From Stropharia rugosoannulata (taxonomy: Eukaryota > Basidiomycota > Agaricomycetes > Agaricales > Strophariaceae): a DNA stretch of 64,000 bases. Location of the stretch: the NCBI GenBank assembly GCA_028532985.1, contig JANCIK010000013.1, positions 248,001 to 312,000 of the forward strand, given 5' to 3'. A program made the translations under genes and the position numbers. The notes under the pieces were generated by a model that was not told the DNA's origin, did not search any database, and worked only from the letters and a program-made list of their open reading frames with translations. Shown here one piece after another: positions 1 to 64,000 of this stretch; position 1 is the stretch's first letter, and every line of letters begins with the position of its first letter.

Positions 1-1441
1 GATTAGCTGTAAGTATGACGCATTCCAAAGCATCTACATTATAACTGACCGCTAGACCAGTCGATGAATTTAATCAACGTCGAATGTAACTTCTCCGGAA
101 GCATCATCAATTTCTTTCCTTTCCTGGACTGGATTCCCGGACCTATGCCATGGAGAAAAAGAGCTCAAGAGTTTCTTGATTTCGATAACAGATATTACTC
201 GAAGATGATTCAAGACGCAGTGACAGGCAAGGCATCTGGAATTAACACGTACGTCCTTTCCATGCATCAGTTTTACTCGTGTTTATAAATGACTTCCAGG
301 TGGGCGGCCCAGTTTGCCAAAGAAGCTACGGCTCAAGAGGACACGACTCGGTTCATGAAAATGATATTTTCTGTCAGTATCACTGTTTAGCCGTGTAAAT
401 TTCATGCTGCTGACTATCCTTCCATTCTCGGCTGCTATACAGGCAGCGATTGAAACGGTGAGGAGCCCTCCTTCAAATTTTCAGTGTTAGTATAGCTCAC
501 TGCCAATCAAAGACGGAGAGTACTATCAAAGCTTTTATTCTGGCATGCGTAGTCTATCCGGATTGGATCTCAGAAGTACAGAAACAAATCGACGACGTGG
601 TTGGATTAGACCGCATGCCTACTTTCGCTGATCGTTCACGGCTTCCGCTCGTGGATGCCGTGATTCGTGGTGGGCACATTCCAGGCCCCATATAGATCCA
701 TAACTTTCTCATACTCTTTGTAGAAACGTTCCGCTGGCGCCCTCCTGCGCGTCTGGCCGTTCCGCACCTTCAGACCGTTGACGATGTTATAGAATACAAT
801 GGCGAACAGTACACCATTCGTGCCGGGACTATCATTTTTGGTCCTCCATGGTAAGTGACATAAATATTACTGTGTGATTGTACCGAGAACAACTTTACTA
901 TAGGGCTATAGAACACGACCCAAACGTGTACGCAGAACCAGACCGTTTCGACCATAAGCGTTGGCTAAACAGTAATGGGACTCTTATCCGCGACTATGAA
1001 ACGACCACGGTCTTTGGATACGGACGACGCTGTGAGTATTATCTCCTAAATTGTTAAGCTCACTAATTTACAAATGGTGTCGCTTCCAACAGTATGTCCG
1101 GGAAGTCCTTTTGCAGAGCGCATAATATGGATATCTGTTGCTATGCTACTGTGGACATTCGACATCAAGAAGCCAGAGGGGAATGATCCAAGAACAGGTC
1201 GCGCTTACGAGTACGATACAAGTGATGCAGCTTTCCATGACGGCGTGCGTATTAATTACTGTTATGTTATTTTTTTCTCTTCATTCTGATACATCTCCTG
1301 GTCACACAGCTCGGGACTGAACCCCTCGATTTTCCAGTTGCTTTCATACCTCGGTCAGAGAAACATGTCGAACTGGCTAGACGCGAATGGGAAGATTGCG
1401 AGAAAGATCTTAACGTCATGCTACCAGCCGCCAAGGAATGA
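1..1441 (+). CDS. Cytochrome P450, 3' part (5' end outside window)
   Basis: This is a heme-thiolate monooxygenase, cut by the left window edge. Coding blocks separated by short introns lie at about 61-248, 299-372, 442-459, 513-667, 724-850, 904-1030, 1092-1240 and 1310-1441. Signature motifs appear in order: an I-helix remnant AAIETTEST spanning an intron, the K-helix ExxR as ETFRWRPP (near 724), and the heme loop FGYGRR-VCPG, split by an intron (1031-1091) just before the cysteine-containing half. The C-terminus ends ...LPAAKE. The family resembles the fungal O-methylsterigmatocystin-oxidoreductase-like P450s; substrate unknown. I see no frameshift in the visible part. Exon borders are approximate. 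Confidence 0.85.
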
Positions 1442-2976
1442 GCGAGGTTCTATACATCTTATTCTGTAGCTTATCTTTACAATATGTATCATGGCAGAAG
1501 GGTGATGGTTTTCATGTATGTAGACTATATGTACATCACAGAGTACCGCACCAGAAGCGAGGATGAAGTCTATCAGCGGGTGAACGACAAGTGAATGACT
1601 CAAGAACAGTTCAAACCCCAAAGTTGGCTTACGGGCCTTCATTTCTGAAATATTCTTGAAACACCTTATCATAGCAGACCAATGAAGCGCTTACATATTG
1701 TTTGCTCTTGCATGAAGCTCTAGTCGAGTACGTTATGTATTTGTAGCGAATCAGGTTGGAAACAGGAACAAGGCATGACGTCAACGATGATTCGCAAGAC
1801 CGGTGCCTTTGTCCTGAACGGCTGGAACCATAAGTTTACTGCTGTCTACTGTCATTTTGAGGTAACATTGGAATGCGTGATTGTTGTAGATTATTCTACA
1901 TTTCTGAGTAAGTTGGAAGAAATTCTTTGGGTACAGGAGCAAAGTAACGGAGTAGACGCAATACGCTTAATTTCAGCGGTCCAAACATTGCACGAGCGCC
2001 GAGCACCGATGACATGTAGAGTCCTTTGTAGCACGCTGTGTCATCTTGTAACTTGATGGGCGGAGATGTTGCGAAACCAAGCGGTTTTGGATTGCATTGT
2101 CCAATATTGTCCAACAAGATGGTGGTGGAGCGTGAAAAAATTTCAAGGAGTACAATCGGGTCTAGCATCTGAAAAATCAACTCTAGGCGCGGTAGTCGAG
2201 CTGCAGCCCGAGATCGCACAGCTGCGAAGACGTCATGTCCGTGTAAGTAATGATGTAATTTATTGCATGCGAGCTGCGTCTCTTGACGCACGTCAATATC
2301 CAGCGACTATCTAGCCTACGGAAAAATGCTACGGCGCTTTTTCTCGGCGTACGGGTATACCGGCATGGTCGGTATGTAGAGACTTTCTATCAGCCGTTAC
2401 CGGTGCAACTACTTAATATGGTCCCCTAAAGTCTTATAGTCACATATTTGGGCCGCAGAGTGCGAAAGGATGCGTATTATTTTTCTGAGCCAATATGTTA
2501 TCCAAACGTGTCGAAGTTAAGCTGAAACTGTAGTGCATGTATCTATGCCGGCCTACTCATCGGAGGAGTCCCCCATTTCTCTAAATAATACTACTGATTA
2601 CTATTTCCTTCGGTCGATTTGTGGTTTCCAATCTTTGGAAGCCTTTGGTTTACATTCTGTTTCAATATTGATTGCGCCCAACATCTAAATGGATATACTC
2701 TCCGATGAATATCAGCAGTTCCGCGTTTCAGGGTGAGGAATACACACACCGGCGCCTATGGACTGCCTGCTGAATACGAAATAGTTCGCTGCTAGAACAA
2801 GTGACAGATCCCTCTGAGATTAGCTGAAAAGGGAAACACACTGTCCAACTTCTGTTATAAAAGGGCTCGCAAATTCGCAATGAAAATCCATCGTCAGCTG
2901 TGCTGTACATCACAACCACAAGTTCAAGTGCCGGTCACTAAACTCTCAACAATCTCCCACCTTTCATCTTTTTGTC
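1442..2976. other. Intergenic, no gene seen
   Basis: Short open frames occur on both strands (the longest is 131 codons on the minus strand near 1900-2290), but none shows a recognisable motif or convincing splice structure. The last part should contain the promoter of the secreted-protein gene that starts at 2977. Confidence 0.4.
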
Positions 2977-3706
2977 ATGCGTTTCTTTGTCGCCCTCGCC
3001 ACTGCGTCTATTCTCTGCCAGCTTGGCGCTGCTATCCCGATACCAGAACGCAATGCCAAGTGAGCGCTCTAAAAATTCTCGTAGGACATATACTGACACT
3101 TTTCTCTAGCAATCTTGTGTCTCGGGAAGAGCTACTGGATCTCTATGTTCGCTACTTCGACGACTTGGTAGCGCTCGAAGCTCGAACAAACAAAGATCAT
3201 AAAGACCATCACAAACCCGAGCCTGAAGTTCCGGTAGATATTAGGAAAGGTGATAGCAAACACGATGCGGGCAGAACTTTCGACAGGCTGGGTCTCCAGG
3301 GTAAAAAGAGAGAGGAAGTTGAGAAATTTCACAAGAATGTTGTTAAGGAAACTATGCCTGCTGGCACAGCTCACGCAGAGGTCGTGTAAGTCTCATACTC
3401 TTTCACTATGCGTCCGAGTTTATTAATATTCTTTTTAGTAACGCGGCCCATGCGAAAGGCTCCGTCGATCCCAAGATCCATGTCACGGGTCAACACAAGG
3501 ACGAGCACGGTAACATTATCCAGAATCCTCGTCACGGGAACAAACATGCCTTGGATGACAAGAAGCACCACTATATTGGAAATCCTGACGATCACGAAAC
3601 CGTCCAAGATTACAATAAGCAGGCGCACGACAAACTTCCGGAGCCATACAAAAAGGCTGTTGCAAAGAAGAACGATGAGAAGAAGTCTAATCCGGACATG
3701 TTTTAG
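2977..3706 (+). CDS. Small secreted protein, copy A (unrecognised family)
   Basis: I do not recognise the family. Exons 2977-3059, 3110-3385 and 3439-3706 join in phase to give 208 residues. The start was chosen because it opens a classic secretory signal (MRFFVALATASILCQLGAA), and the same exon layout occurs in copy B. The mature part is hydrophilic and rich in Lys, His and Asp, with a DPKIHV block, a YIGNPDD block and a DYNKQAHDKLPEPYKKAV block. No cysteines are seen after the signal peptide. The gene faces copy B (5001-5814, minus strand) tail to tail, so the pair arose by inverted duplication. An effector-like or cell-wall role is possible but is only inference. Confidence 0.8.
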
Positions 3707-5000
3707 TTAGCTTTGTTTGTGCCAAAATATATCATGCCTCTCGTACTCCGGCTTTAATTCCTGAAACTCCCATGCCTGATTTAATGCAGATGCGAATTAG
3801 TTTTTTATGTTTTTATGGCCTTCAGAACAGTCGTCTCCAGTAGTACGGTGTATGAAGACAGATTAATTAAAGGTCCAGATTACTGTTCTGGCGTGAGATA
3901 CAAGAACTCACTCAGCAGGCAAACGTCAGTGACGGTAACATGAAATTCGAATCTTGCATGTTATCACTGGGTATGAAGTTCATCATAATGTCGCTATATA
4001 TACCACCTTCTTAAAGCGGAAGTGGACACACAACTGCATCGATCAGACGGGTTCTACCAGACACCGTTTTAATATAATTTGTATCAACAATTCAGACCCA
4101 CCTAACTTGGATATAGACTTTGAACAAGGACAGGTGTTCTTCTACTTGACGAATTAGAACTTTCGATTTATGTTAATGACCGTTGGACGTGGACCAAGGT
4201 TACGTTACCGCCGGCCATCAGTGATTCAACGCTGCCGCAGATCCGTGAGGATCTCGGCACTTAGTCTATTCTCATCGACATCTATCGCTTTATCGCTGAA
4301 TGGGAGACTGAGGGACAAACAAAGCCAAGGTCAAATAGGGTCAAATTCGCAAAACGAGGCCAAAAACCATGCAAAAATCATATGTTTATCCGTTTGATTT
4401 CTTGAAAAAGAAGTGGCGCTTTACATGCATTTCTTCCGCTTTTCGTCCTTGTTGGAGGGCCGGAGATAGCTCCAACCGCTCCGATTGTCTGATGAGCAAG
4501 TACACTGGCGAATTAGGATGGCTCAGTGGGCTAACTTGAGATGCACCCGCAGGGTACAGCTGCTATCCTTTAGAGCGTAGTCGTACTTCCAAAAGTCTTG
4601 GTGTACTCAGTACGTCAAGTATGCGTGGTAGTGCCATGCACGGGCGCAACTCCTCAAACACTGTTTACTTAAACCTATGGACGGCTACTAGTTCATCGTA
4701 TGCGTGGTTTAGATAAGCTTGTCGGTACTTAAACTCAGACATACTTGAGAAGTATGGAACTCTTTGGGCACTCTGCTCACTATGTTCGACAGATAATTGA
4801 TAATCGCTGGAAGAACTTATGGTTCAGAATTAATTCCGGTGTTGAAACTCACGACGCGGCTCAAAACCGATTCCAATTCATGGTCAATTTCCCATGATTC
4901 TGGAGGAAACGATGCAAGCGAGCTTTATTAACTGCTCCCCAAATCCTATGTCTTAATTTCTAATATTTTAAGTACATACATTTTTGGCAGTAATACACAA
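3707..5000. other. Spacer between the two convergent secreted-protein genes
   Basis: About 1.3 kb with no supported gene. A fragment near 4150-4400 gives protein-like text but has an in-frame stop and no partner exons. This is the junction of the inverted duplication. Confidence 0.4.
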
Positions 5001-5814
5001 CTAGAATAGATGATGCTGTGTGGATTTATTTAGTATCTTTTTCTTTTCTTCCTCACTTTTATCTTGTAGAGCTTTATTGATTACGGCCTTTTTGAATGGA
5101 TGCGGAAGTTGTTCAAGTGCATGCTTATTGTAATCATCATGATTGCTAAAATCGTGGGGATTTCCAAGATAAATGTGGGCAACATCGTCGTGCTTCTTCG
5201 GATCACCAAATCGAGGGACTTGAACAATATTTCCACTCTTGTCCTTGTACTGCACTGAGACATGAATTTTGGGGTCCCTCGATCCTTTTGAGTGCGCCAG
5301 ATTACTGACAAATATTGAGTGCAAAGCTTCGCATAATCTGACCAACTGGCACTCACACGATCTCAGCGGAATGGGCATTAGGAGGCATATGAGCCAGCGC
5401 AATTTTCTTGTGAAACTCTTCAGTTTCTTTCCTCTTATCAGCATGCAGATTTAAATTGTCCAGGGCGTTGCTTGCATCGTGCAGACCACCCTTGCGGAAT
5501 GTCACCGCTGGCGGCGGCGGTTTGGGCTTGCTTGTTTGTTTGAAGTTTTTTCCGTGGTTTCCTCGTGCTTCAAGCAGTACTTCCGAGTTGCCTAGGTTTC
5601 GGGAATTTTGGTCGAAAGCCTCTCGTAGAGGAGTATGCGCAATTTTGATTCTGGGAGAGAGGTGATCACATCAGTATTGATATCCCATGGTAAGTCACTA
5701 CTCCAAATTCAATGAGATGCCCTACCCAGCATTATTACGTTCCCTGACCAAAGGAATGGCAGATCCAAGCTGCCAGAGAACAGACACAAAAGCGACTATA
5801 GCATATAAACGCAT
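5001..5814 (-). CDS. Small secreted protein, copy B (paralogue of 2977-3706)
   Basis: Exons 5814-5726, 5650-5357 and 5304-5001 on the minus strand give 228 residues. It starts with a signal peptide (MRLYAIVAFVSVLWQLGSA) matching copy A residue for residue in length. The conserved C-terminal blocks are DPKIHV, YLGNPHD and DYNKHALEQLPHPFKKAV. The middle differs: copy B has a Pro-rich stretch (KPKPPPPAV) where copy A has a His/Glu stretch, and its C-tail is longer and Glu/Lys-rich. Intron positions and phases equal those of copy A. The first donor (GTAGGG) is weak, so the exon 1 end is the least certain point. Function unknown; secretion is predicted from the signal peptide. Confidence 0.75.
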
Positions 5815-6583
5815 TTTTAGAAGACTCGAGGTCAAATTGAGGTAAGCGAGTTTTCTCTCCAGTGACCAGCACTAGAATAAGTTAAGGCGCAGCGCAGCTG
5901 ACAGAGGGGTTGTTAGCTTTCATCTGTCAGTTCGTGCCTTTAAAGGTCCTGCTGGACACAAGTGATCCGAAATATCCAAGGTATAGCCTTTGAGCTAATC
6001 TTCGCTGTGTATTAACGGACACCAGTCGAGGGCGCTCCGAAAGATAAAATCAGTTACTTTTGAATCACATCTCTGATCAATCAACTTGAAATCGGATATG
6101 CTTCCATTGTGCTCAATGAATAGACCGGTATACAAGTAGGAACCAAGCACGTCAACATGTGTGTAATACAGAAGATACCCATTAGTATGCTTCCCATTAG
6201 TATGCTTCATACCGGCTACTGGGCGTACTTGAATGACCAATGAGTGCGGTTGTTGCTACCAGGTACTTTCTTAGCCCATGATGTAAATGATATCACTCGC
6301 AGACAGCGAGAATAAGAGAATTGAAACCAACAAAAGGAATGCCGCTCGTCATCAGATTTGATTGAAATGAATAGCCCATATCTATATTCAAGCACCCAGA
6401 AGACGGCGACGACATGAACTAAACATATACATAGTTGCAAGTAAACTCAGCTCGAATGAATGATTGGAGACGAATGGCATAGCCTGGTATTATAAGTTAA
6501 TTCGTTATGTTTGAATAGATAATGAAACATGATCTCAGCTTGTATTAGAGAGGAGCAAGTAGGGAGGACGCACTTATTCATGA
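5815..6583. other. Intergenic, no gene seen
   Basis: Upstream of secreted protein copy B and downstream of TYR1. Short random open frames only. Confidence 0.4.
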
Positions 6584-8362
6584 TCATGAGATGGTCTTTA
6601 CTTTCTGTTCTTCCTCTCTCATCACTTCGCTTTCCATGACCGCCTTAATCATCTCCGCTCCAAGCTTACCTACCTCTTCAAATCGACCTTCGAAAAACTT
6701 TGACGTCTCCTCGAACCGCATGCGGTACACCCCAAAGCTACCAAAGTTCACACACTGGCTCCAACCCCGGGCGGCACACACGAACTCAAGGTCGTCTGCC
6801 CTGTGCCATACGTCATACAAAGCTGAATGAATTGATGCTGACAGCAATGCGGGCGTGAGGAACAGGTGCTCCGCGACTCCGAGGAAAAGCCGGAACAGAG
6901 GCGTCGCCGCAAGTGACAGGTGCGTGTACGGGTTGATTGCCAGATGCGCCCAGCAGTCCACCATCGCGAGCAGGGAGAGGTGCGAATTCGGCCGGTACTT
7001 CGGGGGTGGATGAATCATGGGTCCACCATCTGTTGGCAGACAACATCCCGCAGACGGCGCACAGCCGGCCGAGGGTGGTGTGTGCGTTCCCGAAGAAGCC
7101 TTGCCCAGGCTGAAACGGTCAAGTACGTCCTCCGAGAGCAAGATTGGCCGGCGCTTGCGCTCGGGGCTGTTCTCGTCCCCAAATACGATATTCCTACCCC
7201 ACTCGACGCGTTCGCGAAATCGTTTGCGCTCAACCTCGCCGCCGTTACCGCCCTCGAGCATGAGCTTGAATAGTTCAGTTGCGCTCGCGGCGTAGCGGTC
7301 AATTTGCGTCTTCGCAGCGGGGTTGAGAATTGCGAGTCCGGCGTAGACGTGCCATGCATTTGAATAGATGCGCAGCGTGAGATTAACTTTGGCGGTTTCT
7401 ATTCCTCCGACATAAAGTCCCTGCTCCCATGGGTAGGACTGTGCAGAGAACCATGCTGTCCCCATACTTCAGAAGCTTAGTCACGCTCATGGGATGGGAA
7501 TGCCCCCTACCTTAAAAAGGCGGCGTGGGTCACGGCTTGCGTGTTCGCAGTAACCAGGTCATGATCTTCGTATGAAAGATAAACATGTCGAGACCCAAGA
7601 GGTCGCAGAATGTTCTCGACGAGTGTAAGTGCGTCTTCAGAGCCTCTGTGACGAATTAAAACCTAAAAATTTGTAAAATAAAAAGAAATGTGAAGAAAGA
7701 GGTACACTCACGAGTGGCTGACCGACAGGATTTACAGTCGGCCCATGTAACGAGTGACAAGATATGATGTGGACGTCTTCCGGAAGGTATTTCTCAAAGG
7801 CTGCTCGCTCAGGAGCCTTGACAGATGTCTGTCCAGCCACAATAGCATGCATTTTCGTTGCTTCGCACAAGTCATTTTCATTATCTCCTCCGGTAACGGA
7901 AAGGACTTACATGGTCCAAATTCTGCGACGACCTTGTCCACAAACTCAGCCTCGACTGAGTAGACTATGAAATCAGAGGACCTAGATACGGCGTGGCCAT
8001 CCCTCATAACCCGAATCGTAGGCCTATCTACTAAGTTTTAGCGAACGTAAGATAAGGTGCAAATATAAACACACCCGTATATTCCTGCACCAGCTTGTCG
8101 AAACGTTCCGGCAGATCGCAGACGTTGATCCTGTGTAGCATTTAGCTACACCCTTGAGATCACCGTCGAGAACGCACTTTTTCCACCCAGCGCGGCAGAG
8201 AGCGTTTGCGTACATCCTGCCCATCGCCCCCATGCCAATGAGCCCTATCGTTGGTTGTTCGTCCAAGGGCGAAGAAGGTGTCGCATGTGGGCTGACATTG
8301 ATCGGGATAGCCTCGTATGCCTTGTTCAAAGGGCTGATAGACGACTTGAGTTGCTGTGACAT
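6584..8362 (-). CDS. TYR1: Prephenate dehydrogenase (NADP+), tyrosine biosynthesis
   Basis: It oxidatively decarboxylates prephenate to 4-hydroxyphenylpyruvate in tyrosine synthesis. Six exons on the minus strand (8362-8178, 8130-8075, 8030-7911, 7860-7712, 7662-7511, 7466-6584) join in phase to 514 residues. The Rossmann motif IGLIGMGAMG lies near residues 39-48. Family landmarks follow: VCDLPERF, MRDGHAVSRSSDF, GPSTKM, GQTSVKAPE, ISCHSLHGP and the C-terminal helical part starting SMGTAWFSAQSYPWEQG. The protein is longer than yeast Tyr1 (about 450 residues) because of a Ser/Pro/Gly-rich insert (SSGTHTPPSAGCAPSAGC) in the C-terminal domain. The start at 8362 precedes MSQQLK; an in-frame ATG at 8407 is the alternative. 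The exon 4 acceptor (AAG) is supported by the conserved GPSTK junction. Confidence 0.92.
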
Positions 8363-8968
8363 TGCTAACGCCTTGAGTGTAAGAACGAGGAAGGATGTAA
8401 GAAGCAAGCCTCAAGCGGGGTCCGGTGACTCGCCTAAATTATTTCGTCAGTATTTCCGACGGTAGCTATTGGGACCAGGCACGCGCGCAAGCGACTTGTA
8501 ATTTTCCCACGGTTTCCTACGGCCCGAAGAAATGATGCCGTTACATTGTCCCTCGGCGGCGCGGCATAGTGCGATGCAAATAACTTGCCAGAAGGCTCAC
8601 ATCAAGCTGTCTTTCATTTATTTATCTACGCCGATATGCCGAGTGCTGCTCAGGTTCTTTTCCACCCTAGTAGAGTGGTAGTAAACGCTGCATGCTCTTC
8701 CCGGAGCTCAGTGCAAAGCGTTATAAGTGAAGATAAGAGAATGTTCTACTTCATGACCGTATCCGAGTTAATCACCGCTACCTATGTAACCCCTTTCTTG
8801 TCCTACTTTCAACATACTTCCAGAGCTCTAATCGTCGATCTGCCGACATAATATACTTGAACTCAAGCCGCATTTTCGAAAGTCCATGCCAATTATCATA
8901 TTTACAAAACAGAAAGTTAGCGTAGTCGCAGAGTTATATTGCTTCAAATAATCTTGATTTCAATGTCC
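8363..8968. other. Intergenic between TYR1 and the oxidoreductase remnant
   Basis: Holds the presumed TYR1 promoter (just above 8362) and the 3' end of the Gfo/Idh/MocA remnant. No other gene seen. Confidence 0.4.
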
Positions 8969-10312
8969 TTAATCGCCCACCATTTCTGAGAGGCTCAGGA
9001 GTTGGCCGTTACTTTTTAATGCCGCTTCTATGAACGCAACATCGTATAGGGTACCAACGGGATCACCAATTTTAAACCCATCATCATTTCCCGAAATGGC
9101 TTTGAAGAAGCTCTCCTGTTCTACAACAATGCCATTCGAATCAATCTCGACTATTTCTTCTTTTTCCTCTTCAGGCTTGCCGTCCACTTTTATGACTGTT
9201 TTTATGAGAATGCGAATTGTAGACGTTGTCGAGCCCGGCTTGTCGACAATGTTAACGGATATCCATCCATTGGTGCCTGTTGTCACAAAGTTATCTGCAA
9301 CCGGCTGGGACTGAGTGGGAGATGCGAAGGTAATCCCTACTGTTCCAGTGAAATAGTTTCCGGCTTTTACAATCACATGGATAGTGTCGTGTGGTATGAG
9401 GTAGTCCTTGTGAAGAGAAGCAAAGCCGGACAGGTGCGTAAACGCATAGGGAAGGATTAAACGCAGAGAAGCGATGGTGTGCTATATTGAAAGTAATGAT
9501 TAAAGTCAATTGTGATGTGCCTGGGGAAGATTGACTCACCACACCGCCGTTTAACTAACATTTGAGTCTGGTTCAGTATATGTATAAATATATGTATATG
9601 AAAGAATCTCACGAGAAAGCCGCCCTGATATTGCGGAGTATTAGCATAGTAATTAAAGATGAAGAAAAATGACTGGGAAGCTTACGTCGGGGATTGTTCT
9701 CCAGGGTGTTTTGTACCACATGGATTCCTCGTCAATATAGTTAACGACCACAGTTTTGAAGAACATAACATCCTGCCAGACCGAATGAGCTCGCCTGCGT
9801 ATTGGTATCCGGGTTCCGCCTCGTCATTCTCCGCGACCCTCCATATGAGGCCTTTTGGTTGATACTTTTCTTTATATGTGTCGATTATGGCAAGACCTTG
9901 CGCGACGTCCGGCGCGACAGGTTTTTCGCTTAACTTACATGTTTACCAGCAGCAAGGGCTTTCAGTATGATGGAGGGCTGCAGTGTTACTGGAAGAGCAA
10001 CAATCACGGCAGATATATCCTGTCTGGCGAAGAGTGAATCCAAATTGGCTGTTTCACTTTCGTCAGAGTACACGGCAGGAGGTTCGCTTTTAAGAGCATC
10101 CGAAGCCGCATTCGCCAAGTTATGAGCGCTTTTAGAGGAGCGTGAATACACTGCCTTGAGCTGAGGAGCCTTTCCCGCCAGTGCCGTGTTAATATATGCG
10201 TATCAGGTGAACTTCGTCCGACAATTATGCATGCTGTTATTGCTGTCATTTACTGACCGTCTTTGGCAAATAGGCCCGCACCCAAAAACGCTATTCCAGG
10301 AGAGGTGTTCAT
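8969..10312 (-). pseudogene. Gfo/Idh/MocA-type NAD(P)-dependent oxidoreductase, decayed
   Basis: The gene reads from 10312 down to a stop at 8969. Exon 1 (10312-10258) encodes the Rossmann start IAFLGAGLFAKD. Further down come AVYSRSSKSAHNLA, VIVALPVTLQPSIILKALAAGKHV, LSEKPVAPDVAQGLA, the block FFKTVVVNYIDEES-MWYKTPWR, GGFLLNGGVHTIA (built from two tiny exons) and an intact C-terminal domain. Three places break the frame: about 19 extra bases near 10186-10204, two extra bases near 9938 within the KHV-LSEKP junction, and a frame change near 9775 after ELIRSG. Each leads to a stop if read straight through. The 3' half still splices cleanly. Either a recent pseudogene or assembly errors; the three independent lesions favour decay. 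Confidence 0.65.
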
Positions 10313-11270
10313 TATACAAGACGGCGTGGGGACAAGAAAATTTCAAGGAAACTGCAAATTTACAGATAAAGTCAAGATGGAGTCACTTGTCAAGCTTCGA
10401 GACTAGAAATAGATGGCTGAAGGTAAAGTCCCATCATGTGTAGGTACTTGTAATTGCTGGTCACAGGACGGATTGAGGACCCAGTAAAGTCAAGTAAAGT
10501 GCACGTCGATCCCAGTTAGCCTCAAGTGAGCCTGCTAAACAAAGAAGAATAGAAGAGCCATGCTTCTTGTGTCTCGTCATTGCCGACTAGCGGTCGCTGT
10601 CAAGTTCCAACCTGGAAGTGTGCTCAGCCGAAACCAGGAGGAAGACATGAACCAAACGAACATGGAGTGAATGGCCTTTAGTTTAATTCCTTTCCCAGCA
10701 GAAGAGATTAAAAAGGGAGTATCTAAGAGACGTGATTATTGAATTTTTAAGCTTTGCTTTACCTTGAACGTTTAGGCATGTAGAAAGTCTCCGAGTCGTA
10801 AGGCCTGCAGCAGACCATTAGCGAGTCCGACCACCAGCCAATGAGGCTATTTATATATAGCACTTATAGCATCTTTTTCTTAAAAGGCGTTGTATAGTAA
10901 ACAGTTGAAATGACGGTTGAAGCGGGTAATAAGAAAAAGCAAACAGTGCTGTGTTGGAAAAGTGGAAGCAAGTGGCTCGTCGGACTCAACGTATTCATTA
11001 AAGTCAAAAACATGTGACAAGTGACAACCGCGTGGTCCTCATTGCCGCCGCCGGGTCCCAGTCCATCCTGTCCCCATCCTCCCCCCAGCCCATTTTCACA
11101 CCGCCATCACCGCCGTGTCCGCACAACTTCCGCTTGACTTCTACTACAGATTGAATTTAGTCTGTCATCTGTTTATTTGGCCTGCAGTGCGGGAGACTAC
11201 TTGACTGCAGCCATCCTTGTTTGTCCTCTTCGAAACTCCTGAAACATTATTCGTGCCCAACTCTGCAGCA
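10313..11270. other. Intergenic, promoter region of PEX3
   Basis: No gene supported. Contains short direct repeats around AGTAAAGTCAAGTAAAGT (near 10480-10500) and an AT-rich stretch near 10850-10870. Confidence 0.4.
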
Positions 11271-13687
11271 ATGTTCGAAACACTGCGGAAGCCGGGCTCA
11301 TTCATCGTCAAGACCGGGACCATAGTTGGCGGCGTCTACGCGATCCGCGGCTACATGCGCGAGAGACTGGAAGATGTCCGCGAGAAAATGGAGGAGGAGA
11401 GACGGGCAAGGGAAACGTATGTTTACGCATTCTTGCTCAAGGTCTGCATCTCATCGTGTCTCTAAGACTTCGCGTGCGGTTCTCGCAAACCCATGAAGAT
11501 GTAGCATATACAATCCTCGCATTATTGCCAACGCTGTCTGCACAAGTCCTGGAAGAAATGGACGTGGATGTGCTTACACGGGAATTGCAAGCTCGGTCAA
11601 AAGCACGACATGCAATGGCCTCTGAGCTTGCATCGTCAAGCCTGGCGTCCAGCATCGTCCAGGTCTCACCATATCCTCCAACACCGTATCCACCAATTGC
11701 GCTTGACGTTGAAGTAGACACGCGATCAGAGGCGGACTCCGTGGCTCACTCATCTGACGCTTCAGAAGCGTATGCACCCTCTGCTTATCATACCGCTATT
11801 TCGGCATCATTCGTGTCGGAACGAGGCTCAGTGACACAGAGTTGGGTCATGGACTCGGCTGCGGAGCGCTCAAGATCACCGGCAAGGTCGACGGTATCTG
11901 GTGGAGTTTCTGAGGCTAGTGCAGATGAGCGATTAGTGCGTATATGCTATCCGATATATAGACGCGGTCTTGATTTATAAAACAGTCACTAAGCTACACC
12001 AGTACAACAACGAACACCACATCCAACTCCGAGGCTGAAACCTCTGACACGCGCTCGAAAGCTGAACTGTGGAATGAGCTGAAGATACTGAGTGCGTCGT
12101 ATTGATGGGTTGTGATTCTTCTGCTAATTATTTACAGCATTTACACGAACATTGACGACGCTTTATGCGAGCACGCTTTTGTCACTATTAACAACCCTTC
12201 AGCTCACCATCCTTTCTCGGGGGAAGTATGTTCAATCCATCATTCATGCCGAGCGACAGCAACGCCTCGAAGACCGGATGCGGGAGCGAATGGAGCGTCA
12301 GCTTAGCCCGACAAACCTCCTCATGAAGGGCGTGTCCAGCTGGGTCGGGTCTATGATGGGCAATTCTGGGGGCATCATGCAGGACGGCCTCGATGCATTT
12401 CTTGGTGGACTGGCGGAGGATGGCAGCTTTGGACTGGGGAACGAAGAAGATGAAGACGTAGTACTGGACGGAGATAGTACGGACGATGGGGCGTGGTTAG
12501 GCGAAATCGACGACGATTTGGAGAACAAATTTCTAACGATGTCGTGGTGGCTATTGCATGTGGGGTGGAAGGATGTCGGTGAACGAGTGCGGAGAGCAGC
12601 TGAGGAAGTTTTCAATGGGTCCGTATCTTCCTTCGTTCTCACGTTGAATATACTGACTACTAATCAGAGTTTCCCTGAAAACAATGCTGTCGGCAAGCGA
12701 TCTACATAGGCTCATTGCGGATATCCGCCGGAGAGTAGAACATGAAGTGACGTTTGAAGGAACCGAGAAGAGAACGACGTAATGCCAATTACCTATATGT
12801 GCTCGGATTCCAAAAACTGATTTTTCAATTAGTTTCCTTTCCTCACTGCTTCCCCCGACCCCCGAAACCATCTACCATGTACTCACACAGGGAGGATATA
12901 CCAGTGCTCCGCCTCCCTTCCCGCTCACCTCTGTCAACCCGAACCTCACGCTCGGTAATCTAGGTGCACACGCCGACCCAGCATTAAACGACAGGGCACG
13001 CGGCAACCAACAGAATGGTGCGGGAATATCTACGACATCTGTCACCTCCTCCCAGCTCTCTCTAGCTTTCGATAACTCCCCCGCCCTCGCCGTTTCCGCA
13101 CACCCGCATCTTCCCCAGTCTAGTCCACGCTCACCGGGGCAAGGCCAGAGACATCCTGTACACGCAGGGGTCAGCTACCTCGCGCCCCCGCCGGCTCCCC
13201 ACTACGCTGCTCTTCTAAATAGACCTTTCCTCGCTCTTCTCGAAGAGACACGCCGTGTTCTTTGTTCGTCCGACTTTGCGAGCGTGCTTGAGGTATCACT
13301 CGACCGCGCGGCGGAGGTTCTGTTTGATGGGCTGGAGAAAAATGTCTTTGATGGTGTGGGTGGTGGGGGTGTGGGTACGAATGCAGGGGAGCATCAGGGA
13401 GGAGAGAAACGGATAAAACTTGCAGGGCTCCTGCCGGGTCTGGCAAGATGGAGCCAACTAGCGCTAGAGGGGCTACCAAATGAACTCGTGGATGTGAGCA
13501 CCTTTTCATCCTCTTTCTTCATTCGTGCCTTCTTTCCGCTCTTGTTGTTATGCATGAATGTCTACTCTCTGTCCAGAACTAGTTGACTAACTCGACCTTT
13601 TTGTTAATCTAGAAAATACTGGCGCAGAGGGAAGTGAGCTGCCTTTCTGCGATCACGTTCGCAAAGTTCGAGGAGCGGTTCCAGTAG
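11271..13687 (+). CDS. PEX3: Peroxin-3, peroxisomal membrane biogenesis factor
   Basis: PEX3 sits in the ER/peroxisome membrane and is the docking receptor for PEX19, which brings in peroxisomal membrane proteins. Seven exons (11271-11416, 11467-11935, 11986-12091, 12138-12618, 12668-12778, 12833-13493, 13613-13687) join in phase to 682 residues. The N-terminus has the membrane-anchor segment (KTGTIVGGVYAIRGYMRERL), then the family blocks LRVRFSQTHEDVAYTILALL, LEEMDVDVLTRELQARSKAR, LWNELKIL-TFTRTLTTLYA, SRGKYVQSII and the C-terminal AKFEERFQ. Yeast and human proteins are about 370-440 residues; the excess here is Ser/Pro-rich and acidic linkers (near 11650-11930, 12420-12500 and 12960-13150). 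A complete, apparently functional single-copy housekeeping gene. Confidence 0.93.
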
Positions 13688-14598
13688 AACACGCCAGGTT
13701 TTTAGGGTTGGGGGTAACATTGATAAGTACATAACAAGTTCTGCCTCGCTACGCTGCGGCTTGGGGCGTACACAGTAAACAAAGTAGTATGTAAGTAATG
13801 TTGTAAAGCATTTGTAAATAGTATAATATGAAGCGTCACGGCACTGTTAGTAACGCGCCGCGCAATCAGCGCGCATTGGGCGCGCTTGCGCGCGCGGTGC
13901 TTATAGACTCATAAAGTGCCAGCCGCCGATTGGCCGCTGATGCAAAAGTTTGGCAAAAGTACGATAGTAGTGCTACACACATAGCGTACTATATATGATT
14001 GGTTTGGTTGGCGGTATCAGACCATTGCATTGCATTTCACCTCTTTTTGTCACTCCATAACCAGCTCAAACCCAGATCTGCATGCCGCGACTCCGTCAGC
14101 CAAACACCTACATACAAAAGCGTGTCATAATTATAAAGATATGGGAGATATAGTAATCTACGCAGCAATTATCCTATGATTGCTAATGGATTTTCTTGAG
14201 AGATTTTGCACAATATCATCATGATATAAGTATATTAACTGTTGGACCCTATTGCGTACTTCTAAATGGCCTACAAACTTATATTTAGCGCAGGTATCAC
14301 GAGATCGTGAGCCATTCCAGGAGATATTCATGATCAGTTCGACGCCGTCAAACCTAGGTACAATTCCGACTTTGTTGAAATTTGACATCACATAGCTCGT
14401 CTGCCTTCCAATAGTATACACGAACATTTCACCTATCTAGGTGGATAGTGCCACGCAAGCTAAGTAGTCAACAGGGTATCCTGCGGAGCACTATTTGCAT
14501 TCGACGCAGGCCAAAGGCCGTTCCGGTCGTCGGACTGACTCTGGAGAAAGTGGGAGCTAGAAGTTATAAAAGGCGGACGCGGGACTGGTCGAGCAACA
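13688..14598. other. Intergenic with GC-rich palindromic block
   Basis: No gene supported. Around 13855-13900 lies a run of overlapping GCGC-type palindromes just past the PEX3 3' end. The last part is the promoter of the P450 starting at 14599. Confidence 0.4.
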
Positions 14599-16970
14599 AT
14601 GGAGAGTCGCATCGACATGGGAACTATGCAATACATCCTATTTGCCACCTTGCTGGTCATTCTATCGTCGATTATCCTCAGGAGAACTGGCACCAACAAG
14701 GCTACTACTTTGAAAGGACCAAAATCACCCTCCTGGATCTATGGTAAGCATTGAGTGCTTACTGGTGTCTTTCTTGCAAGTCCCTACTGATTTGTCGGTT
14801 TGAATAGGCAATATGGTCGAGTTCATGCTGGAAATCCCGGGAGGAAAAACCGTTTCGAGTTGGTTCGACGAGTATGGGGCGACTTTGATGTTCAACGCGT
14901 GTCTTGGTGTGCGTTATACATAGTTCTTCTTAATTCGAATCTTACTTGCAAGGAAACCTGTTCCCCTCTGCCAGCAACGACAGTTCCTTACCTCGGATCC
15001 GGCCGCAATCAAACACATACTTAACAACACAGCCGACTTTGGAAAGAGTCCGGCCCATTCTTTTATTAATATCGTACTATTTGGACCCGGGAGTGTCTTG
15101 TACAAGCAAGGTGAGAAGGTTGCTCTAAGATGCCCGATGCCCTTTGAATATATGCGCAGGTGAAGCCCACCGCCAAACGCGTACCATTTCAAATCCTATG
15201 TTTTCTGCGTCTACCGTACGCCGCAGTATACCGCTCCTTCAAAACGTAGCCCACAAGGTCAGTTTATTGGTCTGGGGACGAGGGTTTACATGATTAATTG
15301 GGAGTGTTTAATAAAGCTTTGCACAAATTTATTAAATCAACCTAATTCCGTTGCCGATGTCTACCCAATCATTCACTCGACGACTTTACAATCCATCACC
15401 GGAGGTTGTTCTATAAGTATTTATTCTTTACCCACATCTAATATCTACGTCCAGCTGTCATGGGTTATGAGCCCTCCGACTCGGACCCATATACTGCTGC
15501 ATACGGTAACCTCGTGTAAGTTAGAGAACTTGCGTACGACGCGTTGCTAAATCTTCATAGTATGGAAATCTCCCAACGTACCAAATCAGCTCTACTCTCG
15601 GGTGCAGTTCTAGCTTGTCTTCCAGTTTGGATGATAAAGTTTATCAAAGACCACCCTCCGGCCGCGTTTCAGAAGTTCTTCCGACACCGTATGTTGGCTC
15701 GCGAGATTTCTTCTGCGCTTCTGAACAAGAAGAGGGAGAGCAGCGAACGTATTTGGGAAAGCCAAAACGTTGACCTTTTCTCTACCTTAGGTACGTACGC
15801 ACAACAAACGGTCATGAGAAGCATGATTCCCTGTCGTAGCCCTCTCCCATTTTTTGTACCGCACTTACTGTAATTTTTGGTCCAGTATCCTCGAATGACA
15901 AGTCCCCAACCCCCATGTCTGACGATGAACTTCATGACCAGTTTGGAACGTTGACTATTGCAGGTCAAGACACTACCGTCCGTCACCATCGTTGCTTTTG
16001 GAAAAACATAGTGCATTATCAGGCTGACGCTAGATTTATGTTTAGGCAAGTACGCTCCTGTGGATTCTCTACGCACTATCGACCAATTCAAAGTGGCAAG
16101 ATCTACTGCGACAAGAGGTGAACCAGGCGTTCAGCCAGTTCGCAGATGAAATTGAATACGATAAACTTCCTGTGCTGAATGCGGTAATCAAAGTGCGTAT
16201 CATCTCTGAGCAAATACTTAAATGTAAATTCTGCATGTGCCTGAGGCCGACCATCTAATCATCGCTTTTTTGTTAGGAAACTTTACGCGTCTACACAGCA
16301 ATACCATATACAGAGCGTGTAGCCAAAGTCGACACTGTCATTCCGTTGTCGCGCCAGACGACGACAGCGACTGGTCATAGTATAACAGAGCTGAAGATCA
16401 AAAAAGGTCAGACAGTGGTGATCAGTATAACAGATTATAATAGGTGCGCCTGGGTGTATGGTGTCCCTGTCTTTTGCTTATGTGTGCTCGGGTAACAGAT
16501 CACGCAGTATATGGGGAGACGATGCTTCTACTTTTGATCCGTCTCGGTGGATTGATAAACAAGAAACAGGAAAGGGAACGTCAATCGGACCGTATGCAAG
16601 CTTGTAAGTATGGTCTTTGCTCTGTGAACTATTGATTCAAGAGCATCAGGCTATCATTCCTAGGAGGTCCACGGGTCTGCCTCGGGTGGGTCTCTTTCAA
16701 ACCATTGTATAATTTCCCAATGTTAACATTCTCGTCGAAAAGGTGGCGGTTCGCGTAAGTCATTGTTATACCTCTGTGACAACAGATAGGAACTAACAAT
16801 GTCATTCTAGGATACTCCAGCTTCAGGTTATGACGGCAGAAATGGTGAAAACATTCTCATTCTCTCTACCTGACGGCGTTACTATTCAGAAGGCAACTGC
16901 GATTAGTTTGATCCCAGTCAATAATCTCGGAGAGGCCACTCTGCCTCTAGATATCAAGCGCGCTGAATGA
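14599..16970 (+). CDS. Cytochrome P450, complete, 14 exons
   Basis: A membrane-anchored heme-thiolate monooxygenase. Exons 14599-14743, 14808-14898, 14953-15110, 15160-15257, 15317-15404, 15455-15515, 15561-15790, 15886-15977, 16046-16192, 16277-16443, 16499-16603, 16650-16685, 16743-16754 and 16811-16970 join in phase to 529 residues. An N-terminal hydrophobic anchor (YILFATLLVILSSIIL) is followed by the Pro-containing GPKSPSW hinge. The I-helix is AGQDTT, the K-helix ExxR is ETLR, then NRSRSIWGDDASTFDPSRW and the heme loop FLGGPRVCLGWRFA, interrupted by an intron inside CLG|W and followed by a 12-nt microexon. The exon 2 end at 14898 (GTGTCT donor) was chosen because it alone keeps frame with exon 3. 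Substrate unknown; clan resembles agaricomycete CYP512/CYP5144-type enzymes. Confidence 0.9.
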
Positions 16971-18256
16971 GACATCGGAAGAAGCAGTAATGTCTCTCGG
17001 TCTATGCTAACGGGCACATTACCTGTATCACTCCGGAGGAATAGTTTTGTCTTTGAACTCCCCACGGTATCTTGTCTGGGCCTTGGCCGAGCTGCTGAGA
17101 CTATACCCTAATACCACTTTACATAGATATGTACTTCTTAATCAACATCGACTGGGCAGTTGATATTAAACAATTCCCTGCCTTTCTTTCTCTTACATGC
17201 ACAATCTCGATTACATTGCATTGCATGAAACCTAATACGTGCTATTGCGGCTTACCTCGTGCCCGGCTGAAATTTTTAATAGGCTCTTATGGTTTTGACT
17301 TGTCTGGATCTGTGAGAGTCTGTATGTCCACCAGTCCACTGACAGTTCATAGTATACGGCTCAAATTAAAAACCCAGAAGACAATGCTGTGGCAGGCTCC
17401 ATTCCGCCGTTCTGCCTATCCACGTGAAAGATATCAAGGATACTTGGCTATGTCTATGACAGAAACAAGGAGTACTTCTCAGCACTGTCTCAGTGGAGAG
17501 ATGTGTTTCAAATATCTGGGCAAATCGCAAGCTTTTTGAAGTTTACATCCTGTAGCTCCAGGTTGCTTCTAAATAAACCGGCTATGTACACATATTGGAC
17601 ACTGGATTCTCCCATTAACCGGAATACCTAATGTATCCAACCCATCAAAATTGAACCGGAATATAAAGTTCTTCTTACACCGGGACCCGAGTGCGTGCAT
17701 CAGTCACCATTTCGACTCCGAAGTAATGTATCATTTGGTATTTAGACATTGACCGCTGCATACGCATCAACCTCAGAATTGTGACGGAAAGATACATACA
17801 CACATATGTAGTACTCGTGGCCTTCACTTCTCCGTGATGCGGTCAGTCAACGAACAGCCGCAGAGCGAGGATGCTCAAAACAGGTGGATGCGTTTACCTA
17901 TCGCAACGGTTCTCAAAGTAAATCCCCATGGTATCAAGGCCCACAAGGACAGCTAGATTATCAAGTTCATTACTTTGCCGATAATCTACAGACTTAAGGG
18001 ACTTCAAGCAGGATGTAGCACGCTGATGCTACATCTTTGGTGTGGGGCTTCGGTTGAGGCTGCGTTGAGGCTACTGCGGGGCTCGCTGTGTCAGAGTGCG
18101 CATTGTTTGACTCCCGATCAGCTAAAAATAGCAAGCCGCCAGATCATATGTTACTCCTCGCGTCTCTTCGCATAAGTAATTAGGTGCAACCCCAATCAAG
18201 CCAAGCCCGGCGTTTACATCCTCTCTTTTAACCATCATCTCGTGAGCCACCAGAGC
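16971..18256. other. Intergenic, no gene supported
   Basis: A 136-codon open frame near 17129-17539 has no recognisable motif and no signal peptide; I treat it as chance. The rest holds nothing I recognise. Confidence 0.35.
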
Positions 18257-20127
18257 ATGGTGAACTCGGCGGATCTACCCCCCATTCCTCCAGACATTAT
18301 CTCTGCGTAAGTTTGCTTCTTTCAGGGGCCGTACGACATAGATGCTGATAGTTGACGTAGTACTGCACCTCTGGTTGGTCGATGAATGCTCAGCAAAGTT
18401 CTGCAATATGTTAAAAATTTTCTTGATATAACAGCTAATAGGCACTTTGTTTAACTGGGCACTCTTCGGAATCTTGACTGTTCAAACTTGTACGTACTTG
18501 TTAATTCTGTATCTTCTACCTAGTTAGCTGGAGCATGTCTATGGCCTCCAAAGACGTTTATTACCTCAATTTTCGAGATGATAAGCTCTGGCAGATGCTT
18601 CTCGGTGAGCCTCTATTAATCTTGTATTTTCACGTATTGAATTTTGGATCTGCAAGTTTATGGCTGCTACATCTTGGAGGTAGTTCAGACAGCCATGACC
18701 GCTGCAGATTTATATTTTTGGTACGTTATTTATCTAGTCTCCTAGCGTCAGACATTCACCACTTGTTTTTAGGTTTGCATCTGGTTTTGGAAACGTATTA
18801 CATCTAGGAAATGTCAATATTTCTCCCGTTGACACTCCCATATTATGCGGTATCATAGCCTTCGTCGTTCAATGCTTCTTCGCCTACCGCATCTACACTC
18901 TCCGACGGTCATACAAGTGGTTCTGCGGCTTAGTTATCCTGGTAACAAGCTTCACATCTCTGCGCAGCTCAGAATAAGTGCTGATAGGTATCAATTCATC
19001 GTAACAAAGACTTCAATAATTCAATTTGCTGGGGCGTTGGGAACGGGCATCCGGGTCCGTGACTTCCATTGGTTGTACGCTGACGTGCTTACTGATATTG
19101 ATACTCATTTCTCTCCATTCCTCTAGGGCATCAAATTACAAGAGTACGACCGGTTTCATGATCACCGTTACTTTCCTCAGTCATTCTACGTACGTGCTTT
19201 TCGGTGACATCACTGGTGGATAGGGACTCGACTGAGATTAACGTCATAATTAGGTGTGGCTAATTGGTGATGCCGTTTGCGATATCATGATTGCGGGTGC
19301 CATGTTATGGCTTGTGGGTGCTTCTTATTCGGTGGTCAGGTACCAATACTTACTCTAATGATCAAGTTTCACCAATCACGAAAAGATGGAATCGAAAACG
19401 GGAGGCGGATACTAGGCAGGCTTGTGCGCCTGATTGTAGAAACGAATACACTCACTGGTATGGCTCATACTGAGTTCATTATGTGTCATAATTGCTAATA
19501 TACACCAGCTGGAATGGCAACTGTATCTCTCATTTGTTATGTTGCATTGCCTGTGAGTCACATGAATTATCACTTCCTCAGGCCGACCCTGACTGATATT
19601 CCCCTAGAACAGCAATCTTTTCGTTTGCACGTACGTGTTATTATGCCCATTCCTTTAACTTCGCACTGATTTGAATGTGCATAAGAACACTAATCATGGG
19701 TAAACTGTTAGTTTAACATTTATTGTTGTGTTGCCAAAAATCTCTCTAAGTACTTACTCACTCGTTCGCGTTTTGCTTTACTTAGGTATTCAAATACACT
19801 TCTTGTGACATTCAACAACCGGATTGCGATGAGAAACATCAATAAAGATATCAGCTTCGAGACAAATGGTAGCAGCCGAAGTGGCTCAGGGAACCGAGGG
19901 ATCAGAATCACCAGGGAATTTGAAGTGAACACCTTTTGCGTTGCTCCTCGCGCCTCAAGAGAGTCTCACGTCGGTACGGAAAGTTATGAAATTGAAGTGA
20001 GTGACTTCGATGATTATTATCTCCCGTTTGGTTGTTGAAGCTATCACTCTCACAGACGATTAATCCTATTAGTAAATCACAGAACATTGCTCAGAATAAG
20101 GCAGAGGCAGAAGAGCTTCGGCTTTAA
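18257..20127 (+). CDS. DUF6534-type multi-pass membrane protein
   Basis: An agaricomycete-specific seven-helix membrane family of unknown function. Fifteen exons (18257-18306, 18361-18373, 18435-18489, 18554-18604, 18657-18720, 18773-18941, 19010-19054, 19127-19189, 19254-19313, 19367-19457, 19509-19552, 19608-19630, 19686-19706, 19786-19996, 20056-20127) join in phase to 343 residues, the usual length for the family. Conserved blocks: LPPIPPDI at the start, LFNWALFGILTVQTYVYYL, VVQTAMTAADLYFW, FVVQCFFAYRIYTL, WLIGDAVCDIMIAGAMLWLL, RLVRLIVETNTLTA, LYSNTLLVTFNNR. The hydrophilic C-tail is Ser/Asn-rich and ends ...AEAEELRL. Two exons (13 and 21-23 nt) are microexons. A receptor-like role is often suggested for such proteins but not shown. 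Confidence 0.85.
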
Positions 20128-20733
20128 TTATGTGTATTTTTGGGATATCCATTCATCTATTATCGATTATAACTTACACTAGTATGTACTCAGTACTCAG
20201 ATTTCAGATCTCAGAGTGCCTTAATAGCATATATACTGTATTACTTTCACTAACATGTCCACTACCATTGAACATTACTTCAAGTGTAAGTTTCAGTGTT
20301 TGTACAGCAAGTATTTGATAAACGGTGACAAATGCCCAACAGTTATGAGAATATTCGAGTCGTATTCCGTCGAGGCTCAAACTTCTCCGTTTCCGATAGA
20401 ACCTCTTCTTTTGGCATAGCTCCAGCGTTGATGTCTCGTCTTTATGATCGCTATATTATAATAACTCTATTGACAAAGTGCAAAGGGAAAGGTCATACAT
20501 ACATCCTGTTACTCTTTTGAATCTTGATGCCGCAACAACAGCGACACAATGCCGCGTTGTCATGACCTCGGGTCATGTGCATATGCTGATACAGTCGGGA
20601 TGACATAGATGCTTTTAGATGTTTCTCATCATGAAACGTGGCACAACTTGCAGAGGCTGTTAATGCGCTACTCCGAATCAGCACTTACCACCTCGCATGT
20701 CATAGCTATGCCTACTCTGAAGACGCAGACAAC
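20128..20733. other. Intergenic, no gene seen
   Basis: Short random open frames. Presumed promoter of the F-box-like gene at 20734. Confidence 0.35.
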
Positions 20734-22202
20734 ATGCCACCATACCTTCCCCCAGAACTAATTGACCTTGTCGTGGACAGTCTGGCATATAATTCAGCAT
20801 GGGTTGAATACGAACGCTTCCGCAGTCTCCAGTCATGCGCTTTGGTTTCCCGGATATTTACGACACGGGCGCGGTTCCATCTCTTTTCACACCTGAAGAT
20901 TCGGTGGGCCGCGAAGGGAATTCTTGTCAGGCCAACTCTACACAAAACGCAGACCCTCAAGCTGCTGCTGGAAGCGGACCCTATTCTCCTCCAGTCCATC
21001 CAAACGCTCGACATCGGCATCCCGGTTCCTCTACACAGCAACATGCTAAAGCAGATAACAGGAGCTCACAGCGGTCTGAGCGAGATAATCACACTCCTGT
21101 ACAGTACACCAGGTAGCCGGCTCCACACACTGGTGCTCACGGGCTTTACTGAAAACGCGTTCGACTCGGAAGCGGGCTTGCAGGACCGCACGCATTTCTG
21201 GCATGATATCGGATTCCTTCCAGCTCTTTACAACCTATGCCTCTCTGGAGCGCTGCATACGCTAAAGCTAGGCTGCCTACGAGATGTTCCGCCGGAGTTC
21301 TTTTCGAAAATTCACGGAAACATGAGGAGCATCACTCTTACAGAGGTTACACTTGCTGACGCGCTATATTTGTATTCAATACCCCTCCCGCCTACGGGGT
21401 TCATAGAGAGGCCAATGCTAGAGGAGATTCATTCTCAGGACGACGCATTATATCGGATATCACATGGTTCCACGAGCGGTGCAGATCTTCCGTCCTTCGG
21501 CCCGTTGCTGACACGAGTTCAGACGCTGGACTGCACCATCACCACTGCGCCGTGCTGGGAATTGCCATACTGGACGGTCATTAGAGAAGCCAGCGCGAGC
21601 TTGACAACTTTGCGATTGTACGGTCTTCCAATTTCCACTGAAAGATATCCATAATAACCAACTTAATTAACAGGGCAGTTGACGGTTCGTTTCATATGCA
21701 GGGCCCGGACGAATTCAAGCTTATAGACCTTGGTGCACTACCTATCCTACATACTCTTATTTTTCAGATCAAAGACTTGGCCCCGCATTACTGGACGGCA
21801 TTAGAAGCTGTTATCGAAATGCTGTCAAACCCCTCTCATCCGACCGCGCTGGAAGCAGTGCGAATAGATATCCTCACCCACTTGCCACCCATGCTGGGAC
21901 CGTACCACATCACACATGTTCACGGAAAGCGCACCGCACTCGACCCCCTGGATCATGCTCTTACCGGAGGCATGCATCCATCATTGCGCACGTTCAGCCT
22001 ACGTCTGCTGTCACACGCCCTGGAAACAGACATTGACATGTATCATCCCGAACGCATACCGCAAAATGTTTATGAACTGCCACAGCCTCTCAAGGAGCGG
22101 CTACCCCGTGCTTTTGCCGTTGGGTTACTTCCTGAAAGACGCGGGGGTATAGTGCAACCTGAAGTAGTTTCAATTGATGACATGGACGAACTAAACTGGT
22201 AG
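20734..22202 (+). CDS. F-box-like / leucine-rich protein
   Basis: Two exons, 20734-21617 and 21674-22202, join in phase (intron of 56 nt with GTACGG donor) to 470 residues. The N-terminus PPYLPPELIDLVVDSLA followed by a short gap and CALVSRIFTTRARFHLFSHL is the layout of fungal F-box-like proteins, in which a degenerate F-box helix pair opens the protein. The remainder is a series of weak leucine-rich segments (LHTLVLTGF, LHTLKLGCL, VQTLDCTI, LTTLRL, LHTLIFQIKDL, LRTFSLRLL). Agaricomycete genomes carry hundreds of such genes, thought to be SCF ubiquitin-ligase substrate adaptors. The start at 20734 is preferred over an upstream in-frame ATG at 20638 because the F-box begins right after it. 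Confidence 0.75.
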
Positions 22203-22892
22203 TGTATGCTGGTTGGTGTGTCTGCTTAAATCCATGGCTGAAATGTGTATATAGTAAATAACGTCAGCAGAGGCAGTTCAGCCTCCTGCGTTGATTTCGC
22301 ATCAAATACGTATATGTATTTTCTCAGGAAAGCTAGTGATACTGTACATAAACATCATATTGACTCTGAGCTCTGGGAAGAACGGAGCTCTCGCAATTCA
22401 CAGGAGTACTTCTTGTAGCAACCTGTATCATTTGTCGTCTGTAAAATATCGCTTCCGAAGCTTCTATATTTAGACTCGTCTAGCAATACTTATCTGGGAA
22501 TGACATGACGAAGTCATGTGGAAAATAACCTCGCGTTCTCACCAATATCAGTCTATTTAACGCTCAAATTTAAAACTTATGCGGAGCCAAGGGCCAACAG
22601 CTGGTCGGCCCTTGCGATATTGAGCAGTCATGTCTACAGGCCAAGTCCAACCAGTAGTAGGAATGCTAAAAACGGACTTTCAAACTAGCATCATCTTCTG
22701 GATTTCTAAAGGCTCTGTTGTTTGTTCAACTGACCTGAGGATTCTAAATTTGCCCTTCACAAAAGGTATGTTTATCCTGCTTCCATCTTTTAGAATGCTA
22801 ACATATCAACACCCGAAATAAGTCTGATACTCCAGCGCATTTATGAGGACCTTGCACGTAGGACTCGGCTCTGCCCCCTGCTCCAAGCAACC
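22203..22892. other. Intergenic, no gene supported
   Basis: An ATG-initiated frame at 22630 followed by a good GTATGT donor was noticed but no partner exon could be found. Otherwise empty. Confidence 0.3.
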
Positions 22893-24468
22893 ATGTCCGC
22901 GTCAGTCATTGTTCTGGTGGGACGCGCTGCGTCGCGGATGCATGTCCTTAGACAAACGTGAGTGCATCTCTCAAATTCTACATTCAAGGGACTGCCATTA
23001 AGGCCCTTGAACCTGAAGCCAGATTGACACGTTTGCAACTTACTCCCGCATAAGTAAGCGAGATTAGGTTGACTGGATCACTTCAAGCGTTTAACTTACT
23101 GTAAAATCGCAGCCCTTTGGGTCTACGACCTCGTACTCAACCTTGACAGGGAGAAAACGCTGATTTGGAAGGAGAAACTACGGCCGTCCAGTCTGCTGTA
23201 TTATGCCGTGCGATATCCGGTCATTGCACGGCAGATCTTCTATCTATGTTACACCAATCCTAAGCTATACGTATCACAGGTGAAGTTCTGCCCTGAAAAA
23301 GCTCCGCCAACATACTGATGTCTGTATTTGAATGCAGTGAGGCGAAATCCCTGCAATATATGTTGCAATATCGTGCTTATTTCCGTTATCAGCTGCGACG
23401 CCTGGTACAGATTTGTTTCTATACTGGCGTTACTTGTTCCCAGAGTAGCAATTGCCTGTGAGTGTTGTAACAAATCAATCCATGGCGTTTCTGTTATTGT
23501 CTTCTGAATGAGCATGTAGTATCATTCATCCTCCGAGTTTACGCCGTCATGCATGGAGGCCTGTTCTTTGTCGCAGTTCTTTCAGTTCTCGGCATTCTTT
23601 CAAGTGCGTTGGACATTGTAAGTCATCCTGATGGCTGCGCATTGCGGCTTCTCTATTATTTTGCGCTGATGGATATCAGGTTCAAGTCAAGCAAATATCC
23701 TGTACTGAAGTGTCAAATCCATTATCCTTTGTCATGACCTTTCTGTCGTTGATCGTTTTTGATGTCATATCGACTGGATTAATTCTGTGGCAGCTATTCC
23801 ATGTCATCAAACAGCAAAACGGGACGAATGGGATTAAAAGCTTAGCAAGTGGCAGCATTACAGCGCTGATTTTAAGAAGCGGTGCGTATTTTGAGATTAG
23901 TCGTATCATTTGAACTTGAGTTAAAGAAATACACAGGAATATTATACTTTGTGTGAGTCGTTTCTATGGACGTCTTTCACATATAACTTAGTGTAAATCA
24001 GAACTATTACTGGAATACAGCTGGGCGCCGTCATATTGTACTTCGTACGTCCCAGGCCCTTCTGAAGTATCGTATAAACTCACACTCATTTATCTGTACA
24101 GCTACCACAGGTTTGTGCCAGTTTTTCTTAGATGACATACTCTGATCAACCTATTGAATACTTAGGGTCTGTACAGCACTGTTATGAATGACTACACTCT
24201 CATTATATCATCCATCCTCATATCACGTCTCATCCTGGACCTCAAGGGGTTCTTTCGAAAGGATACAGTAGATATGCTTGGCGATGGCGTTATATCCTCC
24301 TTGAATTTCGCCCCTAATGTTTTAGAATATGGAGCGTCGACGACACAGCGCTCAAATGCATCAGGACACTGGACAAATCTTGTTAAAGACTTTGAGGGAG
24401 GTCTCCACGACTTTAACGAAGAACAGATGGAAATGAATACCCATCCTCAGGGCGTTGTCGAGAAGTAA
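22893..24468 (+). CDS. DUF6533 multi-pass membrane protein, copy A
   Basis: Ten exons (22893-22957, 23019-23053, 23113-23247, 23338-23457, 23520-23617, 23680-23881, 23937-23952, 24002-24044, 24102-24110, 24166-24468) join in phase to 341 residues. The N-terminal DUF6533 block is WVYDLVLNLDREKTLIWK followed by LLYYAVRYPVIARQIFYL. Further helices include FILRVYAVMHGGLFFVAVLS, FVMTFLSLIVFDVISTGLIL and ITGIQLGAVILYF. The cytosolic tail begins ISSILISRLILDLKG and ends in a WTNLVKDFEG motif. Exon 9 is a 9-nt microexon (LPQ). It is arranged tail to tail with copy B, leaving 127 nt between the stops. The 23247/23338 intron borders are the least certain. Function unknown. Confidence 0.85.
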
Positions 24469-24595
24469 TAGCAACTCTCTCCCCTTTGTACTAGTAATAC
24501 AATGTATATCATAACGTCTTACAAGTGCACTCCTGCTGTTAAGGTGCATTATTACGTGTGTACTTTTTAAGATAACGTAAAGTAACCCTTCGATA

Positions 24596-26237
24596 CTACT
24601 TAGTGTATTCGTCCATTTGCCACGAAACGTCGCTACCCAATGGACTTTCAGGTGCGCCTTCGAAGTCCCGTACGAGGTTTGTCCATTTGCTTGTTGTCCC
24701 CGTCTGCTCCGTGTTGTACTCTCCTGTAGGATTGTGGGCGAAATCCAAAGTGGATACTTGTCCGTCATGCTCCGGGGAGAAGTCTTTCCCCGAGGATAGA
24801 CCCCGAAGGTCCAGTATGAACCGGGAGATAAGGATCGACGATACAAGTGTTGTGTAGTCGTTCAAAATCCCACTATATAGTCCCTTGACTGAGGTCAGTG
24901 GCAGCTTGTCTAACAGTTGACAGTACTAACTTTTGGCAGCTAAGAGAAGATATTATCAGGCTGCCAGTCAACGAGAAATATTATTGATAACACACCCAGT
25001 AGAGTATCACTGCGCCTAACTGAATGCTAGTAATGGTTCTATCTTGCTTGCATGAGCGCGTCTATCGTGCCGCATGAAAGGCGTACTCACACGAAGTATA
25101 AGGCCCCTAAAAATTAGGGGTTTTGAATACGAATGTTTGCCTAGCCGTAGGATATAGAACATACCACTTCTCAGAATTAAGGAAGCTACGCTTCCGCTGA
25201 GCAAACCCCGCTGCTTCTTAATCACATCTACCAGCTTCCATAAGATCAGTATCGTGGCGATGATATCAAACGCGATTAATGAGAGAAATGTCATAACGAA
25301 AGCTGCGTTAAGATACGTGGTCAGTCCCATAATACAAAATCTCTCTTTTGATTTTACTCACCACTATTATGTCAATGAAATACCGGACTTAAGTTAGTAC
25401 TTATTATGTTGAACAATTAACGCACATACAGTGGACTAGATGCTTGAGTACACGACAGTTCCTTGATTTGAACCTAATTTTGTGAGCATGTTAACCGTGA
25501 TATCGAAACCTTGGTTCTTAGAGACCTACGATATCCAGAGCTGTCGATAGTAAACCCAGTATCGTGAGCACTCCCACGAAGAACAATTCGCCGTGCATGA
25601 CGGCGTAAACCCGCAGAATAAAAGAGGCTGTTACGAAGTAATCAGGTCGTCAGCGCAAATAAAGCCGACGGATCTGTAGCATCACTCACAAACGATGGTT
25701 ATCCGGGGTATCAATATCGAAATAGCGAATATAAATTGGGACCAGGAGGTGCAGCTGCGGAACCGATTCAACTGTAAGAACGTTGTCACAGATGGAAATC
25801 AACACGTCTCACTGAGCACTTTTTCAGCAGTTAGACCTTATTTTACAGCGTGAAACCGTACCTGATGTATGTGCGTCCGTGCAGATACTAGGTTAAATAT
25901 TTGCCTCGCGACAACTGGGTATCTGGTAGCGTAGTAGAGTAGACTGGAAGGCCGGAGGCCCTCCTTCCATATAAGCTCCTTTTCGCGATCGAGGGTGAGC
26001 AGGATGTCGTAAGCATAAAGTGCTGAGGGTGTAATTAGGGGTAGCCTCATTGACCTGCGAAAACGTTCATACCTATGCGAGAATACGCTGCATAGTTGTT
26101 GATCTGACTGGAACCCAAAGTTACTTCAGTTCGGTCGGCTTCCTATACCCAAAGCCAAAAATGGCCTACGTCTGCCTGAGAGCATGTAAGTTGACGACAG
26201 AGCGTGCTGCTAGTTCGTTCAGCAGGGTAAGCATCAT
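24596..26237 (-). CDS. DUF6533 multi-pass membrane protein, copy B
   Basis: Minus-strand exons 26237-26170, 26107-26073, 26022-25889, 25771-25690, 25627-25530, 25473-25430, 25340-25165, 25106-25091, 25038-24996, 24939-24931 and 24883-24596 join in phase to 330 residues. Exon lengths 35, 98, 16, 43 and 9 nt are identical to copy A, including the 9-nt microexon (here LPK). Conserved blocks are YAYDILLTLDREKELIWK, FILRVYAVMHGELFFVGVL, FVMTFLSLIAFDIIATIL and the tail ISSILISRFILDLRG...KWTNLVRDFEG. Copy A's exon 6 (202 nt) is here split by an extra intron, and the second piece needs a weak acceptor at 25341. An ATG at 26234 is an equally possible start. Confidence 0.8.
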
Positions 26238-28199
26238 AGAGTAAGAGGAGAAAGAACTTGCCAGATGCTCATCATCTGCTCTTTATAGCCAGAGTGACGA
26301 CGACAGCAACAGGAAAATGGACATGCTGGAAGACTCGAAAAGAAGCATGATATGCACGCCCATACAAATGCGGCCCGTCGTGTTGGAGTGGCTATTTACA
26401 TCCTGATCGATCACAAAAACCACATGGCCGCGAACAAGCGCGAACAATTTCCACCGTTTTCGTGAAGACTACTGCTTATTCGTGAAATTGAGGATTATTC
26501 AACTGTTACACCGTACGACTTCTGGTAGCAACTTCGTTTCCAAATTATTGCTATTACGATGCCCTGGAAGTGAGAGATCTTGTCAACTGATAAAGACAAC
26601 AGGACGCAGGATTGATATCATTACCCTAATTACCCTCGTTCAATGACCTGCTATAAAACGGTTAAAAATAGCATAGCGTGCATATCTAGAACTGAAGGAT
26701 GACGGACATTTCGGACTTTGTTTTATGTGAATAGATATGTATACATGTGAGGCCTTATGAAGCTCGCTCCCAGAGCTAGCTACATAACGTATTCTGGGTC
26801 CTGACCGCAGGTGTGTACCCAGAGCTTCTGCTTCTAGGCTCTAACCACTGGTGCGTCTCGGATGCAAGGCAACCGCGATTGAGAATACTCACTCGGAGCT
26901 GCCGCCCATAGGGCTCCCAAAGTTATAAATAGACGCTTTGAGGTTGGTCTAGGTTAGCACTGTAGCTTCGTGAAACACATAAGTATGGATCTTGTGAGCG
27001 GTGGGCGGGCAGTGAACATGGTATGGTGACTTCAAGAGTTCGTCATCCATCTAATCACAAAACGGGGTAAAATGACCGAAGCGGAAAACTCCGGGAGTAT
27101 AGTAGAGTATAGTACGTCGGCACATCATTTCGAGTATGTCAGCGGGTCCAATGCGGCATGTGGTCGGCCAACAGTCGACCGGTATCCCGCGAATTTCTCG
27201 CTGACTGATTTAAGTAGTGTCTGAACCTTGTCATCATACCTCTTATCCACTGCGGAATCTAACTCAATGATTGAATAAACGCGCATATTTTGTAATTTAC
27301 AGGCAACTGATTTGTCAAAAACACCCTCCATTAACGTTATAGACTGCAGACGCGTTATATAGACTACAGACGCGTTATGCACCAGTATATTCCATCCAGC
27401 CCGGTGCCTTGTTCGGGCCTACGTCTCTATTCGACGTCCACTCTGACGGTACCCTTTGAGAAGACCTGACCATCCCACATCTATGTCCAAGAAGCTGAAG
27501 AATGAAAGAATATAGGTGGCCGAGGCCCGTCCCCGCTTTCCAACTTGGGGACGGCGGACCCTACTTGCCACTCTAGAATCATTGATCTGGGACGTGAGGA
27601 AAGCAGAGAGGCAAGACGTTTTGCCACGCGCAGCTGCTGCTTTTCATCGAAGACATGGAGGAGTGCGAGTGCGGTAATTGCAGATAGTTTGGAAGAAACA
27701 GAGTCACTGCATGGTCACATGTGGCCATATCTACATCACTATAAGTTTATGGTGATAGGCAACCGTAGATTCATGAAAATGTATGTTACTCTTATCTGGA
27801 TTGCGGGCTGTGATTCGCAGTGTCCCAAAGTCTATATCTTCATTACTTATATCTCAGTCCACTGAGCTTTTTACTCCAAACAAAAATAGATATAACTTAT
27901 AGTTCATTATTAACATGAGAAGTATTGCGAGTGTGCCTTGAGTGTGTCTGTCTAGTGGGTACGTCGATGCTCACGAGATTCCCTTTGTGACAAATTCAGT
28001 CCCAAACAGGATCATCTAAATAGAGATCCCACATACCCTTGTTTAAATAACGAGGGAGAGCTCTACAATAATGATGACGAAAATATGGCTACATTGATGC
28101 TTTTAGTATTTACATAAACCTACAGGTATAAATGGAAAGCAGAGAGTGAAAGCAAGCAAATGAGGGTATTCAATGGAATGCGACGACAGCGACCGTTAA
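26238..28199. other. Intergenic, no gene supported
   Basis: Almost 2 kb with only short frames on both strands. Near 27339-27380 an imperfect direct repeat of about 20 bp (core GACTGCAGACGCGTTAT, GACTACAGACGCGTTAT) is seen. A small repeat GAGTATAGTA occurs near 27095-27115. Confidence 0.35.
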
Positions 28200-28789
28200 T
28201 CAGGCAATTGATATCTTCTTAGGTGCCATCTCTGCAGAGACCTTAGGGAAGGTCACTGTGAGAAGTCCATTTTCCATATTCGCTTTGATGTCGTCGTCCT
28301 AGAACGCAATCGTCATGTCACTAACTCCGTTGGTTATGGGAAACTGAAATTCACATACCTTGACACCCTGCGGAAGCTGGAGCGTGCGCGAGAACTTCCC
28401 GAAACGGCGCTCGCGGACTGCGTAACCTCCTTCCTCGAAGTCCTTTGACTGCTTAGTCTCTGCGGAGACCGTCAGCTGGTTGTTCTGAACGTTGATTTGA
28501 ACGTCCTGCTTTTCGACTCCAGGAAGCTCAAAGGAAGCGGTGACAACGTTCTTTTCTGTATCTTCGTGGAGGTCCATTCTATGGAAAGTAAAGTTAAATA
28601 CAACACTAACGCTTGTGTCAAGATCATCACATACCTAGGCTTGAAGAGCCTAACAGCGCCGTCTACAGGAGTATCCCTCTGGTTCTGAACTTGGTTATTT
28701 GAATGCCCATGAGAGTGACGAGACGAAAAGGCAGCGTCGAAGAGGCGGTCGAAGTCATAGAAAGGCTCATAGAAGAAGATGTTCGACAT
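28200..28789 (-). CDS. Small heat-shock protein (HSP20 / alpha-crystallin)
   Basis: An ATP-independent holdase chaperone that binds unfolding proteins under stress. Exons 28789-28635, 28578-28359 and 28298-28200 join in phase to 157 residues. The N-terminus FYDFDRLFDAAF is the aromatic-rich arm of fungal HSP16-type proteins. The alpha-crystallin domain runs from MDLHEDTEKNVVTASFELPG through DVQINVQNNQLTVSAE and YAVRERRFGKFSRTLQLP to the strand MENGLLTVTFPK; the C-tail has the KKISIA (I-x-I/V-type) anchor. Intron phases support all three exons. A TATA box and a heat-shock element lie upstream (separate entries), consistent with HSF1 control. Confidence 0.93.
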
Positions 28790-28899
28790 GACGTAGCGCG
28801 TTTGAGTAATGTGATTAGTAGTACTAGTAGTGGAGAGTATGGGATGAATGTGTTCGAATGAAAGATTACTGGTGTTCCCCTGCAGTTGAATACCCGGAA

Positions 28900-28905
28900 T
28901 TTATA
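28900..28905 (-). promoter_or_regulatory. TATA box of the HSP20 gene
   Basis: Reads TATAAA on the minus strand in the context GGTATAAATTCC, about 111 nt upstream of the HSP20 ATG and just downstream of the heat-shock element. Position and sequence suit a stress-induced promoter. Confidence 0.6.
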
Positions 28906-28920
28906 CCTTTACCAGTGATG

Positions 28921-28933
28921 TTCGAGAAAGTTT
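28921..28933 (-). promoter_or_regulatory. Heat-shock element upstream of HSP20
   Basis: The + strand reads TTCGAGAAAGTTT, three alternating nGAAn/nTTCn units spaced as HSF1 sites are, with one mismatch in the last unit. It lies about 16 bp upstream of the TATA box of the minus-strand HSP20 gene. Confidence 0.6.
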
Positions 28934-29869
28934 GAAGAATGTACGGGAAACAGAGAGTCGACTATGCTTTAGTCAGCACCGACGTCACTTCTGGCATTCA
29001 CGTACTGGAAAAAGCTAGAAAGCTACCAAATGCGGCAGGCGTCGAGAACATTCGGGAAATGCCGTGGGCGCTTGTTTTCCAATGTACACATGCACATGAG
29101 CACAGACAGCCGACGATTGAACACGGATCTTCCAGCACTTCGCTGTGATGAAAATTTGTGATGATACCTTACGCCGCTCTATGTCTTAAGCCTTCAGGAT
29201 GAGCCGGTCCTGATATTATGTGGTCCAAACATACCGCCCAAGACAACTGTTGAACACTTGAACCTCACTACCATAAACAGCTGTCAGACTTACTTATTGG
29301 ACCTCATTCAATGACGGAACAGTCAATATGTGGTCTCCGCTCTGAGAACGTTCGCTCCTAGAGGTGTATGATCCTCACCGCACCCGTTCAATGTATCACC
29401 GTTGAATTATTAGATTTTTAGAAAGTTACTCCCGGCCAATCAATCACTTATGAACATCTGGAGAGTCAAGCTAGAAACTTGAAAGTAGCACCCTTCGTTC
29501 ACAGAGTAGGAAGGATTGAAACATTCTCGTACCACTGGGACAATTGGGAGAGGGAGGTCGCCTAGCAAAATGAAACAAACATCACGAGAACCAAAGATGC
29601 TGGTAGCTTGGGGATCGAAAAGTGGGACTGACACACAGATGCAATTCGTTCAACTATGGCGCTGCAGCGGAGAAGTACAATGCAATGGAGATGGTTTGAT
29701 CATGGCGCGCATACAACTTGCCAACTCCTTGCGGAGCCGTCTGTCGTTCATGGGTATATATCATCCTCACCCAACAAGTGTATCATATGAGATGTATAAT
29801 GCGTAAAAGGCTCGGTCGTCAGAGCATACAGTGGTCTTTTATGGGCATATGAATACAAAAAACCGTCGC

Positions 29870-30540
29870 TTAGAACTATGCGATAGAAATTTGTCAGTAA
29901 TCTGCCATGCGCGCCGAAAAAGCAGCAAAGAAAGGGCACAAGGACTCACTCTAAGAGGTTGGAAGAACCATTTGTTCTTTCCGCTCGTGTAGCGGTCCTC
30001 GAACAGCTTCTTCACGACCTTCTTGGCATCCTCACGCTGTGAAGGCTCCTTGAAAGTCTCGTTACTGACGGATCCCTTGAGGCCCTCGAGCTCAAGAGCA
30101 TAACGGGTGGGGAAAAGGTGGGAGTAGTTGATGACCTGCACAAACAAAGAGTGACAGTATTTTGTTAATGTCCTAGCCCATCCAGAACCAGCATTCCGAT
30201 ACGCACCTTGATGAAGGGCTTAACCTTGCTCCTGTATGCCAACTTCTTCTGGCCCATGCGTCTCGTCACTTTTCTGGGGTAGCGCTCGATGCCAGCAACG
30301 ATGGCGTGGGGGAAAGGCTTGCTGCTTGTGCCCTCGTCGTGCTGCTTGATGACGACGACCTTTTTGCCGGCTTGACGACCTTGGAGGACGATTGCGACCT
30401 GTTCCACCATAACACGCGCTAAGTCTTCATTTCAACGATATTTCAGGCAGTCCTGCGTACCTTGCCGGGCTTGTATACTGCAAGATCGTAAGTTAAACCT
30501 CTGAGAACGCACAAAACGGCAACGGCGCACCTTTAACCAT
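29870..30540 (-). CDS. RPL27: 60S ribosomal protein eL27 (L27e)
   Basis: Component of the large cytosolic ribosomal subunit. Five minus-strand exons (30540-30531, 30477-30461, 30398-30207, 30135-29950, 29875-29870) join in phase to 136 residues, exactly the length of the yeast and human proteins. Exon 1 is only 10 nt (MVK + 1 base), exon 2 is 17 nt (VYKPGK), and exon 5 is 6 nt coding Phe-stop, which restores the universal ...[15 protein letters not shown] end. Core motifs: [47 protein letters not shown]. The tiny first exons are typical of fungal ribosomal-protein genes. A perfect 22-bp palindrome lies about 130 bp upstream. Confidence 0.96.
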
Positions 30541-30669
30541 CTTGATGAACGGCGACGAGCTTGATTACTGCTGTTTTGGTAATACGACACTGGGCTCGGA
30601 CAGGCCCCGGCATTTCCCGACGTGGCTTGCTAGCTGTAAAAAATAAGGTTTGCAATATATGGATCGCTC

Positions 30670-30691
30670 AAGTTACCTAATTAGGTAACTT
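30670..30691. promoter_or_regulatory. Perfect 22-bp palindrome upstream of eL27
   Basis: The two arms AAGTTACCTAA and TTAGGTAACTT form a perfect palindrome without spacer, about 130 bp upstream of the eL27 start. It could be a dimeric transcription-factor site. No known factor is assigned. Confidence 0.35.
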
Positions 30692-32264
30692 TCTTCCTGG
30701 CGGTTCTGTGCTTGCGCTCCGCTGTCGTTCATGCGTTCCTCAGACTTGATAGTCGACTTGTGTTACGGAACAACTGGATGTCTCTTAGTTGACCCTGAAG
30801 ATCTGGACTCCATAGTTATCAGACTAGACGTATTCGGACTCTCCATCTCCAGAAACAGGCTTTCTCGTCGACTAAGGATTCGGCGTCTCCCATCTCGGTC
30901 TACTATGCTTCGAACTTCAAAATGTTCACAACAAACATTCATTATGGCTCGTATGCTTCTTGCTGCTGAGTTACTACGCCGCATCATGCCTTGTAACGGT
31001 ACACTGTCGCATATCACCTCCTCAAAGAGGACTTAGCTTTTAGTTAGCCTGCTAGGAAACATCGGCAGTGTATGGAAGTCTGGTTAATTCCATATGTCTA
31101 GTCATAGCCTTAGCTTGCCTGGGACTATCACCGCGAAGTGTTGAAGGTCTACTAGCCAGCCCTTCCTCTGTCAATGAATCGATATCCTCCAAGTTGTTAC
31201 TGTTGGGTACGCATCAATATTTTTTAGAATGGGTCGCTCAATTTTGGACATCGGCGTCGCCAACTCTACTCAGTGGTTGCTATTGAGTCGATATCTATAA
31301 TTGACTGCGTCCGGGTCACCTCACTCAGGCCGCTAGATTGTCCAACGTAAGTCTAGCGCATAATTCATGTCCATGTACAGACGCAGAGCTGTAGCCTGTC
31401 GGGTTCGTGTATTTTGTTGTCAATGTCGCAATTTCGTAGAGTGCCTATGCTCTATGTCACTTTTTTTGTTGTACCGTTTCGTAATTATCGTTTAATAACA
31501 GCTTTAACATACTTGACGGTAATGTTTCCTCGAATCCAATGCTACGCTTTTCTTGACTTTGTTCAGCGTGAAGCACCAAATCGCGGTCCGATCACTCCGG
31601 GTACGGCAGATTCCGGCCGGCGGTCTCATAAGTAATTACTTCTGGCATCTTTCCCCCCTTTTCAGACAATCCAGGCATCATCTCCATTTTTTCCAGTCCT
31701 TCGGCACAAGGTAGGCTCGAGGGAATCCTTCGTTTAGTACACAAGTTTCCTTGCTTATATCATGGGGCTGTTCATTGTTCTGATACACCTGATTTCAAGC
31801 TCTGCTATACCACGCAAGGACGCGACTTCGTGCATGATCGACCAGGTGTTTGTAAAGCGAAAGAATTGAACACCGATTCCTTACGACAAGCTTCAATTAG
31901 CGATGAACTGAAGAAAAAAAGATTGTTCAAAGCGTATTTAGTATAACAAGATACATTACATTCAGTGCCTAGGAGTAATCACACCCGAGGGCAGGGACTA
32001 CTGTCATTGACGTCGCGCTTCTGAATCCAAACCTCCCCTGTACAGGGTCTGTCTGTTTGACGACACCGGATTCCCTCAAAGCCACTGTCTGTTACCAGTG
32101 CCACACTGACTCCGACATCGAAGGCGACGCGACAGCAATAACGCCAGAGATTCGATTACATCTACTGCCATTGGTGACAGTAGTGCCACATTTCACATTT
32201 TTCGTTTTTCTATACTTCATTACCTGCACTTCCTTTCGCCAGCACCACTACTGCTAACTCTACC
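30692..32264. other. Intergenic, no gene supported
   Basis: Several 60-100-codon frames on the + strand (30731-31036, 31068-31286, 31414-31635) lack motifs, splice partners or signal peptides. The last 200 bp should be the leader of the 32265 gene. Confidence 0.3.
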
Positions 32265-33080
32265 ATGTCTCCAACTGACACGGGTACGGTCGACGGGGAC
32301 TACACCCTCAAAGGCCCCTATGACCGGTCTGTTTCGCCCTCTGCGGAAAGCGACATTGCGAGCTCGTCCGCGTCATCACCCAGGGAGACGGTCGAGCATG
32401 AGTTTGCGGAGCCACATGGAACCAATCAGACCAGATCCCAGTCAAGTTCAGGATTAAGGCGAGATGGAGAAAGAGTGTTTGTATCGGCCTTCACATCTGT
32501 ACATGATTCGATGCATGAGATAGAACAGGGGAGGGTGAGGCAGCCCTCGACGCCTTTATCTACCCCTTCTTCACCTCCACCTACATTGGCGTCTGCGTCT
32601 TCCTCTTCATGTTCTCATTCCACAAATCGTTGGGTGGGACTCCCATCAAAAAACACTACGGGGATAACCTCCAACATAACGCAACTCACCGTAGCACCCC
32701 GAACAGACCTTTCTCTGCATTCACCTTCACTTCGTCCCCTTCAACCCTTACTTTTGCCCGCATCACAAAATGCAATTACCTCCTCCCAACTGGACCTTGC
32801 AAAGAACCTCGTGCTAGACATCCTTGGGTGGGGCGTGCCCCCCGAGGTCTTGCTCGACTCGGGCCTGTCGCCTCACGCCGTGCTGCGGATATTCACAGAC
32901 CTGAATCTCCGTCTACCCGCGAACCTGGTCGTCTCGGACGAGGTGTGGAAGCGCGCAGGGGAGTGGGCCCCTCTGCCTCCTGATTCGTGTGCGGAAACGT
33001 CGGGGAGCAGGAGCAATGGAGGCGGGCTTGAAACTATAGGAAGGGCACGGATGGGGAGTGGTATTGCCAACTCGAGCTAG
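32265..33080 (+). CDS. Ser/Pro-rich protein with conserved-looking C-terminal helical block (unknown)
   Basis: I do not recognise this protein. It is a single exon of 271 residues with a good start context (ACC before ATG). The first ~180 residues are low complexity, rich in Ser, Thr and Pro (for example TPLSTPSSPPPTLASASSSS) and likely disordered. A compact segment of about 50 residues follows (LDLAKNLVLDILGWGVPPEV, then LDSGLSPHAVLRIFTDLNLR), with the density of hydrophobics of a folded helical domain, then a polar tail. No signal peptide, membrane segment or cysteines in the folded part. It could be a regulatory or RNA-binding adaptor, but that is a guess. Confidence 0.6.
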   Translation: MSPTDTGTVDGDYTLKGPYDRSVSPSAESDIASSSASSPRETVEHEFAEPHGTNQTRSQSSSGLRRDGERVFVSAFTSVHDSMHEIEQGRVRQPSTPLSTPSSPPPTLASASSSSCSHSTNRWVGLPSKNTTGITSNITQLTVAPRTDLSLHSPSLRPLQPLLLPASQNAITSSQLDLAKNLVLDILGWGVPPEVLLDSGLSPHAVLRIFTDLNLRLPANLVVSDEVWKRAGEWAPLPPDSCAETSGSRSNGGGLETIGRARMGSGIANSS

Positions 33081-33328
33081 TCTCAAGGAGGGACATGAAA
33101 CCCAATCCACTCTCAAAAGACGCAAATTGCTCTGACGCGATTTTATCCGACTAAATATACCCCCTTTGTCTACCCACCATACGTGACGGTGTTTAGGCTG
33201 GCTTTCTTTTGCCAGTTTCAATATAACGTGCTCCCTCTGACCAATCACTTGCGAGAAACGCTAAATTTTCTTAGACTCCTTGAATTCTGTAACCTTAGCA
33301 AAGTGATACGGACATACAGCCGCATATG

Positions 33329-35481
33329 CTACAAGTACATGGTGGCAAGGGTCATACCGTGTTTACGAAGATCGCTTTTGAGAATTTGAACACTGTTGCT
33401 TGTTGTGCCACGGGTCTGAAGCTGAAATGTTGTAGGTGTTGCCTGCATCGCGGCCCAATATTTTTCATGCATCGCGCTTGTATCCTCGTCGGTAAGCAGC
33501 ACGAGCGCGAAGCAGACCTTGTTACTGGAGAAGTATACAGCTGTCTTCGTTTCTGCGAAATTCAACACGCCGAATATTTGGATTAGACTGATCTCGGATG
33601 CGACCTTCGGTCTGACGAAAGCCAAATTCCCGTCCGTGTCGAAGAGGCGCTTGTCAAGAACGTTATAAACGCCATATTGGTTGGGGTTATCTTGATTCGC
33701 TATCCTCGAAAACGATTGTATATTGGCGTGGAAATGTCCGAGTATGTTGGCAGTAGCATAGTAATCTCCCCTGGGTACACAGTCGTTTGCTTGAAGGAAC
33801 GGTGATCGCAAGGCAGGCATGATGATGATGGATACTCGGAGGCCAAGCGGGGTGGATATTACTGGCTCGCAAGGGCTATACCATGTAATGTTTGGTACAC
33901 TGTGAGCATAGCATTTTGGACTCACAGGAAGAAGCATGCTGGCACTGCTGTATCGGTATTGTCTATCACTGCCATGACCCCAGTTTACAATATCAAGTGT
34001 ATCCGAGCCTTTTTGGTCTGCTTTGAGAATCTCTCCTACAAGCCGAGTGAATGCTTCTTCTGCTCCTTCACCGTAAGCCGTAGAGAAGCTAACGTTGAAA
34101 ATACCCATGAGGGAATACGCCGTGTCCTCTTCCTTGGTAACTTTACGCTCGGCTGCCCATTGCATTCGACGCGAAATACTGATTTTGTGCATTGAGCGGC
34201 CGAGCTCGAGCTTGGTGATCGTAGTGGCTTTGCGTATCTCCTCCAGGATCGCATTGTTATATTTGTCATTTTGTTTTACCCTGTTGGAGGCAAGGCGCGT
34301 CCAGTCTTTTCTATAGAATTTCATCATTTTTGGTGCGATGAGTTCCTGTAAGGTCCATCCGCGCGTAAACCAGTTGTCGTCGTGCATTTCTTCCAGAGTC
34401 ATAGTATCTGCCAAGTATGTAACGCATACTGCGCTCGATTCGTACCACCGAAACATAGACCTGATAGACTCGTCGAGCTCGGCGCTACTGGTCTTGTCAA
34501 TACAGCAAGTATCCATCCAACCCAGAGTCAAGCTGTGATTCAAAGCTGCGACCTGACAGAACATTTCCAGTTTTCTGTATCCATTTAGCCGTGGATCAAA
34601 GGTCTTCGCTGTCCAGTCTGTAAAAGTGACTTCTCCCGGTGATTCGTGTAGCCACGTATACGAGAGTATGGCATATGCACAGTGCTGGTCTAAAAATTTG
34701 TCAATAGCGTCAGGTGCCTCCTCTGAATGTTGATTGATTTTGGATATACGGTGCGTGTAGTAAGTCTTCTCGATCTTTTCCAAGATAGTACGAAGGACCT
34801 CAGCGCGTTCGGCAAGCTTGATTCCCGTCCCATCTATGTTAAACATCAACATCCGGATTGGCATTCGGTTGAAGACCCTATATCGTGCCCTTTCATGCAA
34901 AAGTTTGAGAAGAGGGGGCCGCTGCGCTATAAAGACAGAATTCTTGTCGGATAAGTGCTTATGCAACAGAATAGTGGAATCGATGTGCACGTACGTGACG
35001 CAGAACCCGATTTAGATACAACAGCTGCATGATCAGGCTCGTAAGAGCCAATACAGTCATAAACATCCAAGAAGACCTACCGGGACTCAGAAGAGGGTCT
35101 ACACTGGTCAGAGCTCCTTTCCGAGATGCGCTCTTCTCTGCCAATGAGCCAACAAACTGCTGTAGTGCTGTCAAAAGGTTTGTCGCCTCTACGGTCAGTG
35201 TGTAACTTGATGTTATTGCTGGGTGTGGAAATGAATGTAAGCATCAAACGTCCAAATGTCCACCGTTTATAGACTGCACGCACCACCTGCACCATGGCCT
35301 CCACTTCCCTGTATTAGCGGTACGATAAATTCTTTGAGGGCCTCGATAAGCCGAAACTTTTCGTTTGCTAGATCTATCGTTATATTGTAGATGAAAACAT
35401 TGAACAAGCTCATTAGGGTATGCCCTCACCCCGGGCGGCATCACAATCAGTTTTCACTAAATTTGTCACAGATGCCAGCAT
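33329..35481 (-). CDS. HET-domain protein 1 (heterokaryon-incompatibility type)
   Basis: HET-domain proteins trigger cell death when genetically different hyphae fuse; the domain is TIR-like in fold. Minus-strand exons 35481-35430, 35367-35284, 35218-35081, 35024-34995 and 34926-33329 join in phase to 633 residues. The large last exon carries the HET blocks: AYAILSYTWL, WMDTCCIDKTSSAELDESIR, VCVTYLAD and WFTRGWTLQELIAPK. Then comes EEDTAYSLMGIFNVSFSTAY (the segment often following HET in basidiomycetes) and a C-terminal beta-rich domain ending MTLATMYL. The N-terminal exons encode an amphipathic module (LIEALKEFIVPLIQ, then EATNLLTALQQFV) shared with the two neighbours. Start is the first ATG giving the right phase; it could lie further upstream. 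Confidence 0.85.
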
Positions 35482-35865
35482 TTCTTTCAGGTTATCGCAC
35501 AACGAAGTCTCAGGCGCGGTGGTGTGGATACATTGGAAACGATGTATGCATGGATCGTGACACCGACTTGACACCGAACAATGCGGTTGCCTTTTCTGTG
35601 CGCTACAGATAAAAGATATTGATAAGATTTGATCAAACCAAATCAAAATCTACGCACGCGACGGCGGGCGGAGTTAGTGCTTTCACGGGGTCGGCAACGA
35701 AGGAGATGTGGTGCCGAGGGCCAACAATGAGGATTAGGCACGAGGTAGCCGCTGCCCCTTCGCTGAATAGAATTCCTCAAGAAGAGGTGTATATTCGGTT
35801 GGGGCTCAGGTAGTACTGTCATGAAACCATGACAATTGAATCATAATTCATTTATATACATGTTC

Positions 35866-37987
35866 CTACAAGTACATAGTGGAAAGTGTCATACCATGTT
35901 TATGAAGGTCTTTTTTGAGTATCTCGTGGCTACTATTATGCATCCGAAAGCCACGGGTTTGAAGATGAAATGTTACAGGCGAAGTCACTCTTGCTGGGTA
36001 GAAAGTCGAATCACGACGGGAAAGGAGCACGAGGGCGAAGCAGCAGACGTTACTGTAGTTGCATACTACAGATGTTTCTAATTCCACGAAATTCAACATG
36101 CCGAAAATGTGGATTTTGCTATCTTCGCTTTGATATGCAGGCCTGGTGAAAAGAATGTTTCCGTCGGCGTCAAAGAGACGATTATCTAGGACATTATAGA
36201 GACCATGCTTGCTTGAGTTAACTTCATTTGCGGTCCTCGACGAAGATGGCGGAAGAACATCGAAATGACCCAGTATATTCGCAGTAGCATAGTAATCGCC
36301 CCTTGGAGTAAAGTATTTTGGATGTGCTGACTTCGCGCGTAATGCAGGCATGATGAGAACGGATACACGAAGACCCAGCGGAGTAAGTACAATTGGCTCG
36401 TAAGGGTCGTGCCATGTAATATTTGGCGCTCTGTGAGCATAGTACTTGGGACTCTCGGGAATAAGCCTGCTGCCACTGTGACTAAAGCTATACCGCCCAT
36501 CATTCCCGTTCCCCCAGTTTACTATGCTGAGCGTTCCCGAACCCCTTTGTTCTGACTTGAGAATCTCTTGAATAAGCCGGCCAAATGCCACCTCTGCCCC
36601 TTCACCATATGCTGTCGAAAAGCTGACATTGAATATTCCCATAAGGGAATATGCCGTGTCCTCTTCTCTTGTTACACAGCGCTCCGCCGCCCATTGCATG
36701 CGACGAGAAATATCGGTATCGAATGGGTGATTGAGCTCATGTTGAGTGATTGTGGTGGCTTTATGAACCTCTTGCAAGATGGGCTGACTGTCTTTGTCAT
36801 TAAACCTTATTGAGCTGCTAGGGGAAAGGCATTCCCAATCCCTACGGTAGAACCTTGAAATCTTCGGTGAAACAAGCTCCTGTAGGGTCCATCCGCGAGA
36901 GAACCAAGTGTCTTTGTGCATATCTTCCAGAGTCATGGTATCCGCCAAATATATAATACATACCGCGCTCCATTCATACCATCGGAACATGCACCTGATA
37001 GACTCGTCGAGCTCAGCGCTACTGCTCTTATCGATACAGCAAGTGTCCATCCAGCCCAAGGTCAAGCCGTGATTCAGAGCTGAGACGCGACAGAACATCT
37101 CCAGCTTGCGATATCCATTTAGCTGTGGGTCAAAGGTGTTCGTTGTCCAGTCTGTGAATGTGACTTCGCCGGGTAATTCCCGAAGCCAGGTATGGGAAAG
37201 TATGGCGTAGGCACAGTGTCGATGAAGGAATTGTTTAATAGCATAGTTAGCCTCTAAGTTTGACTCCGGGTCAATCTGAGATATGTTGGTGTCCATGTAG
37301 AAGTTTAGCTCTATTCTTTCAGAGATGATACGGAGGACCTCTGGACGCTCGACAAGCCTGATTCCCGTCCCATCCTTATTGAATGCTAGCATCCGAACTG
37401 GCATTCTATTGAACACCCTATAACGTGCCTTTGCCAGGATCTGTTCCAGCAGTGGAGGCCTCTGCACCACAGCCGCTATAGGTCTCCCGGATAAGCACGC
37501 ATTCAACCAAAGGGAAAATCGCCGAGCACATACGAGAGACGGGGCCCGAAACTGATTTTACTAGAAATAATGGGGTTACATCAGGTTTATAAGAGAAGTT
37601 GTTCATGACGCACATAACTGACTTGAACGGTGATTGGCTACAGACACTTCCAGAGGCGCGCGCTTTGCTGAAACGGAGAGCACAAAACTGTGAAGGGCAT
37701 CTAGCAAATTTGTGGCCTCTGACGTTAGTTCAGATACTTCTGTGATGATCGTAAACATCAGTCCACTTTGAGCAACCAATATTAATAGGCTACGCACTAC
37801 CTCCCTGATACGCTCTACTTCCACGTGTAAGTTGTACGATAAAGGTCTCAAGGGCTTCAATGAGCAGTTTTCTGTCGTTTCCTCGATGAGTTGTTAATAT
37901 GGAAAAACGCCTGGCACATCATGTCTAGCTAGATTCACCTTTGATACCTTCTCCATCAGCACTTGCCTCATTCTTCTTCGATTTCAT
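35866..37987 (-). CDS. HET-domain protein 2
   Basis: Second member of the head-to-tail HET trio. Exons 37987-37948, 37881-37798, 37739-37623, 37560-37534 and 37475-35866 join in phase to 625 residues. Exon 1 encodes MKSKKNEASADGE, exon 2 (84 nt, same length as in both neighbours) LLIEALETFIVQL, exon 3 SEATNLLDALHSFVLSVS. The last exon carries AYAILSHTWL, WMDTCCIDKSSSAELDESIR, VCIIYLAD, WFSRGWTLQELVSPK, EEDTAYSLMGIFNVSFSTAY and the terminus MTLSTMYL. It is close in sequence to protein 1 but diverges in the C-terminal domain, as expected for recognition genes under diversifying selection (inference). No frame disruption. Confidence 0.87.
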
Positions 37988-40900
37988 GCTACCTTTTGAC
38001 TACCAAATGGGACGAGATGCAAGAGACGCAGAGAATGCCTGGTGTGGGTAGGGATGGATATATCGTGGAGATGTCTGTATACAGAGCAATGTCATTGATA
38101 CTTCAACTTGCGGAGTACTGAGGCGATGCGTGTCAAAAAGCGTATGCAAAAGCTGTGCCAAATCTGTATTATGTATCACTTACGCCTGTACCATATTTTA
38201 CCCATCGGCTACGTTGCACGAGAAATATACCCCGTGTTTGGCCCCATGTCGTCGGTGTAGAACAGACCACACTGACACGTGGTCCGTCATACCACGAGCG
38301 CGCGGCGCGGAGACCGTTTCAATTGCTAGTTCCAAGCAGCATGAAAGCACTGTGGTTGCGTTACGACGTCCCTGGGTTAGCCGCGACCTTGTCGTCGCAA
38401 TGTAGTCGTAAATGTAGGTCGAAGACGCACTTCCTCATGGGCCTGTCTATAACCAAAGCACGTGACTCAAGAACGCGCTTCGCCTCAGGTCAGGGGGTGC
38501 GATGGTCGATGGTGGGGGCACGGGCCATCCCTGGATGGGATGAAAAGACTCAGAAGGCGCATCTGCCAAATGGTTCGTCATACGTTATATGGATGCAGTT
38601 ATGCGCAAGTTGTGTGTCGATGCAAATTGGGATTGCCTGTTCATTGAGCCGTTCGAGACAGAAATTTGAGAGAAATAGTCCGGCCGGAAAGCCGCCGTGC
38701 GGCAAACACTGAGAGGAGAAGAGAAGGCCCACGAATCACACAAACGGAAACAGAACGCGTGTGTATTCGGGACTTCGTAGGCTACGACAAGAGAGCGACG
38801 ACGACAGGATGGATGTGAGAGCCAAAGAAAAGGTCTAAAGTCGGACGAAGAGAGAAGGGACGCGTCTTATAGGACGCGTCAGGTAACAAACCCCAAGAGA
38901 TCGATGTAAGGATCCGGCATGTGGCGGTACTAGGGCACGGTGCAATATATCTGCATTACCTTGAGTGGCGGGTGTTATGTTGCATTGTAGTTCCAAGCAG
39001 CGGACCGGGAAACATAGCGGATAACCTCGCCGAGGGGAGCATGCGGGGGGCGCGCTGGACGACCTAACGGGTGCATTGAATGCGCAAGATGGACTGAGTG
39101 GTGCGACTCGTGAGTAAGCCACGGAAGGGCCAAGTGCGCTGCGCGCGGCAAGGGCGGGGGCGGGGGCGGGGGCGAATATGCAAGTGATGTTTGATGTATG
39201 CGGCATTCAAGTGGACCATTTATCGCGCGCGCACGGCTTGCGTGTGTGTCTTGGAGCGAATCGGCTCGGCCCATGAACTTATAAGACAAGGAATGGCGGC
39301 AATGTTAGACTATCAAGAAGGGAGGGAAGGGGAAGGCTGGGGAAGGGGGGCGGCGGACGAGAAGAGCCAGTGCATCGAGCCCGGAGGCATTTTGAGTACC
39401 AAGGGCCAGGGAACGTGACCGCGCGGACGCGGGTGGGCGGTGAGGGAAGTCTGAGGGCAAAGGGCATTGTATCTCATTGCATGTACATGCTACACAACGT
39501 GACCTGTAGGTACTCACCAAGTCCGAGTCCAGAGAACGTGCTGGGCAGGGTTTGTGTCGTGCGAGACTCGAGTACAGAGCGGTTACAGATCAAAGAGGAG
39601 CGGTTTGCGGGACGGGATGGATTGGGCGGCTGGGGTAGGAATGCGCAGGATGCCAAATGACGGGGCAAGCAACAAGGTGGCCGAGAGCAGGAGCGGACAA
39701 TGCAAGTGCAGGTTACAGGGGAGTGGGAGCAGTGCAGCTGCGTAGTCTGTGGGCGCGGGCGCTGGAGGGCCGCGCATGCCATGGGAAGTGAGCTGTAGAC
39801 TTCATGAGTAATTAATTAATTGTTTGAGCCAGGCGGTGCGATGCGGAAGCTGCAAAGGGAAGTAGCGGCGGCGAATCGGAGAGATCAAGAGAGCAAAGCG
39901 GAAAAAAGTAAGAGAAGAGGTAGCCAAGTAATTGTGTCATGAGCAAGGGGATGGCAATGTGGAGAGGGAGAGCGGGCCCCGGAGACTGAGGCTTGTTGCC
40001 TGCATTCTGAACCTCGGGTTAAGCTGGTGGAACTGAGAACGGAGATAACGGGTAGGAGATAGGACGCGAGTTGGTGATGGCGGTTTGCGTTTACATAACT
40101 GAATGCAACTTGCATGAGCAATATGATTTGAACCTTAGGTGGGTACTTGCCGACTCACAGGACATGGGAACATATACAGCCGTCGGCGAAGCCCCACTGC
40201 GCACTGTGCAACAAGAGGGAGGAAGCAAGCAAGTACAGGATCCAGGGAGGGCAGGGGAGATGAAATATGTCATGACAGGCTGAGCAGCGTTGTGGAGGGA
40301 GCGGGGGAGTGGGCGTGGAGGCTCATTTGCTTTTCAAGAGGGAGTGAGCGTATCTACCTGGTTCCGGTTAGGCATTAAATATTAAAATATTGACCTTGTA
40401 TTCACCCCTTCCTTCACTCGTGTACGGCCGCAGTCTGTGATTCACGTATGGCACCTTTTGACACATTGCATTGACTTGACTGACGTTGCCTGGTGAGAGA
40501 AAGGAAGATTCACATCTTCCAATAGATCCGTCATAGCGTGGTGTCCCGGGCAAGCTATGTCGGCGTTCATCTACGACGGGGCCGTATATTCACTACGCAC
40601 GGCAATACGAGGAGCGTATGTATCTGGATACCTGTACGCAGAATAATGTGGGTGAGCAACATTGCAGAGTGATGGAGTATTGTGAGCTTACGACGCTAAG
40701 TAATAGGCTCCAACATCATTTACAGCGATCATCGAAGTAAGTGCTGGCCACAATGGATTTGTCAGTTAAGTTGATACATTCAAGATGCGTTCAAAGCAGA
40801 AATAAGTAGTACAAACTTGGTATTTGGCACGGGGTTTGGGCGGATGCCGAATGCTTGCCGGAATGCTTTTTAACTGGTTGTGCCGATCCCAAGCCGAGTT

Positions 40901-41269
40901 GCCGCGTCTTCATGCTAAAGCTCCGAGTTGGCTCCGAGCAAGCTCCGAGAAAGCCTTCACCAAGCCTTCACCTGTACCTGGCTAAGGCGTATAACCAACC
41001 ACATTATATCTGACGGTTTCTTGGACTACATTCAGGTCAATATTACACAGGGTTGAACGTTGACTTTCACATGTTCGACATATATACACATACACAATTT
41101 TACTACATTACTACATTGCACCCTAGAATGCTTCCAACCAGGTCAACGTAAATCGGTAGTGACTAGTGATTAACGATTAATAGTCAAATCCAACTCCCCG
41201 ATCGAACCTCCTGAAAGACGTTAGTTATCAGTTTCAACCATTTGAGAAGATATTAAGATACATACTTTT
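37988..41269. other. Gene-free spacer of 3.3 kb, partly purine-rich
   Basis: No gene supported. Roughly 38.8-40.4 kb is G/A-rich on the + strand with low-complexity runs, including GGGGGC repeated about four times near 39150-39172 and several GGGGAAGG stretches. The many overlapping frames there arise from this composition. The part next to 37988 should be the promoter of HET-domain protein 2; 40.5-41.2 kb is ordinary sequence. Confidence 0.4.
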
Positions 41270-43327
41270 CTACAAGTACATAGACCTAAGCGTCATACCG
41301 TGCTTGCGAAGATCCTTTTTCAGAATATTGTATGTGCCACCAATCGTTTGAAGTTTAAATGTGATAGGTTTCTTCATGGTTGCAACATTGAATGTGGCTT
41401 CGTCAATGCCTACACTCCGTCCTGCCGCATTGGTTACAAGCACAAGGGCAAAGCACACTTGACTGTGTTTGAATTGTACGGCTGACATTGATTCTTCAAA
41501 GTTCAACACGCCGAATATGTGAATTTTGTTCTTGTCATCCGGGAAAGAGGGCCTGGAGAAAGTTAAACGTCCGTACGAGTCAAAGAGGCGACTATCGAGA
41601 ACGTTATAAGTGTTATACTCGTCTGATTTTTCATACGGGAGACAACCAGATATGTTGACCATGGGAGAATAGTAATGTCCTCTTGGAGTAATCTTCCGGC
41701 TGTACGTAGACTCTACCCTCATCGCAGGCATGAGGAGGACGGACACCTTCATCCCAAGCGGAGTCAAAACGACAGGCTCATAAGTACCGTGGGGCCATTT
41801 AATATCTGGCAAGGCACGAGTGAAGCACTGCAGACCGTCTGGAACAAGGTCCATGCGAAGGTAGTTTTCAAGCCCACCATAGTTCACGATATCAAGCACA
41901 TTTGGATAGGCCCGGCCTCTATTGAGAATTTCTTGTACAAGTCGCGTGAATGCTGCATCCGCCCCTTCACCATACGCGGTCGAGAAGCTAACGTTAAAGA
42001 TGCCCATGAGTGAATACGACGCGTCCTCTTCCCGTGTAACATTACGCTTTGCTGCCCACTGCATGCGACGGGAAATGTGACTTGAACGAATGTGCCGTAG
42101 TTCCTCTTCAGTTATTGACGTGGCATCGAAAATCTTCTTCGAGATTGCGCGGTCATATTTATCACTAAGATCAATTGATATTCCGGGAGCAAGACACCGC
42201 CAGTCACTTCCATAGAACTTGACTGTTTTTGGCGCAATAAGCTCCTGCAGGGTCCATCCGCGTGTGAACCATGTGTCCTTGTGCATCTCCTCCAGGTCCA
42301 TAGTGTCCGCCAGGTAGGTCACGCAAACCGCGCTTGATTTGTACCACCGGAACATCGACCGGATAGACTCGTCAAGCTCGGAGCTACTGGTCTTGTCAAT
42401 GCAGCAGGTATCCATCCATCCCAAAGTCATGCCGTGATTCGTGGCTGCGACGCGACAGAACATCTCCAGCTTCCGGTAGCCACTCAAACTCGGGTCAAAG
42501 GTCTTCGCTGTCCAGTCTGTGAACGTAACTTCCCCCGGCGATTCACGAAGCCAAGTATGCGAAAGTATGGCGAATTTACAGTGTTGATCAACGAACTCGT
42601 CGATGTCATCGGATGCGTCGCCATTGTCTTCCTGAGCCTGAGCCGGGCTGATTCTGGATATCTTGTCCGTGTAAAAATTCTCTTCCATTTTCTGTGAAAC
42701 AATACGAAGAATTTCAGGGCGCTCAACAAGTCTGATCTTCGTCCCATCCTTGCTGAATGCTAACATTCGAATAGGCATTTTGTTGAACACCCTGAAGCGT
42801 GCTTTTTCGAGAATCCAACTTGGAAGAGGACGTCGGACTTGTCGCGTATGAGTAAATTATTGGTTAAAAGGCATGCTTCTAGAGCACACACCCGGGATTG
42901 GAGTTGAAGAGGATTGAGCTGTAGCTGTTGGATGAGGATTGCCCAATGAGCCGGATATAGCGCACAAGACTTACATCGTCGAGGATTGACAACAGTTACT
43001 TCCTGTGGAGCTTTCTTTCCTGTAAGAGAGACAACAAACCTCTGGAGAGCAGCCAGTAGGTCTGTCGCCTCGGAGCTCAGCTCAGACCCTGACGAATCTG
43101 CTTGATGTCAACGCGATTAAGCTCGAATAACAGAACGCACTGGCCTCCTCCTGGACGCTACCTCCTTGAATCAAAGGTACGATATAGCTCTCAAGTGACT
43201 GGATTAGTTGATTTCCTCCATTTCCTCAATTGAATGTTGGTACAGGTGAGATATCGAGAACGCATTGATTAGATTTCAAACCTTTTTGGATGGGATGTCC
43301 CCTAGCGATCCGGGTCGGATTTTCCAT
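41270..43327 (-). CDS. HET-domain protein 3
   Basis: Third HET gene in the same orientation. Exons 43327-43282, 43224-43141, 43088-42975, 42924-42892 and 42837-41270 join in phase to 614 residues. The N-terminal module reads LIQSLESYIVPLIQGG and EATDLLAALQRFVVSL. The HET blocks are FAILSHTWL, WMDTCCIDKTSSSELDESIR, VCVTYLAD and WFTRGWTLQELIAPK, then EEDASYSLMGIFNVSFSTAY and a C-terminal domain ending MTLRSMYL. All four intron positions and phases (all phase 1) equal those of proteins 1 and 2; exon 2 is 84 nt in all three. Separated from protein 2 by 3.3 kb of gene-free DNA. Confidence 0.87.
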
Positions 43328-44428
43328 CGAAGTAATGCTGCTTTGGGTTTACTAGACGGTAATCAAAGCTAGATTATAGCTGAGAGTTTCCCGGTGGGGC
43401 AATGTGGTTATATGAAGGTAGATGTATGTATAAACACGATGTGGTCATCTACAGAGCTGTGAATACTGCGGCTGTGCATGTCAAGATGTGCATGCCGCAC
43501 GTGTAGTATCGACTCAAATGTACCCAATTTATCCATCATGAGTGTGGCTTGAACAACTCTATATTTATTCCCGGAACCCATGTGTTCTCTTAAAAAAGAG
43601 TACCCAGAGGTACTCAAAACTTGCTCAGCATCGCACGCAAAATGGGGTGTTCTGTTGATCGTCAACCGCTGTTAATATGTTTTAACCCTTTCTCTTTCCC
43701 TCCTCTCGGATTAAACCTACGCATCAATTCAACAATGCGGTCTGAAGAATAAAATATTAATTAACAGTACACAGGCTCATCCTGCTTTCCCTCCTTTTGC
43801 TGACCTATATGTATATAGTCGGGTTGTAAAGAGGCGAGTGGTTAGCAGCGGTCAGACCGCGGCGTAGAGAAGCACACGGCAAGCGGCGCGGAAGCGCGTG
43901 TACGTACTACGTACTTATATGTACATAAACTATGTACACCAGTAGCTAGATAAGTAACAGCCGTTTGAGTTTACCAGCCGCACCATGAGCAAGTTGGTTG
44001 CAAGTGTACTTTTTCTGTTCATGCATACATACTTCCCCGCTACACGCGTGACCCAACGGCCATTCTCGTCTTCATTTCCACGCTGATGCGCCGGTCGTTG
44101 AGCTTAAAGCTGAGCATGAGTATATTGATCACTATATGCGGCTCCATAGTAATACATAGGATCAGGAAGTGGCGGCGTGTCGCTGGAAGAGGTATCGAGG
44201 CAACGGCAACGGCAACGGCGACAGCAATATTATGCGCCTTCTCAGTTCCATGGCACGCTCCAAGGTACTTCAACTCTAAGCTTAACTCACGTCGCTCGGC
44301 CAATTCTTGCGGAGGGTCATATCTGCGCCGTAAGATACACACCGACCATACCCCCCCCGGCGGGCAGCGGTTGGGCGGTTGCACATCTAGTTACACCCAT
44401 AGGGCATTGTCAGATGATGAAAGCTTGC
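43328..44428. other. Spacer between HET-domain protein 3 and the retrotransposon
   Basis: No gene supported. Contains the HET3 promoter and, near 44196-44225, a short CAACGG/CGACGG-type trinucleotide-like repeat. Confidence 0.35.
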
Positions 44429-44432
44429 ACGC
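44429..44432. repeat. Target-site duplication, left copy (ACGC)
   Basis: ACGC directly abuts the TG that opens the 5' LTR; the same four bases follow the 3' LTR at 55967-55970. Confidence 0.7.
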
Positions 44433-45397
44433 TGTGAGGGGCTGGGGCTGGCCCCTCGTGAAAACATGAAAAACCATAAGGTTCAGAACATAGATACACA
44501 AGAAGCGACATATCCGCCATAACGATCGGAAACTACTATCGGAAACTGAAGGAACAAGAAGAAGCACGAAATATGAAGTCTAAGATATGAAGATGCAAGT
44601 TTATTCGAAGATATGAAATATGTACATGATGAAACAAGAAGACAAGCACAAGGAAGACTCAAGATGTTATTACAACTCAATGGCAGATCAAGAAAGATAA
44701 CAGCATCAGAGCAATATTGGACTTCTGATGCCGACAACATCAGATCAATATTAACAATCTGATGTAACTATGGACCCACAAGGGAGTCAATCACATGGAA
44801 ATACTCGTACATACGACATGGGACAAATATGGCAACGGATTCCGACGATATGCAGGGGTTTCCGACGACATGCAAGCGTGTGGTAGCAGAAAGCAGAAGT
44901 ATCTCGATACAAACACAAGGGACATAGGTGTGGAAAGAGGGTCGGAGGAGATGTGTGTTTAGGGGAGAACATGGAGTTGATCCGGTCGCAGGAAGATCTC
45001 TTGTGCTTGGGCTTGGTTTCCGAAGATAAGGATATTTGTGGCCAAGATATGAAGCATGCTGTAGTGCAGCATGGTTTCCGACGAGATAAAGTCAGCACGG
45101 GCGGTCGGATCTTCGTGGATGGATATGGTACGATCTGGGCATGGCAACCAGACGGGTATTTAAGGAGTAGAATATCTCTGTACTTCTCCAGCTTCCTTCA
45201 GGGTTAAATTCTACCTACACACACCATACCAGTTCGCATCGGAAACCGTTGTTTAAACCTCGTACACTGGAAGCTCCTTGTTTTGAAACAAGTAAAACCT
45301 TTTCAACGTGCTATCGTTGTACACACGTTGCCTTCGCACATTGTGAACTTTAGAGACAGGCTTTTCAGACCAGTCCAACCCAACTTCGCACCTCACA
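44433..45397 (+). repeat. 5' LTR (965 bp)
   Basis: Begins TGTGAGG and ends CCTCACA, a 7-bp inverted terminal pair. It matches 55003-55966 base for base except for one additional G. A TATA-like TATTTAAG at 45157-45164, followed by a pyrimidine-rich stretch, may be the element's promoter; the R region would begin shortly after. Confidence 0.95.
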
Positions 45398-45400
45398 ACG

Positions 45401-45418
45401 TGGAGCCCACCGCGAGGG
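45401..45418 (+). other. Primer-binding site
   Basis: Three bases after the 5' LTR the sequence TGGAGCCCACCGCGAGGG begins with TGG, complementary to a tRNA 3'-CCA end, and continues as an acceptor/T-stem complement would. The tRNA species was not identified. Confidence 0.65.
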
Positions 45419-45587
45419 TCTACAGTTCACAATAGATCCGTCTGTTCCAGACCGTCGGATAACTCGTCAACTTGCTGCAGAATTTGCTATACCCCTACAA
45501 CCTCCTGAAGCACCCATCAAGAGAAGAAGGAAAAGACCGACACCGTCAGGAAGCCAAATATCTTCAGTACTCAGCCATATATCGGAA

Positions 45588-47570
45588 ATGGATCACGGAA
45601 TCGAAGCAAACCCTTTTGAAGTTCAAACCGTGGCGCCCAAAGTCAAGCCTTACCCAAATCGCAACTCAAAAGATGCTCCATCGTTTACAGGACCCACTAC
45701 TCCTTTACATCGATACCTAGAGGACATCGAGGAATTATGCAAAGACAGGGGAGACACATCGGATATCACACGGATTACAAAAACCCTGTGGTATGTGGAT
45801 TACCGATACCACGAAACATGGAAGAATATTCTAGATGAAAACAAATCCTGGAAGGAGAATAAACAAATATTACTGGAATATTTCCCTGGGTTGGATTCGC
45901 TCTACAAATACTCAGTCAACGATCTGCATAAATTAATACAGAAGTTTTCGAGCAAACCCATGGATAATCAAGAACTTCTAGCAGAATATCATTGTGAATT
46001 CATGATTATAGCTACTTATCTGGAGAAGGAGCAATTATCATCAAGAGACGACATCAACAGAAACTATGTTCTAGGTCTTCCAAAAGAATTCAGGGCGAAG
46101 GTTCTTACTCAATTAACGGCTGAAGACCCGAAGCGGAAACCGGGCCTGGTTCATGATTATCTTCAAGTTAATCGAGCAGCTCGATATGTTCTTCAAGATA
46201 ACACTTATTCTGACAGGTATGGCCTTGAAGACACACCTCGTGAACGGACGAAAACCGAAGAAACTGCTCTTGAGCTCATGCTAAGGAAAATGACATCGGA
46301 ATTAGGATCAATAAAGATGTTTATGCAAGGCCAACCTAATACATCTTTTCCGACGCAAGAAAGACCTATGTATCGTTCCACTCCGTGCTACGCCCCTGGT
46401 TGCTTGTTTTGCGGAGACATTAATCATATTATGAGGTCTTGCAACTTGCCGGATGAATTTATAAACAAGGGAATCATCAAACAAGGGCCGAATGGTAGAT
46501 TCACAATGGCTAACGGCGACTGGATCAATGGAACTGGAACAATAAAAGAAAGGATTGAAAACATCCTCAAACTGCAACGTGCTCGAGATGTACCCCCTCA
46601 CCTGTCGCCAGCTACCACGATGATGTTTTCCTGTACTACGGCTGAAACCTTGTTTAATTCTTCCAGTAAACTCGAAGAAGTCGACGAAGAAATCGGTGAG
46701 GTTTATCTGAAGACAAGGTCTTCGCCCCAAGACAAACCTGGACCAGGCAAAAACTCATCTGCTTATGAAAAAGTCCCTGAAGTCGTGATTGCCGAAAGGA
46801 AATCGGAAAAGACAATACCAGAAGCACATGTAAGATTTGAACCGGCTAAAGGACCCCAGTACCGATTCACCTCAGGAGCGGAAAATCTGGATCTTCTTAA
46901 GAAAGTCATATCAAAATCTTTGGATGCAGAAATTACTATTTCTCAAAGAGAGTTGTTGGCTATTTCTGGAGAACTTCGGAAATATTTCAAGGAAACAACT
47001 ACACCAAAGAGAATTCCGACGGTTAGCTATGTTCATGGCGAAGAAAATGAAGGGTCTTATGTGCTACAATTTGCTTCGGAAAATGGGCCATCGGATAGAG
47101 TCCTTTTGACGGCTTCTCCCCTTATGAAACTCAGGGTGATACCCGCGTTGCTAAACGGTGAATTCACGGCGGAATGTGTCTTGGACCAAGGATCGGAAAT
47201 CATGGCAATGGACAAGCGCATATGGAGAAAACTGTCTCACAATATAAACCCAGAAAGGAAAATATATATGGAGTCTGCCAACACAGAATTATCGCAAACG
47301 GATGGAATGTGCGAAAACCTTAAAATCACTATTGGAAGCCTTGAACTCTATTTTCAAGTACATGTCGTGGATAAAGCCCCTTTTCAAGTTCTGATAGGAC
47401 GACCGTTCTTTGTGTATACTGGATGCACTACTAGGGATTATACAAATGGCGACCAGGAAATTACTTTGACTTGCCCCAACACGCAAAAAGTGGTTACTAT
47501 TCCAACTCAGCCCAGGAACAAGGTTTCCGAAAAAGAGTTAGCGGATTTTCCAGAATCCCGACTGAATTAA
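45588..47570 (+). CDS. gag: Retrotransposon Gag with aspartic protease
   Basis: Single exon, 660 residues. Residues ~20-230 form a capsid-like helical region (ILLEYFPGLDSLYKYSVNDL and neighbours). A zinc knuckle CX2CX4HX4C reads CLFCGDINHIMRSC at about residue 273. A charged linker follows, then a retropepsin-like domain with active-site core VLDQGSEIMAM near residue 530 and the later turn VLIGRPFF. Here the protease belongs to the first frame, not to pol. The last 100 nt (47471-47570) overlap the start of the pol frame. The first ATG after the leader was taken as start. Confidence 0.9.
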   Translation: MDHGIEANPFEVQTVAPKVKPYPNRNSKDAPSFTGPTTPLHRYLEDIEELCKDRGDTSDITRITKTLWYVDYRYHETWKNILDENKSWKENKQILLEYFPGLDSLYKYSVNDLHKLIQKFSSKPMDNQELLAEYHCEFMIIATYLEKEQLSSRDDINRNYVLGLPKEFRAKVLTQLTAEDPKRKPGLVHDYLQVNRAARYVLQDNTYSDRYGLEDTPRERTKTEETALELMLRKMTSELGSIKMFMQGQPNTSFPTQERPMYRSTPCYAPGCLFCGDINHIMRSCNLPDEFINKGIIKQGPNGRFTMANGDWINGTGTIKERIENILKLQRARDVPPHLSPATTMMFSCTTAETLFNSSSKLEEVDEEIGEVYLKTRSSPQDKPGPGKNSSAYEKVPEVVIAERKSEKTIPEAHVRFEPAKGPQYRFTSGAENLDLLKKVISKSLDAEITISQRELLAISGELRKYFKETTTPKRIPTVSYVHGEENEGSYVLQFASENGPSDRVLLTASPLMKLRVIPALLNGEFTAECVLDQGSEIMAMDKRIWRKLSHNINPERKIYMESANTELSQTDGMCENLKITIGSLELYFQVHVVDKAPFQVLIGRPFFVYTGCTTRDYTNGDQEITLTCPNTQKVVTIPTQPRNKVSEKELADFPESRLN

Positions 47571-50500
47571 AACGGTCGGGAAAGATGTTCATGTTAAATA
47601 TAGTGCACAAGAAACGACATGAACAGCAAGAGAAGGATATTCCTTCAGCACTATCATTTGGACGATTTATAACTCCCTTATTTGCGGCAAGAATAGATGA
47701 TGAAAGAGGATCATCATACCATGAAATATACCCTACTAATTTTAATTTTGAAGTTTCGGCTAGATTTATCGGCCAATGTTTACAGAAGACTTATGCTTAC
47801 TCTTTTCAACAAAGAGCATTAATAATAAAAGCCAGGAAGAAATATAAACCTGTGGCAAGACGGACGTTTCCTGTGTCAACTACACTTCCCGAAGAATATC
47901 GTGTTATTAGAAGAATTCCATCGGATCCTCTGGCTAATATGAAACCGTTACCTTTTAAAGTGGACCATATTGAACCAGGAATACGCTATACTAAAGAACG
48001 AATGGACGCCTGGAACATAAATGAAGATGGCTTCTTGACACCGGATGAAGCTCGTCTAGTTCAATGGATCATTAAAGAACATGAGATGGGATTCGCCTGG
48101 AATGAGATGGAGAAAGGTGCCTTCAGAGAAGACTATTTTGAACCTCTAAAGATACCCGTTGTACCACATGAACCATGGGCGGAAAAACCGATACCGATAC
48201 CTCCAGGCATCGCTAAAGAAGTCACGAGAATTTTTCAAGATAAAGTCGCAAGCAAAGTATATGAACCTTCTAGTTCACCTTATCGGTCCAGGATCTTATA
48301 TGTGCCAAAGAAAAGCGGAGCAATACGGGTGGTGCATGACCTGAGAAGGTTGAATGCAGTAACCATAAAAGACTCAGCTCTACCGCCAGTTGTAGAACTT
48401 TATGCGGAATCTTTCGGTGGAAGAACTATCTATGCCATGTTTGATTTGTTCGTAGGATTTGACCATCGGGTTCTTCATCAAGATTCAAGAGATTATACTA
48501 CGTTCTCTTCGCCTATCGGAAACCTGAGATTGACCCGTCTACCACAAGGATTTACAAATTCGGTTCAAGTACAACAGGGAGATGTGTCATTTATCTTGGA
48601 GCCTGAGATTCCTGAATTTACGGCACCTTTTGTGGACGATGTACCGGTCAAAGGACCACGATCTTATTATCAAGATGAGAATGGGGTCTATGAAACGATT
48701 TCCGAAAACCCTGGTATCAGAAGATTTGTCTGGGAACACTTGAACAATGTACATCGCATTATTCAAAGAATACAGCATGCTGGAGGAACCTTCAATGCCT
48801 CGAAATCCTTTTTGGCTGTGCCAAGAATTAATGTTGCTGGCCATATGTGCAGCATCCAAGGAAGGACGGTTGATGAGTCAAAAGTCAGAGTTATCAGGGA
48901 TTGGAAACCTTGTGAAAACTTGACAGAAGTTCGTTCATTCTTGGGAACATTGGGTGTAATGCGTATCTTTATTAAAGATTATGCAATGCATTCAAGACCG
49001 TTAACTGAACTAACAAAGAAGGACGTTGAATTCACATGGGGACAAAGAGAACAAGAAGCAATGGACAGTTTAAAGCGTCTCTTAATTCAGTCTCCAGCAT
49101 TAACGGCATTGGACTATGAATCCGAAGGACAGATAATAATGGAGGTGGACTCAAGCAACATAGCCGTGGGTTTTATTTTATCTCAGGTTAAAGAAGACGG
49201 AAAGGAACATCCTGCGCGGTTTGGTTCTATAACTTGGAACGAAAGAGAATCAAGATACTCACAAGCCAAGATCGAGTTATATGGCCTATTTCGCAGCCTT
49301 AGAGCGTATCGGATATACCTGGTTGGAGTGGAAAACTTGATAGTCAGGACTGATGCGAGTTACCTCAAGGGAATGTTAAACAACCCCGATATACAACCTA
49401 ATGCTACGATAAATCGCTGGATAGCCGCCATACTTTTGTTTGACTTCAAGCTAGAACACGTCCCTGGAAAATCACATTCACCAGACGGTCTGTCAAGAAG
49501 GAGACGATCAGAATTAGATCCTCAAGAAGATTCCGAAGAAGAAGTAGAAGACTGGATCGACAGGGCATGTGGCTTCGGAATCTGGGTCTTAAACAAAAAT
49601 GACGATCGGAAATTCACTCACATGTCCATGGTACAGAAGAAAATACCAGGATCGTCATTGTCTTACAAGGCTATGGTACTTATTGCAGCTAAATCGGTAC
49701 CTCACCGTTCGGAAATTACTACAACGCTTAAATTACCGGTTTCCGACAGAGGGGCTGACATGGATGAGGAATTAAAGAAGGTCAAAGAATTTCTAGGCGA
49801 CCCCAAAAGACCCGCATGGATTCGCACAAGAAAGGAGTATGACCGCTTCCTCAAGAAAGTAAGGCAATTCTTCATACTGGACGGAAAGCTATGGAAAAGG
49901 TCCGATGATGGTGAACATAAACAAGTGGTACAACAAGAAGATAGGCTTCGGATACTTCAAGAAGTACATGATAACTTAGGACATAAGTCTTATTTCACTG
50001 TGTGGAATAGGCTCACGAAGCGTTTTTGGTGGCCTAACATCAGTAATGATCTTACGTGGTACTTGAAGACCTGCGATATATGTCAGCGACAGTCTAGGGT
50101 AAAGAACCTCATTCCGCCAACGGTAGCTCGTCCATTGTCGCTTTTTGTCAAGGTTCACGCGGATACTTTCTTTATGCCCAAAGGAAAAGGGGGAAAACAT
50201 CTCTGTCTTCATCTACGATGTTCACTTTCGGGAATGCCTGAAGCTCTGGCTGTAGCGTCGGAAAACCATACGGTTATAGGAGAATTTCTGTTGGATGTTA
50301 TGTCGCGATGGGGAGCTATGGCTATTATCGTGACAGACAATGGTACACCTTGGGTTAAAGCCGTGAACTACTTGGCGGAAAAATATGGAATCTACCACAT
50401 CAGAATTTCGGGATATAATTCGCAGGCAAACGGCTTGATTGAAAAACGACATCTCGATGTTAGGGAAGCAATAGTCAAGACTTGTGAAGGTGACTTATCA

Positions 50501-51121
50501 ATATGGCCATTAATTCTCCGATTTGTTTTATGGGCTGAACGTGTTACGGTACAAAAATCAACAGGTTATACTCCCTACTATATCGCACACGGAGTGGAAC
50601 CATTATTTCCATTTGACATTACAGAAGCGACTTTCATGTTTCCCGATCAAGTTGATATGATTTCCGAAGAAGAGCTAATAGCACGAAGAGCTATAATGCT
50701 GCAGAAGCGACCGGAAGATCTTGAAAGGGTCAAGGACAAAGTGGAGCAAGCACGGCTGAGGCAAGCTCGTTATTTTGAGCAATACAATAAGCATCGCATC
50801 GTGTTACAGGATTTCGCACCAGGTACTTTGGTCCTAGTCAGAAATTCACCAGTTGAAAAATCACTTGATCGGAAAACAAAACCGCGATACTTTGGGCCTC
50901 TAATGGTGTTACGACGAACGAAAGGGGGGTCTTACATCTGCGCTGAACTCAGTGGAGCCGTATCCTACAAGAGATTCGCCGCATATCGCCTAATACCTTA
51001 TATATCAAGAGAACCGCTTGAAATACCATGGGAACTATTGTCTCAACCCAAGGATCTAATTGAAGGCATGGTACGCGAAGAGGTACCTGAGGACTCGCAA
51101 GTGGCGCCTGATGATGAATAA
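47471..51121 (+). CDS. pol: Retrotransposon Pol: reverse transcriptase, RNase H, integrase
   Basis: An open frame of 1216 codons from its first ATG, read in the -1 (equivalently +2) frame relative to gag; probably expressed by frameshifting or re-initiation, so the true N-terminus is unknown. RT motifs: VVHDLRRLNAVT, RLPQGFTNS, and the catalytic FVDDV (near residue 385) in place of the usual YxDD. RNase H begins at IIMEVDSSNIAVGFILSQ and includes RTDASYLKG. Integrase has the HHCC zinc-binding part (HDNLGHKSYF...CDICQRQ) and the catalytic core with HADTFF, TDNGTPW and the Glu in NGLIEKRH. No chromodomain was recognised at the C-terminus. No stop or frameshift, so the enzyme set looks intact. 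Confidence 0.93.
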   Translation: MPQHAKSGYYSNSAQEQGFRKRVSGFSRIPTELKRSGKMFMLNIVHKKRHEQQEKDIPSALSFGRFITPLFAARIDDERGSSYHEIYPTNFNFEVSARFIGQCLQKTYAYSFQQRALIIKARKKYKPVARRTFPVSTTLPEEYRVIRRIPSDPLANMKPLPFKVDHIEPGIRYTKERMDAWNINEDGFLTPDEARLVQWIIKEHEMGFAWNEMEKGAFREDYFEPLKIPVVPHEPWAEKPIPIPPGIAKEVTRIFQDKVASKVYEPSSSPYRSRILYVPKKSGAIRVVHDLRRLNAVTIKDSALPPVVELYAESFGGRTIYAMFDLFVGFDHRVLHQDSRDYTTFSSPIGNLRLTRLPQGFTNSVQVQQGDVSFILEPEIPEFTAPFVDDVPVKGPRSYYQDENGVYETISENPGIRRFVWEHLNNVHRIIQRIQHAGGTFNASKSFLAVPRINVAGHMCSIQGRTVDESKVRVIRDWKPCENLTEVRSFLGTLGVMRIFIKDYAMHSRPLTELTKKDVEFTWGQREQEAMDSLKRLLIQSPALTALDYESEGQIIMEVDSSNIAVGFILSQVKEDGKEHPARFGSITWNERESRYSQAKIELYGLFRSLRAYRIYLVGVENLIVRTDASYLKGMLNNPDIQPNATINRWIAAILLFDFKLEHVPGKSHSPDGLSRRRRSELDPQEDSEEEVEDWIDRACGFGIWVLNKNDDRKFTHMSMVQKKIPGSSLSYKAMVLIAAKSVPHRSEITTTLKLPVSDRGADMDEELKKVKEFLGDPKRPAWIRTRKEYDRFLKKVRQFFILDGKLWKRSDDGEHKQVVQQEDRLRILQEVHDNLGHKSYFTVWNRLTKRFWWPNISNDLTWYLKTCDICQRQSRVKNLIPPTVARPLSLFVKVHADTFFMPKGKGGKHLCLHLRCSLSGMPEALAVASENHTVIGEFLLDVMSRWGAMAIIVTDNGTPWVKAVNYLAEKYGIYHIRISGYNSQANGLIEKRHLDVREAIVKTCEGDLSIWPLILRFVLWAERVTVQKSTGYTPYYIAHGVEPLFPFDITEATFMFPDQVDMISEEELIARRAIMLQKRPEDLERVKDKVEQARLRQARYFEQYNKHRIVLQDFAPGTLVLVRNSPVEKSLDRKTKPRYFGPLMVLRRTKGGSYICAELSGAVSYKRFAAYRLIPYISREPLEIPWELLSQPKDLIEGMVREEVPEDSQVAPDDE

Positions 51122-51380
51122 CAAGTTTCCGACAACGCTTACACAACCTATATTTCTTAATGGAGCTTCAACAGTTTCAAGTTCATTTCTTCTCATTTGT
51201 TAAATAAACTCTTTTTCTTTTAGGTTATGTTTCTGTTTTTACAAGATTATGAAATTATTGCTTTCAAACTAAAATGTGCATGACCAAGACAATTTATTGA
51301 CTACAAGATACTATGACAATATGGTTTCCGACGAAGGGCGAAAGGAAATACGACAAGAAGAAATACATATAAATCCTTTT

Positions 51381-52376
51381 TTACCTCCTGCGGAATCTTT
51401 TTACTTCCCCAGACATTCTACGGATCTCCTCGATACGCTCCATTGATAATTCCACCAGATCGCGAAGCCGATTTTCCATGTCAGAATAATGTCGCAGGTT
51501 TCTTTCGCAAAGGTCGTCCAGCTCTTCAAGCCCATCTGTTGGGTTGGCAGTCGTTTGCCATTCGCGGAAATCTCGCACCAACTGTGTATATGGTGCATAC
51601 GAGGGTAAACCCTCAACAGGACCGCTAGAACTTGCGTTGGGACTAGAACGCGTAATACCTGTGCAACGAGGTTACCGAAACCTGTTAAAGATAGGGAATT
51701 GTAATTACTCACCTGAAGTTCCCTCGCCAACATCTTTTTGCTTTGCGACGATGGACTCCGTGTACTCGAAAACAGGCGTTGCCTCATAGTATGGAAGAGG
51801 GCCATCATCCTCAATTCGCATAGGGCTCGAAGGCGCGTTGTAGGGGGCTACTGCGTTGGCCGTGTCGTCTGCTTCAAGTTCGTCCACTTCTTCGACCTCG
51901 TTGTCCTGGCTGCTGTCGCTGTCGCCGTCGCTATCTTCTTCGGGCTCTGGGTGGACGGTACGGGACCGTCGGTCGTATGAGAAGTCGCTGCCAGCTAAGG
52001 CACGAGTCAGGAAGTCGCCCGGGTGTTGTTTCTAAATTACGGATGAAGTTATCAGCATGAAAGCGACAGAATACAATTAACAGACACTTACACATTCGGC
52101 AGTATTATTGCTGCAATTCTTTTTGTCAACCTTGCAATTGGTACATGCCCTGCTCCAGCGAGGTGTGTAGCGCAAAGTACACATATAGCCGGGGTGACTT
52201 TGGCACCAAGAACACCGCTAGGTCAATGCTTTAGTATGGCTGTAACTCAGTATGGCATATTTACTCACCTGGTCGTACTCATACCACCCTTCTGCAAGTC
52301 CAAGAATTTGTGGAGCGGACCAGCGCATATCGACTTCATACGTAGAGGCGGGACGAGCGGTGCGACGAGGAGGCAT
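51381..52376 (-). CDS. Antisense cargo gene 1: Cys-rich, acidic protein (unknown)
   Basis: Lies inside the retrotransposon, opposite to gag-pol. Four exons (52376-52269, 52217-52092, 52031-51713, 51658-51381) with canonical GT..AG introns of 51-60 nt join in phase to 276 residues. It starts MPPRRTARPAS. Exon 2 is cysteine-rich: CX2CX7C (CSWCQSHPGYMC), then ACTNCKVDKKNC followed by SNNTAEC, giving CX2CX6CX6C, reminiscent of half a fungal Zn2Cys6 cluster. Exon 3 is strongly acidic (EDSDGDSDSSQDNEVEEVDE). Exon 4 forms a likely coiled coil (DLVELSMERIEEIRRMSGEV) ending in a basic KRFRRR tail. A TATA box lies 65 nt upstream. Zinc finger, acidic stretch and coiled coil suggest a nuclear or nucleic-acid-binding protein (inference). 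Confidence 0.75.
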
Positions 52377-52440
52377 GTCTTAAGCAGGTGATGAATGTGG
52401 GGGGGGAAGAATGGTGAAAGTATGAGTGGAATGGGCAGGC

Positions 52441-52448
52441 TTTTTATA
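52441..52448 (-). promoter_or_regulatory. TATA box of antisense cargo gene 1
   Basis: Reads TATAAAAA on the minus strand, context AGAATATAAAAAGCC, about 65 nt upstream of the ATG at 52376. Confidence 0.55.
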
Positions 52449-52996
52449 TTCTTCTGGGACAGTGGTTCAGCACGCTTTCGGAAATCGGCTAGCTTTGAAT
52501 GGGTCCGGCATCAGGCGTGGATGGCACTATGAAGAAACCGATAGAATGCTGTCGATTCTTCTCTATGACTCGGTCCTATATGTTGGACAATTGGCCTGCC
52601 TTTACTGGAACCGCGATAACTTCGACGCGAATCTTGTTCGGATTTTCTATTTTTAGGTCGGAAATCACCGTGGCTCATGTTCTGGAAAGCGGCGTTGCCT
52701 AATCAAGTATGACGGCGTGATGGCGTCGGGTTTATGGTGACGTGCCGTGCTGCTTTAGGGAATGGCGATACCTCTTTTGTCTGCCGTCCGGTTGTTGCTG
52801 CGGCATTGCTCTGGGCTGCCGCGGAATTTTCAACTGGCGTTTTCGGCTGTAATGGCGCATGTGTAAGCTGGGCGGCTTGTTCAGTTTTACTTCGGCATCT
52901 TCCATTTTCATTCGGCATTTTTCGGCATCGTATGGCAGTGTCAAATTTGTGTGCGGAAATCTATCATAAGGAGTTTACATCTATGGGCAGTTGTAT

Positions 52997-53506
52997 CTAC
53001 GGCTGATTGGCTTGTTTCTCGATCCAGTCCCTCCATCTCTCTACTCCATCTATGGTGAAGTCAGTTTCGCACAAGTAGCAGTGGCGGAAACCTTGCGACT
53101 GCTTCTCAGCTGCTTTGAGTAGGCTCAATGCCTTATCCTGCTCGCTGTCTACAAGAACGGCCCCGTATTCGCTCATGACCCGGCGAAGCAAGAGTAGTGT
53201 CCACGATGACTGGGGTCGGAATTGTTTCGTGGATATATAATCTTCGAAATGGTCATTCTGTGCAGAATAGGGATTGTCAATTGGGTTTGATTTCAACGGG
53301 ACAAGTGGGTCAACTTACAATGTAATGGCACAGGGCGGCAAGTGTCCGATGTGTTTCCATCGCGTCTGTTGCGAACGAGATAGCATTTGATCGGATATCA
53401 ATTGGTCTATGGTAGGCCGAATGGCATGCTCTAGGACCTGCATGATGTCCGCTGGATTCTTCACAGCTGTGGTCAATAATGTGGTGAATCGCGTGGTGGT
53501 GCTCAT
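52997..53506 (-). CDS. Antisense cargo gene 2: unknown protein
   Basis: Exon 1 begins at 53506 (MSTTTRFTTLLTTAVKNPAD) and an intron 53318-53258 leads to exon 2 (53257-52997), which encodes NDHFEDYISTKQF ... RHCYLCETDFTIDGVERWRDW and stops. The exon 2 frame continues in exon 1 from the frame reading METHRTLAALCHYI (its ATG at 53360), not from the frame of the 53506 ATG. Either a one-base change has broken the gene near 53385, or the shorter start at 53360 is used. A CYLC pair in exon 2 is the only metal-site-like feature. A TATA box lies 33 nt upstream of 53506. Family not recognised. Confidence 0.5.
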
Positions 53507-53538
53507 TTCTGGTGTTTGGGCAGACTAGTTGCCTTCCC

Positions 53539-53545
53539 TTTTATA
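53539..53545 (-). promoter_or_regulatory. TATA box of antisense cargo gene 2
   Basis: Reads TATAAAA on the minus strand in context TGTATAAAAGGGAAGG, 33 nt upstream of the ATG at 53506. Confidence 0.6.
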
Positions 53546-53649
53546 CAGATTTCAGGCGCTGGGCTACTTGGCATTGGACGATCTGGACGCATGGATACAT
53601 GTCACTTGTCTGGAGATTATCTAGCTAATTTCCGACAGCCGGTTGTTGG

Positions 53650-54135
53650 TTATGGGTCGCCTACTCCGCACACACATGCCTGTTGATACTGGAAGAAAAC
53701 GTCGTCCATGTGCTCCTTGATTTCGGGAATCTCGTGCCGGTGTATCCAAATGTCATCGTCATGTATCGCATACGCATTAACACCCTCAATTCGCCATGGT
53801 GATTTGCTCGTTGGGCGATTGATGTATGCCTACATGTTGACGACCATGCCATGCTATATACTATGATAGTGTTAGGCGGCACGTCCCCTGAAGACGTTAC
53901 TTACTGCTATGGTTTGTCCTAGGAACAAGAAGGACCGGAGATCGGTTATGACAGGCTGCAAGTTGATGGTGTCAAGCTGGAGTATTCGTGTGTATTCATA
54001 TTCTAGGGCTTCGACGAATGGATCAAGGCAATGTTTGAAGACATATGGGATCGGAAATCGCGATCGGAAATCGTTTAGATCGGTGGGCAACTCAAGCACT
54101 AAAGATTGAAGATATAGACGTAAAGGCGCTTGCAT
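53650..54135 (-). CDS. Antisense cargo gene 4: unknown protein
   Basis: Two exons, 54135-53905 and 53829-53650, with a GTAAGT..TAG intron of 75 nt, join in phase to 136 residues. The first exon starts MQAPLRLYLQSLVLELP and includes YVFKHCLDPFVEALEYEYTR; the second reads AYINRPTSKSPWRIEGVNAY, then HDDDIWIHRHEIPEIKEHM and ends CVCGVGDP. No family recognised; it looks like a small globular helical protein. It starts 31 nt after the stop of gene 3 and has its own TATA box overlapping the end of gene 3. Fusion to gene 3 through a 28-nt intron (54194-54167) would be in phase, but such an intron is too short to be likely. Confidence 0.65.
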
Positions 54136-54166
54136 TGCGGGTGCTACGGAATAATCTACTAGAGCT

Positions 54167-54916
54167 CTACACTTTATATATCCATCTCTCGCACCGATGT
54201 TCGGAATCTAGCATGTGGACGCTGGGAGGAACGGCCGTTTGAAGATGAAAGATCGCCGCTGGAATTTCTTCGATGTCTGATGTGTCTTCAGGTGTTGCGG
54301 CTGGCCTGAATGCTGGCAGGTGTTCTTCAAGGGTGTCTTCGGCTTTGACGCGGTTTGAAAACTGTAACCACCACCGACTGTTGCTGTCCAGGTCATTAAA
54401 TTCTTTGAAGTCGACTTGGTTTTCTTTGGTGGCATCGGCAGTGTCCTCAGCATATAGCGCCATGAACCGCAGTATGGTCGACCAATACTCAAACCCTTCA
54501 TGTTCCTCCATCGGAAACATCTCCAGTAAATGCCTGGCACTGGCGCTTAGGTAGCGGCATTCAGGTGGAATCATACGCTCGATTTCACGCTCATTTGACG
54601 GCCGCATGTTGACGCGCGAGCATAGCAATAAACGCTGCGCTATCATTAGCAGGGCTAGTTGTGAAGCGGTTCGAGGGCTTACCATGTGATCAAAATGATC
54701 ATGAACGTACGCTTCCACTTGCGCATGGTCGATTATGTTCAGTTCTCGTACGCTGCGAGTGCGGATGTCCTTGTAGATGGTGAGGCATAGGATTTCATGT
54801 TGGTGACGGATGGTCAACGCAAATTCACGCATGGTTGTTGGTACAACGAATGCATGGCTTCGGTTTCCTGGAGCAAAACAGAGCGAGCGAAATATTCTTT
54901 CTGCTGCGGGGTCCAT
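54167..54916 (-). CDS. Antisense cargo gene 3: unknown protein
   Basis: Single exon of 249 residues, minus strand, nearest to the 3' LTR. It starts MDPAAERIFRSLCFAPGNRS and is mostly helical in composition: FALTIRHQHEILCLTIYKDI, TASQLALLMIAQRLLL, YLSASARHLLEMFPMEE, STILRFMALYAEDTADATKE, followed by an acidic, Pro-rich segment (PAATPEDTSDIEEIPAA). No signal peptide, zinc motif or catalytic signature seen. A TATA box lies 34 nt upstream. The frame is open further upstream into the LTR, but the TATA box and the ATG context favour this start. Family not recognised. Confidence 0.68.
   Translation of the reverse strand: MDPAAERIFRSLCFAPGNRSHAFVVPTTMREFALTIRHQHEILCLTIYKDIRTRSVRELNIIDHAQVEAYVHDHFDHMVSPRTASQLALLMIAQRLLLCSRVNMRPSNEREIERMIPPECRYLSASARHLLEMFPMEEHEGFEYWSTILRFMALYAEDTADATKENQVDFKEFNDLDSNSRWWLQFSNRVKAEDTLEEHLPAFRPAATPEDTSDIEEIPAAIFHLQTAVPPSVHMLDSEHRCERWIYKV
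54173..54180 (-). promoter_or_regulatory. TATA box of antisense cargo gene 4, inside the end of gene 3
   Basis: TATATAAA on the minus strand, 38 nt upstream of the ATG at 54135. The same bases encode the last codons (Trp-Ile-Tyr-Lys) of gene 3. Confidence 0.55.
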
Positions 54917-54949
54917 GGTGCTTGATGGCGACGACGCTTTTGGCTGAAA

Positions 54950-54955
54950 TTTATA
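54950..54955 (-). promoter_or_regulatory. TATA box of antisense cargo gene 3
   Basis: TATAAA on the minus strand in context CCTATAAATTTC, 34 nt upstream of the ATG at 54916 and about 50 bp inside the element from the 3' LTR. Confidence 0.58.
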
Positions 54956-54992
54956 GGTTTCCGACCACCCAGGAGGGTGGTGTTTTAAAAGT

Positions 54993-55002
54993 TGGGGGGA
55001 GA
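54993..55002 (+). other. Polypurine tract
   Basis: GGGGGGAGA-type purine run immediately before the TGTGAGG start of the 3' LTR, where plus-strand DNA synthesis is primed in LTR elements. Confidence 0.7.
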
Positions 55003-55966
55003 TGTGAGGGGCTGGGGCTGGCCCCTCGTGAAAACATGAAAAACCATAAGGTTCAGAACATAGATACACAAGAAGCGACATATCCGCCATAACGATCGGA
55101 AACTACTATCGGAAACTGAAGGAACAAGAAGAAGCACGAAATATGAAGTCTAAGATATGAAGATGCAAGTTTATTCGAAGATATGAAATATGTACATGAT
55201 GAAACAAGAAGACAAGCACAAGGAAGACTCAAGATGTTATTACAACTCAATGGCAGATCAAGAAAGATAACAGCATCAGAGCAATATTGGACTTCTGATG
55301 CCGACAACATCAGATCAATATTAACAATCTGATGTAACTATGGACCCACAAGGGAGTCAATCACATGGAAATACTCGTACATACGACATGGGACAAATAT
55401 GGCAACGGATTCCGACGATATGCAGGGGTTTCCGACGACATGCAAGCGTGTGGTAGCAGAAAGCAGAAGTATCTCGATACAAACACAAGGGACATAGGTG
55501 TGGAAAGAGGGTCGGAGGAGATGTGTGTTTAGGGAGAACATGGAGTTGATCCGGTCGCAGGAAGATCTCTTGTGCTTGGGCTTGGTTTCCGAAGATAAGG
55601 ATATTTGTGGCCAAGATATGAAGCATGCTGTAGTGCAGCATGGTTTCCGACGAGATAAAGTCAGCACGGGCGGTCGGATCTTCGTGGATGGATATGGTAC
55701 GATCTGGGCATGGCAACCAGACGGGTATTTAAGGAGTAGAATATCTCTGTACTTCTCCAGCTTCCTTCAGGGTTAAATTCTACCTACACACACCATACCA
55801 GTTCGCATCGGAAACCGTTGTTTAAACCTCGTACACTGGAAGCTCCTTGTTTTGAAACAAGTAAAACCTTTTCAACGTGCTATCGTTGTACACACGTTGC
55901 CTTCGCACATTGTGAACTTTAGAGACAGGCTTTTCAGACCAGTCCAACCCAACTTCGCACCTCACA
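55003..55966 (+). repeat. 3' LTR (964 bp)
   Basis: Copy of 44433-45397, lacking one G (at the run near 55530). Starts TGTGAGG, ends CCTCACA. Confidence 0.95.
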
Positions 55967-55970
55967 ACGC
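55967..55970. repeat. Target-site duplication, right copy (ACGC)
   Basis: Same four bases as at 44429-44432, directly after the CA of the 3' LTR. Confidence 0.7.
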
Positions 55971-56917
55971 ACGTGCGCGTGCGCATTTGCCCGTCTCCCA
56001 TCTTCTCTGATCTTGTCTTGAATGGAGGCAAACATTAATTCAATCCACTACCCGCAATTCGCAATGGCAACAAGCAGGGTTAAGCATTAAGCACGATAAC
56101 ACAACACAACACAGACTAAACTCTACCCACACCAGTGCACAGCCCACTTCTACATCCACGGCACCATGTATACCAGCCACTAGAGTAGTGTTCGTTATCC
56201 ACGGCGCTGGCGCTGCCCCTGTTGTGCGCACTGTTGCGAATATCTACATAGATAGTACAATACAAATAGTACTTTTATTAATATGTGCCGGGATGGGCTA
56301 GCGCTAGTAGAGCAAGGCACACTGTGCATAAGTATAACATCCCACCTACGCCGGATTAGGATACCACTGAGTAGGCTGTAAGATAACCACCAAGGTGTGG
56401 CTGATAGGCAACAGGAAAGCACCAAGGGATGCCTGGTGTAGAGCCCATTAACAGATTTAGACAGTGTGTTCATATTGATGCATATCCTAAGCCGAAGTGC
56501 AGGATCGATGCGATGTTGTACAGAGGAAATTTTCTTGGAATATGTAGGATTCGGATGCGAACAATATGTATGATCCAGTCTCACTTTGTGCCGCGGAGCT
56601 GCGCAACTCGAGGTGCACGTTGTGACTCTGATGCAACAGAGCAGTTGCGTGCTTATTCTTCCAAGGAGCAACAGAACAGGTTCAGAAACCCAACAACTGG
56701 GCACCAGTACCGAATGTATTATTATCTGCGCGGACAGTACTAGGAAAGGAGACAGTGGGTATGGAATTGAAGCTGGGTATTAGGGTGGGAATGGGGCAGG
56801 AGTTATGACGGCGAAGAACATATCGTAGTACTATGACAGGGATGCTCGAGAGTGACGTGGTGAACACACTAGCAAACAACACAGAAATCGATATACGACG
56901 ATAGACCTCGCTGCCAT

Positions 56918-57075
56918 ACACACCGTAACGACACCGCGAACGCATCCCATGTCATGCAGTTGTGGAGCACTCCTATTCTAGAGGCATGACTTGGAATGGC
57001 CCAATGTTCAGCAACGGTGACATTAGCATTCATTAACGTGGCATATTTTAATTCATTAACATTCCGCGTTAAACG
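56918..57075 (+). repeat. Dispersed repeat, left copy
   Basis: Matches the reverse complement of 63836-64000 over about 150 bp. Shared blocks include CACCGCGAACGCATCCCATG followed by TCATGCA, then CTCCTATTCT, then CATTCATTAACGTGG. Small indels and substitutions separate the copies. Nature unknown; it could be the end of a non-autonomous element. Confidence 0.6.
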
Positions 57076-58626
57076 TTAATGACGTGCAAATTTAAGTAAC
57101 ACAGAATGTTAATTAACAGGCAGCTTTCTTCAACTAACACAAAAAAATTCCAATACGGAAATTTAATTAACGTCTAGACATACTCGGACATACGGTGTAT
57201 GCAGCAAAACACAGACATAGACATACGGCGTGCGTCCTGGACACAAGAGTACGCCGATGCTAGCACCTGGAACGCATCACGCCCACTGCCCGCCCAGCTC
57301 GCGGGGCGCATGTATGCGAGCCCAATCCCAGAGAATCCCTTTTGTTACCTCACCGCAGGCGTGGCCACCTTACCGTCCCTCTGCCGTCCGGTCCTAAGAA
57401 TCGATAGTGTGAGAACCGTATGATAACATATCGCCGTGCGGGTCTCGAGAACCATAATATGTTGTTGCAAAACATGCTCATATAAGGTATGTAACACAGA
57501 ATACAGAACTCAGAATAAAATGTCAGCCAGATTGTTGCTGTCGCCGTTGCGCAGGACACGATCAAATTAAATGTGCTAGGCCTACTTTGGTGTATGCATA
57601 TGCAAGTCTGACTATTAATTTAATATTGTTATTGCCGGGACAGCTGGGGAGTCGGGATGGGAGTGTTAAGGATCAGGATCACGCAGCACGCTGAACTCGC
57701 CGCTCAGAGATCATGCTGACGTGGAGTATGCTCTACTCAGTTATTAACACCATCAGCTTCAAGACATCTGCATCACCTTCGCATCAGCTCCACCGACCAC
57801 TCCACGACAATCAGCTTCACGACGACAGCTTGTTTGACACACTCGTCCCCTTCTCACTCGGTAATCACAACATCATCTTCTCATTATAGAGTATATTTTC
57901 ATCAACGGCAAACTGCTCCACCTGCGACTTACATCTTATCTTAAGACCACGGGCGGGGCCGCTGTATGCCCACTATAGAGTAGTAAGTAATCGAATGTAT
58001 CGATCGACCGCAGTACTTACCGGCGTGAATATTACTACTAATCTCGGAAACCCAGAGTCCTCTTTGGGACATAACAAACCCAATTTAGGTTGCTGTCCTT
58101 CAAGCTTCAGAGTCTGGGCTCTTTCCAACGACGACATCAACATACATACCCTTGTGTTCTTAAATTTCCCGGCACTTAGGTAATACTTAAGTGGTATGGA
58201 GCGGGATGGGGAGTGGTGCATGGACGCCGGGATGCAGTGATGGGATGCGGGCAGGCGGGATCAATTGCGCCGGGATGAGGTAGGCACTATACACACGTGG
58301 ATAGGAGTGTATCTACTTTGAAGAGCAAATGATGAAGGTAGGTTATTAATTGATTATATCACATACCATACCATTATTACATTAAACAATGATCAAGTTC
58401 AAGCCTGGACCCAGATAGGCTTCGTACTTACCACCTCTTACCCGCCTCTTCTTGAAAGCTCAGCTCGAGAGTCGAAGCTCGAAGCTCGAGCCTAATATTA
58501 TGCAGTGCGTGTGTGCTTCGTGATTCCCTTTCCCCTTAACCTTTCCCCCCGGCCCTGGCCCAGGCCCATTGGCATTGGCATTGGCAATGCAACAAACACA
58601 TCTCTCCGCCTCCTACTCCGCCTCCG

Positions 58627-58685
58627 AGTCCGAAATACCCCATAACCATAACCACACCCACACCCATAACCATAACCATAGATAT
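58627..58685. repeat. CCATAA / CCACAC short tandem repeat
   Basis: Repeats of CCATAA and ACCCAC units, telomere-like in look but not the fungal TTAGGG sequence. Confidence 0.6.
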
Positions 58686-59512
58686 AGGCTCGGTATGCTC
58701 GAACCACCCACCATATCAGATCTACGCCTCCCGCTCACCTTGCAACTTCAACACGCCGAGTCCCACCTCGACCGACGACTATACAACCCCGCCCAACCGA
58801 CGATAAGCGAAATGACACGACGCAAACGAAACGAAACGACGCGAAAACGAACAGAGACGCAAAGTCCAAAGGTGCGGGCAGGCAGGCAGACTCTGACAAG
58901 TGTACTAAGGTGATTACCTTACCTTACCTTACCTCACATTACCCGCACACAACACCACACCCTCACTCACAACACCACACCTCACACACCCTCACAACAT
59001 CACGACACAAAAACGAAAGCCATGTCCATGCGGATAATTATTAACTGCATTGCGCGAGCGAGGGGTCTAAGTAGATAGTACGAGAGGAAGGGAAGAAAGC
59101 ATTAGCTATCTATTTCGGGCTTCGGAGGTGCGAAGACGTGCTGCGGATGAGAGGCAGAGTACGTGCGGGAGCGGATTGGAGGAATATATGCGGAGGGAAG
59201 CACGATAGGTGGCGTGCGCGTGCGGATGGAAGTGTACGTGCGGGTATACCAAAAACCGAATAAGAGCAAAAAGGTGGATGAATGGAAAGAAGAAATAACT
59301 AAGCTATAACTGAAGCTGAACCGACTACGAAGCGAGAGAAAGTGGGATATAAACGAGTGTGGGTGCGCGTCCAGCTTCTGCTGGACTGGCGGTGCTACCT
59401 GCATGTACGCACTTTACAGTGCGAGTGCAGGATGCCTGGGAGGGGGGCGGGCGGGGAAAGTGTGCGGGGTTTAAGAACCCTTTTCTTGTTCTGTGCCGGA
59501 GCGACGGGAGGC

Positions 59513-60481
59513 TCACAGGTGGATGTTAACTGAAAAATACACCACCATTAACCAACCCCTCCAAAAACAATCAACCAAAAAAGAAACGCACTAGGAGTAC
59601 ACCCAACAGCAATAACCCCATTAAAGCTATTATTCTCACAGCACACCGGCTGTTGGGAACAGCTGTTCCCGCCCACCCCGACCGCGCTGAGCGGGGAGCA
59701 GGTGATGCCGACGGCGACGTTGGACGGGACGCCGACGATGCCTAGGAGGCCTATGAGGAGGGAGGCGATGGGGTCGTTGGATTGTGTGACTGAGTTGCAG
59801 CATTGTACTGGCCCGGTGTTGCATTGCGAGGAGGGGGTGGCGGAGGGGGTTGTGCGACGGGCGGCTGGGGGTGGGTGGGTTAGTTGATTTGTTTGAATGG
59901 GGGATAAGAAATTGGATGTAGGAAGAAGAAAAAATAATAGATAATGACATTGCGACATCGTTTCATCGTGTGAAGGAGGATATGACATTGACAGCGGAGC
60001 ATCGCATCTCCCTGACTGGAGACTTGTCCGTCTGTTGGGAAGAGCGAGCGCAATAGATCTTAGCGTCTACTGGTCCCGCCGAGGGCCGGCGGGACTAGTG
60101 CTAATTGAGTTTAATTAAGGTGGAGTGGGAGGACGGGAAGAGTGGGAATGCGTGTTGAAGTATGAGCGGAAACATAATTGAAGAGGACGGGTAGGAAGGG
60201 GTGACTGAGAACGGGAGGAGGAAGTGTAAGGTAACAAGAAGCCGCGCACGAGATAAAAATCAACCACCCAACCAAGCCAAAACGGAATAACAAAACAATA
60301 ATGGAAAGTATCAAAATACCCAAAACGCGTACTCACCCGAGGTCGGTGTCCAGCGGCGTGTGGGCGGGGCTGGTGGCAAGCCGCGCGCCATACGTGCAGC
60401 GTTCGTTCCCGGAGCGGTGCTCTGTGCAGCGACGCCTCCTGCGAGGGCGGCGGAGAGGGTGAGGCCGATGGTGTACTTCAT
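59513..60481 (-). CDS. Class I hydrophobin
   Basis: A small secreted amphipathic protein that coats hyphae and fruit-body surfaces with rodlets. Minus-strand exons 60481-60337, 59864-59592 and 59529-59513 join in phase to 144 residues. Exon 1 starts with a signal peptide (MKYTIGLTLSAALAGGVAA). The eight-cysteine pattern is CX6CCX32CX12CX5CCX12C: QCNTGPVQCCNSV, GITCSPLSAVGVGGNSC, QPVCCENNSFNGVIAVGC. The 17-nt last exon replaces a hydrophobic read-through tail by the canonical end TPINIHL-stop, which is why this splice was chosen. Intron 1 is 472 nt, far longer than any other in the window. TATA box at 60657-60665 region. The Ser/Thr-rich stretch between signal peptide and first Cys is typical. 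Confidence 0.88.
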
Positions 60482-60657
60482 CTCAGACTGTCTGGTGCGG
60501 GTGCGTGCGGGCGTGGTGTGGTGGGTACGTGCGACGACGGAGTAGGGTGGTCAACGACAGACGACAGACAACGACGAGCAAGGGCAGAACCGGAGTGAGG
60601 ACAGAGAACAGAGAGAAAGGGAAGTGGGTGGAAGCGAGTTGGGCTGGCGGGGGACGG

Positions 60658-60663
60658 CTTTAT
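60658..60663 (-). promoter_or_regulatory. TATA box of the hydrophobin gene
   Basis: TATAAA on the minus strand in context TGCTATAAAGCCG, about 180 nt upstream of the hydrophobin ATG. Confidence 0.5.
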
Positions 60664-60682
60664 AGCATCAGCCACGTTAGGA

Positions 60683-60913
60683 CTAGACCGTGCTGCGGCC
60701 ATCAGCGTAGAAGCCCCCTGCACCTCCCTGCAGAAGCGGCAGCCGCGATGGAGATGGACTAGGAATCAGGATATCGGGGCTAACCATATTCAGCACATCT
60801 GCGATCCGCTTTTTACCTTTCGGGGTGCATCGAGGAATGTTCGAAAAGTAAACGCTGTCTGCGCCTAACGTACGCACAAGCCGCCAAGCGCGGTCTAGCT
60901 CAGCCTGCGGCAT
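60683..60913 (-). CDS. Possible short gene or gene fragment (unknown)
   Basis: A 76-codon frame starting MPQAELDRAWRLVRTLGADS, then VYFSNIPRCTPKGKKRIADV and a Pro/Ser-rich tail. Amino-acid composition is more protein-like than its surroundings, which are low complexity, but there is no motif, signal peptide or splice partner. It could be a relic of a larger gene. Confidence 0.25.
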   Translation of the reverse strand: MPQAELDRAWRLVRTLGADSVYFSNIPRCTPKGKKRIADVLNMVSPDILIPSPSPSRLPLLQGGAGGFYADGRSTV

Positions 60914-63835
60914 CTTACTTTTCCTCCCTCGAGTCGACGAGTCCCCGCCCGCCCCCGTGCACCCCCCCTCCCCCCGCCCTGCATACGCACGCGCACCGAC
61001 GGTCTACCAGGCGTCCTCCCAGTTCCCACCGCGCCCGCCACTGTGTGCTCGGCGTTCGGCGCGCTCGGGACGGGGGTACGTAACACCGCACGCGACGCAG
61101 GGTTACTTGTTAGCTCAAGGAGTGGCGGGTGGTGCTGCCCGCCTTTGATTGCACGTACTATGTACCTCCTTGTCGTTACTACGTAGACGTAGACGTAGAC
61201 GTAGACACCTGCGGCCTGCCTGCCTGCCTGCCGCTGAAATAGTACTTGACAAAAATACAACGCCCTGCACCCGCCCTCACACTCCGACCGCCCGCCCGCT
61301 CGAGCCCGCACGTACGTAGTACGTACCTACGTCGGAAGGTTGTCCCTGGCCCTTGGAGCCCTCAGCGCCAGCGATCCAACCCTCCGGGCCTGCTGCACCG
61401 CCCACCTGCCATCCCCCCTTCCCGGCCCCTTGCTAGCTTGAGCTTCCATCCTTGCTCTCCCCCTTGCTACGTAGCTAGCTAGCTTCCCCTTCCCCTTCCC
61501 CGGCCCAATGCCCATACCCATACTCAGCCACACCCCCGCTCCCGCTGAGCGCACCGCCTGTTCCTTGCCCTTGGTGTCCTGCCCTTGGTGTCCCGCGCCG
61601 CCCTTGGAGCTCATGTACGACCTCCGATTCCCGCCCTTGGAGCACCCCGCGCCGCCCGCCCTAGCTCGCTCCACCCCACGCACGACGCACACGCGGAAGC
61701 CATGCGCGCGCTCCACTTGGTGGGCCGCATACAAGCACGCACGTACGCACGCATGATTGCACGTTCCCCGCGGTCCCGTCTTCATCGTGCTCCCCGTTCG
61801 TGCCGCGGCCTACTCGTGCCGTAGAGCACAGTGCGTTCCAACCCGCCCGCCCCTCCATCCCGCCCCCGGAATTAGTCCCTCCGCTCGGACCGCTCCCGCC
61901 CAATACCTCAGCCCTCAGCACTCAGCGCTCGGCCCCCGCCCACCCGCTCACCCCGCTCGCCAGCTGAAGGTAAGATTCAGATAACCGGGATGCACTTTCC
62001 CTTGTGCTCTTATTCCGCCGCTAGAGCCTAACGAGGGGGGTACTAGCGCTAGAGCCCAAAGAGTACCCTAACCAAGAAACACCATACCACAGCGATAAGC
62101 CAAGAGCCCGAGCCACCGCCCTTCAAATTTCAAATTTCGTTCACTAACTCACACTTCACTAACTCGCCCTGCGCTAGCGCACCCATACACGAGTTGGTAC
62201 GCGATTTGAGCTGAGCTGAGTGAATTTGTTGGCACTTGCATGGTGTATACTCTAGACACTGACGCATATACCCTAGACACTGACGCGCTCGGTACCCGTA
62301 CATAGTACTAGTACGACGCGCTTGACCTCGTTCGTCTTTATGCTTGCTTTATGCATTTTAATTTGACTTGCTCACTTTTCTTCATCTTTTCGCTTTTTGC
62401 ACCTTTCCACTTTTTCACCTTTCCGCTTCTGCACAGCGTGCACAGTTTACACCCACCCAAGCACCCACCCACATTTACCTCCAAGTACCTATATTCCAGC
62501 GCGTTGCACGGTCGCGTTTAGAGAGGCTAGGCTCGAAGCTGATGTTAGATGATGTCGCAGTCGCGGGTGGAGCTGATGTCGCGGGTGGAGCTGATGTCTG
62601 TACGTTGATGGAAAATATAGTTAAGGAGCAGGAAGGTGATGGAAAGTACTCTATAATATAATGAGCAGGAAGGTGTGAAGTTGTGAAGTCGATGCCAGAT
62701 GCATGGATGTCGATGGAAGGTGACTCCGACTCTCCGAGTGTGGACTTGTCGTGGAGTTAATGTCGTGGAGTGTCGTCAAGTGCAGTCGAGCTGATACGAA
62801 CTTGCGATGTGCGTATTGAAGTTGATGGTAATAAGTAATAGTGTACTCGAGTACAGCACAGTACTTCGTACATACTACATACTATACACGCGCACATTTC
62901 ACACCGCTGAGATAACCCCCCTACCGGGACCTATTACTCTCTTTCTTTCAAAGATATTTAATGTCCTCTCGCGAAACCGCTTGACTGATGATGCAGATGT
63001 TTTGCTGTTCTCCAACCTTCCGTCAATACCTCCCACCTGGGTAGGACTGGCCGCTGATCAGTACCAGTACCAGTACCGATTTCCCTCCTAATAACACAGC
63101 AGTCCCGACTCCCAGCCGTGCCCAGCCGTCCCGGCAATGACATTAAATTAATCACCATTACTTGACAATATTAATAGTCCGTGCATATAAATGTTAATAG
63201 TACGTGCATATACATACACCCAATATGCCTACTAGCGCGTTTAATTTCATCGTGTCCCGCGACGGCGACATCTAGATGACGTGTTATCCTATTTTATTTT
63301 ATTTCATTCCGAGCTCTGATTGAAGCTCTGTGTTCTGTGTTCTGGTTTATTCATACTCCCAACACAGGCTACTATAAATTCTCTTATTTTCCGACGGGTC
63401 TGGTTCTCGAGAAAGTTCGCATGATATACATATTATCTTTATCTTGTTCTCACACGACCGATTCTTAGGACAGACCGGACGGCGGAGGGACGGCGAGGTC
63501 TGCGGTGCGGTGCGGTGCGGTGATAAAGGGGATGTTTTAGAACTGGGCTTGCGTGCCTGCGACTCGCGAACGGGGGTGGGCGGGCAGTGGGCGTGGTGGG
63601 TGCCAGGTACTAGCCGCGTAGGCATACTCCCGTGTCCGGGACGCACGCACGCACGCACGCCGTATGGAGACCATGTTTCGCTGCGTAGTACACCGCACGT
63701 CCGAGTATATTTACATAAATCAATTCTACTCTGCATCCGATATATATGTACGCCAGTCCGGGTTAATTAATTAATTTCCCTGTCTATTGGAAATTTTCCG
63801 TGTCGGCTGGACTCGGAGAATGTCGTTTGTTGATT
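60914..63835. other. C-rich and microsatellite-rich, gene-poor region
   Basis: No gene supported. Holds many short tandem repeats: GTAGAC (about 61183-61206), GCCTGCCT (61213-61231), a 19-bp direct repeat with core CTAGACACTGACGC near 62251-62287, GCGGGTGGAGCTGATGTC twice (62563-62598), CAGTAC (63060-63077), GCGGT (63502-63522) and CACG (63642-63660). Between 60.9 and 62.0 kb the + strand is strongly C-rich. Confidence 0.45.
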
Positions 63836-64000
63836 AACATTCCGCGTTGATGTATTGGGAGAATATACCACGTTAATGAATGTTAATGTCACTGTTGCAG
63901 AACATAGGGCCATACCAAGGTTAGGCATGTCTACAGAATAGGAGCGCTCTATGATTGCATGACATGGGATGCGTTCGCGGTGTTTTTACGCTGTGTATGG
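63836..64000 (-). repeat. Dispersed repeat, right copy (inverted, cut by window end)
   Basis: Reverse complement of the repeat at 56918-57075, reaching the end of the window, so it may continue beyond it. Confidence 0.6.

Follow-up and report, generated by a model that had tools for sequence, protein, structure and literature searches.

The Arabidopsis DNA transposons VANDAL21 and VANDAL6 encode VANC anti-silencing proteins, and their sequence words are found chiefly in tandem repeats of noncoding DNA, in one orientation (PMC5735166, PMC10398659). The plant LTR retrotransposons Grande, RIRE2, and Retand contain antisense open reading frames (ORFs) between pol and the 3' LTR, with an antisense promoter of its own in Grande and, in Retand, an antisense TRP28 domain for which DNA binding is predicted (PMC7264820, PMC11963269). 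For fungi, PMC7264820 and PMC8365987 cite an antisense gene, brtn, in the Boty-like elements of Botrytis, and some fungal DNA transposons carry TET/JBP dioxygenases (PMC12730594).

Here we describe a Ty3/gypsy element within 64,000 nucleotides of Stropharia rugosoannulata DNA (contig JANCIK010000013.1, positions 248,001 to 312,000; referred to as the window). Our best explanation, to which we give about an even chance, is that it has a selected cassette of antisense genes (g1 to g4) and that the likely product of g1 is a DNA-binding protein of zinc-cluster type, which is predicted to recognize the word TCGGAAA along the whole element. As with VANDAL and VANC, a short word is enriched in a single family but not in related ones, one of which has a different word, and the proposed reader is element-encoded and rapidly diversifying; by analogy, the g1-TCGGAAA system would work like Arabidopsis VANC. 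It differs from the VANDAL systems, as far as these are set out in the passages concerned, in that the carrier is an LTR retrotransposon and not a Mutator-like plant DNA transposon, the word occurs as single sites that use both strands and extend into gag and pol, and the candidate reader, whose binding is predicted, is a Cys-cluster protein with no VANC homology found.

The cassette occupies the same place as the antisense ORFs of Grande, RIRE2, and Retand and is likewise kept in most copies (16 to 20 of 23 for each gene), but it comprises four separate genes, three of them spliced with conserved introns, that have no Pfam relation to those ORFs. It is also accompanied by a dispersed matching word, of which the antisense-ORF passages of PMC7264820 and PMC11963269 make no mention; neither 'intron' nor 'transcription factor' occurs in the main texts of these two papers. 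Boty, also a gypsy-type element of fungi, has its antisense gene downstream of pol, and brtn is thus a precedent: antisense cargo in a fungal gypsy element is in itself no novelty. The passages citing Boty describe one additional antisense gene and mention neither a spliced multi-gene cassette nor a dispersed word. A preliminary description of this DNA knew of no fungal cassette of several spliced antisense genes, and no spliced multi-gene cassette with a matching word was found in the literature searched. The TET/JBP carriers, as presented in the part of PMC12730594 concerned, are similar in being fungal transposons with a gene thought to aid escape from methylation-based silencing, but these are DNA transposons with an enzymatic sense cargo of known family, whereas here the candidate is an unrecognized Cys-cluster protein together with a sequence word.

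The retrotransposon and its antisense genes

The element is flanked by a 4-bp target site duplication, ACGC (44429-44432 and 55967-55970), and its 5' LTR (44433-45397, plus strand) has the ends TGTGAGG...CCTCACA. The 3' LTR (55003-55966, plus strand) includes six TCGGAAA sites and a TATTTAA at 55726, and the two LTRs share 968 (5') and 967 (3') nt with no mismatch and one gap. A gag/protease ORF, open from its first ATG (45588-47570, plus strand), matches Pfam DUF4100 in the part from 45594 to 47567, and an open pol frame (47435-51121, plus strand) encodes reverse transcriptase, RNase H, and the integrase zinc-binding domain. The pol matches above cut-off are RT_RNaseH_2, RT_RNaseH, and Integrase_H2C2; the RVT_1 match, at 23.1 bits, is under its cut-off of 29.6. 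Two LTRs with a target site duplication, gag-protease, RNase H ahead of the integrase zinc-binding domain, and a polypurine tract place the element among the Ty3/gypsy LTR retrotransposons. Comparison of pol with 5.8 billion proteins returned 1,083 relatives at E <= 1e-10, and the few named organisms among the 120 listed are mushrooms and their relatives (Leucocoprinus, Rhodofomes, Pleurotus, and Candolleomyces); a scan of IMG/VR with pol gave no match.

As had been described, the region from the pol stop (51121) to the polypurine tract and 3' LTR (55003) contains four genes on the minus strand. Gene g1 (51381-52376) has four exons (52376-52269, 52217-52092, 52031-51713, and 51658-51381) and encodes 276 amino acids, with a TATA box starting at -72. 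Its second exon (52092-52217, minus strand) encodes a Cys cluster, C-x2-C-x7-C-x11-C-x2-C-x6-C-x6-C, in which the seven cysteines are invariant among 10 aligned variants. Gene g2 (52997-53506; exons 53506-53319 and 53257-52997; TATA at -39) encodes 149 amino acids in 20 of 23 copies, g3 (53650-54135; exons 54135-53905 and 53860-53650; TATA at -45) 147 amino acids in 19 of 23, and the single-exon g4 (54167-54916; TATA at -39) 247 amino acids in 16 of 23. The introns reported earlier are real, but three genes and not two contain them (three in g1 and one each in g2 and g3); similarly, a TATA box does precede the ATG of all four genes, at a distance that we correct from 33-65 nt to 39-72 nt.

We note that g1 alone has a fully open frame in the window copy. 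Relative to most other copies, 1-nt indels put exon 1 of g2, exon 2 of g3, and the final codons of g4 out of frame, and g4 here ends in a shifted frame after 249 codons. Reading g2, g3, and the end of g4 from the window copy alone gave wrong models, and those given above come from the copy alignment.

Conservation and selection across copies

The cassette is under purifying selection. Mean dN/dS values, taken over the 202 to 225 copy pairs (of 253) whose dS exceeds 0.05, are 0.12 for g4, 0.20 for g3, 0.23 for g2, and 0.135 for g1, and frames are intact in 17 (g1), 20 (g2), 19 (g3), and 16 (g4) of the 23 genomic copies, so that neither a dN/dS near 1 nor breakage in all copies is observed. For the exons encoding the Cys cluster, dN is 0.016-0.047 against a dS of 0.39-2.04. 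The antisense frames are not fortuitous: in 18 divergent cassettes, the variable sites that these share are concentrated at third codon positions of the frames. The concentration is clear in g4, in exon 1 of g3, and in exons 2 and 4 of g1; g2 shows it more weakly, and the acidic exon 3 of g1 lacks it. The proposal that the antisense genes code for proteins and have promoters of their own is supported. The GT..AG dinucleotides of all five introns are kept in 23 of 23 copies, which supports the suggestion that the introns endure thanks to the opposite orientation of the cassette relative to the genomic RNA.

The contrary reading, in which the frames are fortuitous and the cassette is cargo in decay, could draw on the shifted g2, g3, and g4 ends of the window copy and on the retention of all four frames together in only 9 of 23 copies. 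The dN/dS values speak against it, as do splice sites that are kept in all 23 copies despite 8-52% divergence of the g1 introns between subfamilies (unlike pairs compared). Moreover, six near-identical copies have 63 gap-variable columns against 37 substituted ones, and some frame shifts may therefore be assembly errors. We regard this reading as already largely refuted and highly improbable.

A dispersed family-specific word

TCGGAAA, or its reverse complement TTTCCGA, occurs at 36 dispersed sites between 44526 and 55814 (30 with the LTR counted once), on both strands and in the LTR, gag, pol, and the cassette. This is a 16-fold excess over the 2.2 expected, and only five sites are present in the 52.4 kb of the window outside the element. 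Words with one mismatch are hardly enriched (44, versus 36 in an equal host stretch), with exact sites numbering 33 in 10,970 nt. The sites are single, have unique and unrelated flanks, and are divided 19 to 14 between the strands. They are also conserved, the word being identical in 18.7 of 21 other copies on average, compared to 12.5 for 1,235 CpG-matched words and 11.9 for 72 words of the same composition. In the coding regions, gag has six sites and pol eight, compared to 1.2 and 0.9 after synonymous-codon shuffling, with a maximum of five in 1,000 shuffles of each.

In the cassette, a TCGGAAA site precedes the TATA box of g4 by 3 nt, that of g2 by 84 nt, and that of g1 by 30 nt; the 160 nt before the g3 TATA box contain none. 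Genome-wide, all 97 TCGGAAA-N6-TCGGAAA pairs carry the g3 spacer or the LTR of the g1-g4 family, and a reversed control gave none. CpG decay is 0.046 at the 15 CpGs of the word and 0.137 at 243 others (permutation p, 5e-5), which suggests host silencing by CpG methylation; the same test restricted to private changes was not significant (p, 0.089).

The g1 to g4 proteins

Searches with g1 to g4 found no Pfam match at E <= 1, including the TRP28 domain that marks the plant Retand lineage. Neither g1 nor g4, the two that were compared, has a homologue at E <= 1 among 5.8 billion proteins; simple gene callers could miss the spliced genes g1, g2, and g3, but not the unspliced g4. A whole-genome search likewise returned no host homologues of g1 or g4 at E <= 1, and, with Pfam silent, the earlier suggestion of captured host genes is not supported. 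A 111-bp g3-like piece at another locus was considered as a host source gene and rejected as a decayed remnant with stops. An AlphaFold2 model of g4, built from 15 near-identical sequences, had a pLDDT of 35, too low for use, and was set aside.

Fungal Zn2Cys6 (Gal4-type) clusters have the spacing C-x2-C-x6-C-x5-12-C-x2-C-x6-8-C. The cluster of g1 resembles fungal zinc clusters, though Pfam does not recognize it. Its spacing, C-x2-C-x7-C-x11-C-x2-C-x6-C, is one residue off this pattern and is followed by a seventh cysteine. The Zn_clus profile (PF00172) does not match g1 at E <= 1, and none of its 41 matches in the genome falls within a cassette. A 42-residue model of the g1 finger is weak (pLDDT, 63); a PDB fold search with it gave nothing better than E 7.3, and a PDB sequence search with the finger gave nothing at E <= 10. 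A loose form of the Cys pattern also occurs once in a frame antisense to the LTR, an observation that counts against our best explanation.

Proposed mechanism and alternatives

We propose that the cassette's own promoters would drive antisense mRNAs and that splicing of these would yield the g1 protein. In every copy of the family, g1 would occupy TCGGAAA throughout gag-pol as well as in the LTR and close to the cassette promoters. Such occupancy would switch on its own family or keep off host silencing by CpG methylation, and the host genome, where TCGGAAA is not in excess, would be left untouched. The antisense orientation would be explained in that the RNA stage spares introns that can be read as such on the minus strand alone. 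The earlier idea that the genes encode regulators of the element is favored for g1 in view of its Cys cluster and of the word found along the whole element; g2 to g4 would be accessory proteins.

It is also conceivable, although we think it unlikely, that TCGGAAA is a host transcription factor site exploited for element expression, and that g1 and the others act elsewhere, for example in nuclear import of cDNA, particle assembly, or superinfection control. Binding of TCGGAAA by g1 is itself a prediction, sites do lie upstream of the LTR TATTTAA, and the family with the strongest word, CAGCGGA, has no Cys cluster in the 6.2 kb examined, which reach no further than pol. A host factor accords poorly, however, with a word found about once per 11.5 kb in the host DNA of the window, with the restriction of all N6-spaced pairs to the g1-g4 family, and with related families that use other CGG words instead, and a promoter site is not expected inside gag and pol. 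Somewhat less likely again is that g1 is a plain transcriptional activator of the LTR and cassette promoters, in a Tat- or Tax-like role, with the internal sites as decoys or by-products and not an anti-silencing platform. The sites in the LTR and near three cassette TATA boxes would suit such an activator, but 14 of the 36 are in gag and pol, above the synonymous-codon shuffles. This spread through coding DNA favors element-wide occupancy by g1, with anti-silencing and plain activation both standing.

If the proposal is correct, a reader encoded by a transposon and a dispersed word would together provide self-specific anti-silencing or activation outside plants and in retrotransposons, and the recurrence of antisense ORFs after pol in plant and fungal gypsy elements would be explained. 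Pairs of zinc-cluster protein and DNA word would be directly testable in vitro, and intron-bearing genes can ride a retroelement by opposite orientation.

Related families in the same genome

More broadly, and with somewhat less confidence, fungal LTR retrotransposons may have evolved a self-recognition system independent of that of the plant VANDALs. It would combine a family-own word with a CGG core along the whole length, coding DNA included, an antisense spliced cassette, and a Cys-cluster reader shielding its own copies from silencing; cassettes and word/reader pairs would turn over between families, and reader genes would be shuffled among subfamilies by recombination.

Other related families in this genome also have antisense genes after pol, and in profile-profile comparison with these, g1 to g4 reached a best probability of 1.2 of 100, giving no homology. 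Three related families have their own dispersed CGG-containing words and do not share TCGGAAA, and one of the three has its own Cys-cluster gene. The pairing of word and protein has two families as its basis. Apparent words in two other flanks (L043 and L038) were rejected as tandem repeats or inverted-repeat arrays. The C6 family pairs a different CGG word, a CGGG word, with an antisense Cys-cluster gene that is found at eight genomic places, which counts in favor of our explanation for g1.

The cassette and its gene models

The Ty3/gypsy element at 44433-55966 is complete, with a pair of LTRs that differ over 968 nt only by a single gap, a 4-bp target duplication (ACGC), and open gag-protease and pol frames; in pol, the RNase H and integrase zinc-binding domains exceed their Pfam cut-offs and RVT_1 falls below its own. 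Four minus-strand genes (g1 to g4) lie between the pol stop (51121) and the 3' LTR, as the preliminary description proposed, and each indeed has its own TATA box, starting 72 nt (g1), 39 nt (g2), 45 nt (g3) and 39 nt (g4) before the ATG. Comparison of this cassette with the whole genome (48 Mb in 20 contigs) yielded 36 matching stretches, from which we aligned 23 copies, excluding shorter pieces: 19 full-length copies, including that in the window, and four in which the 3' part of g1 is not well matched. The alignment divides g1 into four exons, and its product has 276 aa in the majority of intact copies and 263 or 280 aa in a few others. It gives g2 and g3 two exons each (149 and 147 aa) and g4 a single exon (247 aa). 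The five introns, 44-61 nt long, begin with GT and end with AG in all 23 copies, and those of g1 keep these ends at divergences of up to about 50% between subfamilies; the introns described previously are confirmed, but three genes have them (g1 to g3) rather than two.

Selection on the cassette genes

Mean dN/dS values are 0.135 for g1, 0.23 for g2, 0.20 for g3 and 0.12 for g4, calculated from copy pairs with dS > 0.05 (202-225 of the 253), closer pairs being excluded. If anything, dN is inflated by decay after insertion, because many private substitutions (127 of 372) are changes of CpG to TpG or CpA. Frames are intact in 17 (g1), 20 (g2), 19 (g3) and 16 (g4) of the 23 copies, and all four together in nine. 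Neither a dN/dS near 1 nor disruption in every copy, outcomes that would have counted against these genes, is what we see. The cassette is almost certainly real and under selection. The window copy itself has broken g2 and g3 frames and a shifted g4 end; some of this shifting may reflect errors in the assembly, since six near-identical, young copies have more gap-variable than substituted columns over 51381-54955 (63 versus 37), with one- and two-base gaps outnumbering substitutions. Elsewhere, a lone 111-bp piece of g3 (L036:2001-2111; 86% identity), decayed and containing stops, is a remnant of an older copy.

The cysteine cluster of g1

Exon 2 of g1 encodes seven invariant cysteines, C-x2-C-x7-C-x11-C-x2-C-x6-C-x6-C, a spacing that differs by one residue from the Gal4-type spacing. 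Pfam does not recognize the cluster, and a 42-residue model of it is too weak for fold assignment. In three subfamily pairs, dS is 0.5-2.8 for g1, compared with 0.08-0.10 for the neighboring pol and 0.02-0.04 for g4, an excess indicating that old g1 alleles have moved among otherwise similar elements, presumably by recombination. The exons of the cluster have dN of 0.016-0.047 against dS of 0.39-2.04. Over 51381-52376 (g1), synonymous divergence from other copies is 5 to 20 times that of the adjacent pol between subfamilies.

A dispersed seven-base word

The word TCGGAAA/TTTCCGA occurs 36 times in the element, where dinucleotide composition predicts 2.2, and five times in the remaining 52.4 kb of the window. 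With one LTR counted, there are 30 against 2.1 expected, and in four host stretches of 11 kb the most frequent 7-mers occur 6-9 times. In the stretch examined, 19 words lie on one strand and 14 on the other; their flanks are unrelated save for a slight preference for a pyrimidine and C following the word, and one-mismatch words are hardly in excess (44, versus 36 in an equal host stretch). The word also extends into coding DNA, with six occurrences in gag and eight in pol, in all three frames, compared with 1.2 and 0.9 in synonymous-codon shuffles (maximum of 5 in 1,000 shuffles each). Upstream of TATA boxes, it lies at 3 nt (g4), 30 nt (g1) and 84 nt (g2), with none within 160 nt of that of g3. 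The genome has 97 instances of the arrangement TCGGAAA-N6-TCGGAAA, all of them, judged by the spacers, in an LTR or g3 of this family, and the reversed control is absent (0).

The sites are also conserved. For the 3' part of the element (51000-55972), 22 copies were compared, a single copy of the 23 being excluded for a short LTR alignment. Of the 21 other copies, 18.7 agree at the 15 sites there, compared with 12.5 at 1,235 words that contain one CpG and 11.9 at 72 words matching the sites in composition. The CpGs of the sites have decayed less (0.046) than 243 others (0.137; p 5e-5); a count of private changes alone gives no significant difference (p 0.089). The decay of CpGs suggests that the host may methylate copies of the element.

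A proposed reader of the word

Gal4-type clusters use words with a CGG core. We regard recognition of TCGGAAA by g1 as the best single explanation, with even chances of being correct, because g1 is a Cys-cluster protein, the word has a CGG core, sites lie near the promoters of g1 and its neighbors, and a second family has its own such pair. How g1 would act is less certain than recognition of the word. Simple activation is the main alternative to an occupancy of the whole element by g1, directed against silencing; the extension of the word into coding DNA favors the latter. Such element-wide occupancy would resemble that of VANC, the anti-silencing proteins of Arabidopsis VANDAL transposons, as portrayed in PMC5735166 and PMC10398659.

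Antisense ORFs after pol are already known in plant elements (PMC7264820 and PMC11963269), and the Botrytis gypsy-type element Boty has one antisense gene there (PMC7264820). The earlier statement concerned fungal cassettes of several spliced antisense genes; such a cassette together with a dispersed word did not turn up in the open-access library searched.

Related families

Relatives of pol at 45-55% identity in the same genome (44 scored of 449 candidates) form several gypsy families. F2 (contig C8), F3 (C9), F4 and F5 (C10) have a homologous antisense gene immediately following pol, with 38-41% identity to that of F4, and in F2 to F4, where it was read, it is predicted to have two exons; F1 (C12) has a different antisense frame. 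Profile comparison of the F1 to F5 antisense genes with g1 to g4 found no relationship. The homologous antisense gene has a conserved tail, DMPDLE(T/P)..PNSPLY, in at least four families (L043, L044, L045; C10:3164037-3164459).

The C6 family (L037/L046, C6:3275900-3292000) has 5.8 kb with antisense frames between pol and the 3' LTR, including an antisense Cys cluster, C-x2-C-x8-C-x8-C-x2-C-x9-C, found with its coiled-coil-like exon at eight genomic places. Its CGGG words form a less uniform set (e.g., CGGGTTA, 12 versus 1.0 expected). The very abundant CAGCGGA family (L048, C12:2617500-2623700; L045, minus strand; at least 50 matches, with 50 scored of 432 candidates) has 39 occurrences of its word in one 5.4-kb stretch (1.0 expected) and 23 in a further 4.6 kb (0.8 expected), with 47 one-mismatch words. 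These occurrences of CAGCGGA, about 60 in some 10 kb, lie on both strands. No Cys cluster was seen in the 6.2 kb read, a stretch exclusive of that after pol. F5 has CGGTATA nine times versus 0.6, and no comparable word (at most seven) occurs in the 1.25-6.3 kb read from F1 to F4 and the families at C3, C7, C11 and C8/C2, the short stretches among them giving little power. Inverted repeat arrays carrying TCTCGGCTTT at L043:2826-4780 are probably DNA transposon termini.
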